Assembly (NCBI RefSeq): GCF_027942295.1
Contig: NZ_CP101416.1
Span: 4,326,501 to 4,390,500 of the forward strand
DNA: 64,000 nucleotides
Source of the DNA: Pseudanabaena sp. Chao 1811
Lineage (GTDB): Bacteria > Cyanobacteriota > Cyanobacteriia > Pseudanabaenales > Pseudanabaenaceae
Reading direction: 5' to 3'
Below the pieces are notes generated by a model. The model did no database searches. It saw nothing but the letters and a program-made list of their open reading frames with translations, and was not told the DNA's origin. The translations under genes were made by a program, and so were the position numbers. Positions within the stretch are counted from its first letter, which is position 1. Each line of letters begins with the position of its first letter. Shown here in pieces: positions 1-64,000 of this stretch.

Positions 1-111
1 ACTAGTCCTACTGTCTATGCTCTACCCTTAGCTCGCAGATTTGCGTCTCATGTTACAGGCACACCAGATGATATTATTCCTCTATTATCTCCACAGCGAT
101 TTATAAATTAA
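1..111 (+). CDS. C-terminal fragment of an unidentified protein (possibly an FAD-dependent oxidoreductase)
   Basis: Frame 1 is open from the window edge and ends with TAA at 109-111, giving 36 residues that include ALPLARRFASHVTG and end LLSPQRFIN. The stretch resembles tails of cyanobacterial glycine/D-amino-acid oxidase-like FAD proteins, but this is memory of a pattern and not an alignment. The start and all catalytic parts lie outside the window. A strong stem-loop follows, as expected after a gene end. Confidence 0.4.
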   Translation, partial: TSPTVYALPLARRFASHVTGTPDDIIPLLSPQRFIN

Positions 112-130
112 CGTGAGTTCGATAACGCTA

Positions 131-193
131 TTTGCGCGGCGCAAATGGCGGAAAATGGTAAAAATCGCTAAGCGATTTTTACCATTTTCCGCC
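131..193. repeat. Double palindrome: short GC hairpin plus 23-bp perfect stem
   Basis: TTTGC/GCAAA (131-145) is followed at once by a perfect 23-bp inverted repeat, 147-169 against 171-193, with a single-base loop. There is no clear U-tract on either strand. It lies between the end of the first gene and the end of dnaX, so it may act as a bidirectional terminator. It could equally be one of the dispersed palindromes seen elsewhere in this window. Confidence 0.7.
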
Positions 194-253
194 TTCGTCG
201 AACTGACGTTAAATTAAATTTTTATAGGATAGAACTTACGCAAAAGAAAGAAA

Positions 254-2206
254 CTAACTTTTTTCGTGATTACTTACATCTTCATCAAGATCGATAATCT
301 GTCCATTAAAAAACTCTGCCATATTTCTTACAATCTTCTCCTCTTCAGATAAGCCAACATATCCTTTAGATTGAACAGAAACATTTGGAGTTGATTGGTT
401 TATAGATTCATTCTCAGACTGATTGACTAATGGAACTGGCGGCGCAATGGTGGTAGGTTTAGGAACTGATACATGGGGAATCGGTACGGGTGGATGATTA
501 TTTTGTATAGGTGGTGGTGCGATCGCAGGTGAATGGGGTAAAGGAGCGTGAACCTGTACCTCTGTTTGCTCTGGTTGAGAAGAAGGTGCAACAAACTTAA
601 ACATTACCTTAATCGGACGTTGTAGCAACTTAGAACAGGCACTTTCTAGTTCAGGACGCTTTTGGACAGCGATATTTTTAGTGGTTTCATCCCGCTTGCC
701 ACCTAAGCCGATTTTGACACTATTAGCATCAATTTCTAAAAAACGAGCTTCCATCTGCACAAAAATTGCTCTAGTTGGCGATGGCAACATTGGTAAAATA
801 CCTTGCCATAACTGATCGAGGTCATATCCCACCGAGGCAAAACTCTCAAAATCATCATCATACCCAGAAGCAATAGGAGTTTCAATAATGGGCGCAGCAA
901 CAGATTTAGTTAATACTTCAGGGCTAGGTTCGGCAATTGGTTGAGAAATAGGTTGATGGGAAATCTGCTCTTGGACAATCGGTAAATCTTGTTTGGGAGG
1001 TGCTGATACCTGTGGAATAGGATTATGTTTCGGAGCTTGAGTCGTCGGTTGAGGTGTTGTGGGAACATTCCGTGATGGGATAAATGCTTGAGGTTGCGAT
1101 TGCGCGATCGCACCTTGGGCAGAAGGTAGTAATCCCATCAAGGTGACTTCCAACCATAAGCGGGGTTGAGTGGAATTACGAATCTGTAACTCTGCCGATC
1201 GCAAATGTTGTTGACCAAGCAAAATATTGGGTACTGGCAAGGTTTGAGATAGCTGCACTAGTCTTTGCCAACCTGAATTAGTCATGGCAACTAAATCACT
1301 GCGATCGCTAGCTGTTTTGGCAATTAATAAATCCCGATAGACATTCGCCAAATTCTGCAACACAATCAAGGGTTCGCGTCCGCGATCCATAATCCGCCGC
1401 ACATAGTCAATTAATTGTGTGGAATGATCCGTGGCGATCGCTTCAATTAATGACAACAAGTCCTGTTCTGGGACAGAACCAACCAAATCCCAAACCGCCT
1501 CAACCGTAATCTCTCCATCTAATAGACTCAACTGGTCAAGCAGAGATTCCGCATCCCGTAGTCCTCCCTGTGCGATTTGGGCAACGAGAGTGAGAGCTTC
1601 AATATGAATATTAATGTTTTCATTGGCGGCGATCTTCCCTAAGTGTTTGACCATCGAATCAAGGGGAATCCGCCGAAAGTCAAAACGCTGACAACGCGAA
1701 ATAATTGTTGGTAATACGCGCTGCGGGTCGGTTGTAGCAAGTATAAAGGTAACGCGATCGGGTGGTTCTTCTAAGGTTTTGAGCAGTGCGTTAAACGCTG
1801 CTGTACTCAACATATGACATTCGTCAATGATATAAACCTTAAACCGAGCCTTAACTGGCGCAAACTGGGCGCGTTCGATTAATTCGCGAATATTATCAAC
1901 CCCTGTATTACTTGCTGCGTCGATTTCAGTAATATCTAGGGCGTTTCCATTGGCGATGCTATGGCATAGCTCACACTTGCCGCAGGGGTGAGGAGTAGGA
2001 CTGTCAGAGCTTAGGCAATTGAGCGACTTTGCCATGATCCGCGCACTCGATGTTTTACCAGTCCCCCTTGCGCCTGTAAATAGGTATGCGGGTGCGATGC
2101 GCTTAGTGTTTAAGGCATTAGTGAGGGTATGCGCGATCGCTTCTTGACCAACAAGGTCAGCGAAAATCTGCGGTCGATATTTGTGATGTAGAGGCTCATA
2201 GCCCAT
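254..2206 (-). CDS. dnaX: DNA polymerase III subunit gamma/tau
   Basis: DnaX is the clamp-loader ATPase that opens the sliding clamp and ties the replicase together. The N-terminal ~370 residues show the whole AAA+ module: YEPLHHKYRPQIFADLVGQ, Walker A GARGTGKTS, the four-cysteine zinc knuckle (CLSSDSPTPHPCGKCELC), Walker B YIIDECHMLS and the sensor region ISRCQRFDFRR. A Pro/Gln-rich linker and a tau-like C-terminal domain follow. The frame is also open to a GTG at 2230, but the ATG at 2204-2206 gives the usual family start (MGYEPLHHKYRP), so I chose it. Many cyanobacterial dnaX genes carry an intein; none is present here. It is monocistronic and faces the window's left edge. Confidence 0.97.
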   Translation of the reverse strand: MGYEPLHHKYRPQIFADLVGQEAIAHTLTNALNTKRIAPAYLFTGARGTGKTSSARIMAKSLNCLSSDSPTPHPCGKCELCHSIANGNALDITEIDAASNTGVDNIRELIERAQFAPVKARFKVYIIDECHMLSTAAFNALLKTLEEPPDRVTFILATTDPQRVLPTIISRCQRFDFRRIPLDSMVKHLGKIAANENINIHIEALTLVAQIAQGGLRDAESLLDQLSLLDGEITVEAVWDLVGSVPEQDLLSLIEAIATDHSTQLIDYVRRIMDRGREPLIVLQNLANVYRDLLIAKTASDRSDLVAMTNSGWQRLVQLSQTLPVPNILLGQQHLRSAELQIRNSTQPRLWLEVTLMGLLPSAQGAIAQSQPQAFIPSRNVPTTPQPTTQAPKHNPIPQVSAPPKQDLPIVQEQISHQPISQPIAEPSPEVLTKSVAAPIIETPIASGYDDDFESFASVGYDLDQLWQGILPMLPSPTRAIFVQMEARFLEIDANSVKIGLGGKRDETTKNIAVQKRPELESACSKLLQRPIKVMFKFVAPSSQPEQTEVQVHAPLPHSPAIAPPPIQNNHPPVPIPHVSVPKPTTIAPPVPLVNQSENESINQSTPNVSVQSKGYVGLSEEEKIVRNMAEFFNGQIIDLDEDVSNHEKS

Positions 2207-2601
2207 AGGAACACGATGATGCTCAGGCACTGCTGGTCAAATATATCATTCACCAGTATAGCGATTACCCCAAATCTCGAATGATCTGTTGCTAATTTTT
2301 GGGGTGAGATTGAGGAAGTATGGCATGGTGTGGCGATGGTTGATGGTGTGCGCGAGTGATTGGTTTTTTTTGGAAATAGTATGCGTTTAGGGGCTGTAGG
2401 TGTTGGCTAATATATCTTTAAGATGCGATCGCGTTGTCTTTTCGGTTCGCGCAGGTCTGGCAATGGGTTGATAAATATGAGTTTGTTCTGCTGCTTTAGG
2501 GAAATATATCTGTTTTCAAATTTGCAAATCTGCTATGATTTGTATGCTTCGCGCAAATGTACCTTGAAAACTAAATACAATCAGCCAAGTAAGTATGGGC
2601 A
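2207..2601 (+). promoter_or_regulatory. CRISPR leader region
   Basis: This non-coding stretch lies between the start of dnaX and the first repeat. It is on the leader side because degenerate repeats sit at the other end of the array. It holds a T8 run near 2366, a candidate -10 TATGAT at 2534-2539 (the -35, TGTTTT at 2511-2516, is weak) and an A-rich stretch, CCTTGAAAACTAAATA, just before repeat 1. No gene is supported: an open frame here merely runs into the first repeat. Confidence 0.65.
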
Positions 2602-4378
2602 ACTTCAAAACCTCCAAACCCCTTTTAGGGATTGAAACGATATGATTACACTCATCACCTGTTAGCGGTATAACTTCAAAACCTCCAAACCCCTTTTAGG
2701 GATTGAAACATGCGACTTCAGCCCTATCTGCAATATCTGCACTCAGACTTCAAAACCTCCAAACCCCTTTTAGGGATTGAAACGTAGAGCGTGTAATTAA
2801 AGAAGCTAGTCAAGCTGGACTTCAAAACCTCCAAACCCCTTTTAGGGATTGAAACAATAGCGTTTTGAGGGATGGAAGTATCGATAAAAACTTCAAAACC
2901 TCCAAACCCCTTTTAGGGATTGAAACGCTGATTAATCAGATAAATGGGGCGATCTCGAAAACTTCAAAACCTCCAAACCCCTTTTAGGGATTGAAACGTA
3001 GAGCGTGTAATTAAAGAAGCTAGTCAAGCTGGACTTCAAAACCTCCAAACCCCTTTTAGGGATTGAAACAATAGCGTTTTGAGGGATGGAAGTATCGATA
3101 AAAACTTCAAAACCTCCAAACCCCTTTTAGGGATTGAAACGCTGATTAATCAGATAAATGGGGCGATCTCGAAAACTTCAAAACCTCCAAACCCCTTTTA
3201 GGGATTGAAACTGTTTTGGCGATCGCCTATGCCACCCCTTCAGCCACGGCGACTTCAAAACCTCCAAACCCCTTTTAGGGATTGAAACCTCAACATCTTT
3301 AAATCGATCAATCCGATAGGCAACTAACTTCAAAACCTCCAAACCCCTTTTAGGGATTGAAACAATTTAGGAGAACGAGTTAGCAAGGCTTTCAAGCGAC
3401 TTCAAAACCTCCAAACCCCTTTTAGGGATTGAAACTTGTTACCATACAGTTCCACATCGTTAGCCTTGCTTGTGTGGACTTCAAAACCTCCAAACCCCTT
3501 TTAGGGATTGAAACAGGCATTACACACACCAATGAGCTAGGTTAGAGGGACTTCAAAACCTCCAAACCCCTTTTAGGGATTGAAACTTCCTGATAATCTG
3601 GTAAAGATTGCGGCTTCCGAACTTCAAAACCTCCAAACCCCTTTTAGGGATTGAAACGAAGCTTCCTACAGGTCGATTGGTCTTGACGATCGACTTCAAA
3701 ACCTCCAAACCCCTTTTAGGGATTGAAACGAAGCAGCAACCCCACAGGTTGAAGCAGCAACCACTTCAAAACCTCCAAACCCCTTTTAGGGATTGAAACT
3801 AGGCATTGTTTCCCCTTCATTTATTATTTAGCTCACTTCAAAACCTCCAAACCCCTTTTAGGGATTGAAACTATCCTATTCCTACTTAAATTTATTCCTT
3901 GCTAATTTCAAACTTCAAAACCTCCAAACCCCTTTTAGGGATTGAAACGCCTCTAAAGCATCCCGTTTCGCTTTGAGAGTATACTTCAAAACCTCCAAAC
4001 CCCTTTTAGGGATTGAAACGTTTGTGCGGATTTTAATGAGGCGCAAAAGGCTACTTCAAAACCTCCAAACCCTTTTTAAGGACTGAAACGCCGATCGCGA
4101 TCGTACCTATCAAGAAATCGAAGCACTTCAAAACCTCCAAACCCCTCTTAGGGATTGAAACATCGCTCAATTTCACCGTAAACGATCCAGATTTAAACTT
4201 CAAAACCTCCAAAACCCCTTTTAGAGATTGAGACTTTTCTTCTGGTACTCTGTATCCGCAGCTTGTTGTACTTCAAAACCTCCAAACCCCTTTTAGGGAT
4301 TGAAACTGAAGAATGAGGGGTGAATAGCCTTCGATGATTAGACTTCAAAACCTCCAAACCCCTTTTAGGGATTAAAAC
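2602..4378 (+). CRISPR. CRISPR array, 25 repeats of 37 bp and 24 spacers, no cas genes nearby
   Basis: The repeat begins ACTTCAAAACCTCC and ends TTTTAGGGATTGAAAC. Repeat starts are 2602, 2673, 2747, 2819, 2890, 2961, 3033, 3104, 3175, 3252, 3327, 3399, 3478, 3550, 3621, 3693, 3763, 3835, 3912, 3983, 4053, 4125, 4197, 4270 and 4342. Spacers are 33-42 bp. The ATTGAAAC end is the usual crRNA 5' handle of cyanobacterial type I/III arrays, so transcription should be on the plus strand. Repeats at 4053, 4125, 4197 (one extra base, 38 bp) and 4342 carry substitutions, which marks the old, leader-distal end. The flanking genes are dnaX and trpD, so processing must use Cas proteins encoded elsewhere. 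The subtype cannot be assigned from the repeat alone. Confidence 0.98.
2784..3211 (+). repeat. Tandem duplication of a three-spacer block inside the CRISPR array
   Basis: Positions 2784-2997 and 2998-3211 are two adjacent 214-bp copies, each holding the same three spacers in the same order (starting GTAGAGCGTG, AATAGCGTTT and GCTGATTAAT) with their repeats. I see no difference between the copies, so the event is recent. Confidence 0.95.
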
Positions 4379-4420
4379 GATTGTGGAAGAGTATCCTGAA
4401 GGGAGAATTCTTCCACAATC
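4379..4420 (+). terminator. Stem-loop directly abutting the last CRISPR repeat
   Basis: GATTGTGGAAGA (4379-4390) pairs perfectly with TCTTCCACAATC (4409-4420) across an 18-nt loop. It starts at the base after the final repeat. There is no strong U-tract, so it could be a terminator for the pre-crRNA or a remnant of flanking DNA. Confidence 0.5.
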
Positions 4421-4523
4421 TATTCTAGTATTTGCTATCCACAGCAGACATAGACTTCCAAGCAAATGCGATTGCTAAAAGGTGAATCTGTAGATTATGT
4501 TGAGAAGGATAAAAGTCGTAGAC

Positions 4524-5573
4524 TTATACATTCAGGAAACGGACTAACGCTTCAGCCTTATCCCATGCCGCACCACTTTGGAGGATTTGTGAAGCAAGTT
4601 GGACACCTTCTGCCCAAGTATTAGCCGCACCACCAATGCGGAGGGCTAAACCACTATTGAGAGCCACACAATCAGCTTGAGCGCGATCGCCTTTTCCTTG
4701 CAACACTAAACGTAAAATATCCGCATTTTCTTGGACATTACCACCCTTGAGACTAGCTAATGGCGCAGGAGTTAATCCTAACTCTTGAGGGTTAATCGCC
4801 TCCTCCGTCACCTGACCATTACTCAAAAATGAAATATCCGTAAGATCGCCTAACCCTGCTTCATCCAGACCTTCACGACTATGTAAAACCACAGCCTGTT
4901 GGCGATCGAGTAATCGTAAAGCTTCAGCTACAGTATGCGTTAAGTTCTTATTGTAAACCCCCAAAACCTGAGCAGTGGGATGCAGTGGATTCACTAAAGG
5001 CCCAATCAAATTGAAAACAGTACGCACTCCCAAATTCCTCCGAATTGCACCCACTGACTTCATCGCTGGATGCCAATTTGGAGCAAATAGAAATGTAATT
5101 CCTACTGCCGAAAGAGCTTCATAGATTTTTTCGATGGGCGAGGCAAGATGAACCCCAATAGCTTCTAAAACATCTGCGGAACCTGAACGGCTAGAAACAG
5201 CACGATTACCATGCTTTGCCACAGGTATACCTGCCGCCGCCACCACAAAAGCAACTGACGTAGAAATATTAAAAGTAGAAGCCCCATCACCACCAGTACC
5301 ACAGGTATCGATCAAAGGCTTTGAGCGATCGACAATATGACCAAACTGATCATGGGATTTTTTCCCTTCACTTTGAGATTGCAGCACATTTGCCATCGCC
5401 GCTAATTCGGAAGCATCCACTCCTTTTAGTTGCAAAGCTATCAAAATTGCTCCCGATAGCTCTGGGGCGATCGCTCCTTCTAGCCAACCCTCCATTAGAT
5501 ATGTGGCTTGTTCACTAGATAGGGATTGTCTATCAATAAGCTGCTTGAGCAGTTGAGACCAATTTTGTTCCAT
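4524..5573 (-). CDS. trpD: Anthranilate phosphoribosyltransferase
   Basis: TrpD joins anthranilate to PRPP, the second committed step of tryptophan synthesis, in the cytoplasm. The 349 residues cover the whole family: an alpha-helical N-terminal domain, then the PRPP-binding glycine-rich motif [17 protein letters not shown], the [21 protein letters not shown] loop that contacts PRPP and anthranilate, and the [13 protein letters not shown] segment. The start at MEQNWSQLL fits the usual length. No other trp gene is adjacent, which is normal in cyanobacteria, where the pathway is scattered. It ends about 145 bp from the CRISPR array and converges with it. Confidence 0.97.
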
Positions 5574-5690
5574 AATACTTAATTTCTACGGCTATGACCT
5601 AGTTAAGGATAAGAATACACTGATTTGTGATGTAAGTAGCTCCAGATTATTGTGTCGTCTGCATAGCGGACAGCACAACAAGTTTCTTAG

Positions 5691-7838
5691 CTATACTGCT
5701 TTATTGTTTTTGTCAAATAGAACCAAAATAGTTTTCACAATTAGCTTGAGGTCATACCAAATACTCCAATTTTTACGATATTCAATATCGTAATTAACGA
5801 CTTCAGCAAAGCTTCTGACACTAGAGCGTCCATTAACTTGCCATACACCCGTAATCCCCGGTCTAACATCTAAGCGATTCCATTCCGTATAGCGTTCATC
5901 CTGATATTCCACTTCTAATTCATAGGAGTTGATCTCGTTAAAAGTGGGTGGACGTGTACCAACTAAGCTCATATCCCCAATCAGAACATTCCAAAATTGA
6001 GGAAATTCATCTAGACTCGTTCTGCGTAAAAACTTGCCAATTCTTGTTACACGGGGATCATCCGCATTTTTAAAGAATTTATCACTCGCACTGTTACTAG
6101 CCTGTTCATTCCCCGAAGAATTAGCTGATTGACTACTAGCACTAACTTGATTCGTAACTTTCATCTTTAATTGCTCGGCATTTTGCACCATCGAACGGAA
6201 TTTCCAAATCTTAAAAGGTTTACTTAGTAGTCCACAACGAACTTGGGCAAACAAAACATTGCCCTTACTTTCTAAGATGATAGCGATCGCGATCGGGATA
6301 AATAAAATAGCAGTAAAACCGAGTCCAATTAGCGCTCCAATGATATCAATCAGCCTTTTTAAGGGGTCACGTACCGAAGGATGTACAGGGACACCGGGAT
6401 CGATATCGATGGATGGGAAGCAGAATTTTAATATTGGATAAAAAATTCTGAGTACAGGTATTTTTTTGAGTAAAGTTTGTAGGCGGAATAATAACAAACT
6501 AAACGGAGTAATATTATTAACGCGATTTCTCTGGATTGAATGGGAAAACCGAAAAGTATTAGTATATGGTTCAATTACAAACAAATTGCTAAGAGAAGAG
6601 AGAGAGATTAAAGAACTCACAGCTTCACTAACGCTCCAAAGTACTAATTTCGTTTGATTAGCTTTGGCGATCCTGAGACAGTTGGTTAATGCTCCTAAGC
6701 CCGCACCATCCATAAAAGTAGTATGGCTCATATCAATAACAATCTTTGTATAAAACTCATCAGGATTACAAATGGTTTGAAAGTCACTTAAGAATTCCCT
6801 AGCAGTAGAAAACTCCAATCTTTCGGGACTATATATAAATGCAACTTCATCAAAAGTCACAATGGATGCTTGTTTATAATCCCTATGACCATAAGATCCA
6901 CTTTCGCTATCACCACTAACAGGTATGTAAACTGATTGAGGATGACGGTCTGAGATCGCTTTACTTCTGACTAAAAGTAGATCAAGCACTCGGAACTTCA
7001 TGAGTAGCCATGCAGGCAAGCTCAGTCTTTGCAAACGAGTTTTAGATTCTATATAAGCTAGCTTACTTTGACAGAGCCACTTCGCTAGTAATAGATAAGG
7101 AAGCGCGAAACCTGAACCCGTAGAAATTACTAGCTCTGGCTTCTCTCTGGGAATCACTTTAAACGCTAGTACTAAGTTGCGAATCATATTTGGAAGATTA
7201 TCCTTAACAGGAATGTGTCCCCAGTATCGATGACTATCTTCTATTTGCTTCTCAGTAGTAACACTACGGATAGAGACCCAAGCGCGATCGTGAAAATTCT
7301 CCCAAAATGATTTCATGCTATACATATAGCGAAAATAACCACCTAATGAGGTGATAAGCATTAATTTTTGGGATGGATATCTATCTTTCAGATATTCACA
7401 TACCTGAGTTTCATCAATTTTAGGAACAACCTCTGAAGTTTGCTGTAACTTGATAAATTTAACTAAGTCGCCTGGAGATCGGGCGATCGCAACTCCACGA
7501 CGTTCAAAGTCTTCAGCAACTTCCATTTGATGGTTATCGACATTTTCGCGAAATCTCTGTAAACGTGGTACTAGAACATATGGTGTGTCTTGATCTTCTA
7601 GCAATTCGGCAATGCTTTCGTCACAATGACTAATGACTAAACTAGCTTTGTCAATCAAATTTGAAAAATCTTGATCGGATATCCAACGATAAGCTTTTGC
7701 CCCATCGGGCAAATAAGTAGAAGAACCATATTGAACTAATACTTCTTCATTAATTAGTTGGTACTTTATCAGTATTTCTATCCATTGCATTAAAGCATTA
7801 AACTGATATTGTTCTGTGCCAACTGTGATTAAAAGCAT
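5691..7838 (-). CDS. Four-domain fusion: Alg13-like/Alg14-like glycosyltransferase, STAS, and polyprenyl-phosphate sugar transferase
   Basis: The 715-residue protein reads as four modules. Residues 1-135 resemble Alg13/PssE (MLLITVGTEQYQF, RFRENVDNHQMEVAEDFE). Residues 155-305 resemble Alg14/PssD (VISTGSGFALPYLLLAKW). Residues 325-430 form a STAS domain (IDMSHTTFMDGAGLGALTN). Residues 488-715 form a WcaJ/PssY-type phosphoglycosyltransferase, with one hydrophobic membrane segment near 497-523, the KFRSM motif, the catalytic Asp-Glu dyad in SLDEFPQFWNVLIGDM (D610, E611), and RPGITGVWQVNGR. By family knowledge the last module loads the first sugar phosphate onto a lipid, and an Alg13/14-type pair adds the second sugar, so one polypeptide may do both steps. 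The STAS phosphoacceptor serine is missing: D377 is followed by Gly-Ala-Gly. It is not next to the glycan cluster but could prime it. Confidence 0.85.
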   Translation of the reverse strand: MLLITVGTEQYQFNALMQWIEILIKYQLINEEVLVQYGSSTYLPDGAKAYRWISDQDFSNLIDKASLVISHCDESIAELLEDQDTPYVLVPRLQRFRENVDNHQMEVAEDFERRGVAIARSPGDLVKFIKLQQTSEVVPKIDETQVCEYLKDRYPSQKLMLITSLGGYFRYMYSMKSFWENFHDRAWVSIRSVTTEKQIEDSHRYWGHIPVKDNLPNMIRNLVLAFKVIPREKPELVISTGSGFALPYLLLAKWLCQSKLAYIESKTRLQRLSLPAWLLMKFRVLDLLLVRSKAISDRHPQSVYIPVSGDSESGSYGHRDYKQASIVTFDEVAFIYSPERLEFSTAREFLSDFQTICNPDEFYTKIVIDMSHTTFMDGAGLGALTNCLRIAKANQTKLVLWSVSEAVSSLISLSSLSNLFVIEPYTNTFRFSHSIQRNRVNNITPFSLLLFRLQTLLKKIPVLRIFYPILKFCFPSIDIDPGVPVHPSVRDPLKRLIDIIGALIGLGFTAILFIPIAIAIILESKGNVLFAQVRCGLLSKPFKIWKFRSMVQNAEQLKMKVTNQVSASSQSANSSGNEQASNSASDKFFKNADDPRVTRIGKFLRRTSLDEFPQFWNVLIGDMSLVGTRPPTFNEINSYELEVEYQDERYTEWNRLDVRPGITGVWQVNGRSSVRSFAEVVNYDIEYRKNWSIWYDLKLIVKTILVLFDKNNKAV

Positions 7839-8200
7839 GTTTCAAACCTTATTACATCTCAAACAAGCAACTTGCAGTCTCTTTAGCTAATATTTAAGTT
7901 ATTGTGTAGGCGATCGCCCAAACTTATTATTTATAAACTAAATGGAAGCTTAGTAAATCATAATATTCATCAGCTCTTTAGCTTCATAGGCAGGAATGAT
8001 TTTACAAAAATGATGAGTTTATAAAAAGCTTACATTTTGATTGTAGATTTTACAACTATCTATTAACTTATCACTTATTTCTAATTACATGGAATGATTT
8101 ATAAAAACTGTAATTTTAGATATTATGTGGGAGATACTTAAACAAAAACAAACAAAAATTTGTTTTAAACTTGTTTTTAACTAAGCTGCAAGACAAATAT
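7839..8200. other. AT-rich intergenic stretch, no gene seen
   Basis: This is the upstream region of the fusion gene on the minus strand. It is AT-rich with many short A and T runs and one HIP1 palindrome near 7911. I see no open frame with coding character, no RNA gene and no convincing promoter pair. Confidence 0.5.
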
Positions 8201-8296
8201 ATTGCAATCCTAAACGGTTTATGAAAATCTGCACCGAAGCTGAAGGGGTTTATGGAAGAGTGAGCCTTAGGGTTAACCATTTAGGCTTACTGTAGG
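8201..8296. repeat. Degenerate MITE-like element, copy 1
   Basis: It starts CAATCCTAAACGGTTTATG and ends with an imperfect reverse complement (AACCATTTAGGCTTAC). The starting terminus matches the element at 8423, so this looks like an older, decayed copy of the same family. Confidence 0.45.
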
Positions 8297-8422
8297 AATG
8301 TATTGGGTATTAAGTTATTAGGGAGTTGCAAAAGTCTAAGCCTCTTAATTCAATGTTATAGCGATAATTCCCATTTTTTGTTGTTTATAGATCTCATAAA
8401 TCATTGTCAATCGCTATGTAGA

Positions 8423-8502
8423 AATCCTAAATGGTTTATGGAAGCGCACTCCAAAGTGGGTGCGCTTCCATAAACCCAAAAATCTATAAATGATTTAGGA
8501 TT
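8423..8502. repeat. MITE-like palindromic element, copy 2
   Basis: The outer ends AATCCTAAATGGTTTAT (8423-8439) and ATAAATGATTTAGGATT (8486-8502) are inverted with two mismatches. An inner perfect 16-bp pair is GGTTTATGGAAGCGCA (8433-8448) with TGCGCTTCCATAAACC (8461-8476). There is no coding capacity. It lies just upstream of the DUF427 gene and could alter its promoter. Confidence 0.7.
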
Positions 8503-8558
8503 GCTATATACCAGCTATTACAATAGCAAATGAAGTGATTTTTAAGATCTTAAAATAT

Positions 8559-8843
8559 ATGCCAAAAGCTATTTGGAATGGTGCTGTCCTTGCGGAGAGC
8601 GATCGCTGCGAAGTGGTGGAGGGAAATCAGTACTTTCCTGCGGATTCACTAAATATGGAATATTTCAAGCCCAGCAACACCCATACAACTTGTGGTTGGA
8701 AAGGTGTGGCAAGCTATTACAGCATCGAAGTTAATGGCGAAACCAACAAGGATGCTGCTTGGTATTATCCTGACCCAAAGGATGCGGCTAAACAGATTAA
8801 AGGGCATATAGCTTTTTGGCGAGGTGTAAAAGTTCAGGCATAA
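8559..8843 (+). CDS. DUF427 domain protein
   Basis: This is a 94-residue small cytoplasmic protein of the DUF427 family, whose biochemical role is not settled. Family hallmarks are visible: KAIWNGAVLAESDRCEVVEGNQYFP at the start (seen here in pieces), the Thr-rich THTTCGWKGVASYYSIEVNG core, and AAWYYPDPKDAAKQIKGHIAFWRGV at the end. The frame continues back to a GTG at 8535, but DUF427 proteins normally begin at this MPKAIWNG position, so I chose the ATG at 8559. It converges with the GspE gene across a shared stem-loop. Confidence 0.9.
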   Translation: MPKAIWNGAVLAESDRCEVVEGNQYFPADSLNMEYFKPSNTHTTCGWKGVASYYSIEVNGETNKDAAWYYPDPKDAAKQIKGHIAFWRGVKVQA

Positions 8844-8850
8844 AAAGCAT

Positions 8851-8883
8851 AAAAGCAAACTACGCTTAATGTAGTTTGCTTTT
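8851..8883. terminator. Bidirectional terminator between the DUF427 and GspE genes
   Basis: AAAAGCAAACTAC (8851-8863) pairs with GTAGTTTGCTTTT (8871-8883), with a 7-nt loop. The A/T-rich ends give a U-tract in both directions. It overlaps the stop codon of the minus-strand ATPase. Confidence 0.8.
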
Positions 8884-10588
8884 ATACGTTAATAGCTTTG
8901 ATATGGGCTTGACGTGAAATAGGCGAATTAACTCGATGCAAGGCACTGCGCGGTAATACTCGTAAAACTTCTTCACTGGTGGTAATTCCAGCATTGAGTT
9001 TATCGATCGCAGCCTTTCGGAAAGAATTAAAATCAATTTCATTAAGATAACGATTCATTTGGGTAATTGTACCTTCATAAATCATGTGGCGAAAGGCATC
9101 ATCAATATCGATGAGTTCCACCACTGCTTCCCGCCCAATGTAACCTGTGAAAAAGCATTTTTTACAGCCCTTGCCTTTACGCCACTGTGTGGGATTAAGA
9201 TCTTCGCGTTCCAGCCTTAGGGCTTGCAATTCCGAGGTTTGTGGATGATGGGTAACTGAGCAGTAGGGGCAGTTTTTACGGACAAGACGTTGAGCGACTA
9301 CACCTAGTAGGGCATCACTAATTAATCCAGGATCAGGTCCTAAATCCTTAAGGCGGGGGATCGCACTAGCCGCATCATTGGTGTGCATGGTCGAGAGAAC
9401 TAAGTGACCTGTTAGAGCAGCTCGGACAACGGTTTCCGCTGTTTCAGGATCGCGGACTTCACCGACCATGACAATATCGGGATCTTGTCTGAGGATTGCG
9501 CGTAGTCCTGCGGCAAAGGTCATGCCTGCGGGTTCACAAACCTGTGTTTGCGTAATATTCGGCAAAATATATTCAACGGGATCTTCCACGGTGATCACAT
9601 TGACGTGTTCTTGGGCGATCGCTTGCAAGCTGGTATACAGAGTACTGGTTTTGCCCGATCCCGTTGGTCCCGTCATGATGATGAGTCCTTGAGGTTGCCG
9701 TAACCAACTGTCATAAATTTTCAGAGTGCGATCGCTAAAGCCTAAAGATTCCAAATGATTAGAAAAAGGGTTATCACGAGGTAATAGGCGAATTACCGCT
9801 TTTTCACCACAGACGCAGGGCAAGGTACTCACCCGCATATCGAGATTGAGATTGAGATTTTCATCGCTGGTATATTCTTTGCCAATGCGTCCATCTTGCG
9901 GGCGACGACTATCGGCAATATCCATATTGGACATTACCTTGAGGGCGACAATAATTTTACGGCTGATTTCAAGGGGCAAGGTTTTGATATCGCGCAAAAT
10001 GCCGTCAATACGATAACGTACCCGTAAGCCTGTGGGGGTTGGCTCTAGGTGGATGTCACTGGCGCGATGTTGTAAGGCGATCGAAATTAGGGCATTAATG
10101 CGTCGAGTCTGATCGACCGCTTGGGATAGGTATAAATCGGTAACTTCACCAATATCAACTTGTTCGGTTTCACCTGTGAGGGGATTGATCGGTTGTGCTG
10201 AGTGAATCTGATTAGGATTAGGAATATTTTGGCGACGAAACCATGTGCGATAACTGTCGGCTGAAATCCTGAGGACTTTAATTTCCGTTAACGTGCGATC
10301 GCTAATTAGCTTGATCTGTTCGTGACTGATATTGTTGGGGCTACCGATATAAAAACAATTGCGCCATAGCAATAATGGGATTACAGGCGGCAAAATGCTG
10401 CGATCTTCAAATTCGCGAAAAAATCGATGATTTAAATCTTGATCTAACCAATCTAGATGGACGTTGCCATGAATATCAATTAGAAATTGCAAAGCCTCTT
10501 CACAGGAGGTAATGTTGCCATGACGCAACCTTTTCCAAACTGATTCCCCTACGGATTGCCCCACTAATTGCCCTATTATCTGACTCAT
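8882..10588 (-). CDS. GspE/PilB-family secretion or pilus ATPase
   Basis: This is a hexameric traffic ATPase of the type II secretion/type IV pilus family, 568 residues. Residues 1-130 look like a GspE N-terminal domain. The core follows: DIHLEPTPTGLRVRYRIDG (about 178-196), Walker A GPTGSGKTS (307-315), the Asp box VITVEDPVEY (331-340), Walker B DPDIVMVGEVRDPETA (369-384) and the His box LSTMHTND. A four-cysteine zinc site (CPYC, CKKC) is present near the end. Housekeeping PilB is usually beside pilT and pilC; here the neighbours are unrelated, so it is an orphan paralogue and its client system is unknown. The start MSQIIGQLVGQ lacks an obvious rival. Confidence 0.9.
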   Translation of the reverse strand: MSQIIGQLVGQSVGESVWKRLRHGNITSCEEALQFLIDIHGNVHLDWLDQDLNHRFFREFEDRSILPPVIPLLLWRNCFYIGSPNNISHEQIKLISDRTLTEIKVLRISADSYRTWFRRQNIPNPNQIHSAQPINPLTGETEQVDIGEVTDLYLSQAVDQTRRINALISIALQHRASDIHLEPTPTGLRVRYRIDGILRDIKTLPLEISRKIIVALKVMSNMDIADSRRPQDGRIGKEYTSDENLNLNLDMRVSTLPCVCGEKAVIRLLPRDNPFSNHLESLGFSDRTLKIYDSWLRQPQGLIIMTGPTGSGKTSTLYTSLQAIAQEHVNVITVEDPVEYILPNITQTQVCEPAGMTFAAGLRAILRQDPDIVMVGEVRDPETAETVVRAALTGHLVLSTMHTNDAASAIPRLKDLGPDPGLISDALLGVVAQRLVRKNCPYCSVTHHPQTSELQALRLEREDLNPTQWRKGKGCKKCFFTGYIGREAVVELIDIDDAFRHMIYEGTITQMNRYLNEIDFNSFRKAAIDKLNAGITTSEEVLRVLPRSALHRVNSPISRQAHIKAINV

Positions 10589-10632
10589 TCCCGTTAGCCC
10601 ATCGTAGAACTTGCCAATATACTATCAGCAAA

Positions 10633-10701
10633 TCAAAGCAGTGCTTTGCCATCTCTCTAAACAGCAAAAGGACAAAGCACTGCTTTGTCCTTTTGCTGTT
10701 T
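10633..10701. terminator. Short palindrome plus 21-bp perfect stem
   Basis: CAAAGCAGTGCTTTG (about 10634-10648) is followed by a perfect 21-bp inverted repeat, 10659-10679 against 10681-10701, with a one-base loop. The stem includes the last codons and stop of the downstream small gene. It probably terminates that gene; the two-palindrome layout recurs at 131 and near 16019 and 44257. Confidence 0.65.
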
Positions 10702-10888
10702 ACTTCATCTCGTTATATTTTTTGTTGAACTGTTTCTTAGCCTGTTCATAAACCTCAAGTGTAATCTGCTGAAAGTTGTTATCTTGAGCGTATTTTTCAA
10801 TCTTTTTAAAAGCAAAAGGTCTCACAAAAAATGGGATATCCTTGAGTTTCGCTTCAGCTTCGGCAGTCCATGTAATCTTTTCACTCAT
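10700..10888 (-). CDS. PCP-reductase-domain small protein
   Basis: This 62-residue protein matches the small domain found at the C-terminus of the ChlB subunit of dark protochlorophyllide reductase (PCP_red family). The visible signature is ITWTAEAEAKLKDIPFFVRP, then the helix AFKKIEKYAQD and ITLEVYEQAKKQF. Stand-alone copies are common in cyanobacteria and some are linked to photosystem biogenesis; the role here is inference. Several acidic and aromatic residues suggest a compact soluble domain. No chl gene is adjacent. A strong stem-loop overlaps its stop codon. Confidence 0.85.
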   Translation of the reverse strand: MSEKITWTAEAEAKLKDIPFFVRPFAFKKIEKYAQDNNFQQITLEVYEQAKKQFNKKYNEMK

Positions 10889-10963
10889 TGATTTTTATTT
10901 ATATTTCAGTTAGATTTTTGGGTGGAGTACTTAATACTTTACAAATTTTAAAGCGTTGTCTGG

Positions 10964-11010
10964 CTTAATGTAGTGTCTTCCCGCCGAAGGCGGGAAGACA
11001 CTACATTAAG
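10964..11010. terminator. Perfect 22-bp stem-loop at the end of padR
   Basis: CTTAATGTAGTGTCTTCC begins the left arm (10964-10985); the right arm is 10989-11010, with loop GAA. It takes in the last codons and stop of padR. It is likely a terminator for padR, although no long U-tract follows. Confidence 0.7.
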
Positions 11011-11557
11011 CTTCGACCTCATGCCAAGTTTCTAAAAGCTCTAACGCTTCATTACACCAATCAATCCAGCCTTGCTCAAAGTTAATGCCTCGGCGCAAGG
11101 TCAAATAGGCGAAACGATATTCTCTCTGGCAGTCTTGGGGTGAGCTAAAAAAATTACGCTCGATCGCTTGATAAATTTCCAATTGTTGTTGATGCAGTTG
11201 GCGATGATCTTTGATTTTTTGGATGGTTGCTTCTTCAGGAATTAAATAACCTGCATAGATCTTAAGCAAAAACTCATCTTTGCTCGGTGCAATATCGCTA
11301 GCTTGGAGAAGCCATGTTTTCAAGTGGGACAAGCCTAAACTTGTCACTGAAAAAACTTTTTTATCGGGTCTGCCCTCTTGGGCGATCTCTTCGGCTGCAA
11401 TCCAGCTTTGTTGTTCTAGTTTGGTTAGCTCTCGATAAATCTGTTGGTGGGTAGCTTGCCAAAAAAATCCTACCGAGCCATCAAATTGTTTAGCGAGGTC
11501 ATAACCACTTTTTGGTTCTTGAATTAGTGAGACTAACAGAGCGTAAGCAAGAGACAT
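11006..11557 (-). CDS. PadR-family transcriptional regulator
   Basis: This is a 183-residue DNA-binding protein. Residues 1-80 form the winged helix typical of PadR (LAYALLVSLIQEPKSGYDL, then HQQIYRELTKLEQQSWI and the wing GRPDKKVFSVTSLG). The rest is a long C-terminal dimerisation helix bundle (Vir_act_alpha_C type), as in the larger PadR class. PadR proteins repress divergent genes and are released by small phenolics or other ligands. Here the gene is divergent from a carotenoid-oxygenase operon, and a 19-bp inverted repeat lies in the shared promoter region, so that operon is the likely target. The ligand is unknown. Confidence 0.93.
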   Translation of the reverse strand: MSLAYALLVSLIQEPKSGYDLAKQFDGSVGFFWQATHQQIYRELTKLEQQSWIAAEEIAQEGRPDKKVFSVTSLGLSHLKTWLLQASDIAPSKDEFLLKIYAGYLIPEEATIQKIKDHRQLHQQQLEIYQAIERNFFSSPQDCQREYRFAYLTLRRGINFEQGWIDWCNEALELLETWHEVEA

Positions 11558-11586
11558 ACTTTTGTAACTATCAAGAAGATTTTGAG

Positions 11587-11623
11587 TAAGTAGCTAGACC
11601 TGCGGCGCAGGTCTAGCTACTTA
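11587..11623. repeat. 17-bp perfect stem-loop in the padR upstream region
   Basis: TAAGTAGCTAGACCTGC (11587-11603) pairs with its reverse complement at 11607-11623 across GGC. It lies between the padR start and the operon promoter, in the 5' leader of padR, so it could affect padR mRNA. Confidence 0.65.
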
Positions 11624-11654
11624 GTAATTTTTTCTTGGTTTTATGTAATTAGGG

Positions 11655-11709
11655 TTGACATATGCACTTAGTTGAGTATACATTATTTCGTATATTCAAC
11701 TAAGTGCAT
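11655..11709 (+). promoter_or_regulatory. Promoter with overlapping inverted-repeat operator (candidate PadR site)
   Basis: A good sigma-70-type promoter is present: TTGACA at 11655-11660 and TATACA at 11677-11682, 16 bp apart. Over it lies an inverted repeat, ATGCACTTAGTTGAGTATA (11662-11680) against TATATTCAACTAAGTGCAT (11691-11709), with one mismatch in 19 and a 10-bp spacer. A dimer bound here would block the promoter. The link to PadR is inference from divergence and position. Confidence 0.8.
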
Positions 11710-11776
11710 ATTAACTTGTTTGAATAGAGCCTAGCTTTTATCCAAACAACTCACCACGTTACAGGAGACTAAAATC

Positions 11777-12793
11777 ATGAATGCTTCTCAGGACGGACTT
11801 CACGTTATTTTTGGTACAGGGGCATTGGGCATGGCGATCGCCAAACAACTACTTGCCCAAGGTAAAAGGGTGCGAATGGTCAACCGTAGTAATCGAGTCA
11901 AGCTGCCTCAAGAAGTGGAATTGATAGTGGGCAATGCCGCTGATCCACATTTCTCTGAAACTGTTTGTCAAGGTGCATCGGTGATCTATCACTGTGCAGG
12001 GACAAAGTACAACTTCAAAATTTGGCAACAGGAATTTCCTCCTTTGCAACAGGGCATTCTCGCAGGGGCGATCGCTAGTGGTGCGAAGTTAATCTATGGC
12101 GATAGTCTTTATGGCTATGGCAAAGTCAATGCACCTATGCGCGAAGATATGCCCTATGCCGCGCAAACCAACAAAGGCAAAATGCGGGCAGCCCTTGCCG
12201 AAACCGTCATGGATGCCCATCGCACAGGCAAAGCACAAGTAGCGATCGCAAGAGGCTCTGATTTTTATGGTGAAGGTGTTCTTGGTTCCGTCTTTGGCGA
12301 TCGCGTATTTATTCCTGCCATTCAAGGCAAGACTGCGGAGGCGATCGGTAACTTAGATTTGCCCCACAGCTATACCTACATCGGTGATTTTGCCAAGGCG
12401 ATGATTATTCTTGGTGAACGGGAAGAAGCGATCGGTCAGGTCTGGCATGTTCCCAATGCGCCCACGATCACCACAAGAGCAATGCTGAATATTCTCTTTG
12501 AGGAATTAGGATTACCCGCCAAGATGAATGGCATGGGCAAAATGATGCTGCGGATTGGTGGAGTCTTCATTCCTGAAGCCGCCGAAACCATCGAAATGTT
12601 CTATCAATTTGAGAATCCATTTATCGTGGATAGCTCTAAATTCGTCAAAGCCTTTGGTGATATCGCTACTCCCCATCGCGAAGCCATTCGCAATACAATT
12701 GCATGGTATCAGCAATATTTACAAACACAAGCTGAACTAGAGCAAGTAAAAAGCGAAGTTCGCAAGTCTGTTCAGAAAGTTGCTGCAACCTAG
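11777..12793 (+). CDS. NAD-dependent epimerase/dehydratase family protein
   Basis: This is a Rossmann-fold short-chain dehydrogenase of the extended type, 338 residues. The nucleotide-binding glycine motif is FGTGALGMAIAKQLLAQG near residues 12-29. A hydride-transfer region with a Tyr is less clear: LIYGDSLYGYGK carries the usual Tyr/Ser area, but no perfect YxxxK follows it. The C-terminal part (HSYTYIGDFAKAMIILGE) is the standard substrate-domain motif. A ribosome site, CAGGAG, precedes the ATG by a few bases. It is the first gene of a four-gene operon ending in a carotenoid oxygenase, so its substrate may be an apocarotenoid or another isoprenoid; that is inference. Confidence 0.88.
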   Translation: MNASQDGLHVIFGTGALGMAIAKQLLAQGKRVRMVNRSNRVKLPQEVELIVGNAADPHFSETVCQGASVIYHCAGTKYNFKIWQQEFPPLQQGILAGAIASGAKLIYGDSLYGYGKVNAPMREDMPYAAQTNKGKMRAALAETVMDAHRTGKAQVAIARGSDFYGEGVLGSVFGDRVFIPAIQGKTAEAIGNLDLPHSYTYIGDFAKAMIILGEREEAIGQVWHVPNAPTITTRAMLNILFEELGLPAKMNGMGKMMLRIGGVFIPEAAETIEMFYQFENPFIVDSSKFVKAFGDIATPHREAIRNTIAWYQQYLQTQAELEQVKSEVRKSVQKVAAT

Positions 12794-12825
12794 AGCAAAT
12801 TCCAGCCAGTTCTCATCACAAATCT

Positions 12826-13284
12826 ATGACTATCATCGATCCTAGCCAAGTTCCTAGTCGCACAGGTTCTAACTATCCAGATTGTTTTAAGCCAGTAGTA
12901 GCGGGACGTGAAAAGAAACGCCTCGGCGATGCCGCAGGAATCAAAAACTTCGGAGTGAACTTGACCACCCTTGCACCGCAATCTCTTTCTGCACTCCGCC
13001 ATTGGCATACCAAACAAGATGAATTTATCTATGTCCTATCGGGAGAATTGACCCTGATTACCGATGCAGGCGAATCGATTTTAAAGTCAGGTCAAGCAGC
13101 AGGATTCCCTGCGGGTGAGGCGAATGGGCATTGTCTCTATAACCATACTAACGAGATCGCAACCTATCTCGAAATCGGCGATCGCACTCCCAATGACTCA
13201 GGAAATTATCCCGATGACGATCTTGTTGCTATTGCGACTGAACAAGGCTGGCAATTTACCCATAAAGATGGAACATCTTACTGA
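12826..13284 (+). CDS. Cupin-domain protein
   Basis: This 152-residue single cupin is probably a small metal-binding beta-barrel. Motif 1 is HWHTKQDEFIYVLSGELTL, with both histidines and the glutamate that normally hold the metal. Motif 2 is FPAGEANGHCLYNHT and keeps the third histidine region. Homologues are usually annotated only as cupin or as possible sugar/phenolic binding proteins. It sits 32 bp after the epimerase gene and 70 bp before the next, in a plus-strand operon. An enzyme or a ligand-binding protein would both fit. Confidence 0.88.
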   Translation: MTIIDPSQVPSRTGSNYPDCFKPVVAGREKKRLGDAAGIKNFGVNLTTLAPQSLSALRHWHTKQDEFIYVLSGELTLITDAGESILKSGQAAGFPAGEANGHCLYNHTNEIATYLEIGDRTPNDSGNYPDDDLVAIATEQGWQFTHKDGTSY

Positions 13285-13354
13285 GCATCAATATGCTCCC
13301 GTTCCCAATCTAGCAGGTGTCTAAAATATTCCGACTAAACCAAAAGTAAAAATT

Positions 13355-13867
13355 ATGTCACAGGTATTTTCTGGACGGTTTACAGCTCAAACTAATGAGC
13401 CATTCGTAGTTTTTTTGATTGGGATGAGAGTAAATAAATTCTGGTCTTTATCAAAATGGATACCAGTCGCAACAGCCATGACTCCAATGCTCCAAACCTT
13501 ATATAAAAATCCTGAAAAAGGATTTTTAGGAGGAGAAACTTTCTATCGATTTTCACCCACAACTACACTTTTATTGTCTTACTGGCGCTCCTTTGAAGAT
13601 CTAGAAAGCTTTGCCAGAAATCCATCTGAACCGCACCTTGAAGCATGGAAAAAGTTCAATCAAGCTGTCGGTAATGACGGTAGTGTCGGTATATGGCATG
13701 AAACCTATTTGGTAGATGCAGGAAAATATGAAGCAGTTTATAACAATATGCCCAAATTTGGATTGGCGGCGGCTACTGAGCATGTCCCTGCTATAGGCAG
13801 AAAAGAAACTGCCCGTCGGCGTTTAGGTGGTGACAATGACCCCGCAGTTCCATCACCTCAAAACTAA
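13355..13867 (+). CDS. DUF4188 protein (dimeric alpha-beta barrel-like)
   Basis: This 170-residue protein matches the DUF4188 group, related to haem-dependent aldoxime dehydratase-like and monooxygenase folds. Typical features are FVVFLIGMRVNKFWSLSKW near the start, the GFLGGETFYRFSPTTTLLLSYWRS strand-loop-strand (here quoted in part), and a conserved histidine in EPHLEAWKKFNQ and in GIWHETYLV. The biochemical function is unknown. It is third in the operon, just upstream of the carotenoid oxygenase, and may supply an oxidative or dehydrating step; that is inference. Confidence 0.85.
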   Translation: MSQVFSGRFTAQTNEPFVVFLIGMRVNKFWSLSKWIPVATAMTPMLQTLYKNPEKGFLGGETFYRFSPTTTLLLSYWRSFEDLESFARNPSEPHLEAWKKFNQAVGNDGSVGIWHETYLVDAGKYEAVYNNMPKFGLAAATEHVPAIGRKETARRRLGGDNDPAVPSPQN

Positions 13868-13900
13868 AATTTACGATCCTAATCTTTTACGGCAATAATC

Positions 13901-15322
13901 ATGACTACAACTGTTCAAAGACAATCATCTTGGGCAAAGGCGATCGCTAAACCAGCGACCGAGTTTCCTCTCACCCAACTCTCAATTGTTTCTGGCAAAA
14001 TACCTGACAATCTTAAAGGTTCTCTCTATCGTAATGGTCCTGCTCGACTAGAACGTGGCGGAATGCAAGTAGGACATTGGTTTGATGGTGATGGCGCAAT
14101 TCTTGCCGTGCATTTTGCAGAAGGGCAAGCCCGTGCCACCTATCGCTATGTGCAAACGGAAGGATATCTCGAAGAAGAAAAAGCCGACAAACTGATTTAT
14201 GGTAATTATGGAATGACGGCTACAGGCTCATGGTGGCAGCGTTTCGGGAAAACATCAAAGAATGTGGCTAATACTTCTGTTATCGCTTTACCTGACAAAC
14301 TCCTTGCTCTATGGGAAGGTGGCTTACCCCATGCGCTCGATTTGGAAACTTTAGAAACCTATGGCTTAGAAAATCTGGAAGGATTGGATCATAAGCGCTC
14401 CTATTCAGCACACCCTAAGCGAGATTCCCAGACTGGCGAGATCTTTAACTTTGGCGTTTCCTACGGCAAAAATGCGACGTTAAATCTTTATCGCAGCGAT
14501 CGCAATGGCAAGCTTATCAAAAAGAATCAAGCAGCATTGCAAGGTTTGCCAATGATTCATGACTTTGTATTAGCAGGCGATTACCTGATTTTCTGTGTAC
14601 CGCCATTGCGGATGAATCCCTTTCCTATCTTGCTGAATCTCCAAAGTTATAGCGATTCTCTAGCATGGAAGCCTCAAGAGGTTACAGAAATCTTGGTATT
14701 TGATCGCCATAATCTCGAACTGGTTAGTCGCAATATTGCTGAGCCTTGGTTTCAGTGGCATTTTGGTAATGGCTATAGCGATCGAGATGACAATCTAGTA
14801 TTTGATCTCATCCGTTATTCTGACTTTGCCACCAATCAATTTTTAAAGGAAGTTGCTACGGGTAAAATCAAAACGCCAGCCAAGGGAACTCTCTGGCAAA
14901 TACGCCTCAATCCTCAAACAGGTTCATTGATCGAATCCGCAGAATTAATAGAACGCAGTTGCGAATTTCCTATTGTTGCCCCTGATCAAGTTGGTAAAAA
15001 TTCTCGCTATACCTATCTATCTGTCCGCCATTCTGAAGATCAACAAACAGAATTATTTGATGCGATCGCCCGTTACGATTACCAAACCAATACTGTAACT
15101 GAAGCTGATCTAGGTACAAATCGCTATCCAATGGAGCCATTGTTTGCCCCTGATCCCACCAATCCTGACAAAGGTTATATCATTACCGTCGTCTTTGATG
15201 GTGATCGCGAATGTTCTGAAGTGTGGATTTTTGATAGCGATCGCTTAGATGCTGAACCTGTTTGTCGCCTTGCCCTACCAAGCATCGTACCAATGGGATT
15301 TCACGGCACTTGGCGATCGTAA
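13901..15322 (+). CDS. Carotenoid cleavage oxygenase (RPE65 family)
   Basis: This non-haem iron dioxygenase cleaves carotenoids or apocarotenoids at a polyene double bond. The 473 residues match the family length, and all four iron-binding histidines are in their usual contexts: SYSAHPKRD (H171), PMIHDFVL (H220), WFQWHFGNGY (H287) and MGFHGTW (H468). Other hallmarks are LYRNGPARLERGG and HWFDGDGA. The substrate cannot be read from the sequence: retinal-forming, apocarotenoid and stilbene-type activities all share these motifs. It ends the PadR-linked operon and is followed at once by a strong terminator. Confidence 0.95.
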   Translation: MTTTVQRQSSWAKAIAKPATEFPLTQLSIVSGKIPDNLKGSLYRNGPARLERGGMQVGHWFDGDGAILAVHFAEGQARATYRYVQTEGYLEEEKADKLIYGNYGMTATGSWWQRFGKTSKNVANTSVIALPDKLLALWEGGLPHALDLETLETYGLENLEGLDHKRSYSAHPKRDSQTGEIFNFGVSYGKNATLNLYRSDRNGKLIKKNQAALQGLPMIHDFVLAGDYLIFCVPPLRMNPFPILLNLQSYSDSLAWKPQEVTEILVFDRHNLELVSRNIAEPWFQWHFGNGYSDRDDNLVFDLIRYSDFATNQFLKEVATGKIKTPAKGTLWQIRLNPQTGSLIESAELIERSCEFPIVAPDQVGKNSRYTYLSVRHSEDQQTELFDAIARYDYQTNTVTEADLGTNRYPMEPLFAPDPTNPDKGYIITVVFDGDRECSEVWIFDSDRLDAEPVCRLALPSIVPMGFHGTWRS

Positions 15323-15353
15323 AATAAAGGGAGTACGACGTACTCCCTTTATT
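15323..15353 (+). terminator. Terminator of the carotenoid-oxygenase operon
   Basis: AATAAAGGGAGTAC (15323-15336) pairs perfectly with GTACTCCCTTTATT (15340-15353) across GAC. It begins at the base after the stop codon. Confidence 0.85.
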
Positions 15354-15370
15354 ACTCCATAATTTAAGAT

Positions 15371-15970
15371 ATGAAAATTTTGCAGGCTGATGCCAACTAT
15401 ACTTTTCGTTCTTATTTTGAGCTATCCAATGATACGGATGAGATTTTGGCTGAGTTTGATTACAAACTTGTCAAAAAACGTTTGCAACTGCCAAGAACTA
15501 GTCGCCAATTATCAGGACTGTCAGAACTCAAACAGAACCTTGAAAATGTACTTCCCTATGTGCCATTAACTAGCGAAACTGCAAGGCGAGAAATTTTGGT
15601 AGCTCCTGTGTTAAGTAAAGTTGCCATGATTTGTCAGCAGATCCTGAGAATTGAATATCCTGTGAGGGTTAGTAATCTTCTGCAAGGGAATCTGGATTAC
15701 TTAATTCGATCTATCCATAGTCTCATTGTTGTTGAAGCAAAACGGGATGATTTGACTCGTGGTTTTACTCAGTTAGCAGTTGAAGCGATCGCCTTATCGA
15801 TGTTAGATGATGCGCCAGATCGACTCTATGGTGCGGTTACTATTGGTAATTTATGGATATTTGGGATTTTAGATGTTACTTCTCGAACTATATTTCAAGA
15901 TATTGGTTCCTATACCTTGCCTGATGATTTAGAAGATTTAATTAGCATTTTGGTAGGAATTCTAGAATGA
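15371..15970 (+). CDS. Conserved protein with a possible PD-(D/E)XK nuclease fold
   Basis: This 199-residue soluble protein has a central GNLDYLIRSIHSLIVVEAKRDD segment, quoted in part. An Asp, then Glu-x-Lys (D near 119, E-A-K near 132-134) on a beta-hairpin, followed by FTQLAVEAIA, has the layout of PD-(D/E)XK restriction-type nucleases. The N-terminal ~90 residues are family-specific and unassigned. It is not beside a methyltransferase or any Cas or restriction partner, so a defence role is only a suggestion. It starts 18 bp after the preceding terminator and is probably transcribed on its own. Confidence 0.6.
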   Translation: MKILQADANYTFRSYFELSNDTDEILAEFDYKLVKKRLQLPRTSRQLSGLSELKQNLENVLPYVPLTSETARREILVAPVLSKVAMICQQILRIEYPVRVSNLLQGNLDYLIRSIHSLIVVEAKRDDLTRGFTQLAVEAIALSMLDDAPDRLYGAVTIGNLWIFGILDVTSRTIFQDIGSYTLPDDLEDLISILVGILE

Positions 15971-16018
15971 GCAAGGATCTTAAGCCCCCTTGGTTGTCTT
16001 ATGGCAATGTCTATCACT

Positions 16019-16095
16019 AGAGATTTTTTGAAAGTATTGCAAAGCAACACTTTCAAAAAATCTCTTAGTTTGGTTTTGGGCGCAAAGCGCTGTAA
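16019..16095. repeat. Dispersed palindromic element, copy A
   Basis: AGAGATTTTTTGAAAGT (16019-16035) pairs with ACTTTCAAAAAATCTCT (16049-16065), and GCGCAAAGCGCTGTA follows about 15 nt later. The same two parts, hairpin then GCGCAAAGCGCTGTA, occur in inverse orientation near 44257-44328, so this is a repeat family and not just a terminator. Confidence 0.65.
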
Positions 16096-16192
16096 CAGTT
16101 AAGGCGATCGCTATAATTGGTATAAGATCATCCATTGATGTTAGATTAACTTTCTATTTGAAGATCTGACCAAGTTTTCGATATTACTAAAG

Positions 16193-16612
16193 ATGCCACC
16201 AAGGTTACAGGTTAAAACTGAAGATTGCTCACCCCTAGGACTATATGTTCTCCAATATTTAGAAGAACAAGACATTAGCATGAACCATCTTGCAGAATTG
16301 GCTGGTGTACCCCAACCAAGGCTTCGTGGTGCTTGTTTTAAAGGAACATGCCCCACACCTGAAACCCTAAGAAAGTTGGCAAAAATTATGGGCAAGCATC
16401 ATTTAGAGCTGTATACATTGGCATATCAGGGCAGGATTGAACAGGTTCCTGAAGATGTTGATGATAATTTGTTAGATATCTTAATTAGGCAAATGCTAGA
16501 AACCGCTCGTGAGTTAAATTTAGCTATGCCCAAAATTCAACCATCAAAAGCAAAAATCCGTAAGGCTTTAATAGAATTGGGGTTTAGGGAAAAGCGCGAA
16601 GAGATATCTTAA
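16193..16612 (+). CDS. Helix-turn-helix (XRE-like) protein
   Basis: This 139-residue protein has an XRE-type HTH at residues 15-70: the helix ISMNHLAELAGVPQPRLRG, then PTPETLRKLAKIMG. The C-terminal half is a charged helical region, LLDILIRQMLETARELN, ending in KALIELGFREKREEIS. No enzymatic domain is visible. The likely role is DNA binding, but no operator or partner gene is evident; the 16019 repeat lies upstream. Antitoxin-like HTH proteins are often this size, yet no toxin gene is adjacent. Confidence 0.75.
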   Translation: MPPRLQVKTEDCSPLGLYVLQYLEEQDISMNHLAELAGVPQPRLRGACFKGTCPTPETLRKLAKIMGKHHLELYTLAYQGRIEQVPEDVDDNLLDILIRQMLETARELNLAMPKIQPSKAKIRKALIELGFREKREEIS

Positions 16613-16655
16613 ATCTTGAAGATGCAAGGCACAGTAAAGATTAAGCAGTAAAGAT

Positions 16656-17486
16656 TTAAGGTTGATCTTTTCCGATCGTCGCTGCTAGTTTCTGAAACCG
16701 ACGCGGATCTCCCTCCTCTAAGTTCTCCGCTCTCTCTTGACGCTTAATTTCATAGAGTTTGTTAAGAATATCCTGCCAATCATCGGGAGTTAAAGGAGAT
16801 TTCTTAGCTTCAGATTCTTCTAAATTGATAGATGTATGTGACTCTGGTTGAATATTGTGCTGAATATTTTTTAAGGCAAGCCACACACGAGCACGCACTG
16901 CTAAGGTTGGCTCATTATTTGCCATTTGCTCAAGTTGCGATTGAATCTCCGATCGCCAATGCGGATAGGTATCAGCGATCGTTATTGCCAAAGCCTGTAA
17001 ACCCACAACCGCCGCATAGCGTACTACCCATTCGTCATCCTGATGCGCGACAAATAGTAATGCTTCCAACGCTTCCTCTTGAGCAATTTCACGAAGTTCA
17101 TCAGGAAACCAATGCCACTTCATTAAACCCAAACCCTTAACCGCCGCACGACGCACACTAAACGCAAAGTCCGCAGTTGCCACACCCAGCAAAGTTACCA
17201 ATCCTCGCGGATCACCAATCCCTGCTAAAGCACGAATTGCCCACGATCGCGCTGTGTAGTTGTGCATATCCAGAAGTTCCAATAATGCAGGAACTGCTGG
17301 ATCGCCTAGCAAAATCAGTCCATCCACAGCAGCAACAGCAGCTCCGGGGTTATTGTAGCTAAGTGCCTCAATCAAGGTAGGAATAGCTCCTTCTAACCGA
17401 GCATTCGCTAGATTTTGGACTGCTTCAAGTAGTCGTCTAGAAGAATCTGCTTCTTCTACGGCCTGAATGAGTTGAGAAAGAGACAT
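16656..17486 (-). CDS. cpcF: Phycocyanobilin lyase subunit CpcF with C-terminal extension
   Basis: CpcF works with CpcE to attach phycocyanobilin to Cys84 of the phycocyanin alpha subunit. Residues 1-215 are HEAT-like repeats with the CpcF signature: SLSQLIQAVEEADSSRRLLEA, the YNNPGAAVAAVDGL repeat, YTARSWAIRALAGIGDPRG and FSVRRAAVKGLG. At 276 residues it is longer than usual CpcF (about 200-215). The extra 60 or so residues form a charged tail, PLTPDDWQDILNKLYEIKRQ onward, with no domain I recognise. It lies downstream of cpcE in the cpcBAEF order. Confidence 0.88.
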   Translation of the reverse strand: MSLSQLIQAVEEADSSRRLLEAVQNLANARLEGAIPTLIEALSYNNPGAAVAAVDGLILLGDPAVPALLELLDMHNYTARSWAIRALAGIGDPRGLVTLLGVATADFAFSVRRAAVKGLGLMKWHWFPDELREIAQEEALEALLFVAHQDDEWVVRYAAVVGLQALAITIADTYPHWRSEIQSQLEQMANNEPTLAVRARVWLALKNIQHNIQPESHTSINLEESEAKKSPLTPDDWQDILNKLYEIKRQERAENLEEGDPRRFQKLAATIGKDQP

Positions 17487-17544
17487 ATATCAGTAAAGTA
17501 GAGAAGGCAAGCAAAGTAAAGGATAGCTTTGTAGTTTCTCTACT

Positions 17545-18360
17545 TTACAATAAATCATCCATCAGTGCCATGACCCTAACTGCACCTGCGGTCAGATCAG
17601 GAGGTGTAGCAAGTGGTATTTGTTTTTCTAATACACCTTTAAGAGAAATTAATTTGAGGCTATTTTCTGCCATTGTGTTGCTAATTGCTTCCGCCGCTCC
17701 CAAATAACCGATTGCACCTAAATCGGAAAGAACAGTTCGCCGCAATTGTAAATCATTGTTGCTTAAGGCATTAATCAGAATATTGCCGTACTGAGCTGCG
17801 GTTTCAGGATCGGACGAAAGCTGATACATGGCACGAGCCGCCGCATACTTCACTCTAGGAATGGGATGTTCCAAAAATGGCAAGATCTGCGGAATTGTTT
17901 CCACTGCCCCCAAAGTTCCTAAAGCTTCGAGAATTGCGTCAAAAGGTTGCTCACTTTCTAAACCCGATATTTCTGATGTTATCGGTGTACTGAGCATTTC
18001 CAATAATTTGGGAACACAGGCTATATCACCAAGCATTTCTAGAGATTGAGCTGCCGCCTCACGTACATAAAAATCCTTACAGTCTAATGAGCGAATTAAT
18101 GCCGAGACAGCACTGCGATCGCCAAGCTTTCCTAAAGCTCTAGCAGCATTACGTCGCAATGGATAACCACCTGCATCAGTGCGATCGGCTTCATCATCTA
18201 GAGCATTAATTAAAAGAGCGATCGCTCTAGAATCCTTTACTCGAAATCGTCCGAGCCACCATGCCGCATAGATCCGTAATCCTAAATCTTCGCATTGTAA
18301 ATTAATAAGTGCCTGTTCTAAGGTCAACTGATTATCGTCTGGAAGTTCGGATTCACTCAT
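17545..18360 (-). CDS. cpcE: Phycocyanobilin lyase subunit CpcE
   Basis: CpcE is the partner of CpcF in the heterodimeric E/F-type lyase. The 271 residues are HEAT/PBS repeats. The N-terminal block LTLEQALINLQCEDLGLRIY followed by AAWWLGRFRV and the ADRTDAGGYPLRRNAARALG motif are classic for CpcE/PecE. The catalytic-site Trp and Tyr region near the N-terminus is intact. The adjacent genes encode a phycocyanin, not phycoerythrocyanin, so CpcE is the better name than PecE. The 58-bp gap to cpcF suggests co-transcription. Confidence 0.9.
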   Translation of the reverse strand: MSESELPDDNQLTLEQALINLQCEDLGLRIYAAWWLGRFRVKDSRAIALLINALDDEADRTDAGGYPLRRNAARALGKLGDRSAVSALIRSLDCKDFYVREAAAQSLEMLGDIACVPKLLEMLSTPITSEISGLESEQPFDAILEALGTLGAVETIPQILPFLEHPIPRVKYAAARAMYQLSSDPETAAQYGNILINALSNNDLQLRRTVLSDLGAIGYLGAAEAISNTMAENSLKLISLKGVLEKQIPLATPPDLTAGAVRVMALMDDLL

Positions 18361-18469
18361 CGTTTTGTCACTAAGAAATTTTTAAGATTCCATTTTGCTG
18401 TGGTCAAAATGGAAATTCACATAAAGCATTTTACAATCAAACAAACCCTCATTTTATAGCCTTTCTCTT

Positions 18470-18536
18470 TTGGAAAGTATTGTCTTGCAATACTTTCCAA
18501 CTAAAAAAGACACCCCCTAAGGAGTGCCTTTTTTTA
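18470..18536 (-). terminator. Two stem-loops between cpcA and cpcE
   Basis: The first is TTGGAAAGTATTG (18470-18482) with CAATACTTTCCAA (18488-18500). The second (about 18503-18536) reads on the minus strand as AAAGGCAC ... GTGTCTTTTTT with a U-tract. The second, cpcA-proximal one looks like a leaky terminator that keeps lyase expression below that of the very abundant cpcBA message. Confidence 0.7.
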
Positions 18537-18563
18537 ATCCGAAGAATCTAATTAAAGATCAAA

Positions 18564-19055
18564 CTAGATCAATGCGTTGATAGCATAATCGAGGTAGGAG
18601 TTTGCTTCGGAAGCAGCGTCACCGCTCAAACCGTGGTTAGCCTTGATGTACTTCAAAGCTTCAACGTACCAGCTAGGAGACAATTCAAAAGTACGGTTGA
18701 TTTCAGCCAAGCCACTGATGAGGTAGTCATCAAGAGGACCTGTACCACCAACAACCAACGCATAGGTTACGATGCGGAGGTAGTAGCCGATGTCTCTGGC
18801 GCACTTGTCCTTGCCAGTTTGGCTAGAAGCATAGTTAGAACCAGGAGTATTGGTGGTGTAAGGGAACTTTTGGTAAACAGCATTAGCTGCACCTGCTACC
18901 AATGAATCAGCCTTTTCGGTCAAAGCTCTAGCTGCTGCTAGACCAGAACCTGCTTGGCGGAAACGACCAAAAGCAACTTGCAATTCACTAGCGCTGAGGA
19001 AACGACCTTGAGAATCAGCTGTAGCTAGAGCTTCGGTTAAAGGGGTTTTTGACAT
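18564..19055 (-). CDS. cpcA: C-phycocyanin alpha subunit
   Basis: This is the light-harvesting subunit of phycobilisome rods, 163 residues. The chromophore cysteine (Cys84) is present in [13 protein letters not shown], and the whole chain is typical of Cpc[30 protein letters not shown], and the end [20 protein letters not shown] ribosome site with TTGGAGAT precedes the ATG. cpcB is immediately upstream. No rod-linker gene follows; cpcE and cpcF do, which matches the cpc1-type operons of some filamentous cyanobacteria. Confidence 0.97.
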
Positions 19056-19104
19056 GACTTACAATATCTCCAAATAAATTTTTTAAACAATCAAAAGATG
19101 CAAA

Positions 19105-19626
19105 CTAAGCAACTGCTGCTGCTGCTCTGTCGAAATAGCTGCCGAGTTCAGCAATCAGGCTGCTGCAATCACCACGGGTAATGCCATTAGGATCGTTAGC
19201 GATTGCGATCGCTGCTTCTTTCATCTTTTGAACGCCAACTGCAACGGATGCACCAGGAGTACCAAGAGCCAAGTAGGTTTCTCTCAAACCGTTCAAGCAA
19301 CGATCATCCAAGATGCTGGAATCGCCAGCGAATACTGCGTAAGTTACATAGCGCAAAATGATTTCCATGTCGCGCAAGCAAGCAGCCATACGACGGTTGG
19401 TGTAAGCATTTCCACCAGGAGCGATCAATGCAGGTTGCTCAGCGAACAAAGCACGAGCAGCATTAGCAACGATTGTAGAAGAGCTACCGGTGATGCGGTT
19501 TACAACGTCAATACGCTTGCTGCCATCAGCAACGAGTGCATTCAAAGCATCTAGCTGAGAAGAGGTGAGGTATGCGCCACGTGAATCAGCTTGGGATACT
19601 ACCTTGGCAAATGCATCTAATGTCAT
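19105..19626 (-). CDS. cpcB: C-phycocyanin beta subunit
   Basis: This is the beta subunit of phycocyanin, 173 residues, first gene of the operon. Both bilin sites are visible: Cys82 in [20 protein letters not shown] and Cys153 in [10 protein letters not shown]. The conserved Asn72 region is [15 protein letters not shown] and the end is [25 protein letters not shown] ribosome site is placed as in cpcA. It is probably among the most highly expressed genes in the window. Confidence 0.97.
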
Positions 19627-20129
19627 GTTACGTTTATCTCCAAATATGTTTAAGTGTCTTTATAAAGACTGAGATAGGCAGAGCCAATCAATTTTTTCTA
19701 AATCTAAGCAAATTCTAAAATCTAATTAATTTTTTAATTTAACTAAAAAGTCAGAATGAGCTAGAAAAAGTTTTTATTTTTAATTTAATATAGTCGTCTA
19801 TCTCAACTTCACTCGCTCAAGATTTAACTTTCGCTCGTTTTGTTAGTTTTGATTTCCAACTTCTATGTTTATACTATGTCGTTGGATCGTTTTTTATTAC
19901 AGATTGTCACGATTTATAACGGCTTGTTTCGGGCTTATAAATTTTAGTATCGAAAATTACAACTTCTTTAAAAAGAAAAAATTCCAAAAGTGTTGATTGA
20001 CAAGGGCTTTGAGCTGTTTGGGAGTGTTAAGAAGGTTAAATATGATTTTTTTCTTGTGCATCGCATAAGCCAAATGGGTAGCCATATTGCTGCTTTTCTG
20101 TTCAGTTGGAACCATAAATACTGCTTTTC
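19627..20129 (-). promoter_or_regulatory. Upstream region of the cpcBA operon
   Basis: About 500 bp with no gene, AT-rich and largely free of HIP1 sites. It must hold the cpc promoter, reading toward lower coordinates, and a long 5' leader. I see several TATAAA-like stretches (around 19868-19880 on the minus strand) but no spacing good enough to name one promoter. A small open frame at 19990-20184 has no coding signature. Confidence 0.55.
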
Positions 20130-20172
20130 AAATAAAAGAAAGGAGACGCATCGCGTCTCCTTTCTTTTATTT
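20130..20172. terminator. Terminator at the end of glyQ
   Basis: A perfect 20-bp stem (20130-20149 against 20153-20172), loop ATC, with AAATAAAAGAAAGGAGACGC as the left arm. It overlaps the stop codon of glyQ and has a U-rich right side in both directions. Confidence 0.85.
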
Positions 20173-21081
20173 GACTCCTTGTAACTCTGAGCCTAGGGGA
20201 AATCCTAGTGCCTCTCGCTGTGCGTAATAAAGCTTCGCCACCTGTCGAGCTAGGTTACGGATACGTCCGATATAGCGGGTACGCTCGGTTACAGAGATTA
20301 CCCCTCGCGCATCCAACAGGTTAAAGGAATGGGAGCATTTCAATACGTAATCAAAAGCGGGTAATACTAGCTCGGATTCTAGTAAATGTCCTGCTTCTTT
20401 TTCGTATTGGAGGAATAGCTGAAACAATAGGTCAGAATCTTGGGGTTTACCGCCAAAATTGCCAAAGTTGTAGCCGCTATGCTCGACTTCACCTTGGTGA
20501 TGTACTTGACCATATTTGATGTCACCTAATTCTGGGTGCGATCGCCACACAATGTCATACACCGAGTCCACACCTTGGAGATACATCACTAAGCGCTCTA
20601 AACCATAGGTGATTTCCGCAGAAACGGGGCGACAGTCTAGACCTCCAACCTGTTGGAAGTATGTGAACTGAGTAACTTCCATGCCATCTAGCCAGACTTC
20701 CCAACCCACACCCCATGCACCAAGGGTGGGTGATTCCCAGTCATCTTCGACGAATCGCACATCGTGATCGGCGGGATCGATACCAAGATATTTCAAACTA
20801 TTTAGATATTGCTCTAGCACATCATCGGGAGATGGCTTGAGAATTACTTGAAATTGATAATAATGTTGCAAACGGTTAGGATTTTCGCCATAACGCCCAT
20901 CGGTAGGACGGCGGCATGGTTCGACATAGGCAACGTTCCAAGGCTCAGGACCAATCGCTCTTAGGAAAGTATGCGGACTCATCGTTCCCGCACCCTTTTC
21001 AATGTCATAGGGTTGAGCAATCAAACATCCGCGATCGCTCCAATACTTTTGCAACGCCAAAATAACCGACTGAAAATCCAT
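20167..21081 (-). CDS. glyQ: Glycyl-tRNA synthetase alpha subunit
   Basis: GlyQ is the catalytic subunit of the bacterial alpha2beta2 glycyl-tRNA synthetase; it charges tRNA-Gly with glycine. The 304 residues match the family length. Signature stretches are [60 protein letters not shown] and [20 protein letters not shown]. The beta subunit (glyS) is not adjacent and must lie elsewhere, as is common in cyanobacteria. The start [14 protein letters not shown] is standard. Confidence 0.98.
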
Positions 21082-21205
21082 GCTTTACGGGGCAATAACA
21101 CTCTAATTGTCTTAATCCTACCAGCGATCGCATCGACATGTTTGATAGAGGAATAGTCCTACATACTGTTCTTCTAAGTAGCTGGGTGCAATTAAATATA
21201 AAACC

Positions 21206-21248
21206 CCAAAACCCGTAGCGCACGCGCAGCGTGCGCTACGGGTTTTGG
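21206..21248. repeat. 20-bp perfect GC-rich stem-loop
   Basis: CCAAAACCCGTAGCGCACGC (21206-21225) pairs with 21229-21248 across GCA. It is just downstream of the ProA-like gene and upstream of glyQ, so it probably ends the former. Confidence 0.75.
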
Positions 21249-21278
21249 CTCTATTTTGTAATTATGCCTAGCTACTTA

Positions 21279-22577
21279 TCAAGTTAACCAAGAACTTGTT
21301 AACACTTGCTTTGTCGTTGTCAAAGCATAAATATCGATCATCCCCGGATATCTGGATGCTCCTCGCGTTTTTAAGCTGGACATGCCCAAGGCGATTTTGA
21401 CATTGCCATTTTCACCAACTTTGGCACAACGACTGAAACGACTATGGGCATTGACAAAAATCGTACTGCTATTAATGCGACTAACAAAGCGATCGCGTTC
21501 AGATAAGGAGTCAGTTAGTAACACATCAGCATGACCACTACTATATTGATTGATCCATGCGATCGCCTCTTCCGTATCCTGCACCACTTTAATGGCGATG
21601 GTTTCATCTAAATAAGATTGTCCCCAAACATCTTCAAGCTCAATTGCCTTATCTATCAGCGCTTGACTCGGTTTATCTGTTTCATCGCTATGGCTCTCTT
21701 CAAGGAACTGCCGAAAATAATTAGTTGCTCCTGCACAGCCCCTTACCACCAAACCTTGCTTCTTTAAACGAACAATCCACTCGCCTAAACCACGATCTAG
21801 CCATGACTGATGCACAACTACTTTCTCGATCGCATTGACAGCATCAGGCTCACCTTTACGACTATTTAAAATAATTTCCTTAGCAAAGTCGAGGTTGCCT
21901 GATGCCGATAAATATAGATAACAGTTACCCATCGCGATCGGTAAAGCGGAAACTGTAGCTTGCTTGCTCACCTGTTGTACAAAACTGGGGCGACCATAGG
22001 GAATTACTAACCGCAAATATTTTTCTTGGACAATTAGCTCCTTCATGGCAACCCCTTTAGGTACAGAGGTCATACATGCTTCAGGGAAACCCCTAGAGAT
22101 GAAGACATCTTTAGCGATTGACGCGATCGCCTCTTGGGTATATGTACCTTCATTGCCACCCTTGAGGATGATCGTATTCCCCACCTTGAGACACATGCCT
22201 GCCGCAATCAAGCTCAACTGTGGAAAGCCCTCATACACAAAAGCCACCACTCCCAAAGGAACCCTTTGATAGCCATTAATGCCCACATGCAATGTTAGAG
22301 GATCAGGTAACCCAGAAAGTTGTCTTAGGCATTCGAGCGCATGATTAAGTCGTTCGGGTGTTAGTTTGAGCCACTCTAGTACTAACTCAGGTACAGCCAT
22401 ATCGCGACTCGCTTCCAAATCCAAGGTATTTGCTTCGAGGATCTCATTTTTGTGTTTCTTAATTGCTTCAGCAAGCTCTAGCAATAAACTATCGCGTTCC
22501 CTTGTAGGAATTTGCGCGAGTTGTAGTGCTGCGGCGTGGGATTTATAAATGAAGCCTGTAAGGTCTTCTGGTGACAT
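21279..22577 (-). CDS. proA: ProA-like glutamate-5-semialdehyde dehydrogenase paralogue lacking the catalytic cysteine
   Basis: The 432-residue aldehyde dehydrogenase-fold protein aligns along its length with gamma-glutamyl phosphate reductase, which makes glutamate semialdehyde for proline. Recognisable parts are VPLGVVAFVYEGFPQLSLIA, CLKVGNTIILKGGNEG, MGNCYLYLSASGN and the NAHSRF region. The active-site segment of true ProA reads close to VCNAxETLLV; here it is DAVNAIEKVVVH, so Val247 stands where the nucleophilic Cys is expected. Cyanobacteria can carry two proA copies; this may be the divergent one. It may have lost reductase activity or use another chemistry. The symbol therefore names the family, not a proven function. 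Confidence 0.75.
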   Translation of the reverse strand: MSPEDLTGFIYKSHAAALQLAQIPTRERDSLLLELAEAIKKHKNEILEANTLDLEASRDMAVPELVLEWLKLTPERLNHALECLRQLSGLPDPLTLHVGINGYQRVPLGVVAFVYEGFPQLSLIAAGMCLKVGNTIILKGGNEGTYTQEAIASIAKDVFISRGFPEACMTSVPKGVAMKELIVQEKYLRLVIPYGRPSFVQQVSKQATVSALPIAMGNCYLYLSASGNLDFAKEIILNSRKGEPDAVNAIEKVVVHQSWLDRGLGEWIVRLKKQGLVVRGCAGATNYFRQFLEESHSDETDKPSQALIDKAIELEDVWGQSYLDETIAIKVVQDTEEAIAWINQYSSGHADVLLTDSLSERDRFVSRINSSTIFVNAHSRFSRCAKVGENGNVKIALGMSSLKTRGASRYPGMIDIYALTTTKQVLTSSWLT

Positions 22578-22667
22578 ATGGGTAATAATTACTTGCTAAA
22601 AGCCTGAGGATATTGCTTTATAAGAAAATTCAATGAATTTCACAGGAGCAAGCTGCTCAGAAAGTTT

Positions 22668-23084
22668 CTAAAAATCGTGATAACGCAACACGAGCAATCG
22701 CCATATTAACAAACCTAAAAGAGTAAACAACAAAATCGCTAGAGGAATAGCAAAAGCGGATTTGAGATTTAGTGCCCACATAACTACCAATGCAAAAAAC
22801 AGCAAAGAAATTATGTACATCAAGGCTGTTTCTAACAAGGGATATTGTCGATATTCACGACTCGCTCGCCATTTGCCAATCCATTGCCATGTATGACGTT
22901 GAGAATCAATGCCACCTACCTGCAATAGACTGTAACCATCATTTTCTAGCTCAAATAACAAAGAGCAGCGATCGCAGCCAAAAGCATCTGTCAGCGCGAT
23001 CGGTTTTAATTTGCCGCGTTTGCGTGGGCAAGGACAGGGGTAGATTTGCTCTAGATCAATTTTTTGAGGCTTATGAATATGCAC
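22668..23084 (-). CDS. Small membrane protein with a cysteine-rich head
   Basis: This 138-residue protein has an N-terminal part with four cysteines (YPCPCPRKRG and FGCDRCSLLFE), which looks like a zinc ribbon. A WQWIGKWRASREYRQYP region follows, then two close hydrophobic helices (about 85-105 and 110-132) ending in WRLLVLRYHDF. I do not recognise a named family. The layout, a zinc-knuckle head and a helical hairpin, suggests an inner- or thylakoid-membrane protein of unknown role. It is encoded upstream of the ProA-like gene on the same strand, about 90 bp apart. Confidence 0.75.
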   Translation of the reverse strand: MHIHKPQKIDLEQIYPCPCPRKRGKLKPIALTDAFGCDRCSLLFELENDGYSLLQVGGIDSQRHTWQWIGKWRASREYRQYPLLETALMYIISLLFFALVVMWALNLKSAFAIPLAILLFTLLGLLIWRLLVLRYHDF

Positions 23085-23436
23085 TAGACAGACATGCTCA
23101 ACAAAAATGTTAACAGTAGGCTCAGCGCAAGAGACTAATCTAAAGATTGTATATCAATAAAATAAAGAAGGTAAAGTCAACACTTTCATTACAATCTCTG
23201 GCATCACAGTCTATAGCTGTATAGCAATTAATCGCTATTACAGTACTTTGATATTCAACAAGCATTGATATTTCGCTAGAAAGTCTTTACTTATCGACAC
23301 TTTTCGCCAAAACGCCAAAATTATAGGTGATTAATTTAGGTCAATCCGAATGTCAAAAATATTCTTAAAAAATTTGTGCTGCAATTTACCGAGATTGATG
23401 TATCATTCTATTCGGTGTGAAAAACACTTAGCCCAA
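23085..23436. other. Intergenic stretch before tRNA-Leu, no gene seen
   Basis: About 350 bp that serves as a divergent promoter region for the membrane protein (minus) and tRNA-Leu (plus). It is AT-rich with A/T runs. I see no RNA gene, strong palindrome or supported open frame. A frame across 23350-23562 just reads through the tRNA. Confidence 0.5.
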
Positions 23437-23517
23437 GCGGATGTGGCGGAATTGGTAGACGCGCTAGATTTAGGTTCTAGTATCTCTGATGTGAGAGTTC
23501 GAGTCTCTCCATCCGCA
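23437..23517 (+). tRNA. trnL-UAG: tRNA-Leu (anticodon UAG)
   Basis: The acceptor stem is GCGGATG with CATCCGC. A class II long variable arm is present, and the T arm is GAGAG-TTCGAGT-CTCTC. The anticodon stem CTAGA/TCTAG encloses loop TTTAGGT, giving anticodon TAG (reads CUA/CUN Leu codons). The discriminator is A, and CCA is not encoded. It lies directly upstream of the glycan cluster. Confidence 0.97.
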
Positions 23518-23523
23518 TTTCTT

Positions 23524-23558
23524 AAAAAAGAGTTAGTGCAATGCATTGACTCTTTTTT
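23524..23558 (+). terminator. Terminator after tRNA-Leu
   Basis: AAAAAAGAGT (23524-23533) pairs with ACTCTTTTTT (23549-23558); an inner TGCAATGCA also folds. The T6 run ends the stem, as in a rho-independent terminator. Confidence 0.8.
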
Positions 23559-23628
23559 GTGATTTATAACAAGTCTCAAGCAAAAAATGGTTTCTCTAAA
23601 TAAAGCATAAGAATAAGATATAAAAATT

Positions 23629-24492
23629 GTGCTAACTTCATTTCTACAAACTTGGAGATTTATTCAGTGTCATCCATTAGGCTCACAAAACTTTTTCCAT
23701 GCACTCAAATTATGGATTAGGTGGCAAATAGGTGCACGAATTTTAAAAATGCCTGTTGTTGTTCCTTTTGTTGGCGAATCTCAGTTAGTTGTCGAGATTG
23801 GGATGACTGGAGCAACAGGTAATATCTATACTGGCTTGCACGAATTTGCCGACATGGCTTTTTGCTTGCACTTGCTACGCATAGGAGACTTATTTGTTGA
23901 TGTGGGAGCAAATATTGGCTCATATACAGTACTTGCATCAAAAGCGGTTGGAGCAAATAGTTTAGCGATCGAGCCAGTACCAGAAACTTTTAATCGACTA
24001 CAAAGAAATATACGAATTAACGATATATCTTCTTTAGTAGATAGTCGTTGTTGCGCCGCAGGAAAAAATAGTGGATTACTAAAATTTACTTCAGATCTTG
24101 ATACAACAAATAAAGCTGTTGATGCCAACTACATAGGTAAATCAATTGAAGTGCCTGTTGAACCACTTGATCAAATCATTGACCAACTACAACCTACTCT
24201 CATCAAAATTGATGTTGAGGGATTTGAATCAGAAGTAATTGCAGGAGCATCTAAAATTCTAGCTTGCAATTCTTTACTGGCTATTTTATTAGAAACAGTT
24301 GATTCTGAGATCAATAAGACTTTAAAGGATTTTGGATTTGAACCTGCTAGTTACAATCCATTTCAAAGGAAGTTAGAGATATCAGTTAACAATCATTTAA
24401 ATAATAACTATTTGTGGATTCGGAACCCATCGCAAGTTTTAGATCGCTGTAAATCTGCTTCCAAATTTCAAGCATTAGGTATTTTCTTTTAA
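23629..24492 (+). CDS. FkbM-family methyltransferase
   Basis: This 287-residue SAM-dependent methyltransferase is the first gene of the glycan run. The FkbM core is clear: LFVDVGANIGSYTVLASKAV (motif I), LAIEPVPETFNRLQRNI and LIKIDVEGFESEVIAGASKIL. FkbM enzymes O-methylate sugar or polyketide hydroxyls. A GTG codon at 23629 is the chosen start; no ATG precedes the domain, and upstream DNA belongs to the tRNA terminator. A 3' tail of about 60 residues past the core is not assigned. The gene is 23 bp before the first glycosyltransferase. Confidence 0.88.
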   Translation: MLTSFLQTWRFIQCHPLGSQNFFHALKLWIRWQIGARILKMPVVVPFVGESQLVVEIGMTGATGNIYTGLHEFADMAFCLHLLRIGDLFVDVGANIGSYTVLASKAVGANSLAIEPVPETFNRLQRNIRINDISSLVDSRCCAAGKNSGLLKFTSDLDTTNKAVDANYIGKSIEVPVEPLDQIIDQLQPTLIKIDVEGFESEVIAGASKILACNSLLAILLETVDSEINKTLKDFGFEPASYNPFQRKLEISVNNHLNNNYLWIRNPSQVLDRCKSASKFQALGIFF

Positions 24493-24515
24493 TGTTTTGA
24501 GGATCATACATATTA

Positions 24516-25700
24516 ATGTTTAAACTCGCATACTTTGTATCTCACCCAATTCAATATCAGGCTCCTTTGCTGCGGATGATTGCCGCCGATCCAGATATCG
24601 ATCTTAAGGTGTTTTTTTATAGTGATTTTTCTTTAAAGCCCTATCAAGATAGTGGATTTGGGAAAGTAATCGAGTGGGATGTACCATTAACGGAGGGTTA
24701 TGATTACCAGTTTTTAGATTGTTGGGGTAGTAAGCAATGGAAAAATATGTTCCAACAGCCTATTGCCAAAAACATACCTAAGCTATTAGAGATCGGTAAT
24801 TTTGATGCAGTATGGGTACATGGATGGGCATGGTTTTGTAGTTTGCAGGTAATCTTTGCGGCAGAGAAGTTAAATATTCCTGTTTTGTTAAGAGGTGAGT
24901 CTAATGGATTGCAAGCAACAAACCACTTTATTAAACAAACCACAAAAAAAATATTTTTAGGGTTTTTATTTAAAAAAATATCTGCTTTCCTTTATGTAGG
25001 AAATTTAAACTATCAGTTTTATATAAATCATAAAGTTAATACAGATCGCCTATTCCCCGTACCATATGCAGTTGATAATAATTTCTTTCAGGCTCAAGTA
25101 AAGTTAGCTAGAACAAATCGAGAAAATCTCAAGCGATCGCTGGATTTGGAACCTAATAGACCAATAATTTTATATGCAGCTAAGTTAATTGATGTTAAAC
25201 GCCCCCAAGATCTATTGTCAGCCTATCGATTACTTTCCCCAGATGGTATCCAAGAGCCAGATCCTTATTTACTATTTGTTGGCGATGGAGCTTTAAAAGT
25301 ATCCCTTGAAAATACAGCTAAAGAAATAGGTTGGCAATCAATTAGATTTTTGGGTTTTAAAAATCAATCAGAAATGCCTACTATGTATGATTTATGTGAT
25401 ATTTTCGTCTTACCTTCTAGTTTTGAACCTTGGGGACTGGCAATTAATGAAGTGATGAATGCAGGTAAAGCAGTTGTAGTAAGCGATCAAGTTGGTTGCG
25501 CTCCTGATCTCGTTTTAGATGGGCAGAATGGCGCTATTTTTCCAGTAGGGGATGTAGTAGCTTTAGCAGAATCAATGAAATGGGCGATCGCTAATTCTAT
25601 AGTTGCAGGTGATAGAAGCCAAAAAATAATTAACAATTGGAGTTTTCAGGAAGATGTTTTAGGACTAAAAGAAGCGTTAATTAGCACAGTTAATTTTTGA
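24516..25700 (+). CDS. Glycosyltransferase, GT4 family
   Basis: This 394-residue GT-B enzyme moves a sugar from a nucleotide donor to the growing glycan on the cytoplasmic face of the membrane. The N-terminal half begins FKLAYFVSHPIQYQAPLLRM, a start often seen in this subgroup. The C-terminal donor domain has NRPIILYAAKLIDVKRPQDL, then LLFVGDGALKVSLE, and the E-x7-E region in PSSFEPWGLAINEVMNAGKA. Donor and acceptor cannot be read from the sequence. It is followed immediately by the next methyltransferase gene. Confidence 0.93.
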   Translation: MFKLAYFVSHPIQYQAPLLRMIAADPDIDLKVFFYSDFSLKPYQDSGFGKVIEWDVPLTEGYDYQFLDCWGSKQWKNMFQQPIAKNIPKLLEIGNFDAVWVHGWAWFCSLQVIFAAEKLNIPVLLRGESNGLQATNHFIKQTTKKIFLGFLFKKISAFLYVGNLNYQFYINHKVNTDRLFPVPYAVDNNFFQAQVKLARTNRENLKRSLDLEPNRPIILYAAKLIDVKRPQDLLSAYRLLSPDGIQEPDPYLLFVGDGALKVSLENTAKEIGWQSIRFLGFKNQSEMPTMYDLCDIFVLPSSFEPWGLAINEVMNAGKAVVVSDQVGCAPDLVLDGQNGAIFPVGDVVALAESMKWAIANSIVAGDRSQKIINNWSFQEDVLGLKEALISTVNF

Positions 25701-25720
25701 ATAAAAAACATCTACTAATT

Positions 25721-26473
25721 ATGTCAACTAAATACCGCAATCAAATTTACAACAAATATTTTTCAAGCCAAGGTGAGTATATTTCAAACCTAGATTTTGG
25801 CTCGCCAAGAAGAAATTATTACAACAATTATTTTTTAACCAAGTTTTTGCCACAAGACAAAAGTACCAAAGTGTTAGATATTGGCTGTGGCTGTGGTTCT
25901 TTACTAGTGGCTTTAAAAAGTTTAGGATATTCAGAAATTATGGGGGTTGATAGATGTCCAGAGTTAGATACTATTCTGAAGGGATCAGAACTGTCGAAAT
26001 ATATAGTTACTGGTGATATTTGTGATTTTCTGAAAAATTCTTATGCTAAACAAACAAAGTGGGATGTTGTCCTAGCTATAGATATATTAGAGCATTTCAC
26101 AAAAGACGAATTGATGGATGTACTAAATTTAATTAAAAATGTTCTAAGTGATAAGGGCATCTTAATTATCAAAGTACCTAATGCCCAAAGTCCTTTATTA
26201 GCTGGGACTACAGTCTTTGGTGATTTCAGTCATGAAATTTCTTTTACTCCAACTAGTATGGATCAAGTATTAAAGGCTTGTGGATTTAGTGATGTTAGAT
26301 ATTATGAAGCATCTCCAGTACCTTATACACCTATGAGTATATTGCGTTTCTGTCTATGGAATATTATCCGTTTGCTATATGTTTTTTTGTATGCAGTAGA
26401 AACTGGCTCTCTATCTTTATCTAACGTTTGGAGTCGTAGTTTTTTTGCTGTTGCGAATAAAATTGATAATTAA
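25721..26473 (+). CDS. Class I SAM-dependent methyltransferase
   Basis: This 250-residue enzyme has a standard Methyltransf_11/23-type core: VLDIGCGCGSLLVALKSLGY (motif I), IMGVDRCPELD, WDVVLAIDILEHFTKDEL and DKGILIIKVPNAQSPL. A TTG-started frame overlaps the previous gene by 4 bp (from 25697), but the ATG at 25721 gives a normal start, so I chose it. The final ~40 residues are hydrophobic. It probably methylates a sugar of the glycan; the target position is unknown. Confidence 0.88.
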   Translation: MSTKYRNQIYNKYFSSQGEYISNLDFGSPRRNYYNNYFLTKFLPQDKSTKVLDIGCGCGSLLVALKSLGYSEIMGVDRCPELDTILKGSELSKYIVTGDICDFLKNSYAKQTKWDVVLAIDILEHFTKDELMDVLNLIKNVLSDKGILIIKVPNAQSPLLAGTTVFGDFSHEISFTPTSMDQVLKACGFSDVRYYEASPVPYTPMSILRFCLWNIIRLLYVFLYAVETGSLSLSNVWSRSFFAVANKIDN

Positions 26474-26488
26474 TTATAAAACTCAATA

Positions 26489-27514
26489 ATGAAAGTATTA
26501 GTTGTAGGTCAATTGAATAGAATAGGAGCAACTGAAGAAGTTTACGGAAGAGGTTTTTCGGATGTTGGGTGTGAAGTTGAATATTTTAATTGGCAAGATG
26601 CTGAACCTAGTTTGCGATCGCGTTCTCTATCCGATAGATTGGCATGGCGGTTCACATGGCAACTTATGGCGCAATCTGCTAATCAAAAATTACTGAAAAT
26701 TGCAGGACAGTTTAAGCCAGATTTGGTATTTGTTGTTTCTCCCAACTTAGTTCAACCAGAAAGTATTAAATCCTTGCAAAAGTATGGATTAGTATTTGTC
26801 TTTTTCACAGATAATCCTTTGGATAGCCATCATACCCATAGTAATTCATGGGTAAGACGAGGACTACCTTTGTGGGATGCAGTATTTATCTGGAGTAAAG
26901 AGCTAGTTAATCAGTTGCAAAATAAGGGATTAGAAAAAGTTTTCTTTCATCCTTTTTGTAGTGATGCAAATTATCATTTTCCCAAAAAACAACTTAATCC
27001 CATTTATGATGTTGCTTTTATTGGTAATTGGGATGCTAGTAGAAAAAGAGAAAAATATCTTATGGCAATTTCTAATCATCGTTTAGGTATTTGGGGATCT
27101 GATTATTGGCTAACTCGTTGTAAAGAAGATTCACTTAATGGCTTTGTGAAGGGAATGTGTGATTATACAAACATACCCGATGTTTTAGGCTCTGCAAAAA
27201 TGGGGTTAAATATATTACGTCCTCAAAATGAGATGGGACATAATATTAGAACATTTGAAATTCCTGCTTCAGGTACGATGATGTTGAGTGAGCGTAGTCA
27301 AGATTTGTTGGGTTTATTTGAGGAGGATAAAGAGGCAGTTTATTTTTCTAGTCCAGAGGAATTAAATCAAAAGATTAGCTATTTACTTCAGAATGATCAT
27401 TTAATTACCTCTATTGCAGAATCGGGTTATAAAAAGGCAATACAGCATACCATCAAAGATAGAATCTTAGACATTTTATCCGTAGTAAATCAAGATAGTA
27501 ATTTAAAATATTAG
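26489..27514 (+). CDS. CgeB-like glycosyltransferase
   Basis: This 341-residue protein belongs to the Glyco_trans_1_2/CgeB group. The N-terminal half has KPDLVFVVSPNLVQPESIK and a conserved FFTDNPLDSHH region. The C-terminal part has YDVAFIGNWDASRKREKYL, the domain-opening GNWD motif, and NILRPQNEMGHNIRTFEIPA, followed by ASGTMMLSE and the FSSPEELNQKI tail. CgeB proteins are GT-B glycosyltransferases, often of spore or surface polymers. It lies 15 bp after the methyltransferase gene. Confidence 0.85.
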   Translation: MKVLVVGQLNRIGATEEVYGRGFSDVGCEVEYFNWQDAEPSLRSRSLSDRLAWRFTWQLMAQSANQKLLKIAGQFKPDLVFVVSPNLVQPESIKSLQKYGLVFVFFTDNPLDSHHTHSNSWVRRGLPLWDAVFIWSKELVNQLQNKGLEKVFFHPFCSDANYHFPKKQLNPIYDVAFIGNWDASRKREKYLMAISNHRLGIWGSDYWLTRCKEDSLNGFVKGMCDYTNIPDVLGSAKMGLNILRPQNEMGHNIRTFEIPASGTMMLSERSQDLLGLFEEDKEAVYFSSPEELNQKISYLLQNDHLITSIAESGYKKAIQHTIKDRILDILSVVNQDSNLKY

Positions 27515-27578
27515 TTTGGATAGAGCGGTTGATTTAAAATAGATTATTTTTAGTTTTTAGGAATAAATTAAAACAGTG

Positions 27579-28343
27579 ATGAAATCATTATTAGTTAAAC
27601 TCATCGGATTTCCTGCAACTCTGATTCATGGCGACACTCTGGTGTTAGATCGTTGGATTTGGTTGAAAGAACGTCTTCCAAAAACAAATAATTCTGAGAA
27701 GTTTTTAGACATAGGTTGTGGAACGGGTGCTTTTACAACCTATGCTTCTTTAAGGGGCTACAATGCGCTTGGATTAAGTTGGGATGAAAGAAATCAGAAT
27801 GTAGCAAAGGAACGTGCTTCACTATGTAAAGCTAATTCAGCAACGTTTGAAGTACAGGATGTCAGAAAACTTGATGAACGACAAGACCTAATAAATCAAT
27901 TTGATGTTGCTATTTGTTTTGAGAATATTGAGCATATTATTGATGACCAAAAATTGATGTGTGATATAGCTAAGTGCTTAAAAAGAGGGGGAAAGCTTTT
28001 ACTAACAACACCAAACTGGGATTATAAGCCAATTTCGGAAGGGGATAGTGGTCCTTTTTTACTTATTGAAAATGGAGGACATGTTAGAAAAGGATATACG
28101 AAAGAAAAGTTATCTGAATTATGCTATATAGCAGGCTTAGTACCTGACTCGTTCTCTTTCTGTAGTGGTTTGGTTAGCCAAAAGACAACTTTTATGTTAC
28201 GTCTACTATCAAAAGTAAACCATATATTTGCTTGGGGTATAACCTTACCATTGAGAATTATCCCTCCAATATTAGACCCAGTTTTATCTAAAATTGTTGA
28301 TTATCCTAGCTATTCCATTTGTCTTGAAGCTCATAAGAAATAA
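27579..28343 (+). CDS. Class I SAM-dependent methyltransferase
   Basis: This 254-residue Methyltransf_11/25-type enzyme has motif I FLDIGCGTGAFTTYASLRGY, then ALGLSWDERNQNVAKERA, FDVAICFENIEHIIDDQ and RGGKLLLTTPNWDYKP. It has a hydrophobic C-terminal part, LLRLLSKVNHIFAWGITLPL onward. A GTG directly before the ATG could also initiate; I chose the ATG at 27579. Sequence identity to the neighbouring methyltransferases looks low apart from the SAM motifs. Confidence 0.88.
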   Translation: MKSLLVKLIGFPATLIHGDTLVLDRWIWLKERLPKTNNSEKFLDIGCGTGAFTTYASLRGYNALGLSWDERNQNVAKERASLCKANSATFEVQDVRKLDERQDLINQFDVAICFENIEHIIDDQKLMCDIAKCLKRGGKLLLTTPNWDYKPISEGDSGPFLLIENGGHVRKGYTKEKLSELCYIAGLVPDSFSFCSGLVSQKTTFMLRLLSKVNHIFAWGITLPLRIIPPILDPVLSKIVDYPSYSICLEAHKK

Positions 28344-28349
28344 AAAATC

Positions 28350-29177
28350 ATGAATAAGTTAATACCTAGACTTGAATTTCTTGCACAATCTCTTTTCTGG
28401 AGTCAAAACTTTTGTCCGCACTGTGGTTCACAAGATTTACAAGAAGTTGCAAAGAAGTACAAAAGTATCGGGATTGAACATTGCAATGATTGTGGCTTAT
28501 TTTTCACCAGCCCTATCTATAAATCTTCATTTTTTTCTGATTTTTACGATAAGCTCTATCAAGCTGAAGGCTCAACTACAGATATGCCTAATGCTGAACA
28601 GTTAAGTGATCTGATAAGCAAGAAATTTGAAGGTTCTGACAAATATTTTAGTGATAGAATTAAGGCGATTTCTGATTTTTTAGAGGGTCGAAATTTACTT
28701 GAAATTGGATCTTCTTGGGGATATTTTATTTACCAAGCTAAATTACAAGGATTTAATGTTACTGGTATAGAGATAAGTGATACTCGTCGTCAGTTCGGCA
28801 GAGAAAATTTGGGAGTAGATATTTTAAAGAATATTTCTAATCTTGGCTCAAAAAAATTCGATCTGATTTATACGGCTCACACATTAGAACATTTTACAGA
28901 TCTATCTACCATATTTACCGAGCTTTACGAACACCTAGAAATTGATGGCAAACTTATTATAGAAGTTCCTAACTTTGACTTTCTTGCTTACGGAAATTCA
29001 TTATTATCTATAATTGGTGCAGTACATCCTGTTGGTTTTTCTAGTAAATTCTTTGAGGATAATCTACCCAAATATGGCTTCAAATCCCTAAAATTTTATG
29101 ATAGTTGGGATAAATTTCCGAACGATTCTAATTCTAAAAGTTCAGGTGATATATTGCTTTTACTAGCTGAGAAATAA
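28350..29177 (+). CDS. SAM-dependent methyltransferase with N-terminal zinc ribbon
   Basis: The 275 residues start with two cysteine pairs, CPHCG and CNDCG (near residues 22-48), a putative zinc-binding head seen in a group of sugar methyltransferases. The SAM core follows: GRNLLEIGSSWGYFIYQAKL, VTGIEISDTRRQFGRE and FDLIYTAHTLEHFTDLST. The IEVPNFDFLAYGNS and HPVGFSSKFFEDNLPKYG segments are shared with its class. Adjacent genes overlap or abut, so it is probably in the same transcript. Confidence 0.86.
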   Translation: MNKLIPRLEFLAQSLFWSQNFCPHCGSQDLQEVAKKYKSIGIEHCNDCGLFFTSPIYKSSFFSDFYDKLYQAEGSTTDMPNAEQLSDLISKKFEGSDKYFSDRIKAISDFLEGRNLLEIGSSWGYFIYQAKLQGFNVTGIEISDTRRQFGRENLGVDILKNISNLGSKKFDLIYTAHTLEHFTDLSTIFTELYEHLEIDGKLIIEVPNFDFLAYGNSLLSIIGAVHPVGFSSKFFEDNLPKYGFKSLKFYDSWDKFPNDSNSKSSGDILLLLAEK

Positions 29178-29180
29178 CTA

Positions 29181-30326
29181 ATGAAAGTTAATATTGCAGT
29201 GTCAGGAAGATTTCATGCTTTTAACTTGGCGCAACAATTGCAAAAGCGAGGCTATCTTAATCACCTTTTTACTACTTACCCATCTTTTAAAGTTTCAGAA
29301 TTTGACATAGATACTCAGTCTGTAAAATCTCTTTTGTATTTAGAAGTCTTATCAAGAGGATGGAATAAACTACCAAGTTGGCTAAAAGGTGATCGCAACT
29401 TACAGCTATTTTGGTTAGAGTGGTTTGATCGTGATGTAACTAAAAATCTAAACGAAGATTTTGATATATTTGTGGGCTGGTCAGGTGCTTGTCTTGGGTC
29501 ATTTCGCCGCGCCAAAGAACTAGGTGCTTTAACCATTGTTGAGCGTGGGAGTAGTCATATGAAGTATCAGACTGAAATTCTCCAAGAAGAGTATGCGCGC
29601 TGGGGATTAAAATTTACAGCTACGCATCAAGGCGTTTATGAACGTGAATTAAAAGCTTATGAAGAATGCGATCGCATTGCCATTCCTAGTTTATTTGTCA
29701 AACAAACTTTCTTAGAAAAGGGTATACCCGAATCAAAATTAATTCATGTTCCCTATGGTGTTTCCTTGTCTGAATTTTATCCTGTCCCTAAAGAAGATAA
29801 AATTTTTCGAGTTATCCATTGTGGTGCAATTAGTTTAAGAAAGGGTGTGCCATATCTCTTGCAAGCATTCTATGAGCTAAATTTAACTGATGCAGAGTTA
29901 TGGCTAGTGGGAAGCGTAGATCCAGAAATAATGCCATTTCTCACCAAATATCAAAGCGATCGCATTATTCTTAAAGGCAAACATCCACAAAATACATTAC
30001 GTTGGTTTTATTCCCAATGTTCTGTTTTTTGCATTGCTTCCATTGAAGAGGGGCTTGCCATGGTACAGCCGCAAGCAATGGCTTGTGGTCTTCCTGTAAT
30101 TCATACAACAAATACAGGTGGTGAAGATATTGTTAGAGATGGTATAGATGGTTTTGTTTTACCAATTCGGGACATAGAAGCTTTAAAATCAAAGATTTTA
30201 TATTTTTATGAAAATCCAGAAAGTCGAAATGAAATGAGTAAAAATGCTTTGCTTCAAGCACAAACCTCTCTTTCATGGGATGACTACGGAAAGAAAATGA
30301 TCAACGCCTATTCAAATTTATTGTAA
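29181..30326 (+). CDS. Glycosyltransferase, GT4 family
   Basis: This 381-residue GT-B enzyme has an N-terminal acceptor domain and a typical donor domain: EDKIFRVIHCGAISLRKGVP, then LWLVGSVDPEIMPFL and the E-x7-E stretch SIEEGLAMVQPQAMACGLPV followed by IHTTNTGGEDIVRDG. It starts 3 bp after the previous stop, so the two are probably translationally coupled. The MKVNIAVSGRFHAFNLAQQL start is the usual type. The sugar and linkage are unknown. Confidence 0.93.
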   Translation: MKVNIAVSGRFHAFNLAQQLQKRGYLNHLFTTYPSFKVSEFDIDTQSVKSLLYLEVLSRGWNKLPSWLKGDRNLQLFWLEWFDRDVTKNLNEDFDIFVGWSGACLGSFRRAKELGALTIVERGSSHMKYQTEILQEEYARWGLKFTATHQGVYERELKAYEECDRIAIPSLFVKQTFLEKGIPESKLIHVPYGVSLSEFYPVPKEDKIFRVIHCGAISLRKGVPYLLQAFYELNLTDAELWLVGSVDPEIMPFLTKYQSDRIILKGKHPQNTLRWFYSQCSVFCIASIEEGLAMVQPQAMACGLPVIHTTNTGGEDIVRDGIDGFVLPIRDIEALKSKILYFYENPESRNEMSKNALLQAQTSLSWDDYGKKMINAYSNLL

Positions 30327-30346
30327 AAAATGTAGAGAAAGGTCAG

Positions 30347-31198
30347 ATGTTAAACAATGCTATTAGATACTTAAAACGTCTTAGAGCCATGCAACGAATT
30401 AACATATCGTTGAGTAGAGGCGCTATAGCAAGTTATACACGTTCTATAGATTTAACTGACCCTCAGTCTTGGGAATTCTCAGCATTTAGCCAAAATGGTG
30501 AGGACGGAATTATAGATGTATTACTTTCTCAATGTAAAAGCCGAAATCGCTATTTCATTGAAATTGGTTCTTCTGATGGCATTGAGAATAATACCTCTTA
30601 TTTAGGAGTTGTAAAAAAATATAGGGGCATTATGATTGAAGGCAATCATAATGCTTCTAATGAATGCGACCTTAATGTTGCATATCTATGTTCAAAAGAT
30701 TTTATAAACTGTGTTCCAATGTTTGTTAATCAAGAAAACGTGGAAAAAATTAAAAAATTATCTCTCTACCTTGATCCTGATGTATTTTCTTTAGACATCG
30801 ATGGTATGGATTACTATGTAGCTAAAGCGATTATGGAAATTGGCTTTAGACCTAAAATTTTTGTTGTGGAATATAATTCTGCTTTTGGTCCAGAAAATCC
30901 CTTAACGGTGGAGTATCAAAACAACTTTATTGCTAGACCAGAACATAAGAGTTTATATTACGGTGTGTCATTGTCGGGATGGAAAAAATTCTTCAAAAAC
31001 CTTGGATATCATTTTATTACAGTAGATACAAATGGTGTTAATGCTTTTTTTGTCGATTCCAATAAATTTGAGCAGAAGTTTTTAAAGGATATTCATGGTT
31101 TAAATTTCGCAGAAAATGGACTTCAGAGTTTGAGATTTAGAGATGAATGGAAGGCTCAATTCGACTTAATCAAGCATCTAAAATTTGTTGAGATATAG
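30347..31198 (+). CDS. FkbM-like methyltransferase homologue
   Basis: This 283-residue protein starts its core with FSQNGEDGIIDVLLSQ, then FIEIGSSDGIENNTSYLGVV, GIMIEGNHNASNECDLN, DVFSLDIDGMDYYVAKAIME and IFVVEYNSAFGPENP. It has the Rossmann order of FkbM methyltransferases, but the SAM loop is E-I-G-S-S-D-G instead of D-V-G-A-N-x-G. It belongs to a conserved group often found in surface glycan loci. I call it a methyltransferase with less certainty than its neighbours. Confidence 0.75.
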   Translation: MLNNAIRYLKRLRAMQRINISLSRGAIASYTRSIDLTDPQSWEFSAFSQNGEDGIIDVLLSQCKSRNRYFIEIGSSDGIENNTSYLGVVKKYRGIMIEGNHNASNECDLNVAYLCSKDFINCVPMFVNQENVEKIKKLSLYLDPDVFSLDIDGMDYYVAKAIMEIGFRPKIFVVEYNSAFGPENPLTVEYQNNFIARPEHKSLYYGVSLSGWKKFFKNLGYHFITVDTNGVNAFFVDSNKFEQKFLKDIHGLNFAENGLQSLRFRDEWKAQFDLIKHLKFVEI

Positions 31199-31279
31199 CA
31201 GCTTGTTAACCTATCATTCAATGTAACTTACAAGGAAAATATACAATTTTTAAAGCACTTTGAATAAAATTAAAACATC

Positions 31280-32131
31280 ATGCTAGATACTCCTTTAGTC
31301 ACAACCGCACGCTCTATTAAATCATTTTTAGTAAAAATAAAAGCCAATGCCTTACTTTCTGTTGGTCAGTCTATTTATCACTCCATATTTCTAAAAGATA
31401 ACGGTAAAAATTTCATTCGCAAACGAATAAATGATGAGGTTTATAAATTTGTACCCAGCCTAGCGGTATTTGCGGACATCTATGAGCCACACATTTTATT
31501 GTGGCTAAAAAAATGGTTGCATCAAGGGGATGTTTTTTGGGATGTCGGAGCCAATATTGGTTTAACTTCATTACCAGCAGCTCAAATAATTGGTAAAAGC
31601 GGTAAGATAATCGCCATCGAGCCTAGTCCAGCTAATGCTGCTTTACTAAAACGGCACATCACATTAAATGGACATGAAAGCATTGTGACCCTCATAGAAG
31701 CAGCCGTATGTGATCAAGATGGTGGATCAATTACTTTTAGTCTGATTGAAGATGGGCTATCCCCTTGCAATTCTTTAATGTTTTCAGGTTCTGTAAATGG
31801 AGACGCTCCCAAAGTCAGTAGAGATGTTACAGTACCTGCCATCAGTTTGGATGGATTATTGTCTAAACAGGGGCGATCGCCTAATTTGGTCAAAATAGAT
31901 GTTGAGGGAGCAGAACTGAAAGTGATTAAGGGTGCAACAAAACTTCTGAGTAGTCAGACTGCCCCCATCTTGCTACTAGCCGTTCATCCCTTTTGGTTGG
32001 AAACTCCAGAAGATTGTCAAGAGATAGTTAGTATTTTAAAGGATTGGGGGTATCAAATATTTAATCGTGATGGAGAGAATGTGGAAACAGTGGAGTATGA
32101 CGAATATTTATGCTTACCTCCTAAATCATGA
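31280..32131 (+). CDS. FkbM-family methyltransferase
   Basis: This 283-residue enzyme has a complete FkbM core: VFWDVGANIGLTSLPAAQII, IIAIEPSPANAALLKRHI, LVKIDVEGAELKVIKGATKL and a C-terminal LLAVHPFWLETPEDCQEIV. It is the second clear FkbM copy in the cluster; the first (23629) is quite different outside the motifs, so the two probably act at different sugar positions. Its last 4 bp overlap the start of the flippase gene. Confidence 0.9.
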   Translation: MLDTPLVTTARSIKSFLVKIKANALLSVGQSIYHSIFLKDNGKNFIRKRINDEVYKFVPSLAVFADIYEPHILLWLKKWLHQGDVFWDVGANIGLTSLPAAQIIGKSGKIIAIEPSPANAALLKRHITLNGHESIVTLIEAAVCDQDGGSITFSLIEDGLSPCNSLMFSGSVNGDAPKVSRDVTVPAISLDGLLSKQGRSPNLVKIDVEGAELKVIKGATKLLSSQTAPILLLAVHPFWLETPEDCQEIVSILKDWGYQIFNRDGENVETVEYDEYLCLPPKS

Positions 32132-33603
32132 GCGCGATCAAAAAGCTGATAAAAGGGGGTGCATGGCTCACACTTGCTAATGTTATCTCAAAGTTAGCAA
32201 GTGTATTAGTCATTCCAGTTTTGGCAAGGCTTTTGGGAGCGCAAGGCTTAGGTATTTACAATATTGTCTTTTCTTTGGCTCAATCGGCTCAAGGGTTTAG
32301 CAGTCTGGGCGTAGATATTTCTATGCAAAGAAATGGCGCTCAGTATAAAACGGTTGGGATAGAGTCGGTTGGGCGACTATTTGGGGTTGGTTTGATCATG
32401 AATTGCTCAGTTAGTGCCATTACAGGCTTGGGTATATGGCTATTTCGTGAACCACTAGCAACGCATTGGCTATCACAACCATCTGTTACTACTTGGCTAG
32501 GATTGGCAGCGATCTTAATTACCTTGCAGCCATTAGGTAATGTTCCATTACTCTTTCTATCGAGCTTACAAGATTTCCGAGCCTATGCCTTACGCTCATC
32601 ACTTGGGATTGTTTCTAGCAGCATCCTCACGGTTTTACTGGCTTGGCAGATGGGGCTAAGTGGTGCTTTTCTAGGAATGATTTTGGCAGCGATCACTCAG
32701 ATTATCTGGAGTTATTTAATTGTTAAACCTGTACTTAAATCTAAGGAAATTCGCCTTCGATGCGATAAATTCTGGAAAGAAGTTCGGTCTATACTTCAAT
32801 TTGGATTTCCTTATTATCTAGGTAATACTTTGCTAGGGAGCTTGGTTGGCTTGCCTTTAATGGGTTTAGTCAGTCAATATGGAGGATTAGAACAATTAGG
32901 TTATTTGCGGGTTGCTCAAAGTATATCTGCCCTTATTGGTTTTATTCCTAGTGCGATCGCCCCTGCCGCCATTTCCTATCTATCCGCTAGTGCCGCAGAT
33001 GATAAGCAGTCTTACCAATATCTTAAATCGGTGCATCTAAGAGGTGTGTGGATTTTGCTTCTTATTCCGACAGGTTTAGTTAGCCTGATCTTACCCCAGC
33101 TAATTCATTTACTGTTTGGCGCTAATTATGAACAGGCAATAATTCTATCTTGGATTTCTCTATGGACATCAGCGATTGCTGGTATTTCATCACTACTAGT
33201 GCAGTATTTAGTAGTATCTGGAAAAACACTTAAAGTTTCTTATGCTAGTTTAGTGGGAGTTATTTGTTGGATTTTATTTGCTTTTTTATTAGTACCTCGT
33301 TATAGCAGTTTAGGCTTTTTAATATCACAATTTATTGGTCAGCTTGCAGGTTTTTTGTATATAATCAAACCAAGTTTAGGTGATTTGGCTAAAACCGATA
33401 TTTTATTGCTAATAAAACTAATGGTTATTAGTGAAATATTTTTTGTGTATAGCTTATTTGTTTCTGTCTTTCCAACAACCTATCTTAATAATTATTGGTT
33501 AGTCATAATCACAATGCCAATGATCTGTATATCAACTTTCAACAGTGTCTTATACACGGCAGAAAAACTTAGAATAAAAAAAATATTACCTTTAAAAAGA
33601 TAA
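32128..33603 (+). CDS. Wzx-type flippase (oligosaccharide flippase)
   Basis: This 491-residue integral membrane protein has about 12-14 predicted helices and belongs to the MOP/Wzx superfamily. The N-terminus is typical: GGAWLTLANVISKLASVLVI, then PVLARLLGAQGLGIYNIVFS. A Wzx flips the lipid-linked repeat unit to the periplasmic side. It overlaps the preceding gene by 4 bp (ATGA). With the nearby Wzy-like gene this indicates Wzx/Wzy-dependent assembly and not an ABC-type export route. Confidence 0.92.
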   Translation: MSAIKKLIKGGAWLTLANVISKLASVLVIPVLARLLGAQGLGIYNIVFSLAQSAQGFSSLGVDISMQRNGAQYKTVGIESVGRLFGVGLIMNCSVSAITGLGIWLFREPLATHWLSQPSVTTWLGLAAILITLQPLGNVPLLFLSSLQDFRAYALRSSLGIVSSSILTVLLAWQMGLSGAFLGMILAAITQIIWSYLIVKPVLKSKEIRLRCDKFWKEVRSILQFGFPYYLGNTLLGSLVGLPLMGLVSQYGGLEQLGYLRVAQSISALIGFIPSAIAPAAISYLSASAADDKQSYQYLKSVHLRGVWILLLIPTGLVSLILPQLIHLLFGANYEQAIILSWISLWTSAIAGISSLLVQYLVVSGKTLKVSYASLVGVICWILFAFLLVPRYSSLGFLISQFIGQLAGFLYIIKPSLGDLAKTDILLLIKLMVISEIFFVYSLFVSVFPTTYLNNYWLVIITMPMICISTFNSVLYTAEKLRIKKILPLKR

Positions 33604-33609
33604 ATAGAA

Positions 33610-34557
33610 ATGATTGATCATACCCCTATTATTTTTAGTCCAAATACATATCATAATCAGATCAACATTAAACGTCAAATTTTAGACCAAATAATTTATC
33701 CACTTTCAACTAAATTCACAACTTACTTTAATTTATTCAAATATCCAGAGCTTTCTAACTTTTCTTTTGACACTGATCAATTATTGTTTGGTGAAAGAGG
33801 TTCTGGGTTTCTATCACTAGCAAAAAAATTAAAGCGTCTTGTGCCTTTGAAAGAATCTAAAGTATTTATTCAAGGTTGTGGATTAGGTCAAGAAGCCTTA
33901 GCATGGTCTAGTCTAGGAGCTAGTTCTGTATTAGGTATGGACTTATTTAGCTTTGAGAAAGGTTGGAGCCAAATCTCTCAGAGTTCTCAAAGCACATCAA
34001 TAAAATTTCTAGATGGTGATTTTTGTCACACTCAGCTAGATACTCAGATTTTCGATGTGATTTCTTCCTTTGCTGTTTGGGAACACATCAAGGACTTTGA
34101 AAGTATGCTTAAAGAAACTAAACGCTTGATAAAGCCCGATGGTATAGTCCTGTCAGGGTTTGGTCCGCTATGGCATACATTTAGTGGCGATCATTTTTCA
34201 GCCGTAGGTGGACTAGAGAATGGATTTAATCATCTTTTACTAAGTCAATCAGACTATTTTAATTGGATTAATTCTTTTGAAAAACAAAGTTCTTGGGCAA
34301 CTACAGAGGAGAGTTATTTTGAGATCCGTAAGCATATTAGTGAAGGTCTTTTTAGCTATTTAAGACCTAGGGAATATATCCAAAAAGTTGAAAAATACTT
34401 CACTAGGGTACATACAATCACAATTATCTCTCCTGAGGCACTAGCTTTTCGATCTGCTTATCCATCTAAATGGCAAAACCTGTTGAGTTTGGATCAAATG
34501 CAAGAAGAAGATTTATTAATTAAAAGTTTAGTGCTATTTTTATCTCCATTTCATTAG
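33610..34557 (+). CDS. Class I SAM-dependent methyltransferase
   Basis: This 315-residue protein has a long N-terminal part (about 85 residues), a SAM motif FIQGCGLGQEALAWSSLGAS, VLGMDLFSFEKG, FDVISSFAVWEHIKDFESML and RLIKPDGIVLSGFGPLWHTF. The region after GDHFSAVG is a family-specific C-terminal extension. Motif I carries Q-G-C-G where most have D-x-G-C-G, so the activity is likely but unproven. It begins 6 bp after the flippase stop. Confidence 0.8.
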   Translation: MIDHTPIIFSPNTYHNQINIKRQILDQIIYPLSTKFTTYFNLFKYPELSNFSFDTDQLLFGERGSGFLSLAKKLKRLVPLKESKVFIQGCGLGQEALAWSSLGASSVLGMDLFSFEKGWSQISQSSQSTSIKFLDGDFCHTQLDTQIFDVISSFAVWEHIKDFESMLKETKRLIKPDGIVLSGFGPLWHTFSGDHFSAVGGLENGFNHLLLSQSDYFNWINSFEKQSSWATTEESYFEIRKHISEGLFSYLRPREYIQKVEKYFTRVHTITIISPEALAFRSAYPSKWQNLLSLDQMQEEDLLIKSLVLFLSPFH

Positions 34558-34562
34558 AAACT

Positions 34563-35507
34563 ATGAACTCTCTAACAAGCAAACAAAGTACTTGGAATTG
34601 GCAGAATACACAAGAAATTTTATGCCCCATTTGTGGCTTTGATCGTTATATATCTATCTACTCACGTCTAGATTACCTAGATATCGTTTCCTGTCAGTCC
34701 TGTTCATTTCGCTTTGTACAGCCTCAACCTACCCACGAAGAACTACTTCGTTTTTACCAAGAGGGGTATTTTTCTGGCAATCATGATTTTCATCAAGATA
34801 CAAACTATTTTGAATCCAGAGAAAAAGCAATCGAAAGTGAACAAGTTACTGGGTGGCAATTCATCAAACAACATACAGATGTATTCAATAAAAGATTCCT
34901 AGATTTAGGATGTGCTGATGGTGCATTACTAGTATTAGCAAGACAGTATGGTGCTAGAAAAGTTGCTGGAGTAGAATTTAGTTCTGATGCTGCTGATTAT
35001 GGTCGCCTTCATTATGGTTTAGAGATCTTAGAATCTTCAGCGGATAAACTATTATTTTCTGATCAAAGTTTTGATATCATTACTGCTTTTGATTTAATTG
35101 AACATGTCCAAAATCCATCTCAATTATTTGACGAAGTTAGTCGAGTCCTTTGTAGTGGAGGTATATTCTTAGGTGGTTGCCCAGATATGGAATGTTTTGA
35201 TGATTGGGGGGCAGAATGGATCGGGGTACAGAGAAATATGGAACATCTCAGTTACTTTGACAGCAAGACTCTTTCGAGATTAGCTAATAAATCTGGATTA
35301 AAAGTTATTCTATTTGAATATCAAGGCTTTCCTCTAAATAACAAACAGTACAAGAATTATCAAGCATTAAAGCCTTTGTCACTAGTCTCAAAATTGTTAC
35401 AGCCTGATGTATGGAGTTACAACGTATTACAAAAACTTAGAGTTCAGCTTAAACGTCCTAAGCATTTTCATGAATTAATGTTCGTTTTACAAAAGGTGGA
35501 GTTATGA
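34563..35507 (+). CDS. SAM-dependent methyltransferase with N-terminal zinc ribbon
   Basis: The 314 residues begin with CPICG and CQSCSFRFVQPQPT (near residues 21-57), a putative zinc site. The SAM core is FLDLGCADGALLVLARQYGA, VAGVEFSSDAADYGRLHYG, FDIITAFDLIEHVQNPSQLF and LCSGGIFLGGCPDME. It is the second zinc-ribbon methyltransferase in the cluster. The last 4 bp overlap the next glycosyltransferase (ATGA type), so they are coupled. Confidence 0.86.
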   Translation: MNSLTSKQSTWNWQNTQEILCPICGFDRYISIYSRLDYLDIVSCQSCSFRFVQPQPTHEELLRFYQEGYFSGNHDFHQDTNYFESREKAIESEQVTGWQFIKQHTDVFNKRFLDLGCADGALLVLARQYGARKVAGVEFSSDAADYGRLHYGLEILESSADKLLFSDQSFDIITAFDLIEHVQNPSQLFDEVSRVLCSGGIFLGGCPDMECFDDWGAEWIGVQRNMEHLSYFDSKTLSRLANKSGLKVILFEYQGFPLNNKQYKNYQALKPLSLVSKLLQPDVWSYNVLQKLRVQLKRPKHFHELMFVLQKVEL

Positions 35508-36679
35508 CTAAAAAAAAGATTGGGATGATAGTTTACTCAAATCCTGATTATTATCCGCCCACTGTTAACGCAGTTTATTTGTTGTCAGAACATTTTGACA
35601 TTGTTTTAATTGGTCGTAATCAAGAAACTCCCCATTGGCAATATCCATCTAATGTTTCGGTTCATCGTCTAGGTGAATATACATCTGTAAAAGAGAGAGT
35701 CCAGAGATCTGCCAAAGAAAAGCTCTGGGAATATACTGATTTTGTCATTCAATCACGCCGTCTTTTAAAAGATGTTTCTCTAATTTATGCTTATGACACT
35801 TTTGCATACATAGCATCCTATCTATCCGCTATCCATATATTCAAAAAAATTCCGCTGATTTACCACAGCCATGAGATCTCTGATAAATTATCTCCTCTAT
35901 CTTCTCTGTCAGGATTTCTTCAAAGAATCGAAAGAAAATTAATACACCACGCCACAATAGTTGTTTTCCCAGATAAAGACAGAGCTATTTTTTTTCAAAC
36001 TATAACAAATTTAAAAAAAACTCCACTTATTGTGCCTAATTTCCCCTTAAAATCTGTTTTCCAACTCCAGTTAGACTGGTATTCTGTAATTCCTAATCGT
36101 TGGCAATCCATTATTATCTTTTATAGAGGTACAATTTCTAACTCAAGCTCTATGCTGGAGATTATAACTTCTACCACTCTGATAAACAAAGATAGTCATA
36201 TAAAGTTCGTTGGATTCATGAATAAGGAGGCTGCTAAAGAAATTGATGATTTAATTAATACTCTTCAAATATCTAAAAATTTTTCTTATTTAGGTACAAT
36301 TCCTTACAATGATTTGCAAATGCATACATTATCTTCGACTATCGGATTTGCTCTATATAAGAATACTTCCTTTGATCGAGTAGCTTGTGTAACTGCTTGC
36401 AACAAAATATATGAGTATGCTGCCTGTGGTTTACCAGTTATTGTCAGCGACTTCCCCAACTATCGCGAATTTCTATGCAATGAATCTTGGGTGCGTTTTG
36501 CTAATCCTGAAGATCCTCATGCGATCGCTGATGCAATCAAAGATATTTTATGCGATTTTGAGGATTATCAAAAAACGTGTTCAGCAGCTAGACAAGCATT
36601 TGAGGAAAGATTTAATTATGAAATAGTTTTTTTCCCATTACTGACAGAAATCAAATGCTTAGTAAATGACAATCAATAA
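35504..36679 (+). CDS. Glycosyltransferase, GT4 family
   Basis: This 391-residue GT-B protein starts KKIGMIVYSNPDYYPPTVNA. Its donor domain is more divergent than the others in this cluster, but IIIFYRGTISNSSSMLEIIT, KFVGFMNKEA and the C-terminal CNKIYEYAACGLPVIVSDFP keep the family form. A HEISDKL stretch near residue 125 lies in a GT4-like acceptor domain. It is the last glycosyltransferase before the polymerase genes. Confidence 0.85.
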   Translation: MTKKKIGMIVYSNPDYYPPTVNAVYLLSEHFDIVLIGRNQETPHWQYPSNVSVHRLGEYTSVKERVQRSAKEKLWEYTDFVIQSRRLLKDVSLIYAYDTFAYIASYLSAIHIFKKIPLIYHSHEISDKLSPLSSLSGFLQRIERKLIHHATIVVFPDKDRAIFFQTITNLKKTPLIVPNFPLKSVFQLQLDWYSVIPNRWQSIIIFYRGTISNSSSMLEIITSTTLINKDSHIKFVGFMNKEAAKEIDDLINTLQISKNFSYLGTIPYNDLQMHTLSSTIGFALYKNTSFDRVACVTACNKIYEYAACGLPVIVSDFPNYREFLCNESWVRFANPEDPHAIADAIKDILCDFEDYQKTCSAARQAFEERFNYEIVFFPLLTEIKCLVNDNQ

Positions 36680-36707
36680 ATCAAAATAAATTTATGAGGT
36701 GTAATAA

Positions 36708-37073
36708 ATGTATAAATATAATCACAAACATATTGATTTACTTGAACCTCAAAAGCATCAAGATTATTTTAGAAAAGTGAAGTTTTTATTGTTGTCTTTT
36801 TTAATAATATATAGCGTTTATATGCTTAACAAGCCTCCAGAATCTAGCTCTCTTGCAAAAGTGATTTCAGTCTTGGGAATAATTTGGGTTGGAACAATAC
36901 CGTGTTTCCAGTATCTTGGATATCGCAATCGTCCTTCCATACCATTTTTACCTCTAGTAGGATACTTTTATGATACCACTTTCAGCTTCCCAATGTTTTT
37001 CGATGATAAAAAAATTCACTGTATCTGGTCTTTAACAGATAATGATTTAACCAAAGAAGATAATTTTTATTAA
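36708..37073 (+). pseudogene. N-terminal remnant of a membrane polymerase-like protein
   Basis: The 121 residues have an N-terminal polar stretch, two hydrophobic helices (about 25-43 and 50-70) and RNRPSIPFLPLVGYFYDTTF, which resembles the start of larger O-antigen polymerase-like proteins in cyanobacterial glycan loci. It ends abruptly after WSLTDNDL. Downstream, 37081-37257 contains more hydrophobic coding-like sequence in another frame, with an internal TAG. This suggests a broken gene, not a complete small protein; the adjacent polymerase may have taken over. Confidence 0.6.
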
Positions 37074-37080
37074 TAAAATT

Positions 37081-37257
37081 AATATTTATTACTGGAATCT
37101 TTTTTATATATTCATTAGCTGTCTATTTATTTATTTATTATCAATTATATAGTTTGATTTCTCCACTTGTTTATTGATTATCCTTATGGTTTTTTATAAA
37201 ATTTTATCTCATATTGAAAAATATATCAGAAAGATATTAGCATTGAAGAAATAGACT
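37081..37257 (+). pseudogene. Downstream relic of the same broken membrane gene
   Basis: Reading from AAT at 37081, the frame gives WNLFYIFISCLFIYLLSII, a TAG, then FDFSTCLLIILMVFYKILSH and a stop at 37257. The hydrophobic pattern is that of membrane helices. It is shifted by one frame from the preceding remnant. It may be chance AT-rich hydrophobicity, so this call is tentative. Confidence 0.35.
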
Positions 37258-37282
37258 ATCTAAATACTAATTAAAGATTGGA

Positions 37283-38800
37283 ATGAAGGGAAAAAATATT
37301 TTTCTAGAAATCATTAGTGATAGGACAAGTATTTTCCTACTTATCTTGTCTACTTTTTTGTGTTTGTTTACAATTCAAACTGGCATCAATTTTTTGGCTT
37401 TATCTTTATTCGTTTCTGGAATTTGTGGAATATTTCTAATTGTCAGCACTTTTTTAGTAGAGATTAAAATATTGCGAATTTTAGCTTCATCTACTCTTAA
37501 TGGCTATGCAATAGGGGCTTTAAATACTTACATATTTGCAAATGAATACTGGCAAAAAAGCTTAAGTGAATATACATTAGAAGATATAGGTAATGCAGTT
37601 GTAGCTTTAAATATTTACTGTACAGTTCTTATTATACTATCTAACATATCTAAATTAGATACTCTAGTTATCAAAAGCCTACAATTTAAAATAAGATCTG
37701 CACATAAGTCAACTTATATCTATTTAACTTATCTTGGTCTATTTATATCTACTATACAGATTTATCTGATCGTGTCAGGGCAAGCTATATTTAATGCGGC
37801 ATCATCAATCACTAAGTCTACGGAAAACAATTCAAACTTGACTAATTTTGATATCTATCTTTCAGTTGGATATTTTTTATGCAATTTAGCGCCTTTTTTG
37901 ATCGGAATTTTGATGGGTTGGTCATCATCAAAGCAAAATATTTATGCTGTCAAAAATTATCCATTATATTTTATGTGTTTTAGTTGTTTTTTGTGGCTGC
38001 TAATTGCAGGCAGAAGAGATATATTGTTTGGTGCTATAAGTGTTTTTATAGGTTTTATTATAAGTAATTGTAATTATAAAAGTATAATATCACGTCAATT
38101 CCTTTCTATAAAAAAAGTTTGTGTGATTAGCTTAGTCATATTATTAGTTTGGTTTGGGTTTAATTTCTTTGCATATCTACGTTTTTATTCTTATACTTAT
38201 TACAAAACAGTTGATACTACCTTGATATCTTACTTGCTAGATGCTTTTTCTTCTTATTTAGATATATTGACAGATCCTTCTAAACAAGAAAAATTGAAAA
38301 TATTTAATGAACTAGTTGAGCAGAATCTCTCTACAAGAACCTTTGTATTTGGTTTCCTAGTTACATCAGTTCATGTTGTAACTAGGATAGGAGCTTTAAT
38401 GGGGCAAGATTTTATCTCAAACTTATTAGTGTCTTCACCTAGTAATTTTTTTATTGATAAAACAACAGTTATCGCAGGTGAAAACCTTTATAATTATTTC
38501 TACAACTTATCTTTACCAGATATTGCTAATTCATATATCACATCAGCATTTTTAGATTTTTCATGGATAGGATTACTCATATACCCTTTGGTAATTTATC
38601 TAATTTATAATTTTTTGACAAAGATAACAATAGATAGTAATTTAATTTTATTGTATATAACTCTGATATCTTCCCTACTTCAGAATTCACTTAATGGTGC
38701 TGAATCTACTACTATTACTTTTTTTGTAAATTGCAGACAATTTCTACTTTTCTATTTAATTACTTATTTATCTAAAGTTCTATTTTTTAAAACAAAATAA
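37283..38800 (+). CDS. Wzy-type oligosaccharide polymerase (O-antigen polymerase-like)
   Basis: This 505-residue membrane protein has roughly 10-12 hydrophobic helices and a large soluble loop (about residues 305-395). It has no strong universal motif, as is normal for Wzy. The position beside the flippase, in a glycan run, is the main reason for the call. Wzy joins the flipped repeat units into a polymer on the periplasmic side. The gene is very AT-rich with rare GC codons, unlike the flanking core genes, which points to transfer. An alternative is an unrelated exopolysaccharide transporter. Confidence 0.75.
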   Translation: MKGKNIFLEIISDRTSIFLLILSTFLCLFTIQTGINFLALSLFVSGICGIFLIVSTFLVEIKILRILASSTLNGYAIGALNTYIFANEYWQKSLSEYTLEDIGNAVVALNIYCTVLIILSNISKLDTLVIKSLQFKIRSAHKSTYIYLTYLGLFISTIQIYLIVSGQAIFNAASSITKSTENNSNLTNFDIYLSVGYFLCNLAPFLIGILMGWSSSKQNIYAVKNYPLYFMCFSCFLWLLIAGRRDILFGAISVFIGFIISNCNYKSIISRQFLSIKKVCVISLVILLVWFGFNFFAYLRFYSYTYYKTVDTTLISYLLDAFSSYLDILTDPSKQEKLKIFNELVEQNLSTRTFVFGFLVTSVHVVTRIGALMGQDFISNLLVSSPSNFFIDKTTVIAGENLYNYFYNLSLPDIANSYITSAFLDFSWIGLLIYPLVIYLIYNFLTKITIDSNLILLYITLISSLLQNSLNGAESTTITFFVNCRQFLLFYLITYLSKVLFFKTK

Positions 38801-38935
38801 GATGCTTGATTTATTAGTTGAGTGGATTATACAATCCTATCAAAAACTTGTTGTTCTGAACCTTTCTAATCATTTAATTGTCGATCAATAACCAAACAAG
38901 AATATCAAAACATTAGTAATTAAATCCACATCAAA

Positions 38936-39772
38936 ATGTTTCTATCTATCATTATTTTGACTTACAATGAAACAGTGAATTTACCTGCTTGTCTCACAAG
39001 CTTACAAGCTCTTAATGCAGAAATATTTATTGTTGATTCTGGTAGTTCAGATAATACTGTTGAAATTGCAAAACAAGCTGGTTGTCAGGTTTTCATTCAT
39101 CCTTGGGAAAATTATGCAAAACAATTAAATTGGGCACTAGAAAATTTGCCAATTTCTACACCTTGGGTTATGCGCCTTGATGCCGATGAATGCCTTACCT
39201 CTAAACTAGTTAATGAATTAAAATATGTTTTGCCGAAAACACCTGATCAAATTACTGGATATCAGGTAAAACGGCGTGTATTTTTTATGGGACGCTGGAT
39301 TCGCTATGGGGGCTATTATCCTACGTGGTTACTGAGAGTTTGGCGTAACGGTTTAGGGACTTGTGAACAGCGCTGGATGGATGAGCATATTCTGCTTACT
39401 GAAGGTAAAGTTGCTAATCTCAAATATGACATCATTGATGACAACCAAAAAGGATTGACTTTTTGGACAGACAAACATAACCGCTATGCAGACCGCGAGG
39501 TTAAAGACTTGCTAAGTATGCCAGATGATCAAGATGACCTAATAAGTAGCACTCAATCTTCTCAAGCTGGAAAACGAAGATGGTTAAAGAAAAACTTTTA
39601 TGCGCGATCGCCTCTTTTCTTGCGTGCTTTTCTATATTTCCTAACGCGCTATATTATCGGATTAGGATTTCTAGATGGTATCCAAGGTCTGATTTTTCAT
39701 TTCCTTCAGGGCTTTTGGTATCGCTTTTTAGTCGATGCCAAAATATATGAGATTACCCGAAAGCGAAATTAA
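38936..39772 (+). CDS. Glycosyltransferase, GT2 family
   Basis: This 278-residue GT-A enzyme has the GT2 core: SIIILTYNETVNLPACLTSL, IVDSGSSDNTVEIAKQAG and the metal-binding DAD in VMRLDADECLTSKLVNEL, then RRVFFMGRWIRYGGYYPTWL. It resembles the KdtX/WaaE-like glucosyltransferase group. C-terminal hydrophobic residues may anchor it to the membrane. It is the last gene of the plus-strand glycan run, 40 bp before the decayed ispG repeat. Confidence 0.93.
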   Translation: MFLSIIILTYNETVNLPACLTSLQALNAEIFIVDSGSSDNTVEIAKQAGCQVFIHPWENYAKQLNWALENLPISTPWVMRLDADECLTSKLVNELKYVLPKTPDQITGYQVKRRVFFMGRWIRYGGYYPTWLLRVWRNGLGTCEQRWMDEHILLTEGKVANLKYDIIDDNQKGLTFWTDKHNRYADREVKDLLSMPDDQDDLISSTQSSQAGKRRWLKKNFYARSPLFLRAFLYFLTRYIIGLGFLDGIQGLIFHFLQGFWYRFLVDAKIYEITRKRN

Positions 39773-39811
39773 TTCTATAGAAATTTTTTTGAATAAATTG
39801 GAATATATATA

Positions 39812-39838
39812 GGCTCGACCCAGCGATTATCGGATTTA
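39812..39838 (-). repeat. Decayed direct copy of the ispG 3' end
   Basis: Positions 39812-39838 and 42911-42937 both contain ACCCAGCGAT and TCGGATTT, with about 23-24 matches in 27. In the minus-strand reading this copy gives KSDNRWVEP, against KSDDRWVDP at the end of IspG. It lies beyond the stop of the broken DUF29 gene. It may be a relic of a gene-end duplication. Confidence 0.6.
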
Positions 39839-40884
39839 GTTATAAAATTATTTAAAATCAATAGGGCGATTGAGAACGATTTCAATGTTTTAGGGGCAGA
39901 TCTCAGGAAAATTGGCACTGGTCAGTAAAGGAGTGAGGGTTAAAATAAAGAGGTAGAGTCGGAAGAAAGCATGGAATGTCCCCACTGCCAAAGCGAAAAA
40001 GTGGTCAAGAATGGCAAAGATTACCACCAAGACGGCAAAGCGATCCAAAATTACTTATGCAAAGGATGTGGCAAGCGATTCAACGAACGGACAGGAACAG
40101 CGATGTCAAGGCTAAGAACCCCAGCAAGTATCGTGTCCTATGCCCTGAAAATGAGGACAGAGGGGATGGGAATCAGAGCAAGTGGGAGAGTGCTAGAAAA
40201 ATCACACACTAGCATCATGAGATGGGAGCAAAAACTGGCAAATCATGCAGAACAATGGAGTCCAGAAGCCCCAGCAGGAGGAGAAGTGACTATTGAAGGA
40301 GATGAAATTTATACTCGCGTAGGCGAGAACCTTCCCCCCCAGTGAATCAAAAGGGTGGACAGTGATATTTATCGAACGTAACAGTCGCTCTTGGATTGAA
40401 GCAAAGGCAGGACAGAAAAATACCGAGCTATTTGCAAAAGCAACAAAAACAGCATGGACATGGGGAAAGGCAAGTCAATACATCCGATGGTTTAGCGATG
40501 GGGAAAGGAGATATGCCCAACAACTGTGGCAAATGGCAAGTGTATACCTCAAATCCACCGAAGTAAGTCGTGAGTATGGACATCGGAAAGTATGGCGATA
40601 TGGATTAGAAGTGGCGATCAAAATCAAAGGCTCACAGGGAAATCGTCGGGTCGAATGGGTAAAACCTGAGCATCCCTATACAGCGATTAGCGACAAGAGT
40701 GAAGTTCATGCTAATCACAATGAAGCAAACAACAGTGCCTTGAGAAGTAGATGTAGCGCTTATCGCCGCAGACAAAACCTGTATTCAAAGAATACTGAAG
40801 GATTACAACGCACAGTCACTGTGCAAAGATTAGTGCACAACTGGGTAAGACCTCATGCGGGCTTAGGCAAGAATAAGACTCCAG

Positions 40885-40892
40885 CTATGGCG
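40885..40892. repeat. Left 8-bp target duplication of the IS256-family element
   Basis: CTATGGCG directly before the left end of the inner IS, repeated at 42230-42237. Confidence 0.95.
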
Positions 40893-42229
40893 GAGAGTGT
40901 AAAGTGAAATGTGTAAAGTCTGGGATATATACAGAGAGATGATCTAGACACACAATTACCAACACTAAAGCTGATGAATATACGCAAAGAATTGCTCGAC
41001 GAATTGCTGCAAGAATGTAAAACACCACCTGACCTATTCGGAGAAGGAGGAATCCTGAAGCAACTGACGACCGCATTAGTGGAGAGAGCATTGGAAGCAG
41101 AACTATCCATGCATCTGGGCTACGGAAAACATGAACCAAGACCAGAAGGACAAACTAACAGTCGCAACGGTTATAGCCAGAAAAAAGTGCAAGGTGACTT
41201 TGGCGTAGCCGAAATCGCAGTCCCCCGAGATCGGCAAGGGGAGTTTGAACCGCAGATGGTGAAGAAAGGACAAAGTCGCTTGTCAGGACTAGATGAAAAG
41301 ATCATTGCTCTCTACGCACGAGGTATGAGTGTCAGGGATATTCAAGCCCAGTTGCAAGAAATGTATGGTGTTGAAGTATCACCAACACTTATTTCCAATG
41401 TTACAGATGCAGTAATTGACGAGGTGAAGCAATGGCAAAACCGTCCCCTTGAAGCAGTCTATCCAATCGTCTTTCTGGACTGTCTAGTCATCAAAGTCCG
41501 AGACAATGGCAGAGTGATTAACAAATCCTTGTACTTTGCCTTGGGCGTGAATATGGACGGGTACAAGGAATTACTGGGTATGTGGATTTCTCCGAATGAA
41601 GGTGCGAAATTCTGGTTGTCAGTACTCACCGAAATTCACAACTGTGGGGTCAAAGATATTTTGATTGCCTGTGTCGATGGCTTGACTGGTTTCCCTAATG
41701 CGATTGAGACGGTATTTCCTAAAACTCAGGTGCAGTTATGCATTGTCCACATGGTCAGAAACTCGGTCGCTTTTGTACCTTGGCAACAACGCAAGCAAGT
41801 TTGTGCTGACCTCAAGGCTATTTATAGCGCGGCGACGGAATCGGAGGCTGAGTTTAATCTCGAACTCTTTGCTGAAAAGTGGGACAAGCAATATCCATCA
41901 ATCTCCAAGTCTTGGCGCAGTCATTGGGCAAACATTATCCCCTTCTTTGCTTTCCCGACCGAGATTCGCAGGGCGATTTATACCACCAATGCGATTGAGT
42001 CGATGAACAGTAGTTTGCGGAAGGTGATTAAATCCCAACAGATTTTTCCCTCTGATGATGCTGCTTTCAAGCTCGTTTATTTAGCAATGCGGAATATCTC
42101 GAAGAAGTGGACGATGCCGATTCGTGATTGGAAACCTGCTCTTAATCGCTTTGCCATCCTCTTCGAGGATCGTCTCCACGTCTAGCTTCTAGACTTTACA
42201 CATTTTACTTGACAGTCTCCTATGGCGAT
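40893..42229 (+). mobile_element. IS256-family insertion sequence, 1337 bp, complete
   Basis: The ends are GAGAGTGTAAAGTGAAATGT (left) and the complement of GAGACTGTCAAGTAAAATGT (right); the terminal repeats continue inward to TGTAAAGTCT with a few mismatches. An exact 8-bp target duplication CTATGGCG flanks it. One full-length transposase gene is inside. It lies within the IS1 transposase, so it arrived later. Confidence 0.96.
40974..42185 (+). CDS. IS256-family (Mutator-type) transposase
   Basis: This 403-residue DDE transposase is apparently intact and so may be active. The DDE regions are [14 protein letters not shown] (first Asp), [18 protein letters not shown] (second Asp) and [18 protein letters not shown] (Glu). 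The CIVHMVRNS motif between them and the N-terminal GYGKHEPRP and [10 protein letters not shown] are family features. Length and motif order are normal. The start [14 protein letters not shown] is the first ATG inside the element's left end. Confidence 0.96.
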
Positions 42230-42237
42230 TGGTCTAT
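42230..42237. repeat. Right 8-bp target duplication of the IS256-family element
   Basis: CTATGGCG directly after the right end of the IS256-family element; identical to 40885-40892. Confidence 0.95.
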
Positions 42238-42386
42238 ATCATCGACCGCTTTCCATGTTGGAGTTGCTCTCATTACGAGGCTTTACTTCTCTCACGGGTT
42301 AACTGACCAGTGCCATTTAAGCCAGTTTCCCGCATGACATTATAACGAGCAACCCGATACATCTTTTCGAGAGATTCATTATCTAA

Positions 42387-42526
42387 CCCAAGTTGCTACC
42401 TATTCATTTAAGACTAAAGTTAAAATAAAAAATGCTAGATTTTTATATAAAAATAGCGTCATTTTGGACTTAGCGAGGCTGTTTTTAACTTGTTTTGAGC
42501 CGATTTTTAATAGGTAGCAACTTGGG
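42387..42526. mobile_element. 140-bp MITE inside the DUF29 gene
   Basis: Perfect 18-bp ends, CCCAAGTTGCTACCTATT (42387-42404) and AATAGGTAGCAACTTGGG (42509-42526), are flanked by an 8-bp duplication TTATCTAA (42379-42386 and 42527-42534). There is no open frame that could be a transposase. It must be moved by an element with similar ends elsewhere in the genome. Confidence 0.95.
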
Positions 42527-42906
42527 TTATCTAAATATCGAGACAGACTGGGACTATCTTCTAGATAGAGTCTTATATCATCGCGTTCTCTACCAATGGC
42601 ATTTTGCCAACTGCGCGATCGCTTATGACTTTGATAATCCCATTTTAGTAGATGATGCAAGATAAGCCGCAAACTACTCAATAGGTGATCACGTTCCCGT
42701 TTGGATAAATCCCTTACCTCTTCCACCAAATTTTCAATATCCAATCGTGTAAAGTTTCCCGATGCAAGTAAATCAGCCATAGTTTTTGCCCATTGGCTAT
42801 AGTCTTGTTCGTATAGTTTCTTCATATTAATTTCCTTGAAACAAGGAAAACAATACGCTTATATTTAAACTTAGATAAAATATAAACTTAGGTAAACCAC
42901 AAACAA

Positions 42907-44172
42907 CTAAGGATCAACCCAGCGATCGTCGGATTTGATGAGGGCAATTAATTGTTCTACCCCTTCGGCTTCAGGTACGCGCTTAATTTCTTCTTTGCCG
43001 CGATAGAGTGAGATTGTGCCGGGAGTTTTGCCGACATAGCCGTAGTCTGCGTCTGCCATTTCTCCAGGTCCGTTGACGATGCAACCCATGACAGCAATAT
43101 CGAGACCGACGAGGTGATTAGTTGCTTCACGGACTTTATGGAGGACTTCTTCGAGGTTAAATAGGGTGCGTCCGCAGGATGGACAGGCGACATACTCCAC
43201 CATTGTTTTGCGGAGTCCGAGGGATTGGAGAATGCTGTAGCAAACGGGGATTTCCTTTTCGGGAGCTTCGGTGAGGGATACGCGTATGGTGTCACCGATG
43301 CCTTGAGCAAGTAATGTGGCAATGCCTGCGGTAGACTTGATCCGTCCATATTCACCATCGCCTGCTTCGGTTACGCCGAGGTGCAAGGGGTAATCCATGC
43401 CCAATTGATCCATGCGTTTGACCATCAATTGATAGGCTGCGATCATCACAGGGACGCGGGAAGCCTTCATGGAGATGACAATATTTCTAAAGTCGAGGTC
43501 TTCACAGATGCGGATAAACTCGATCGCTGATTCGACCATGCCCTGAGGAGTGTCACCGTAGGTAAAGAGCATCCGTTCGGCGAGGGAACCGTGATTTACG
43601 CCGATTCGCATCGCTTTGCCCTGTTCTTTGAGGGATAGAACTAGGGGCTTAAGGGTGTCACGGACTTTTTCGGCGATTTCGTCAAATTCTGATTGGGTGT
43701 ATTCAGTGCGATCAGCTTTAGGCTTTTCGAATACATAGAGTCCGGGATTGATGCGAACTTTGTGAATATGCTTAGCGACTTCAAGGGCAATTTTCATGCC
43801 GTTGTGGTGGACATCGGCGACTAGAGGCACATCGAGATAAGTACGCTTGAGCTTTTGGCGGATTTCTGAGAGGGCGGCGGCATGAGCCATGCTGGGGACG
43901 GTGACGCGGACAATTTCACAACCAATTTCATGCAGGCGGCGAATTGCAGCGACGGAGCCATCGATATCGAGAGTATCTTCGTTAATCATCGACTGCACAA
44001 CTACGGGCGCACCACCACCGATGGTGATATTGCCTACTTGCACGGGTCGGGTTTTGCGTCTGACGATTACACCGAGATTTTCACTGCCATCGATGATTGG
44101 CTCAACTTTGCCATTTTGGGTGCTGGGTCTATTCTCAGAAACAGTCGTCATAACACTTTTCGTTGCTTTCAA
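42907..44172 (-). CDS. ispG: 4-hydroxy-3-methylbut-2-enyl-diphosphate synthase (MEP pathway)
   Basis: IspG turns methylerythritol cyclodiphosphate into HMBPP with an iron-sulfur cluster, feeding carotenoid, chlorophyll tail and quinone synthesis. The 421 residues contain [19 protein letters not shown] near the N-terminus, [20 protein letters not shown], the TIM barrel motif [14 protein letters not shown] and the cluster site CPSCGRTLF followed by [19 protein letters not shown] (cysteines 331, 334, 365 by rough count). Methionines at residues 1 and 8 could both start. The 3' end has a decayed copy at 39812. No other MEP gene is adjacent. Confidence 0.97.
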
Positions 44173-44256
44173 CTATTTAGTGTATCTGAAGTGGCACATC
44201 GTGAAAATCATTTTTTCTGGTCAATATCCTATGGTTTACAAAAGATTGAACCTATA

Positions 44257-44328
44257 CAGCGCTTTGCGCTGACTGGAACCCCAGAGAAATTTTTGAAAGC
44301 TGCGCTTTCAAAAATTTCTCTGGGGTTC
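44257..44328. repeat. Dispersed palindromic element, copy B
   Basis: TACAGCGCTTTGCGC (44255-44269) is followed by a 25-bp perfect stem, 44276-44300 against 44304-44328, with loop TGC and core AGAGAAATTTTTGAAAGC. In reverse it is the same layout as copy A at 16019-16095. It lies between ispG and mntC, which are divergent, so it is not a plain terminator. Confidence 0.65.
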
Positions 44329-44370
44329 TTATTCGTAGTAGATAGACACATTTCTTAAAATTAGGGTGGC

Positions 44371-44437
44371 TTTTCATAATCGTTTCATTTTCTTGGCTTT
44401 CTATGCTATATTTCAAAAAGTGAAACGATTATGAAAA
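44371..44437. promoter_or_regulatory. Long inverted repeat flanking the mntC promoter region
   Basis: TTTTCATAATCGTTTCA (44371-44387) and its perfect complement TGAAACGATTATGAAAA (44421-44437) are 33 bp apart, and the right arm overlaps the first ATG of mntC. A second, smaller inverted repeat GATTATGAAAATAATC lies at 44427-44442 and resembles Fur/Zur-type boxes in general shape. A metalloregulator acting here is likely; which one cannot be read from the sequence. Confidence 0.75.
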
Positions 44438-45432
44438 TAATCATGAAGTCCCAAAGCATTAGCAAATCAAGGTTGAAGGCACTAACTAAATATTTAGTGA
44501 AATATGCTGCGTTGTCTAGCTGCGTATTGATGATTGGGCTGAGTGGATGCACGAACTCAGCAAGTCAGCGTGAAGCTGCCGACAACAATGCCATTCGCCA
44601 AAATCCTCAAGGCAAGAAGGTGATTTTGACCACTTTTACAGTGCTGGCAGATATGGCGCAAAACGTGGCGGGGGATAAAGCGATCGTCGAGTCAATCACT
44701 AAGGTGGGGGCAGAAATTCATGGATATGAACCAACACCGAGCGATTTGCAGCGTGGGCAAGGTGTGGATCTGATTTTAGATAATGGTCTAAATCTAGAGC
44801 GTTGGGCAGATCGTTTTTATAACAGTATTCCGAGAGCCGAGCGATTAACCTTATCGGAGGGTGTGCAACCAGTAAATATTGCCGAAGATGCTTATCAAGG
44901 TAAGCCGAATCCTCACGCTTGGATGTCGCCGCAGAATGCCTTGATCTATGTGGACAATATTCGTAAGGCATTGGTCAAGCTCGATCCTGTAAATGCTGCG
45001 ACCTATGAGGTAAATGCTAAAGCCTATAGCCAAAAGATTAAAGATATTGATGCCAAACTCAAACAGGCGATCGCAGTAATTCCTCCTGATAAACGCTATA
45101 TCGTCAGTTGTGAAGGAGCCTTTTCATATTTGGCGCGGGACTATGGTTTGAAGGAAATATATATCTGGCCAGTGAATGCGGAGCAGCAAGCCACACCGAA
45201 ACAAGTCCAAAAAGTAATTGATGCCGTTAGAGCTAAGCAGATTCCGACGGTGTTTTGTGAGAGCACGGTGAGTAATGCGGCGCAGATGCAGGTGGTGAAG
45301 GAGACAGGAGCGAAGTATGGAGGAGTGTTTTATGTGGATTCGCTATCTCCTCCCGATGGCGTTACACCGACATATCTGAAGTTATTGGAATACAACGTCA
45401 ATACTTTAATTAAGGGATTACAGAGTAATTAA
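44431..45432 (+). CDS. mntC: Manganese/zinc ABC transporter substrate-binding lipoprotein
   Basis: This 333-residue cluster A-I binding protein captures Mn(II), or possibly Zn(II), at the outer face of the membrane. Residues 1-45 are a lipoprotein signal with lipobox LSGC. The metal ligands are visible: His in AEIHGYEPTPSDL, His in KPNPHAWMSPQN, Glu in SCEGAFSYLARDYG and Asp in FYVDSLSPPDGV. It is close to cyanobacterial MntC (LTTFTVLADMAQNVAGDK) and lacks the His-rich loop usual in ZnuA, so Mn is favoured. ATG codons at 44431 and 44443 can both start; the operator covers the first. Genes follow in the order C-A-B. Confidence 0.92.
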   Translation: MKIIMKSQSISKSRLKALTKYLVKYAALSSCVLMIGLSGCTNSASQREAADNNAIRQNPQGKKVILTTFTVLADMAQNVAGDKAIVESITKVGAEIHGYEPTPSDLQRGQGVDLILDNGLNLERWADRFYNSIPRAERLTLSEGVQPVNIAEDAYQGKPNPHAWMSPQNALIYVDNIRKALVKLDPVNAATYEVNAKAYSQKIKDIDAKLKQAIAVIPPDKRYIVSCEGAFSYLARDYGLKEIYIWPVNAEQQATPKQVQKVIDAVRAKQIPTVFCESTVSNAAQMQVVKETGAKYGGVFYVDSLSPPDGVTPTYLKLLEYNVNTLIKGLQSN

Positions 45433-45485
45433 CCAAACGTAATTAATCAAGATAAGCAAATAGAAATTAAGGAGAAGAGAAAATT

Positions 45486-46217
45486 ATGGATACGATTAGC
45501 ATTGATATTGAGAATGTTACGGTTGCCTATCATGGGAAGGTTGCCTTGCATAGCGCTAATTTACAACTGAAAGCAGGCACAATTTGTGGTCTGGTAGGAA
45601 TGAATGGTGCAGGTAAGTCAACTCTCTTTAAGTCGGTAATGGGTTTTGTCAAACCGATGAGCGGCAGAGTATTGATTAATGGCTTACCAATTCGGATTGT
45701 TCAAAAAAAGAGCTTAGTTGCCTATGTGCCACAAACAGAAGAGGTAGATTGGAACTTCCCTGTGAGTGTCCATGATGTGGTGATGATGGGACGTTATGGC
45801 TATATGAATTTTCTGCGGATGCCGAAAGCGCTCGATCGCCAAGTGGTACGTGAGAGCTTAGAGCGTGTGGAAATGTGGGAAATGCGCGATCGCCAAATTG
45901 GTGAGTTGTCGGGTGGTCAAAAGAAACGTGCCTTTTTTGCAAGGGCTTTGGCGCAACAGGGCAGGGTGTTGCTTCTTGATGAGCCATTTGCGGGTGTGGA
46001 TGTGAAGACTGAGAAGATGATGATTAATCTGCTGATGGAATTGCGCGATGCAGGTTATACGGTGCTGGTTTCTACTCACGATCTGGAATCGATTAATACT
46101 TTTTGCGATCAAGTGGTGTTAATCAATCGCACGATTCTTGCCTATGGTCAGACTTCAGAGGTATTTACCGAAGAAAATATTTCACGGACTTTTGGTGGTT
46201 CTTTTAAGTTTGCGTAA
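45486..46217 (+). CDS. mntA: Manganese ABC transporter ATP-binding protein
   Basis: This 243-residue ABC ATPase powers metal import with MntC and MntB. It has Walker [11 protein letters not shown]-loop [13 protein letters not shown], signature LSGGQKKR, Walker [13 protein letters not shown] and the switch His in [11 protein letters not shown] strong ribosome site AAGGAG is at 45469-45474, about 12 bp before the ATG. The gap to mntC is 53 bp, so the two are co-transcribed. Confidence 0.95.
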
Positions 46218-46222
46218 GTTCA

Positions 46223-46348
46223 TCCCTCACCCCTAGCCCCTCTCCCGCAGGAGAGGGGAATAAGAGATTTAGATTATCTCCAACAGGCGAAAGAAAATAG
46301 GAAATTAGCTCCCCTTCTCCTGCGGGAGAAGGGGTTGGGGGATGAGGG
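46223..46348. repeat. Intergenic inverted repeat of the common CCCTCACCCC type
   Basis: CCCTCACCCCTAGCCCCTCT near 46227 and GGGGTTGGGGGATGAGGG near 46331 are inverted, with arms enclosing CTCCCGCAGGAG and CTCCTGCGGGAG. Similar repeats are very common between cyanobacterial genes. It splits the mnt operon and may fold in the mRNA and tune mntB expression. Confidence 0.75.
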
Positions 46349-46384
46349 CTGGATCTTTGCTCATCAGATTTTAGGAATTTAAGA

Positions 46385-47239
46385 ATGGATATTATTCATT
46401 GGTTTACAGCACCGTTACAATATGGGTTTATGGTGAAGGCGATTTGGGTGAGCGCCCTTGTGGGGATTGTTTGCTCAGCCTTGTCTTGCTTCATGATTTT
46501 GAAAGGATGGGCGTTGATGGGCGATGCAGTATCCCATGCGGTACTTCCGGGGGTGGTACTTGCCTATGTGATTAACATTCCCTTTGCGATCGGGGCTTTT
46601 GTGTTTGGCGTAGGTTCTGTAATTGCGATCGGCTTTATCAAAGCGAATACAAGAATTAAAGAAGATACAGTAATTGGCTTGGTCTTTACGGGGCTATTTG
46701 CCTTGGGAATAGTGCTAGTATCGAAGATCAAAAGTACTGTCGATTTAGGACATATTCTATTTGGGAATGTGTTGGGAATCGCTGATAGTGATATTGTCCA
46801 AACCGTGATTATCAGTGTGATTACATTGGTGACGCTCGCGATTTTGCGAAAGGATTTGATTCTCTTTTGCTTTGATGCGACCCATGCTCGTTCAATCGGT
46901 ATGAATACCACATTTCTCTATTACGTGTTGCTGTCGTTGTTGTCGCTCACGGCGGTAGCAGGGTTACAAACTGTAGGAATTATCCTTGTCGTGGCGATGT
47001 TGATTACCCCTGGGGCAACTGCCTATTTGTTGAGCGATCGCTTTGACCATATGATGTTGATTGCGATGGCTTCGGGGATGTTTGCTAGTGTGATGGGGAC
47101 TTACATCAGTTATCACATCGATGGCTCGACGGGTGGCTGTATTGTGGTTTTGCAAACCTTGTTATTTTTGGCGGCGATGATTTTTGCTCCAAAACATGGG
47201 ATGCTAGCCCGATCGCGTCAACAAGTCATAGAATCCTAA
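46385..47239 (+). CDS. mntB: Manganese ABC transporter permease
   Basis: This 284-residue membrane component has about eight helices and belongs to the ABC-3 family of metal permeases. Signature regions are the start GFMVKAIWVSALVGIVCSAL, MGDAVSHAVLPGVVLAYVIN, VGIILVVAMLITPGATAYLL and GCIVVLQTLLFLAAMIFAPK at the end. It forms a dimer that carries the ion across the inner membrane, with MntA on the cytoplasmic face. The 167-bp gap to mntA is filled by a repeat. Confidence 0.93.
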   Translation: MDIIHWFTAPLQYGFMVKAIWVSALVGIVCSALSCFMILKGWALMGDAVSHAVLPGVVLAYVINIPFAIGAFVFGVGSVIAIGFIKANTRIKEDTVIGLVFTGLFALGIVLVSKIKSTVDLGHILFGNVLGIADSDIVQTVIISVITLVTLAILRKDLILFCFDATHARSIGMNTTFLYYVLLSLLSLTAVAGLQTVGIILVVAMLITPGATAYLLSDRFDHMMLIAMASGMFASVMGTYISYHIDGSTGGCIVVLQTLLFLAAMIFAPKHGMLARSRQQVIES

Positions 47240-47751
47240 TCAATTCGCATCCCTTCTGTAACAGGATCAAAATTTGTTGGTAGTTTGGTACTAAGGCTAT
47301 ATTTTGCACCTGTAAACTTAGCTTCAGTAAATACGGCTTCAGATAGGTCAGCACTACTGAGATTTGCTTCACTGAAGTCTGCTTCGCGGAGTCTTGATTG
47401 GCTTAAGTTGGCATTCAATAAAATTGCTCCGTTTAAGGAAGCCTTAAGTAATATTGATTTGATTAGGGTTGCACCTGTCATTAACGAGCGACTTAGGTTT
47501 GCACCTGTGAGATTGGCGCGACTTAATTCAACTCGATTGAGAATGGCAGTTGATAGATCTGTTTGAAACAAAAGTGCAGAGCTAAGATCAGTTCCTGTCA
47601 GATCGGCTTTTCTGAGGCTAGATCGACTCAGATTAATTTCTTTTAAAACTAATCCACTGAGGTTTTCTCCATCTAGGTCAGAACCTTCAAAGTTGCGCTC
47701 TCCTTGATTGTACTGGGTTAATAATTGATCGGCACTGCTTACTTTTGCCAT
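47236..47751 (-). CDS. Pentapeptide-repeat protein, small
   Basis: This 171-residue protein is built mostly of A(D/N)LXX repeats from residue 27 to 150: LSGLVLKEINLSRSSLRKAD, LTGTDLSSALLFQTDLSTAI, LSRANLTGANLSRSLMTGAT. It should form a right-handed quadrilateral beta-helix. No signal peptide or membrane segment is seen. The role is unknown; family members are structural or bind partner proteins. Its stop codon overlaps the end of mntB by 4 bp on the opposite strand. Confidence 0.9.
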   Translation of the reverse strand: MAKVSSADQLLTQYNQGERNFEGSDLDGENLSGLVLKEINLSRSSLRKADLTGTDLSSALLFQTDLSTAILNRVELSRANLTGANLSRSLMTGATLIKSILLKASLNGAILLNANLSQSRLREADFSEANLSSADLSEAVFTEAKFTGAKYSLSTKLPTNFDPVTEGMRID

Positions 47752-47803
47752 GTATCTACACTTGTTATGTACTTTTCTAGATTCTAGAATAACCTAAAGG
47801 TTA

Positions 47804-47955
47804 AGAGAGTGTTTGAGAAGTCTTGCTTCAGCCCCCCTAGCCCCCCAATTCTGGGGGGAACCAGATTAAAGTCCCCCAGAATTGGGGGATTTAGGGGGCG
47901 GCAATATTAGCTTTAGCCGAAAAATTTCTATCCATTAACCTCTCAAACACGCTCT
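47804..47955. repeat. MITE-like inverted repeat, about 150 bp
   Basis: AGAGAGTGTTTGAGAAG (47804-47820) and the complement TCTCAAACACGCTCT (47941-47955) are the ends, with one or two mismatches. Inside lies a perfect arm pair of the CCCCCAATTCTGGGGG type. The structure resembles widely scattered cyanobacterial repeats. It separates the small pentapeptide gene from the VanW gene. Confidence 0.7.
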
Positions 47956-47960
47956 AATCT

Positions 47961-48785
47961 TTATTTCCCTGCACTCAAAAGTGGAGCATACATCATCAGA
48001 GCATGATTTTCGGTGATCAATTCTTCATCAAGAAGTTGATTTGTATGGCGATCGCAAATTTTACGAAAAAGCTGATTTTGGCGCATATATCGTCCTGCGA
48101 CGGGGCCACTAATAAGGTGATTCTTTTCCACGATTTCATATTTGTAATGACTTTCCATATCAGAATGGATTGCTCCATGTAGATGCTCATCGGTTAGCCA
48201 TAGACAAAGCTGATACTGGTGCGGTGTTTTGTTCTCAATTTGCAGGTCGATGTAGTTGTAGGAGACGGTTGCACCACTGCCAAAGGGTAATGTGCGATTG
48301 ACATCTGGAAATACGTCGTAGCTATGTCGCCAGCGTTCTTTGACCGATAGAGGAGAATGCAGTGTCATCCAATAGATGAGATTGGCGAGTTGACATAAGC
48401 CGCCGCCATAGCCAGTGCTGACTTTGCCATTGTCTAAAACCATGCCTAGTTGAAATCCTCTCTGTTTGGTGGGATTACCAACTAAATACCAAAAGGAAAA
48501 GACTTCATTGGGATGAATCACTAATCCATCAATCTGCGCGATCGCAAGGCGTAAGTTTTCGATTTTGTTATATTGCAGCCACATTTCTACGTCTTTGAGT
48601 TGGCGCAGTAAGATCGACTGATGGGTAAAGATTTGAACGGGTAGGCGATCGCGTTTAAGTTCGGTGGCAAATTTGCGATCGCTAAAAATCCACTCAAGGT
48701 GACGTTTGAGAATGTAGAAGTAGCGCCCTAACCATAATCTCAATTTGCTTCGTTTGATTGTCTGTTGAAGATTATGGTTTTGCAT
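47961..48785 (-). CDS. VanW-family protein
   Basis: This 274-residue member of the VanW group is named after a gene in vancomycin-resistance clusters but mostly has an unknown role. Family hallmarks include GLVIHPNEVFSFWYLVGNPT, the FQLGMVLDNGKVSTGYGGGL block and CQLANLIYWMTLHSPL, followed by GSGATVSYNYIDLQIEN. No signal peptide or membrane segment is clear at the N-terminus. No van or peptidoglycan gene is adjacent, so resistance is not implied. It lies downstream of the large pentapeptide gene, on the same strand, 24 bp away. Confidence 0.9.
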   Translation of the reverse strand: MQNHNLQQTIKRSKLRLWLGRYFYILKRHLEWIFSDRKFATELKRDRLPVQIFTHQSILLRQLKDVEMWLQYNKIENLRLAIAQIDGLVIHPNEVFSFWYLVGNPTKQRGFQLGMVLDNGKVSTGYGGGLCQLANLIYWMTLHSPLSVKERWRHSYDVFPDVNRTLPFGSGATVSYNYIDLQIENKTPHQYQLCLWLTDEHLHGAIHSDMESHYKYEIVEKNHLISGPVAGRYMRQNQLFRKICDRHTNQLLDEELITENHALMMYAPLLSAGK

Positions 48786-48809
48786 GGTTTTCTCAAGTAT
48801 GAGATGGGG

Positions 48810-50594
48810 TCAGGCTTGCCAAATACTAAGAATTGCATCGGCAATTTTCTTGACGGGTTCGATGAGGCTAGCTGCTTTGCTAATTACGCCTGTAAAGGCA
48901 TCTAATAAAATTGGAAGCATTCCCTTTTTTTGTGACGGATCTTTTGCCGACATGTTGCCAATTTGATTGAGATATTCCAGTGCCTTTTCCTTGTCGGATT
49001 CGCCTAGTTCTGAGGAGCTTTCGACGGTTTTTTGGAGTTGTTCGAGGAGGTCAGATAGTTGCGGTGCTTCGGGTTGGTTGGTTTCGCGGAGTTGTTGGAT
49101 GGTGTTGGTGACAGTGCCGCTAATGTTGCCGATAACGCCTTGGTTGTTATCTCCAGTATTTAAAGCAACGTTGCTACTTGATGAAACATTAATTTGATTT
49201 GGTTTGTCAGTCATGGTGTCAATAAATGTAGAGTTTGGTGCGTTAAGTAATCTTTGCTTTCCAAGTTGACTAGATTGATGATAAAGCAAATTTTGTAAAT
49301 CTTTAGATGTTGGGCGTTCTTCAAGTTTTGCAATTGCTACGGCTAATTGTTTTTCTAATTCAAATCTCTCTAACTTATTTTCTAAATCGATGCGATCGAG
49401 TTTTTGCTGAAGTTCCCATACTTTATTTCGTGAAGCTTCTAATTCTTGGTGCATTTCCTCATAGTCTTGGGTGAATTGAGCGTGCATTTCAGCTTTGGGA
49501 GCATTGGAAACTGTGTTAAGTCGAATCTGTTTATCTCCATCACCAAGATCTTCTATTGCTTTGATAGAAAGTTCCATTTCAGGATACTCATCCCTCAATT
49601 TTTTGAAGGCAAAATCGAAAGCTTGAGGATCGATGCCGTTACGGAAGAAGAAATCTAGGCTTTTGGTGGATTGAGTAACTAACTTTGCAAAATCGCCTTG
49701 TTCGAGAGAACCGCTTGCTGGATTACGTTCGCTCTTGGCAAAGTCCAAGAAAATATGACTACAAATAACATCTGTAAAAATTGTTTCGGGTGTAATCGCC
49801 CAATTTTCGATACAAGCACCACTCAGATCTGCATTTGTAAAGTCGGTTTTAATAGCTTGGACATCGCAAAGATCGGTATTTGTTAGGTTGGCTTGACTGA
49901 GATTACTTTGGTTGAGGTTTGCATCAGCTAGGTTTGCACCACTCAGATCTGCATTTGTAAAGTCGGTTTTAATAGCTTGGACATTACAAAGATCGGTATT
50001 CGTTAGGTTAGCTTGACTGAGATTAGTTTGGCTAAGGTTGGCAGCAGCTAGGTTTGCACCATAAAGATTAACTCCAATCAAGTTTAATCCTGATAAATCC
50101 ATTGAAGAAAATTTTTCATTAGCTCCAATTCGGGAAACACACAGTTCTCTTATTGCTTGATTATCAAGATAGCCTGAGAACTTGCAGCACCTAAAGTGGG
50201 CATGAGTCCAATCGGTTTGATAGAGTTTCGCATCTGTAAAATCACAGTTGTTTAAGATCGCTGCCATGAATCTTGATTTAGTCAGCGTTGCATCTTCAAA
50301 AGAAGTTCCTGTTGCGTTGCGAATTTTTCTAGTCGCAGATGCATCCGCCGAAAACAAAACCACAAGAGTAACCGCACTTATAACCGCAAGCATACCCGCA
50401 AACTTAAGCGCAACTTCAAGCGCAACCGCAGCCACATGATCAACCGCAAACTCACGCTCAACCCCAGCGGCAAATGTAACTGCAAATATAACTGCAAATG
50501 CAACCGCAGCCACAACTGAAACTATAACCGCAACCTTAACCGCAAGCATATAAATCTCTATAAATATTTGTTTGATGCTTTTTCCTGCTGTCAC
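48810..50594 (-). CDS. Membrane-anchored pentapeptide-repeat protein with coiled-coil C-terminus
   Basis: 594 residues in three parts. Two hydrophobic Ala/Val-rich helices (about 17-45 and 58-85) probably anchor it in a membrane. Pentapeptide repeats (95-260) include a 120-bp, 40-residue tandem duplication at 49816-50055. A charged helical region with a long coiled coil (350-425) is followed by GDNNQGVIGNISG and a final amphipathic helix ISKAASLIEPVKKIADAILS. The reading continues upstream of the GTG at 50592 with more pentapeptides (DFSNQDLRDRSFERQDLAGA onward) to a TAA at 50727-50729 without any ATG, GTG or TTG, so the original N-terminus may be lost. Confidence 0.78.
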   Translation of the reverse strand: MTAGKSIKQIFIEIYMLAVKVAVIVSVVAAVAFAVIFAVTFAAGVEREFAVDHVAAVALEVALKFAGMLAVISAVTLVVLFSADASATRKIRNATGTSFEDATLTKSRFMAAILNNCDFTDAKLYQTDWTHAHFRCCKFSGYLDNQAIRELCVSRIGANEKFSSMDLSGLNLIGVNLYGANLAAANLSQTNLSQANLTNTDLCNVQAIKTDFTNADLSGANLADANLNQSNLSQANLTNTDLCDVQAIKTDFTNADLSGACIENWAITPETIFTDVICSHIFLDFAKSERNPASGSLEQGDFAKLVTQSTKSLDFFFRNGIDPQAFDFAFKKLRDEYPEMELSIKAIEDLGDGDKQIRLNTVSNAPKAEMHAQFTQDYEEMHQELEASRNKVWELQQKLDRIDLENKLERFELEKQLAVAIAKLEERPTSKDLQNLLYHQSSQLGKQRLLNAPNSTFIDTMTDKPNQINVSSSSNVALNTGDNNQGVIGNISGTVTNTIQQLRETNQPEAPQLSDLLEQLQKTVESSSELGESDKEKALEYLNQIGNMSAKDPSQKKGMLPILLDAFTGVISKAASLIEPVKKIADAILSIWQA

Positions 50595-50726
50595 ACCAGA
50601 AAAGTCTGCACCTTCTAAATTTGCCCCACTAAAATCACATCCCCGTATATCTGCCTTCCGAAAATTTGCACCAGCAAGATCTTGCCTCTCAAACGAGCGA
50701 TCGCGTAAATCCTGATTAGAAAAATC
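50595..50726 (-). pseudogene. N-terminal extension of the pentapeptide protein lacking a start codon
   Basis: 44 in-frame codons directly upstream of the GTG encode DFSNQDLRDRS ... ANFRKADIRGCDFSGANLEG. This matches normal starts of such proteins in cyanobacteria, where a Met lies a few residues before DFSN. Here a TAA precedes DFSN. The start was probably lost, or a rare initiation codon is used. Confidence 0.5.
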
Positions 50727-50765
50727 TTAAGTTTAGCCGAAAATGTTTTGTGAATGAAACTGGAC

Positions 50766-50800
50766 AACAAAAAAAGCGCACAAAGTGCGCTTTTTTTGTT
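50766..50800 (-). terminator. Terminator downstream of tkt
   Basis: AACAAAAAAAGCGCAC (50766-50781) pairs with GTGCGCTTTTTTTGTT (50785-50800) across AAA. It lies 54 bp past the tkt stop, with a U-tract in the minus-strand reading. Confidence 0.85.
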
Positions 50801-50853
50801 TAAGAAGTATTCTTTTAGAAATGGAAAGCTTCTCTTTTAAGTAACTGATTTAA

Positions 50854-52857
50854 TTAACCGAGAACCTTGCGAGCAGTTGCTACAACGTTATCAACGGTGA
50901 AGCCGAACTTCTCGTAAACAACCGGGCCAGGAGCCGAAGCACCAAAGGTATCCATACCGATAACAGCGCCTTCAGAACCAACATACTTGTGCCAGCCAAA
51001 GGTGCTACCAGCTTCAACACTAACGCGCTTCTTGACAGAGGCAGGAAGGACGGATTCCTTGTACTCATCAGACTGCTCATTGTAGAGTTCTTGAGAAGGC
51101 ATAGAAACCACACGTACAGCCTTACCTTCACCAGCGAGAACTGCCGCAGCCTTTGTTGCTAGCTCAAGTTCAGAACCAGTAGCGATGATGATCAATTCAG
51201 GATTAGGAGCATCAACTACGATGTAACCACCCTTCTTCGCGCCTTCGATGGAAGTACCAGCAAGGTTCTTCACATTTTGACGGGTGAAGGCTAAGAAGCT
51301 AGGACGCTTACGGTTAGCGATCGCCACTTGGTAAGCTGCCACAGTTTCATTGGCATCCGCAGGACGGATGGTCAAGGAGTTAGGAATTACGCGCAAGGAC
51401 GCAATGGTTTCTACGGGTTGGTGAGTAGGACCATCTTCACCGAGCATTACGGAGTCATGGGTCAAGATGTACAATGCACCGATTTCTGCTAGTGCCGAGA
51501 GACGCATTGCGCCACGCATATAGTCAGCGAATACGAGGAAGGTTGCACCGTAGGGGATTGTACCGCCGTGAAGTGCCATACCATTCATGATTGCGCCCAT
51601 ACCATGTTCGCGCACACCAAAACGGAAGTTACGACCTTCGTAGGAACCAGGTTGGAAGTCAGGCAGACCCTTCACATAGGTCATGTTGGAGTGAGCCAAG
51701 TCAGCAGAACCACCCAAAAATTCAGGAAGTACAGGAGACAAAGCGTTCAAGCAAGCTTCAGAAAGAAGACGGGTTGAAGTTTCCTTTTGAGCAACGGGTT
51801 CAAGAGCCTTTTCCCAACCTTCAGGAAGTTCGCCAGCCATGATCCGCTTAAATTCAGCAGCTTCAGCAGGGTATGCTTTTTCGTAAGCAGCAAAGCGCTC
51901 ATTCCACTCAGCTTCAGCCTTAGCGCCTTTTTCGATCGCTTGACGGAAACGGGTAAGCGCATCCGCAGGAACTTCAAAGGGGGCATATTCCCAGCCTAGG
52001 TTAGCGCGAGTTGCCGCAACTTCATCACCACCGAGAGCTGCACCGTGAACGCCAGCAGTACCAGCTTTCTTCGGAGAGCCATAACCAATGGTGGTGGTAA
52101 CAACGATCAAGCTAGGCTTATCGGTAACAGACTTGGCTTCAGCAAGAGCCTTAGCGATCGCATCGAGGTCTTCGTTACCATCAGCAACGTAGGTAACATG
52201 CCAACCGTAAGCTTCGTAGCGTTTGCCCACATCTTCGGTAAAGGCGAGGTCAGTGCTGCCATCAATGGAAATACTGTTGCTGTCATACATCATGATCAGC
52301 TTGCCAAGCTTGAGGTGACCACCCAAGGAAGCCGCTTCAGAAGCAACGCCTTCCATGTTGCAACCGTCGCCAAGGATGACGTAGGTATAGTGATCAACGA
52401 TGTTATGACCGGGCTTGTTGAAACGGGCTGCCAAATGTGCTTCAGCGATCGCCAAACCAACAGCGTTACCAACACCTTGACCGAGAGGACCTGTGGTAAC
52501 TTCTACACCTGCGGTTTCAAAGTTTTCAGGGTGTCCGGGGGTGGAGCTGCCCCACTGACGGAATTGCTTAATATCTTCAATGCTGACACTGTCGTAGCCA
52601 GTTAGGTGTAGCAAGGAGTATTGCAACATGCAACCATGTCCTGCGGAGAGGACAAAGCGATCGCGATCGACCCACTTAGGATTTTTAGGATTAAACTTTA
52701 AAAACTGATCGAACAGCACAAAAGCCATTGGTGCTGCGCCCATCGGCAGACCGGGGTGACCAGATTTTGCTTTTTCGACCGCATCGATCGACAAAAAGCG
52801 GATGGAGTTAATGCAGAGTGTCTCAAGAGTTTGAGGTTTCGAGGGTGCAGCGACCAT
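50854..52857 (-). CDS. tkt: Transketolase
   Basis: This is the thiamine-diphosphate enzyme of the Calvin cycle and pentose phosphate pathway that moves two-carbon units between sugar phosphates. The 667 residues are full length. Landmarks are [13 protein letters not shown] at the N-terminus (Mg and ThDP contacts), [16 protein letters not shown], the ThDP motif [10 protein letters not shown] and [15 protein letters not shown], and in the Pyr domain [20 protein letters not shown] and [14 protein letters not shown]. It should be highly expressed. An upstream gap to a convergent terminator and the downstream stem-loop suggest a single-gene unit. Confidence 0.98.
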
Positions 52858-53208
52858 AGTTACAATTGCTTAGAAAAATTTGTACTCAATCAGGTACATT
52901 TTCCCTCAAAACTGTCCCATAACAATAACAAATTTTAATATTTGGTAGCGTCTTACTCAATTGATCTCTTCAAAGTTCGTTAAATACAGCTCGAAATTCT
53001 GCATCTAGTCCCTTCCAAGTCAAGAATTATTGGTGCGGCGCGAAGCGCCGCACCAATAATTTGTCTATAAAAGCTGAAACAAAAATATAAAAATTTAAGT
53101 CTGTACTTCTCACGGCGATCGCCATTGGGTTTATAGCAGTTTTTCAAATGAGCATATGCTTATTTGAAAATACAAAATCAATCTTATTAAGGTTTTTGAG
53201 CTTTCACG
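52858..53208. other. Intergenic region with two palindromes
   Basis: About 350 bp between the divergent tkt and exported-protein genes. It holds a perfect 16-bp GC stem, 53026-53041 against 53045-53060 (loop GAA), and a 30-bp near-palindrome TTTTCAAATGAGCAT/ATGCTTATTTGAAAA at 53141-53170 with one mismatch. The second lies about 40 bp before the start codon at 53209 and could be an operator. I see no gene. Confidence 0.6.
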
Positions 53209-54312
53209 ATGCTGGCACTATTCTTGCTGTCTCAAGTTGCTACACTTTATGCCCCAATACCTGCTGCGGTAACACAACATCAGCAATCAGTAGTTTTTCC
53301 TGAAACTCAAAATCGCATTACATCTGCTTCAACTCCGATGGCAGATACTCAAGTCTCAAAAGTTAGTAATTCCCAAAAAACAGCGATCGCTCAATGTGCG
53401 CCTGATGCTTTCCCGATCTTTTTTGAACAGTTTGTGCGCAACCCTGCGATACGTTATGACTATATTGGGGCGGAATTTCAAGTTCGCGATTATCAAGATC
53501 CACGCAGGCTATTGATGGAGATCGGCGACAAAAATTACATAGATTTTAGAATCGGGGTAATTGGTAATCAATATGTCTATATTGATCCTTCCATAAAATA
53601 TCGTGGGGAGGTTGAGCTATTCAAGAATCGATTAAAATTAAACTACCAAAGACTCAATGCCAAAACATTTCGCGTCAATTACATTAGCGCCAAACTGGTT
53701 GATAACCGAAGAGATGGAACTCTAGTTAGAAAAGCGAGAGAACCAGAAGCTTATATCTTTGAACATCGCGATGGATGTTGGCATTTGACTCAATCTTTAC
53801 GGCAGTATGGATATTGGAAAGAGTCACAAACGGACGAAGCTTTTACATATACGCCGAGAGCTTTTAGAACTAGCAGTTCTACCATGTATCCTCCTGTCTT
53901 AATTGGAAGTGATGATGCTACATACAGTCATGATCGCATTCTCAATGCCTACACAGATTTGATTTACTACAAAAAGCTGGATGCTCAATTTGGATATAGG
54001 ATGCTGGAGCAACGCAATCGTTGGCGGGAATGGAACGTAATTCGGGAAGTGCTTGATCGTGAGTTTGGATTTTCAGCAAGTCTGCAATGCTCTGGTAAAT
54101 ACCTCTTGACCCAGAGATTACCAGAATATGACGATTCTTTAGGAGCATATACCAGTCGGTCACTTGATCATATTGCTACGGCAATTGTGGAATATCATGT
54201 TTCTCAATCCGCAATAAGCTTGAGTCCAGAAGCATTAAAAGATCGATGGCTAGAGATTCGCAAAAAGATATCTATCAATACAAATGTCGCATGTGTGATG
54301 GCTGGAGGTTAG
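53209..54312 (+). CDS. Predicted exported protein of unknown function
   Basis: The 367-residue protein begins with a short hydrophobic segment, MLALFLLSQVATLYAPIPAA, that may be a signal peptide or anchor, though it lacks basic residues. A low-complexity linker follows to residue 60, then two cysteines (AQCAPDAF and DGCWHLT) and Tyr-rich strands (IGAEFQVRDYQD, YIDFRIGVIGNQYVY). I do not recognise a family. The domain could be an envelope or periplasmic module. It is upstream of another exported protein in the same direction. Confidence 0.7.
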   Translation: MLALFLLSQVATLYAPIPAAVTQHQQSVVFPETQNRITSASTPMADTQVSKVSNSQKTAIAQCAPDAFPIFFEQFVRNPAIRYDYIGAEFQVRDYQDPRRLLMEIGDKNYIDFRIGVIGNQYVYIDPSIKYRGEVELFKNRLKLNYQRLNAKTFRVNYISAKLVDNRRDGTLVRKAREPEAYIFEHRDGCWHLTQSLRQYGYWKESQTDEAFTYTPRAFRTSSSTMYPPVLIGSDDATYSHDRILNAYTDLIYYKKLDAQFGYRMLEQRNRWREWNVIREVLDREFGFSASLQCSGKYLLTQRLPEYDDSLGAYTSRSLDHIATAIVEYHVSQSAISLSPEALKDRWLEIRKKISINTNVACVMAGG

Positions 54313-54434
54313 ATAACCCAGAGCTTTTCACTTTTTTTGTGGCGTGGCTTTGCAACGTCACAAAAAATGGGTTCTATATGAAATTACTGAAACCTTATCT
54401 GTAATAAATCATTCCCATTCATTAGGATAAAAAC

Positions 54435-55469
54435 ATGAAAACTTGGCAATCAATCACAGCAAGCATTATTACGAGTGTATTTGGGCTAATAGCAATGGCA
54501 TGTTCAAGTACTGAACTCTCTAGTGTACAGGGGGCGACGCAGACTCAAGTTACCCTTGCAAGCTCGGTAAATAGCTCTCAATATTTACCACTCCGCAAAG
54601 GAATGACCTATAAGGAAACGCGGCGCATCATTCTCAAACAAGGGTGGAAGCCAAACCCTGATGTTAAAACTAATTTGAGAAACTCTGGGGTTAAAGCCAT
54701 ATTTGATCGCGGATATATAGAAATTAGCGATTGCTCTGGGACAGGAGAAGCTCCATGCCGATATGAGTTTGTCAATCAAAAGGGAGAACTACTATATGTT
54801 GTTACAGCAGGGCAGAACCGATTACTGAGAAATTGGTGGATTAATCAAGAGTCGCCAAAGCTAACAGAATCCGCGATCGCCAACTATCAGGGATTAATTC
54901 CTGACGGCTGGATCGTAGAGCAGCAGACTCTCGGTGATCTGAATGGTGATGGGCAGTCCGATATGATCTTAAAACTCATTCAATCGGGAACTAATGCCGA
55001 TCGAATGAGATCGCTACAGGTTTTACTTTCAACTCCATCAGGTTGGCAAAAGCTTGCCTTTGCGACTAAGTTGTTGCTTTGTGCTAGCTGTGGCGGCGCG
55101 ATGGGGACAGACAATGGCTCACATATCCGAGTTGAAATTAATGATGGCATTTTAGTCGTAAAGCAATTGCGTGGTAGTCGGGAAGCCATGCAGATCATTC
55201 ATCGTTTTTGGATTGATCGTAATTCTCAAGAGTTGGTTTGTATTGGCGAAGATATCAATCCCTATGATCGAGCTAATGGCAATCAAGTTACTGATAGTCG
55301 GAATTTCTTAACTGGGAAGCGGCTTGTAGTGGAGTCGAGAGGGAAGCTGAGCAATAGCCAAGCCCCCCTACGCAGTTTTGAAACGAAGGTTTCCCGACAG
55401 CTACAAAGTATTGAGTCAATTGATATCGAAGAGGTCAGCAATAGCGCCATTCCTTTACCATCGGATTAA
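54435..55469 (+). CDS. Predicted lipoprotein with an FG-GAP/VCBS-like calcium-binding segment
   Basis: The 344-residue protein starts with a lipoprotein signal whose lipobox is IAMAC (Cys near residue 23), so it is probably anchored to a membrane surface. Residues 50-130 contain LRKGMTYKETRRIILKQGWK and two cysteines in ISDCSGTGEAPCRYEF. A segment LGDLNGDGQSDMILKLIQSG near residue 160 is the typical D-x-D-x-D-G calcium loop of FG-GAP or dockerin-like repeats. The rest is beta-rich with a CASCGG loop. Not assigned to a family; the neighbouring exported protein may be a partner. Confidence 0.72.
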   Translation: MKTWQSITASIITSVFGLIAMACSSTELSSVQGATQTQVTLASSVNSSQYLPLRKGMTYKETRRIILKQGWKPNPDVKTNLRNSGVKAIFDRGYIEISDCSGTGEAPCRYEFVNQKGELLYVVTAGQNRLLRNWWINQESPKLTESAIANYQGLIPDGWIVEQQTLGDLNGDGQSDMILKLIQSGTNADRMRSLQVLLSTPSGWQKLAFATKLLLCASCGGAMGTDNGSHIRVEINDGILVVKQLRGSREAMQIIHRFWIDRNSQELVCIGEDINPYDRANGNQVTDSRNFLTGKRLVVESRGKLSNSQAPLRSFETKVSRQLQSIESIDIEEVSNSAIPLPSD

Positions 55470-55700
55470 TTAGATTCATTGCGCCTAAATTTTTTCTGTA
55501 TTACTTCAATCTTCAACAATCTGTAGACAGGGCGAAATTAAAATTAACCCTGTGCAATTAATAAACCTGTGTCGAAATCCAAACAATTGTTACGGCATCT
55601 TAAAATCAGCAATCCCTAACAATTTAAGTATTACCATATACACAGATAGGAAAAAAATCCTAAATCAAGTTCTCTAGATATTCCTTGAAGGGTGATAGTT

Positions 55701-55844
55701 ATGAACGGTTTGAAACAAAAACTCATGGATATGGTGGAATATGTAAGCGATGCGATCGCGAAGATTTTCACTCCTAGTAAAGATGATTTTCCTGCCACAG
55801 GCGCACAGCCGTACAATGGAGATCCCGCATCTGATCACAAATAG
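55701..55844 (+). CDS. 47-residue conserved-looking small protein
   Basis: ATG at 55701 opens a 47-codon frame reading MNGLKQKLMDMVEYVSDAIA, then KIFTPSKDDFPATGAQPYNG, ending DPASDHK. The central PSKDDFPATGAQPYNGDP resembles a small cyanobacterial family I recall (PATGxQPF type), and the N-terminal half is an amphipathic helix. GAAGG lies 10 bp before the ATG. A clear terminator follows at 55854. The function is unknown. Confidence 0.6.
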   Translation: MNGLKQKLMDMVEYVSDAIAKIFTPSKDDFPATGAQPYNGDPASDHK

Positions 55845-55853
55845 TCAAGATAT

Positions 55854-55876
55854 GAGGTGCAAAGCACCTCTATTTT
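55854..55876 (+). terminator. Terminator of the small gene
   Basis: GAGGTGC (55854-55860) pairs with GCACCTC (55864-55870) across AAA, followed by TATTTTTT. It lies 9 bp past the small gene's stop. Confidence 0.8.
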
Positions 55877-55897
55877 TTGGGGAATAAGCGACATAAT

Positions 55898-55927
55898 AAG
55901 GACGATATGAATATTCATGTCGTCCTT
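55898..55927. repeat. 30-bp near-palindrome upstream of the amino-acid permease
   Basis: AAGGACGATATGAAT pairs with ATTCATGTCGTCCTT with one mismatch and no loop. It ends 26 bp before the permease start. It might be an operator or a terminator. Confidence 0.6.
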
Positions 55928-55953
55928 AAATTTTTATAGATACAGATGCTGCT

Positions 55954-57135
55954 ATGACGCAAAACTCAGTCACACTGCCACCCCAAGCATCATTTAGTCC
56001 TTGGCAATGGGCGAAGAAAAATCTATTTAGTAGTTGGTTTAATACTGTACTCACATTTATTTGTATTTGGTTTCTATATCAACTTGTGAGTAATTTTTGG
56101 ATTTGGGCAACAACTAAGGCTCAATGGGCAGTTGTGGGTAGTAACTTACGGCTATTTTTAGTGGGGCTGTATCCTGTAAGTGAATTTTGGCGATTGTGGA
56201 GTATTTTAGCGATCGCAGGAAGCCTATCAGGAATATCATGGGGTGTATGGGGTAGATTTAGTCGAACTGTGGCGATCGCTATTGGCGCATTATCGATTGC
56301 CCTCGCGATTTTGCTACCTGTTGATATCATCGCAAAGGTTTTGACTTTAGCAATTAGTGGTGTAATTGCACTGGGGTTTGTGATTGGGCAGCAATGTAAA
56401 AGATTTGAGTCGAGTTCGCTATTCTTGGCGATCGCATGGTTTGCCTCTTTGCCAGTTTCTCTATGGCTAGTGGGTGGCAATCTGGGGCTAACTGCCGTTG
56501 ATGTCAATGTTTGGAACGGACTAGTTTTAACTTTAATCGTAGCGATCGCAGGAATTGTCTTCTCTTTTCCGTTAGGAGTATTACTAGCATTGGGAAGACA
56601 AAGTACTCTACCTTTGATCAAAATATTTTGTGTCTTTTATATTGAACTAGTACGTGGACTCCCTCTCATCGGCATTCTGTTTATGGCACAGGTGATGCTG
56701 CCCTTGTTTTTACCCGCAGGTCTAGAAGTTGATCGGGTCTTAAGAGCGATCGCCGCCTTTGTCTTTTTCAGTGCTGCCTATCTTGCCGAAAATGTGCGTG
56801 GTGGCTTGCAGTCAATTCCTAAAGGTCAAGCCGAAGCCGCTAGAGCCTTGGGGCTAAGCATTCCCCTAACGATTGCTTTAATCATTTTGCCGCAAGCTCT
56901 TAAAGCGTCAATTCCTGCGATCGTTGGCCAGTTCATTGGCTTATTTAAAGATACTTCCCTCGTAGCGATCGTGGGACTAGTTGATCTCATGGGTGTTGCT
57001 AGAACTGTCCTGTCACAGCCAGAATTTATCGGTCGCTATGCTGAGGTTTATCTATTTGTGGCTTTGATTTATTGGGTGTTCTGTTTCTCGATGTCCCAAG
57101 CTAGCCAGAAGTTAGAAAGAAAACTGAATAAGTAA
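55954..57135 (+). CDS. Polar amino-acid ABC transporter permease
   Basis: The 393-residue membrane protein has about nine helices. The C-terminal third is the HisM-type inner-membrane domain, including ELVRGLPLIGILFMAQVMLP, the EAA loop GLQSIPKGQAEAARALGLSI and LKASIPAIVGQFIGLFKDTS. The long N-terminal part, unlike simple HisM, matches the AapM/NatH class. It would pair with an AapQ/NatG-type permease, an ATPase and a binding protein, none of which are adjacent. It ends in a perfect hairpin shared with the opposing gene. Confidence 0.88.
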   Translation: MTQNSVTLPPQASFSPWQWAKKNLFSSWFNTVLTFICIWFLYQLVSNFWIWATTKAQWAVVGSNLRLFLVGLYPVSEFWRLWSILAIAGSLSGISWGVWGRFSRTVAIAIGALSIALAILLPVDIIAKVLTLAISGVIALGFVIGQQCKRFESSSLFLAIAWFASLPVSLWLVGGNLGLTAVDVNVWNGLVLTLIVAIAGIVFSFPLGVLLALGRQSTLPLIKIFCVFYIELVRGLPLIGILFMAQVMLPLFLPAGLEVDRVLRAIAAFVFFSAAYLAENVRGGLQSIPKGQAEAARALGLSIPLTIALIILPQALKASIPAIVGQFIGLFKDTSLVAIVGLVDLMGVARTVLSQPEFIGRYAEVYLFVALIYWVFCFSMSQASQKLERKLNK

Positions 57136-57172
57136 AAAGTGCCGCAAAGCGGCACTTTTTACTTATTCAGTT
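57122..57172. terminator. 24-bp perfect bidirectional stem between convergent genes
   Basis: The arms are 57122-57145 and 57149-57172, loop AAA, with core AAAAAGTGCCGC. It contains the final codons of both genes, the permease on plus and the CHASE2 gene on minus, and has T/A runs on both sides. Confidence 0.85.
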
Positions 57173-59712
57173 TTCAGAAGTGTTTCAATCCCAAAGCGAT
57201 CAATGGGTCGAAATAGGAAAAAGCCCTGTCCATCCCCTTCTTCACTAAGTAAATCTTGCAGATAATTTAACTGATCGAGGCTCTCAATCCCCTCAGCTAC
57301 GATATGGGCATTGACACTTTGAGCTAGCGCAATAATGGCTTGAATAATTTCCGTGCCATTGTTATCAGCATTGATATTATTTACAAAGGAACGATCTATT
57401 TTTAATCCATCAAAGGGGAACTTATGGAGATAGGCAAGGGAAGAATAACCTGTACCGAAGTCATCGATATAGATATTAATTCCCGCTTCCTGCATTTTCT
57501 TAAGAATGCTCACTGCAAAATTAGGATTCTCCATAATTGAACTTTCAGTTAGTTCTATTTTCAGATACTTCGGCTCTAGATCAGTTTGTTGGAGAACATT
57601 GAGGCACTTCTCAAGTACGTCATCTTGGGCAAGTTGCTTCGGCGAAAGGTTGACACTGATGGTGATATCTTTTGCTTTAGCAAAGCGTTGATGCCAAGAT
57701 TTAAGCTGGTAACAAGCTTGGCGCATGATCCAATCACCAATGGGAATGATCAGCCCTGTTTCTTCAGCAAGGGGGATGAAGTAATTGGGAGAAATTAAGC
57801 CCCGTTTGGGATGTCGCCAGCGAATGAGAGCTTCCAATCCCACAATCTGCATATTGCGAAGGGAGACAATGGGTTGATAGTAGATTAGAAATTCTTGATG
57901 ATCTTGATTGTGGGGATCTTGATTGTGGGGAGATTGGGCGATCGCTACAGCTTGGCGCAAATCCTTTTCGAGTTGGAGTCGCTCAAGCACACGCTCACGC
58001 ATGGCAACCTCAAATACTTTGCTATAGGAATTGCCTAGTTTTTTGGCATAGTACATGGCTGTATCGGCATCTCTGAGGATGGTTTCAGGAGATACTAATT
58101 CAGGAGGGTTCTGATCGACTATTTGCTGGGTGAAATGATCAATGTGATGGAACTTGATCCCAATATTGGCAGCGATCGCAATTTCATTGCCTTGAACCAA
58201 AAATGTTTCTTGGAGCCTTTTTTGAATGCGATCGGCGGTATCTAGGACTGACTGCTCATTTGCTACATTTTCTAGTAAGATGACAAACTCTGCTCCCCCA
58301 AAACGAGCGATGGAAGCCGTAAGTGGTACACAACTTCGCAAACATTTTCCGACTTCGACTAGTAGCAAATTGCCGATGGGATGTCCAAAAATATCATTGA
58401 TATTTTTAAACCGATCGAGATTAATCCAGAGAATAGCTATTAAACGACTGGAGTTATTAATGGATTGGGAAGATAAATCTTGGGGATAAAGCAAATCATT
58501 TAATCTATCTTCGATGAGTGCGCGATTAAATAGTCCTGTCAAACGGTCATGGGTGGCATCGTACAAGATTTGCGCATCAGCTATTCTCAGCGATCGCTGA
58601 ATTTGCCAACGCTCTTGTAGGCTGATTGCCCCACCTGTAAACAGAAATAACAAAATTGGCATCGCGATCGCCATCCAATAGTTCAAGCTAAAGGCAAGAA
58701 ACGCGATCGCAAACCATAGTCCAGCTATGCTAAAAGCACTAATGCAGCCTAACCCAAAGATGTGTCTTGGCAAGAGTAAACTGATCGATAGACTCACCAA
58801 TAGAGCGATACTCCAGACATCTTGATCCTTGGCGATCGTCAGTGAATTCCGTTGCAGTAGGTTTTGGATTACCATTGCATGTAAATGCACTCCACTCGCT
58901 GGTGGATTGCGATCGAGGGGAGTTGATAAGCTATCGATTCCCGATGCAGTGACACCGACTAGGACAATTTTGTTGCGAAAGGAAGACGCAGGAATTTTGC
59001 CATCGATGACATCAACAAATGATAACTGCGGCATATTTTGACTGTGCTTTGTCCAGTTCATCCATAGAGGCTGACTCAAATCGGGTAATGGGGATATCGC
59101 CGCAGTAGTCAGGTCATAGGTCTGGAGCATGGCTACGCCTAAGGATGGAATATCTTGAACTTGTAAATCCACTTGACGGACAATGCCATCGGCATCTTCA
59201 CGTTTGAGAATATGTCCAAACGCCACACCTGCATTACCCAGATCTTTAGTCGGTAAGAGGACTTGTCCAGACTTATCCCAAGCCATAGCTAGTACGACCC
59301 TTTGATGCTGCTCGATGGCTTCAGCTAATGGTTTATCGGCGGGACTCGACTCAGACCATAGAATATCAAAGCCAATCACATTTGCTTCGGTGCGGCTAAG
59401 TTTTTGCAAAAGCTCCCTATAAAGATCACGGTTCCAAGGAAATCTACCAATTTTACTGATACTCGCATCGTCAATGGCAACAATTACAACCCGAGCATCC
59501 CAAGGACGATCTCCCCGCCAGTTACTAAAACTGTTGTAAGCCCAGAATTCGATTGATTGGAGTATCCCAAAATGAACAATGGGAAGAATGATGACGATCG
59601 CAAATAGGGTGGGTAACGCCCGCCAGATTAGGTTAATTAAACGCGATCGCCTTCGACCGATATGGCGGTTTGCCCATAGTTGCGAAATAAACTCAGAGAA
59701 TTGGAATCTCAT
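57163..59712 (-). CDS. CHASE2-GGDEF-EAL membrane protein (cyclic-di-GMP turnover)
   Basis: This 849-residue protein has a transmembrane helix near its start, a large CHASE2 sensory domain (WDARVVIVAIDDASISKIGR), three hydrophobic helices, a GGDEF domain and an EAL domain. The GGDEF active site reads GGAEF (residues 472-476 from this start) with an Ala, so cyclase activity is doubtful. The EAL domain is intact: GLEALIRWRHP, NLSPKQL, ELTESSIMENP, DDFGTGYSSLAYL and KIDRSF. It is probably a phosphodiesterase. The frame is open from 59751, but the ATG at 59712 overlaps the FecR gene by only 20 bp, and I chose it. Confidence 0.9.
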   Translation of the reverse strand: MRFQFSEFISQLWANRHIGRRRSRLINLIWRALPTLFAIVIILPIVHFGILQSIEFWAYNSFSNWRGDRPWDARVVIVAIDDASISKIGRFPWNRDLYRELLQKLSRTEANVIGFDILWSESSPADKPLAEAIEQHQRVVLAMAWDKSGQVLLPTKDLGNAGVAFGHILKREDADGIVRQVDLQVQDIPSLGVAMLQTYDLTTAAISPLPDLSQPLWMNWTKHSQNMPQLSFVDVIDGKIPASSFRNKIVLVGVTASGIDSLSTPLDRNPPASGVHLHAMVIQNLLQRNSLTIAKDQDVWSIALLVSLSISLLLPRHIFGLGCISAFSIAGLWFAIAFLAFSLNYWMAIAMPILLFLFTGGAISLQERWQIQRSLRIADAQILYDATHDRLTGLFNRALIEDRLNDLLYPQDLSSQSINNSSRLIAILWINLDRFKNINDIFGHPIGNLLLVEVGKCLRSCVPLTASIARFGGAEFVILLENVANEQSVLDTADRIQKRLQETFLVQGNEIAIAANIGIKFHHIDHFTQQIVDQNPPELVSPETILRDADTAMYYAKKLGNSYSKVFEVAMRERVLERLQLEKDLRQAVAIAQSPHNQDPHNQDHQEFLIYYQPIVSLRNMQIVGLEALIRWRHPKRGLISPNYFIPLAEETGLIIPIGDWIMRQACYQLKSWHQRFAKAKDITISVNLSPKQLAQDDVLEKCLNVLQQTDLEPKYLKIELTESSIMENPNFAVSILKKMQEAGINIYIDDFGTGYSSLAYLHKFPFDGLKIDRSFVNNINADNNGTEIIQAIIALAQSVNAHIVAEGIESLDQLNYLQDLLSEEGDGQGFFLFRPIDRFGIETLLKTE

Positions 59713-60586
59713 AGACCTGTACTTTTCCCTGAGGGGTTTCCACCTTGACATTCACTTTGAGATTTGAAGGTGCTGGAAATTGGATAGAAAAATTACCATT
59801 GCGATCTAAAGGTTGATCGCGCCCATCTACTTTAACTGTATTGAAAGGATTAGTGTAACCTATGAATAAAATAGAACGTCCAGATCCTGAAGCCTGCCTG
59901 TTGATTACATAGCTGAAACTAGCATCATTCTTAATTGGTACAGCAGGAGATGGCGGTTCACCCATAACTGTCAAATTCTCAAATCCGCCATTTACCATTT
60001 CTGTCCGCTTTTGAGCAGTAGTTGCGACCCTGCCTTCGAGGGTAGTAACTATCATGTTACCGTTAGACCTAGCAATCACAATATACTGCGTTCCCCGCAC
60101 TCCACTGATGCCCGCAGGGGTTTGAATATTAAGCTGAGAGCCACGGTTAGTAAATTTGCGAATTTGGAGTCTTGCCTTGCCACGGGGGACAATCAAATTC
60201 GTGATGCGACCATTATCGGCGGCAACTCGAAACGAATTAATCCGCAGAGTGGTATTTTCAGCGATATAGATCGAACCTACGGCTGTATCTACGCTTAAAA
60301 CTGCGGAACTATTTGCGCCTGTAGAAATTTCGTCACTGGCTACCTGTAAGCGATCGCCAACTCGTGCCGCACGGTTAGTATAGTTGTACAAATTGCGATA
60401 GGTGACATTGCCTGAGACTTGTTCAACCTGTAGCCATTGATCTGTCCGTACTTGAATGCCGCCCTGAGCCTGAGCCTTTTTCACATCTGGAGATATTAAA
60501 GCAATCTCTGATAGATCAAGGAGCAGTCCAAAAATAGTAACGAAAGCAAGGTTGATCGCTCTAAACTTTTTGCGATTTTGAAACAT
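59693..60586 (-). CDS. FecR-domain protein
   Basis: This 297-residue protein has a signal-like hydrophobic N-terminus and a periplasmic FecR domain: WLQVEQVSGNVTYR, VGDRLQVASDEISTGANSSA, and the TPAGISGVRGTQY motif. The C-terminal part is beta-rich. FecR domains often sit with CHASE2 cyclic-di-GMP proteins in cyanobacteria and may pass an envelope signal. Its last 20 bp overlap the CHASE2 gene, so the two are probably translationally coupled and act together. Confidence 0.88.
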   Translation of the reverse strand: MFQNRKKFRAINLAFVTIFGLLLDLSEIALISPDVKKAQAQGGIQVRTDQWLQVEQVSGNVTYRNLYNYTNRAARVGDRLQVASDEISTGANSSAVLSVDTAVGSIYIAENTTLRINSFRVAADNGRITNLIVPRGKARLQIRKFTNRGSQLNIQTPAGISGVRGTQYIVIARSNGNMIVTTLEGRVATTAQKRTEMVNGGFENLTVMGEPPSPAVPIKNDASFSYVINRQASGSGRSILFIGYTNPFNTVKVDGRDQPLDRNGNFSIQFPAPSNLKVNVKVETPQGKVQVYEIPIL

Positions 60587-60678
60587 TTCAATAATTGGCT
60601 GAAGGTCAGTCTTGGTGTTTTTCTATGGTAAACCCCAAGGGGTTATAAAAGTGTTAAGACGGGGATTGGGCAAAGCAA

Positions 60679-61764
60679 TTACTCGACAGGATTGTAGGTG
60701 GAATCGGCAAGAAAATCACGTAAACGACGGGAAATTAATTCGCGACTGCCCATACGTCTCCCTAGTTCTTTTTCTAAGGCTCCCACAGGGGTTAAATTCT
60801 GCGGCGCACGAGGATCACGAGTAGGATGGGAGGCATATTGCGGAATTAAATAAGTACTTTGATCTGCGATCGCTTTGGCGCGTTCAAGGGGAATTGCCCC
60901 ATCGAGATCGATGCGAATGATGCCATGTAAATCGTGATAGCCCAGTTTTTTATAATTCAAGTCTTTACTGCCCGATCGCAAATACCAACTCAGGTTGGAG
61001 CCATTGCTATTGGAAATCCGAAAGATCGGCGTGCGTTCTCCCACTTTAAGCGATCGCAAGACTTGAGCATTTTCGCCCTTGAGATATGCCTTCCCCATCG
61101 TTTTGACATAGCCAATGGTATCGAAGGGGGTTTGATAAACCCGATAGAGCAGTGGTCCATCACGGACGATTAAGGTATTGTCTTTGATTAGTTCTTTATT
61201 TACAGATAGAGCATTGGCAATTCGCAGCTCTTCATCGAGCATTTCTCCTTGAACCAATTGCGAAGGGGTGTCGGGTTGATTATTACTGCTAGTCAGACAG
61301 CGATCGTATCTTAAGTTGCCTCTACCACTCATCGGACAGGGGATTGATGTTGGAGGAGGTGTTAAGTTTCCCCCAAGGGCAATAATTCGCGTTACTTCTG
61401 TAGCTACACATTTGGCTCTACTGATGGTGCGATCTACTAGCACTGCACCGACGGAGATGGTAGCGAAGGCTCCATACAAGATCTCATCATCCCGCCGCCC
61501 AAGAAAGTTCGCATCAATTCGCAAGCGTCCATCGATAAATAGAATTTGATGGGGAAGCTCTGGGGCGATCTCGGGACGCATGGGTTGCCATTCACCATTG
61601 CCAACTTCAAATTCTGTATTTACCTTGTCATTAGTAGGAATCTCTTCGGGATTGATGCTGACAGGTGCATCATAGCCAATACTCCAAGGTTCTAGGCGAA
61701 TGTTATATTCGCTCCAAAAGTTGTCTGCTATTGGCTCTATTGGTTTTATAAGGTTAGTAGTCAT
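60679..61764 (-). CDS. Conserved protein, possibly NurA-domain nuclease-like
   Basis: The 361-residue soluble protein has PHQILFIDGRLRIDANFLGR early, ending in two Asp, then a segment around LIVRDGPLLYRVYQTPFDTI, IGYVKTMGKAYL and a later LGYHDLHGIIRIDLDGA. This pattern of Asp-Gly motifs and a GxVK stretch reminds me of NurA nucleases (5'-3' resection partner of HerA). HerA is not in this window, so the assignment is tentative. It has three cysteines in a middle insertion. Two other possibilities are an unrelated hydrolase or a structural protein. Confidence 0.5.
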   Translation of the reverse strand: MTTNLIKPIEPIADNFWSEYNIRLEPWSIGYDAPVSINPEEIPTNDKVNTEFEVGNGEWQPMRPEIAPELPHQILFIDGRLRIDANFLGRRDDEILYGAFATISVGAVLVDRTISRAKCVATEVTRIIALGGNLTPPPTSIPCPMSGRGNLRYDRCLTSSNNQPDTPSQLVQGEMLDEELRIANALSVNKELIKDNTLIVRDGPLLYRVYQTPFDTIGYVKTMGKAYLKGENAQVLRSLKVGERTPIFRISNSNGSNLSWYLRSGSKDLNYKKLGYHDLHGIIRIDLDGAIPLERAKAIADQSTYLIPQYASHPTRDPRAPQNLTPVGALEKELGRRMGSRELISRRLRDFLADSTYNPVE

Positions 61765-61857
61765 GCTGTTCTGGATTTTTGCGTAATTAATAGCACATAA
61801 TGTCCATAATAAGTAAGCTCTAGAAACGCAGCTAAGAGATAGCTAGGACAAATCAAA

Positions 61858-61906
61858 AAACAAATAAGTGAAGGCGGCACTAAGTGCCGCCTTCACTTAT
61901 TTGTTT
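61858..61906. terminator. 23-bp perfect stem between ktrA and the NurA-like gene
   Basis: The arms 61858-61880 and 61884-61906 (loop TAA) contain AAGGCGGCAC/GTGCCGCCTT, with a T7 run in plus reading and T-rich sequence on minus. It probably terminates ktrA transcription, the unit reading toward lower coordinates. Confidence 0.8.
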
Positions 61907-61963
61907 TTTATCTCCTAAGCAAACCTTACATTGCTATAGAAGTGTTACTTTGCAGCATTTGTT

Positions 61964-62740
61964 TTATTTGAGTTTTACCTCAGAAGATTGGTGTAGGGGT
62001 AACTGCGTTGTGACGGCACTACCGTCGGAATTAAATAGGTCGCAGGAAATGGGTAGACGACTAATATTTTTATTACTGCCGATGACAACGATCGCTGAGC
62101 CTTTCACTAACTTTTGATTAGGATCAGGGTTAATTTCAAACTTTTGATCATGGCTGACCGCAATCACGTTTACGCCATAGTGACCACGCAGCTTGAGTTC
62201 TAGGATCGTTTTACCATCAAACTCTTCAGGAACCATTACTTCCACAATGCTATTGTCGGGATCTAGCTCAAAGCGTTCTAAAATGCCACGCTGAGTTAGC
62301 GATCGCGCCAAGGCACGCCCCATTTCTGCTTCAGGATAAACAACCAAATCTGCGCCAACCTTGGTGAGCAACGTGCCATGTATCTCCGAGGAAGCCTTTG
62401 CCACAACATGCTTAACCCCTGCTTCTTTGACATTCAAAGTAGTGACAATGCTCTCTTCTAAAAAGTTACCGATCGCTACAATTACGGTATCAATTTCGAG
62501 AATACCCGATTCTTTGAGGGCAAGGGGATTGGTGGAATCTAGTTGCAGGCAATGGGCGGCTAGATTGTTCGCTCTTACATAATTGACGCTTTCTTCATCT
62601 TTATCTGCTGCTAAGACTTCGTATCCCAGTCGATCAAGGGTGGAGCATACGGAGCGACCAAAACGTCCTAAGCCAATGACTGCAAATTGCTTGTTTTCAT
62701 GGCGGAGACTACGAAAAAAGCTTAAAGAAGAGATATCCAC
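61964..62740 (-). CDS. ktrA: Potassium uptake regulatory subunit (KtrA/TrkA-type RCK protein)
   Basis: The 258-residue cytoplasmic ring subunit gates a KtrB/TrkH channel. An N-terminal RCK_N Rossmann domain is visible: FAVIGLGRFGRSVCSTLDRL, YEVLAADKDEESVNYV and DTVIVAIGNFLEESIVTT. The RCK_C domain (about 150-235) has EVMVPEEFDGKTILELKLRG. NAD(H) or ATP/ADP binds in the Rossmann fold. It is encoded just downstream of the KtrB gene on the same strand with a 206-bp gap. Confidence 0.88.
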   Translation of the reverse strand: MDISSLSFFRSLRHENKQFAVIGLGRFGRSVCSTLDRLGYEVLAADKDEESVNYVRANNLAAHCLQLDSTNPLALKESGILEIDTVIVAIGNFLEESIVTTLNVKEAGVKHVVAKASSEIHGTLLTKVGADLVVYPEAEMGRALARSLTQRGILERFELDPDNSIVEVMVPEEFDGKTILELKLRGHYGVNVIAVSHDQKFEINPDPNQKLVKGSAIVVIGSNKNISRLPISCDLFNSDGSAVTTQLPLHQSSEVKLK

Positions 62741-62787
62741 AAAATTTCCCTGAAGTTCCTAAGTATTAACTGCTTTAGCATCTGTTC

Positions 62788-62834
62788 GATACAGTCATTT
62801 GCGTACTATAAAGCAGGGCGCAAATGACTGTATC
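62788..62834. repeat. 16-bp perfect stem-loop between ktrB and ktrA
   Basis: GATACAGTCATTTGCG (62788-62803) pairs with CGCAAATGACTGTATC (62819-62834) across 15 nt. It lies in the ktrB-ktrA gap and could attenuate or stabilise the message. Confidence 0.65.
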
Positions 62835-62946
62835 AAACTCACATTGATTTAAGAGTTTATCAAAAGGTTCGAGTGGTAAGTGTAAAGCGCTTTCCATCTG
62901 AACCGTAAAATTTTGTCATCCAATGGCTGTAGCCACTTTTCTATAA

Positions 62947-64000
62947 TTATCCAACGAGCATTGATTCTTGAGGATATTTAATCAAACTAGGTTTGGTATC
63001 GGTAAATATCGCTGCCATCAGTAGTAGTATTCCTACCCGTCCGATATACATAGTGGCAATGATCACTAACCGTCCTGCGGTGGATAATGAGCCTGTGATC
63101 CCTGTAGATAAACCTACTGTGCCGAAGGCTGAAGTTGCCTCAAATAGGATACTGATAAAACTCATATTGCGATCGGTGATGGATAACAAGCCCGTGGAGC
63201 AGATCACCGTAAATAGCGAACCCACTGCTACCCCTACAGCTTTTAAAATCAATCCATTGGGGACTTGGAGTTTATAGAGATTTACCTGATCGCGACCTTG
63301 TAAAGCCGCTCTTGTGCAGCTTGCTAGGATGCGAGCAGTAGTGGTCTTGATGCCCCCCCCTGTACTTCCAGGACTTGCACCAATGAACATCAAGGCGATC
63401 GAGATAAACATCGCAGTTATGGTCATTTTACCATTATCGATGGTGTTAAATCCTGCGGTACGGGTGCTGACGGACTGAAACCATGCCGCCACAATTTGAT
63501 CAAATAGAGACAAATTGCCAAGGGTGTCATTGTTCTGGAATTCCGTGACCCAAATCGCGATCGTGCCAAATAATAAAAGAGCGATCGTCGTGCTAGTAGC
63601 TACGCAAAAGGTCAAACTTAAGGATATGTAATCACGACTGCGCGAAAATTTTGTTCTTAGCCATAGATAACCCTCCAAGATGACTTGATAGCCAATGCCA
63701 CCAAAGATGATCAATAGCCCAATAATGATACTTATCATTGGGGTTTTGACATAACCCATTAAGTTATCGGTAAATAGGCTAAATCCAGCGTTATTAAAAG
63801 CATTAACGCTCAGAAAAATTGATTGCCAAAGACTTTCTGTAAAGCTCATCTGTTGACTAAAAATCGGGAGCATTGCAAACACTCCTGTTAGTTCAAAGAG
63901 AATAGTCACGGCAATAATCGACTTCACTAGTTGTAGACCGCCGCGAATGCCGCGAGTGTCTAGGGACTGCTGCAAGGTGATTTTGTCGCGAAGGCTAAAT
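62947..64000 (-). CDS. ktrB: Potassium transporter KtrB/TrkH-type channel, partial
   Basis: The frame is open to the right edge, so the N-terminus is outside. About 350 residues are visible, with four repeats of the M1-P-M2 pattern. The pore loops have NAFNNAGFSLFT, STRTAGFNTID and ASPGSTGGGIKTTTARIL (conserved Gly), and the last near ATSAFGTVGLSTGITGSLS. It forms the membrane pore for K+ uptake with ktrA. By family knowledge the missing N-terminal part holds the first pore loop. A TTG at 63973-63975 is not a plausible start. Confidence 0.9.
   Translation of the reverse strand, partial: FSLRDKITLQQSLDTRGIRGGLQLVKSIIAVTILFELTGVFAMLPIFSQQMSFTESLWQSIFLSVNAFNNAGFSLFTDNLMGYVKTPMISIIIGLLIIFGGIGYQVILEGYLWLRTKFSRSRDYISLSLTFCVATSTTIALLLFGTIAIWVTEFQNNDTLGNLSLFDQIVAAWFQSVSTRTAGFNTIDNGKMTITAMFISIALMFIGASPGSTGGGIKTTTARILASCTRAALQGRDQVNLYKLQVPNGLILKAVGVAVGSLFTVICSTGLLSITDRNMSFISILFEATSAFGTVGLSTGITGSLSTAGRLVIIATMYIGRVGILLLMAAIFTDTKPSLIKYPQESMLVG

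Follow-up and report, generated by a model that had tools for sequence, protein, structure and literature searches.

The window analyzed here, a stretch of 64,000 nucleotides from Pseudanabaena sp. Chao 1811, carries four same-strand open reading frames (ORFs) at positions 11777-15322, separated by intergenic gaps of 32, 70, and 33 bases and encoding, from 5' to 3', an epimerase, a cupin, a DUF4188/PF13826 protein, and a carotenoid oxygenase (CCO), with a PadR-family regulator encoded on the opposite strand. The ORFs, strand, gaps, and Pfam matches all agree with the sequence-only reading of this region as a predicted four-gene operon around a carotenoid cleavage enzyme. The features of the locus are as follows:

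11006-11557, minus strand: divergent PadR-family regulator and proposed local repressor, 183 aa, with PadR (PF03551, E 6e-11) and Vir_act_alpha_C (PF10400, E 8e-28) domains
11655-11660, plus strand: -35 box TTGACA, fused to the first operator (promoter scan; TTGAC kept across PadR loci)
11677-11684, plus strand: candidate -10 (promoter scan; TACATT, 18-base spacer)
11660-11679, plus strand: operator palindrome 1, ATATGCACTTAGTTGAGTAT (repeat search, motif scoring)
11692-11711, plus strand: operator palindrome 2, ATATTCAACTAAGTGCATAT, 32 bp start to start (repeat search, motif scoring)
11777-12793, plus strand: epimerase/atypical SDR, 338 aa (PF01370, E 7e-11)
12826-13284, plus strand: single-domain cupin, 152 aa (Cupin_2, PF07883, E 4e-15)
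13355-13867, plus strand: DUF4188/Monooxy_af470-like protein, 170 aa, a local insertion, with invariant His94 and His115 (PF13826, E 1e-44)
13901-15322, plus strand: CCO of a non-ACO cyanobacterial subfamily, 473 aa (RPE65/carotenoid oxygenase, PF03055, E 7e-138)
about 15323-15353, plus strand: 14-bp hairpin after the CCO stop codon, read by eye, a possible operon end that is absent from the terminator scan listing

Judging from the alignment with the Synechocystis apocarotenoid-15,15'-oxygenase (ACO; 2biw), the CCO has an intact metal site of four histidines with second-shell glutamates: His171, His220, His287, and His468 (the last taken directly from this alignment) align with His183, His238, His304, and His484 of ACO, and Glu139, Glu355, and Glu412 with Glu150, Glu370, and Glu426, which we take to be the iron-site residues of that enzyme. 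Orthology to ACO itself was rejected, with 245 bits to 2biw for the window CCO versus 544 for the other CCO of the genome, and the available part of PMC3299332 offers no placement for the window subfamily. The NCBIfam carotenoid and lignostilbene models scored 163 and 151 bits, respectively, all far under the cut-off, whereas among solved enzymes, by single-sequence scores, ACO stands above the lignostilbene dioxygenases (111, 106, and 92 bits). These scores bear on an explanation that we consider unlikely, namely, a phenol/quinone (xenobiotic) response, in which an aromatic acid or a quinone would be the signal for PadR and the operon would serve to detoxify aromatics; the CCO would then be a stilbene-type dioxygenase, and DUF4188 a monooxygenase that forms quinones. 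PadR is named after the phenolic acid response, and the NCBIfam models leave the two activities unseparated, in keeping with such a role; the solved-enzyme scores argue against it. Our literature searches returned nothing joining lignostilbene with Lys134 and Tyr101.

The third gene product matches PF13826 (Monooxy_af470-like) with 151.6 bits at a cut-off of 25, as do all 28 DUF4188 relatives, and we take DUF4188 and PF13826 to be one family. His94 and His115 are each kept in 28 of the 28 relatives. A single-sequence search returned no solved relative. In the alignment with aldoxime dehydratase 3w08, the two histidines fall opposite residues 299 and 320 (counted by hand; the distal Ser219 is not aligned), that is, the heme-ligand His299 and the catalytic His320; the E-values are 4e-4 and 6e-3 for the whole sequence but no better than 0.1 and 0.29 for the single domain. 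The protein may bind heme; it was rejected as an aldoxime dehydratase proper, the PF13816 match reaching 21.5 bits at a cut-off of 25 and covering residues 70-131 only. The ABM fold, shared with ActVA-Orf6 and SnoaB, would suit the quinone-forming monooxygenase of the phenol/quinone explanation, which is countered by Fma-ABM, the eponym of PF13826, a polyene-chain-cleaving enzyme according to the available parts of the sources (PMC7020470, PMC11727611). Literature searches linking DUF4188 with carotenoid oxygenase, or Fma-ABM with heme, returned nothing. As for the first two genes, the sole solved relative of the epimerase at E ≤1e-6 is 3gpi (32.5 bits), and its assignment as HpnA or OleD was rejected, with NCBIfam scores far under the cut-off; the structure nearest to the cupin is 3i7d, deposited as a sugar phosphate isomerase (E 1.5e-36).

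Across the 38 genomes of the family, the CCO is found in 26, next to a dedicated regulator, with PadR divergent from the CCO operon at 23 of these 26 loci. An intact cupin is present at 18 and an intact epimerase at 12 of them; DUF4188 lies inside the operon at one, that of the Pseudanabaena sp. Chao 1811 window, so that a fixed four-gene pathway was rejected. For the closest CCO (94%), the gap to the cupin gene is 23 bases, with DUF4188 absent there. In other relatives, the replacement genes encode a flavodoxin-fold reductase (Flavodoxin_2, five family loci), an aldehyde dehydrogenase (L122), and DUF1963 or Mpo1-like proteins. L071 and L127 have no gene between PadR and the CCO, and L122 holds three operator-led cassettes in a row plus a PadR remnant. 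Thus, from the gene content, the four-gene set appears to be one version of a modular locus, in which the switch is kept and the other genes are swapped.

The sequence-only reading had proposed a small pathway for an apocarotenoid signal or pigment and had named scattering of the genes in relatives as an outcome that would speak against it. Inside the family, the epimerase and cupin are not scattered: all 13 epimerase matches (in 13 of the 38 genomes) and all 18 intact cupin matches of at least 80% identity are at the PadR-CCO locus. DUF4188 joins it once, and outside the family the CCO lies mostly away from PadR, being beside it in only 1 of the 20 loci read. As an explanation, biosynthesis, with the CCO product elaborated by the epimerase, cupin, and DUF4188, strikes us as distinctly improbable. 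It would account for the retention of the CCO with its regulator and for the constant co-localization of the epimerase and cupin, where present, with the CCO; a defined product, however, should need a defined gene set, and only PadR and the CCO are near-constant, two loci hold nothing else between them, and no transporter or receptor gene was found among the inserted genes. What survives of the proposal is the link to polyene/apocarotenoid chemistry rather than the fixed pathway, and the exchanged genes are more suggestive of clean-up than of a biosynthetic line.

Between PadR and the epimerase, a 22-bp inverted repeat (95% complementary) spans positions 11660-11711, a feature on which the earlier reading was silent. 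The region contains two 20-bp palindromes, 32 bp apart (about three helical turns), joined to the TTGACA box. Because the promoter scan found three promoter-like sites against a shuffled mean of 10.4, it provides no evidence by itself. TTGAC is located immediately 5' of the first operator site in 40 of 44 PadR loci, a count limited to loci whose PadR reaches at least 45% and whose pair scores 0 or higher. The first position weight matrix was seeded with sites already known in the loci it scored, and the fair test is the held-out one: of 25 held-out PadR loci (L022, L023, L024, and L027 came from the DUF4188 query, and L071 and L152 are family members), 22 yielded the paired operator when scored with a motif trained on close relatives, and 0 of 200 shuffles did as well. 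The pair was missing from L233, L235, and L240, and the second site was weak at L234 (3.7) and L023 (6.3). In 1.71 Mb of loci fetched for holding these genes, some of them overlapping, 51 of 52 paired sites were near a PadR ORF. With zero to one mismatch, all 25 matches to the promoter/operator composite in the 38 family genomes fell at PadR loci (reversed control, 3 matches); at two mismatches there were nine, five at efflux-linked PadR paralogs, one in the G408 locus itself, and the others in G393, G396, and G400. The paired sites of efflux-linked paralogs are weak, though still better than shuffles, so the paired motif alone does not mark polyene enzymes.

Single operator sites are unspecific, with 35 matches at two or fewer mismatches in the genome itself versus 20 for the control. 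One-mismatch matches occur at 67391 and 2237233, the palindromic two-mismatch matches at 326879 and 3209875 fall inside coding sequence, and a wider regulon in this genome was rejected, no second pair of matches 26-34 bp apart being found. With both domains, a divergent target, and a palindromic operator across the promoter, PadR has the attributes of a local repressor of its family, and the predicted operator switch is well supported at the sequence level; the earlier suggestion of a PadR switch on the operon gains backing from the conserved paired operator next to PadR. Equivalence with Npun_R1304 was rejected, that protein being tied to envelope genes in the available part of PMC7660261. 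A literature search linking PadR, cyanobacteria, and carotenoid oxygenase returned nothing.

Among the 19 best PadR matches outside the family (E 2e-49 or better; G032, at 45%, and G215, at 46% and partial, were left out of the count), 12 loci face an ABM-fold oxygenase (seven full-length PF13826 proteins and five short ABM-fold proteins, which are without the second histidine), three face a CCO, and four face neither, the last observation weighing against a polyene reading. The locus of G032 (L227, 3.5 kb) has operator-like sites and no known partner. A near-full-length DUF4188 lies opposite its own PadR in seven of eight other genomes of the phylum. In the PadR tree, from which 10 near-identical rows were removed beforehand, L186, L237, and L239 are on long branches. 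The positions behind the repressible promoter could also be a landing site for unrelated genes, with co-location saying little on joint function. The strong turnover of gene content, the stacked units and PadR remnant of L122, and DUF1963, which to our knowledge has no known role, would fit such loose cargo; yet an ABM-fold oxygenase or a CCO lies opposite PadR at 15 of the 19 loci, several of the plugged-in genes encode redox or carbonyl enzymes, and genes of the Flavodoxin_2, Mpo1-like, and Coq4-like types appear beside PadR repeatedly, in different genera. We consider this the least probable of the explanations weighed here. The Flavodoxin_2 and Coq4-like proteins among the exchanged genes count in favor of the phenol/quinone response, as do the more distant PadR paralogs that face efflux genes; the latter also fit hydrophobic ligands in general.

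Our preferred reading, to which we assign roughly an even chance, is a PadR-repressed operon for polyene cleavage and clean-up, with a core switch and plug-in genes, because Fma-ABM cuts a polyene chain, as CCOs do; the aldehyde dehydrogenase and Flavodoxin_2 reductases of relatives count as support. We infer the repression, inducer, substrate, and order of steps as follows. The local repressor would shut the divergent operon via the two palindromes overlapping its promoter. Repression would be relieved by a hydrophobic ligand, for which a conjugated polyene or an oxidation product of one (a carotenoid, an apocarotenoid, or a polyene from outside) is the likeliest candidate. The CCO and the DUF4188/Fma-ABM-like protein would both cleave the conjugated chain, and processing of the products would fall to the epimerase and cupin here and, in relatives, to the flavodoxin-fold reductase, the aldehyde dehydrogenase, and other gene products. 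The core would comprise the regulator, the operator, and usually one chain-cleaving enzyme, the remaining genes being exchanged between strains. This scheme offers no obvious role for DUF1963, the cupin, or the epimerase, which speaks against it.

More tentatively, and as a possibility we would not bet on, PadR and the fused promoter/operator may form a socket for alternative polyene-cleaving enzymes (CCO, DUF4188/Fma-ABM type, or both, as here), with cassettes recombining via the shared operator and DUF4188 being an unrecognized half-size aldoxime-dehydratase-like heme enzyme; from this it would follow that PadR senses the polyene or its cleavage product. If so, cleavage of carotenoid-type chains would have two metal-based solutions, PF13826 being the second. 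With this analysis, the unnamed four-gene operon can be tested as a regulon whose operator is defined, the little-studied DUF4188/PF13826 proteins gain a regulator, a partner enzyme, and a concrete hypothesis on heme, and a route opens toward inducers of carotenoid-type cleavage in cyanobacteria.

Compared with known systems, the window CCO shares with ACO the CCO/RPE65 family and the aligned metal-site histidines and glutamates but belongs to another subfamily and lies within a PadR operon. The regulator resembles PadR-family local repressors in its PadR and Vir_act_alpha_C domains, divergent gene, and palindromes on the target promoter; it differs in its CCO or PF13826-type oxygenase targets and in the two 20-bp sites fused to TTGACA. 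DUF4188 has the fold of the C-terminal heme-binding half of aldoxime dehydratases (Oxd; 3a17, 3w08, 7f2y), with a Z-score of 10.4 over 140 residues to 3a17_B, but is half the size, and its heme is putative. To Fma-ABM/af470 (fumagillin biosynthesis) and Lim18 (limocrocin), both associated with polyene-chain cleavage, it is remotely similar, sharing the PF13826 match and likened by family and by function as published in the available parts of the sources, whereas the window protein is encoded beside a CCO under PadR, with no polyketide cluster.

The sequence-only reading had described four open reading frames with a divergent padR gene, and these are present in the window as described. The intergenic region between padR and the epimerase gene contains a 22-bp inverted repeat, corresponding to two imperfect 20-bp palindromes of the form ATATnCAnnTAnTTGnATAT, a putative operator. 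The features of the region are as follows.

10700-10888 (-), 62-aa protein matching PCP_red (E 1e-18), just downstream of padR
10963-11011, long perfect inverted repeat flanking padR, arms of 23 bp
11006-11557 (-), PadR regulator
11587-11623, long perfect inverted repeat flanking padR on the other side, arms of 18 bp
11655-11660, TTGACA box, the last base of which is the first base of the first palindrome
11660-11679, first palindrome
11692-11711, second palindrome
11777-12793 (+), epimerase
12826-13284 (+), cupin
13355-13867 (+), DUF4188 protein (PF13826)
13901-15322 (+), carotenoid oxygenase, CCO (PF03055)

PCP_red is the C-terminal domain of protochlorophyllide reductase subunit B, and proteins of this type are also found near PadR in many loci of the taxonomic family. 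A run of T comes after the repeat at 11587-11623, which resembles a terminator or a small mobile repeat.

The four-gene order itself arose locally, at a locus that shuffles its genes. A CCO ortholog with at least 55% identity was identified in 26 of the 38 family genomes (37 besides that of the window), and all 26 loci were inspected for gene content. Twenty-three of them have PadR arranged divergently to the CCO operon; L116, L130 and L131 (a contig of 3.1 kb) do not. Intact cupin genes occur in 18 loci and remnants in three (L119, L122 and L123), 12 loci carry a complete epimerase gene and two a remnant of it (L113 and L124), and two loci (L071 and L127) have PadR and CCO without any gene between them. 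Inserted genes encode a Flavodoxin_2 reductase (L110, L111, L122, L128 and L129), DUF1963 (L112, L115, L117 and L121), an Mpo1-like protein (L114 and, below the Pfam cut-off, L128), a membrane protein without clear family (L121 and L126), and an aldehyde dehydrogenase (L122); the inserts of L110, L112, L114, L122 and L126, the membrane protein of L121 and the Mpo1-like protein of L128 were analyzed with Pfam, and the remaining members were assigned to these by BLAST. Two of the four genes, epimerase and cupin, are not dispersed within the family: all 13 epimerase matches in the family, and all 18 intact cupins with at least 80% identity, lie in the operon locus, with two cupins at 47-51% (G390 and G391) outside it. 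DUF4188 is present in one of the 26 loci. The CCOs closest to that of the window are in L108 and L109. At the position of DUF4188 these two loci have 23 bases between the cupin stop and the CCO start, and the window cupin end is rewritten at the junction, indicating that DUF4188 is a local insertion or replacement.

Outside the family, CCO matches at E 1e-90 or better occur in 89 of 373 cyanobacterial genomes, two of them in the genus of the window, and PadR lies within three open reading frames of CCO in one (L186) of the 20 loci inspected with flanks. A search with PadR added two more PadR-CCO pairs (L237 and L239). This search of the 373 genomes yielded 19 nonfamily matches with E-values of 2e-49 or lower (identities of 45-53%), all of which were inspected. 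The gene opposite PadR encodes a full-length PF13826 protein in seven (G125, G005, G068, G350, G308, G011 and G167), a short protein of the ABM fold in five (PF13826 in G338, G352, G039 and G300; PF03992 in G091), CCO in three (G060, G289 and G296), and no oxygenase in four (G101, G170, G185 and G010). Mapping the target labels onto the PadR tree takes four changes for CCO, two or more of which rest on well-supported branches, and seven for ABM, four or more of them so supported; thus, targets were switched under one regulator clade.

What is conserved is the predicted switch of PadR and paired operator rather than the gene set. A position weight matrix trained on the window and L108-L129 only was applied to the other PadR loci, requiring a site pair 26-34 bp apart to score higher than in every one of 200 dinucleotide shuffles of that DNA. 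Of the 25 loci whose PadR is 45-58% identical, 22 had such a pair, and no pair above shuffles was found in L233, L235 and L240; among the 21 loci with PadR below 45%, several efflux-linked ones likewise exceeded the shuffles at lower scores, and the pairs of the Chloroflexi loci did not. TTGAC lies immediately 5' of the first listed site in 40 of 44 loci; in two others it adjoins the second. Across 1.71 Mb of retrieved loci, 51 of 52 paired sites are near a PadR open reading frame, the remaining one preceding the epimerase gene in L122. That locus has three operator pairs, before the reductase, epimerase and aldehyde dehydrogenase genes, the last adjoining a 59-residue PadR remnant. L122 is three cassettes in a row, and its segment 3982-10084, with three operator-led units, the remnant and a broken cupin, is a fossil of cassette merging.

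In the window genome, the sole 0-mismatch site and two 1-mismatch strands or sites belong to the pair of the operon, and a 1-mismatch match occurs at two other places. With up to 2 mismatches, 35 single-site matches compare with 20 for the control, so the single site is unspecific; no second pair was found in this genome, where that of the operon stands alone. The promoter/operator composite at 0-1 mismatch has 25 matches in the 38 family genomes, spread over 24 of them and all at a PadR gene or remnant, compared with three for the reversed control. Judged from sequence, PadR very probably controls the operon through the paired predicted operator. PadR paralogs at 40-43% are divergent from HlyD/RND efflux genes in nine loci, called by Pfam (L153), BLAST (L241, L242, L244 and L245) or open reading frame sizes only (L154-L157). 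Several carry a related, TTATACAACAAGTTGTATAT-like operator, and a related composite site, with 2 mismatches, accompanies five efflux-linked paralogs of the family.

DUF4188 is matched in 15 of 386 cyanobacterial genomes; in seven of the eight others with a near-full-length copy it faces a PadR, and among 28 loci from named genomes a PadR homolog adjoins it in 10, divergently in nine. The nearest relative (78% identity), the sole second DUF4188 among the 38 family genomes, is from G390, a family member of a different genus, where its operon has a PadR (58% identical) and genes for Coq4-like, Mpo1-like (just below cut-off) and PLP-decarboxylase proteins. Coq4-like genes (PF05019) adjoin PadR in two cyanobacterial DUF4188 loci (L023:7188-7859 and L152:10087-10767). 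In a contig labeled as a Chloroflexi MAG (L026:1057-2517), the gene immediately after DUF4188 encodes a homolog (46%) of the window epimerase, a second linkage of the two families.

The DUF4188 model, built from a 28-sequence alignment (mean pLDDT 86, pTM 0.79), has an ABM-type ferredoxin-like fold. The structural matches that cover the greater part of the model are with aldoxime dehydratases (3a17_B at Z 10.4, 140 residues; 7f2y at Z 10.1, 144 residues), which Foldseek also ranked first; in the Z-scored comparison short ABM proteins, the top match included, align over 84-105 residues (Z 8.3-10.6). Searching PDB sequences with a profile gave only two matches below E 0.01, both to aldoxime dehydratases (E-values of 4e-4 and 6e-3, with single-domain values of 0.1 and 0.29). 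The Pfam heme-dehydratase model is matched at E 0.01 or better by 22 of the 28 members; the window protein scores 21.5 bits, below the cut-off of 25. His94 and His115 are each invariant (28 of 28) and, counted by hand on the profile-search alignment, correspond to positions 299 and 320 of 3w08. In OxdA, His299 is reported to be the proximal heme ligand and His320 a distal functional residue (PMC4835899); that paper mentions neither DUF4188 nor PF13826. Our literature search found no paper treating Fma-ABM together with heme. Four aligned short PF13826-type ABM partners, unlike DUF4188, have Asn at the place of the second His. The case for heme in DUF4188 is evenly balanced.

CCOs cut conjugated chains, and the metal site of the window CCO is intact. 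The placement of one regulator opposite either CCO or PF13826 fits a shared substrate type without proving it, and polyene cleavage and clean-up has about an even chance of being the purpose of the operon. The protein af470, or Fma-ABM, the name source of PF13826, is reported to cut the prefumagillin polyene oxidatively (PMC7020470, PMC11727611), and the CCO-family SmcC4 and Fma-ABM are presented as functional counterparts, with an aldehyde dehydrogenase discussed as a partner (PMC11727611).
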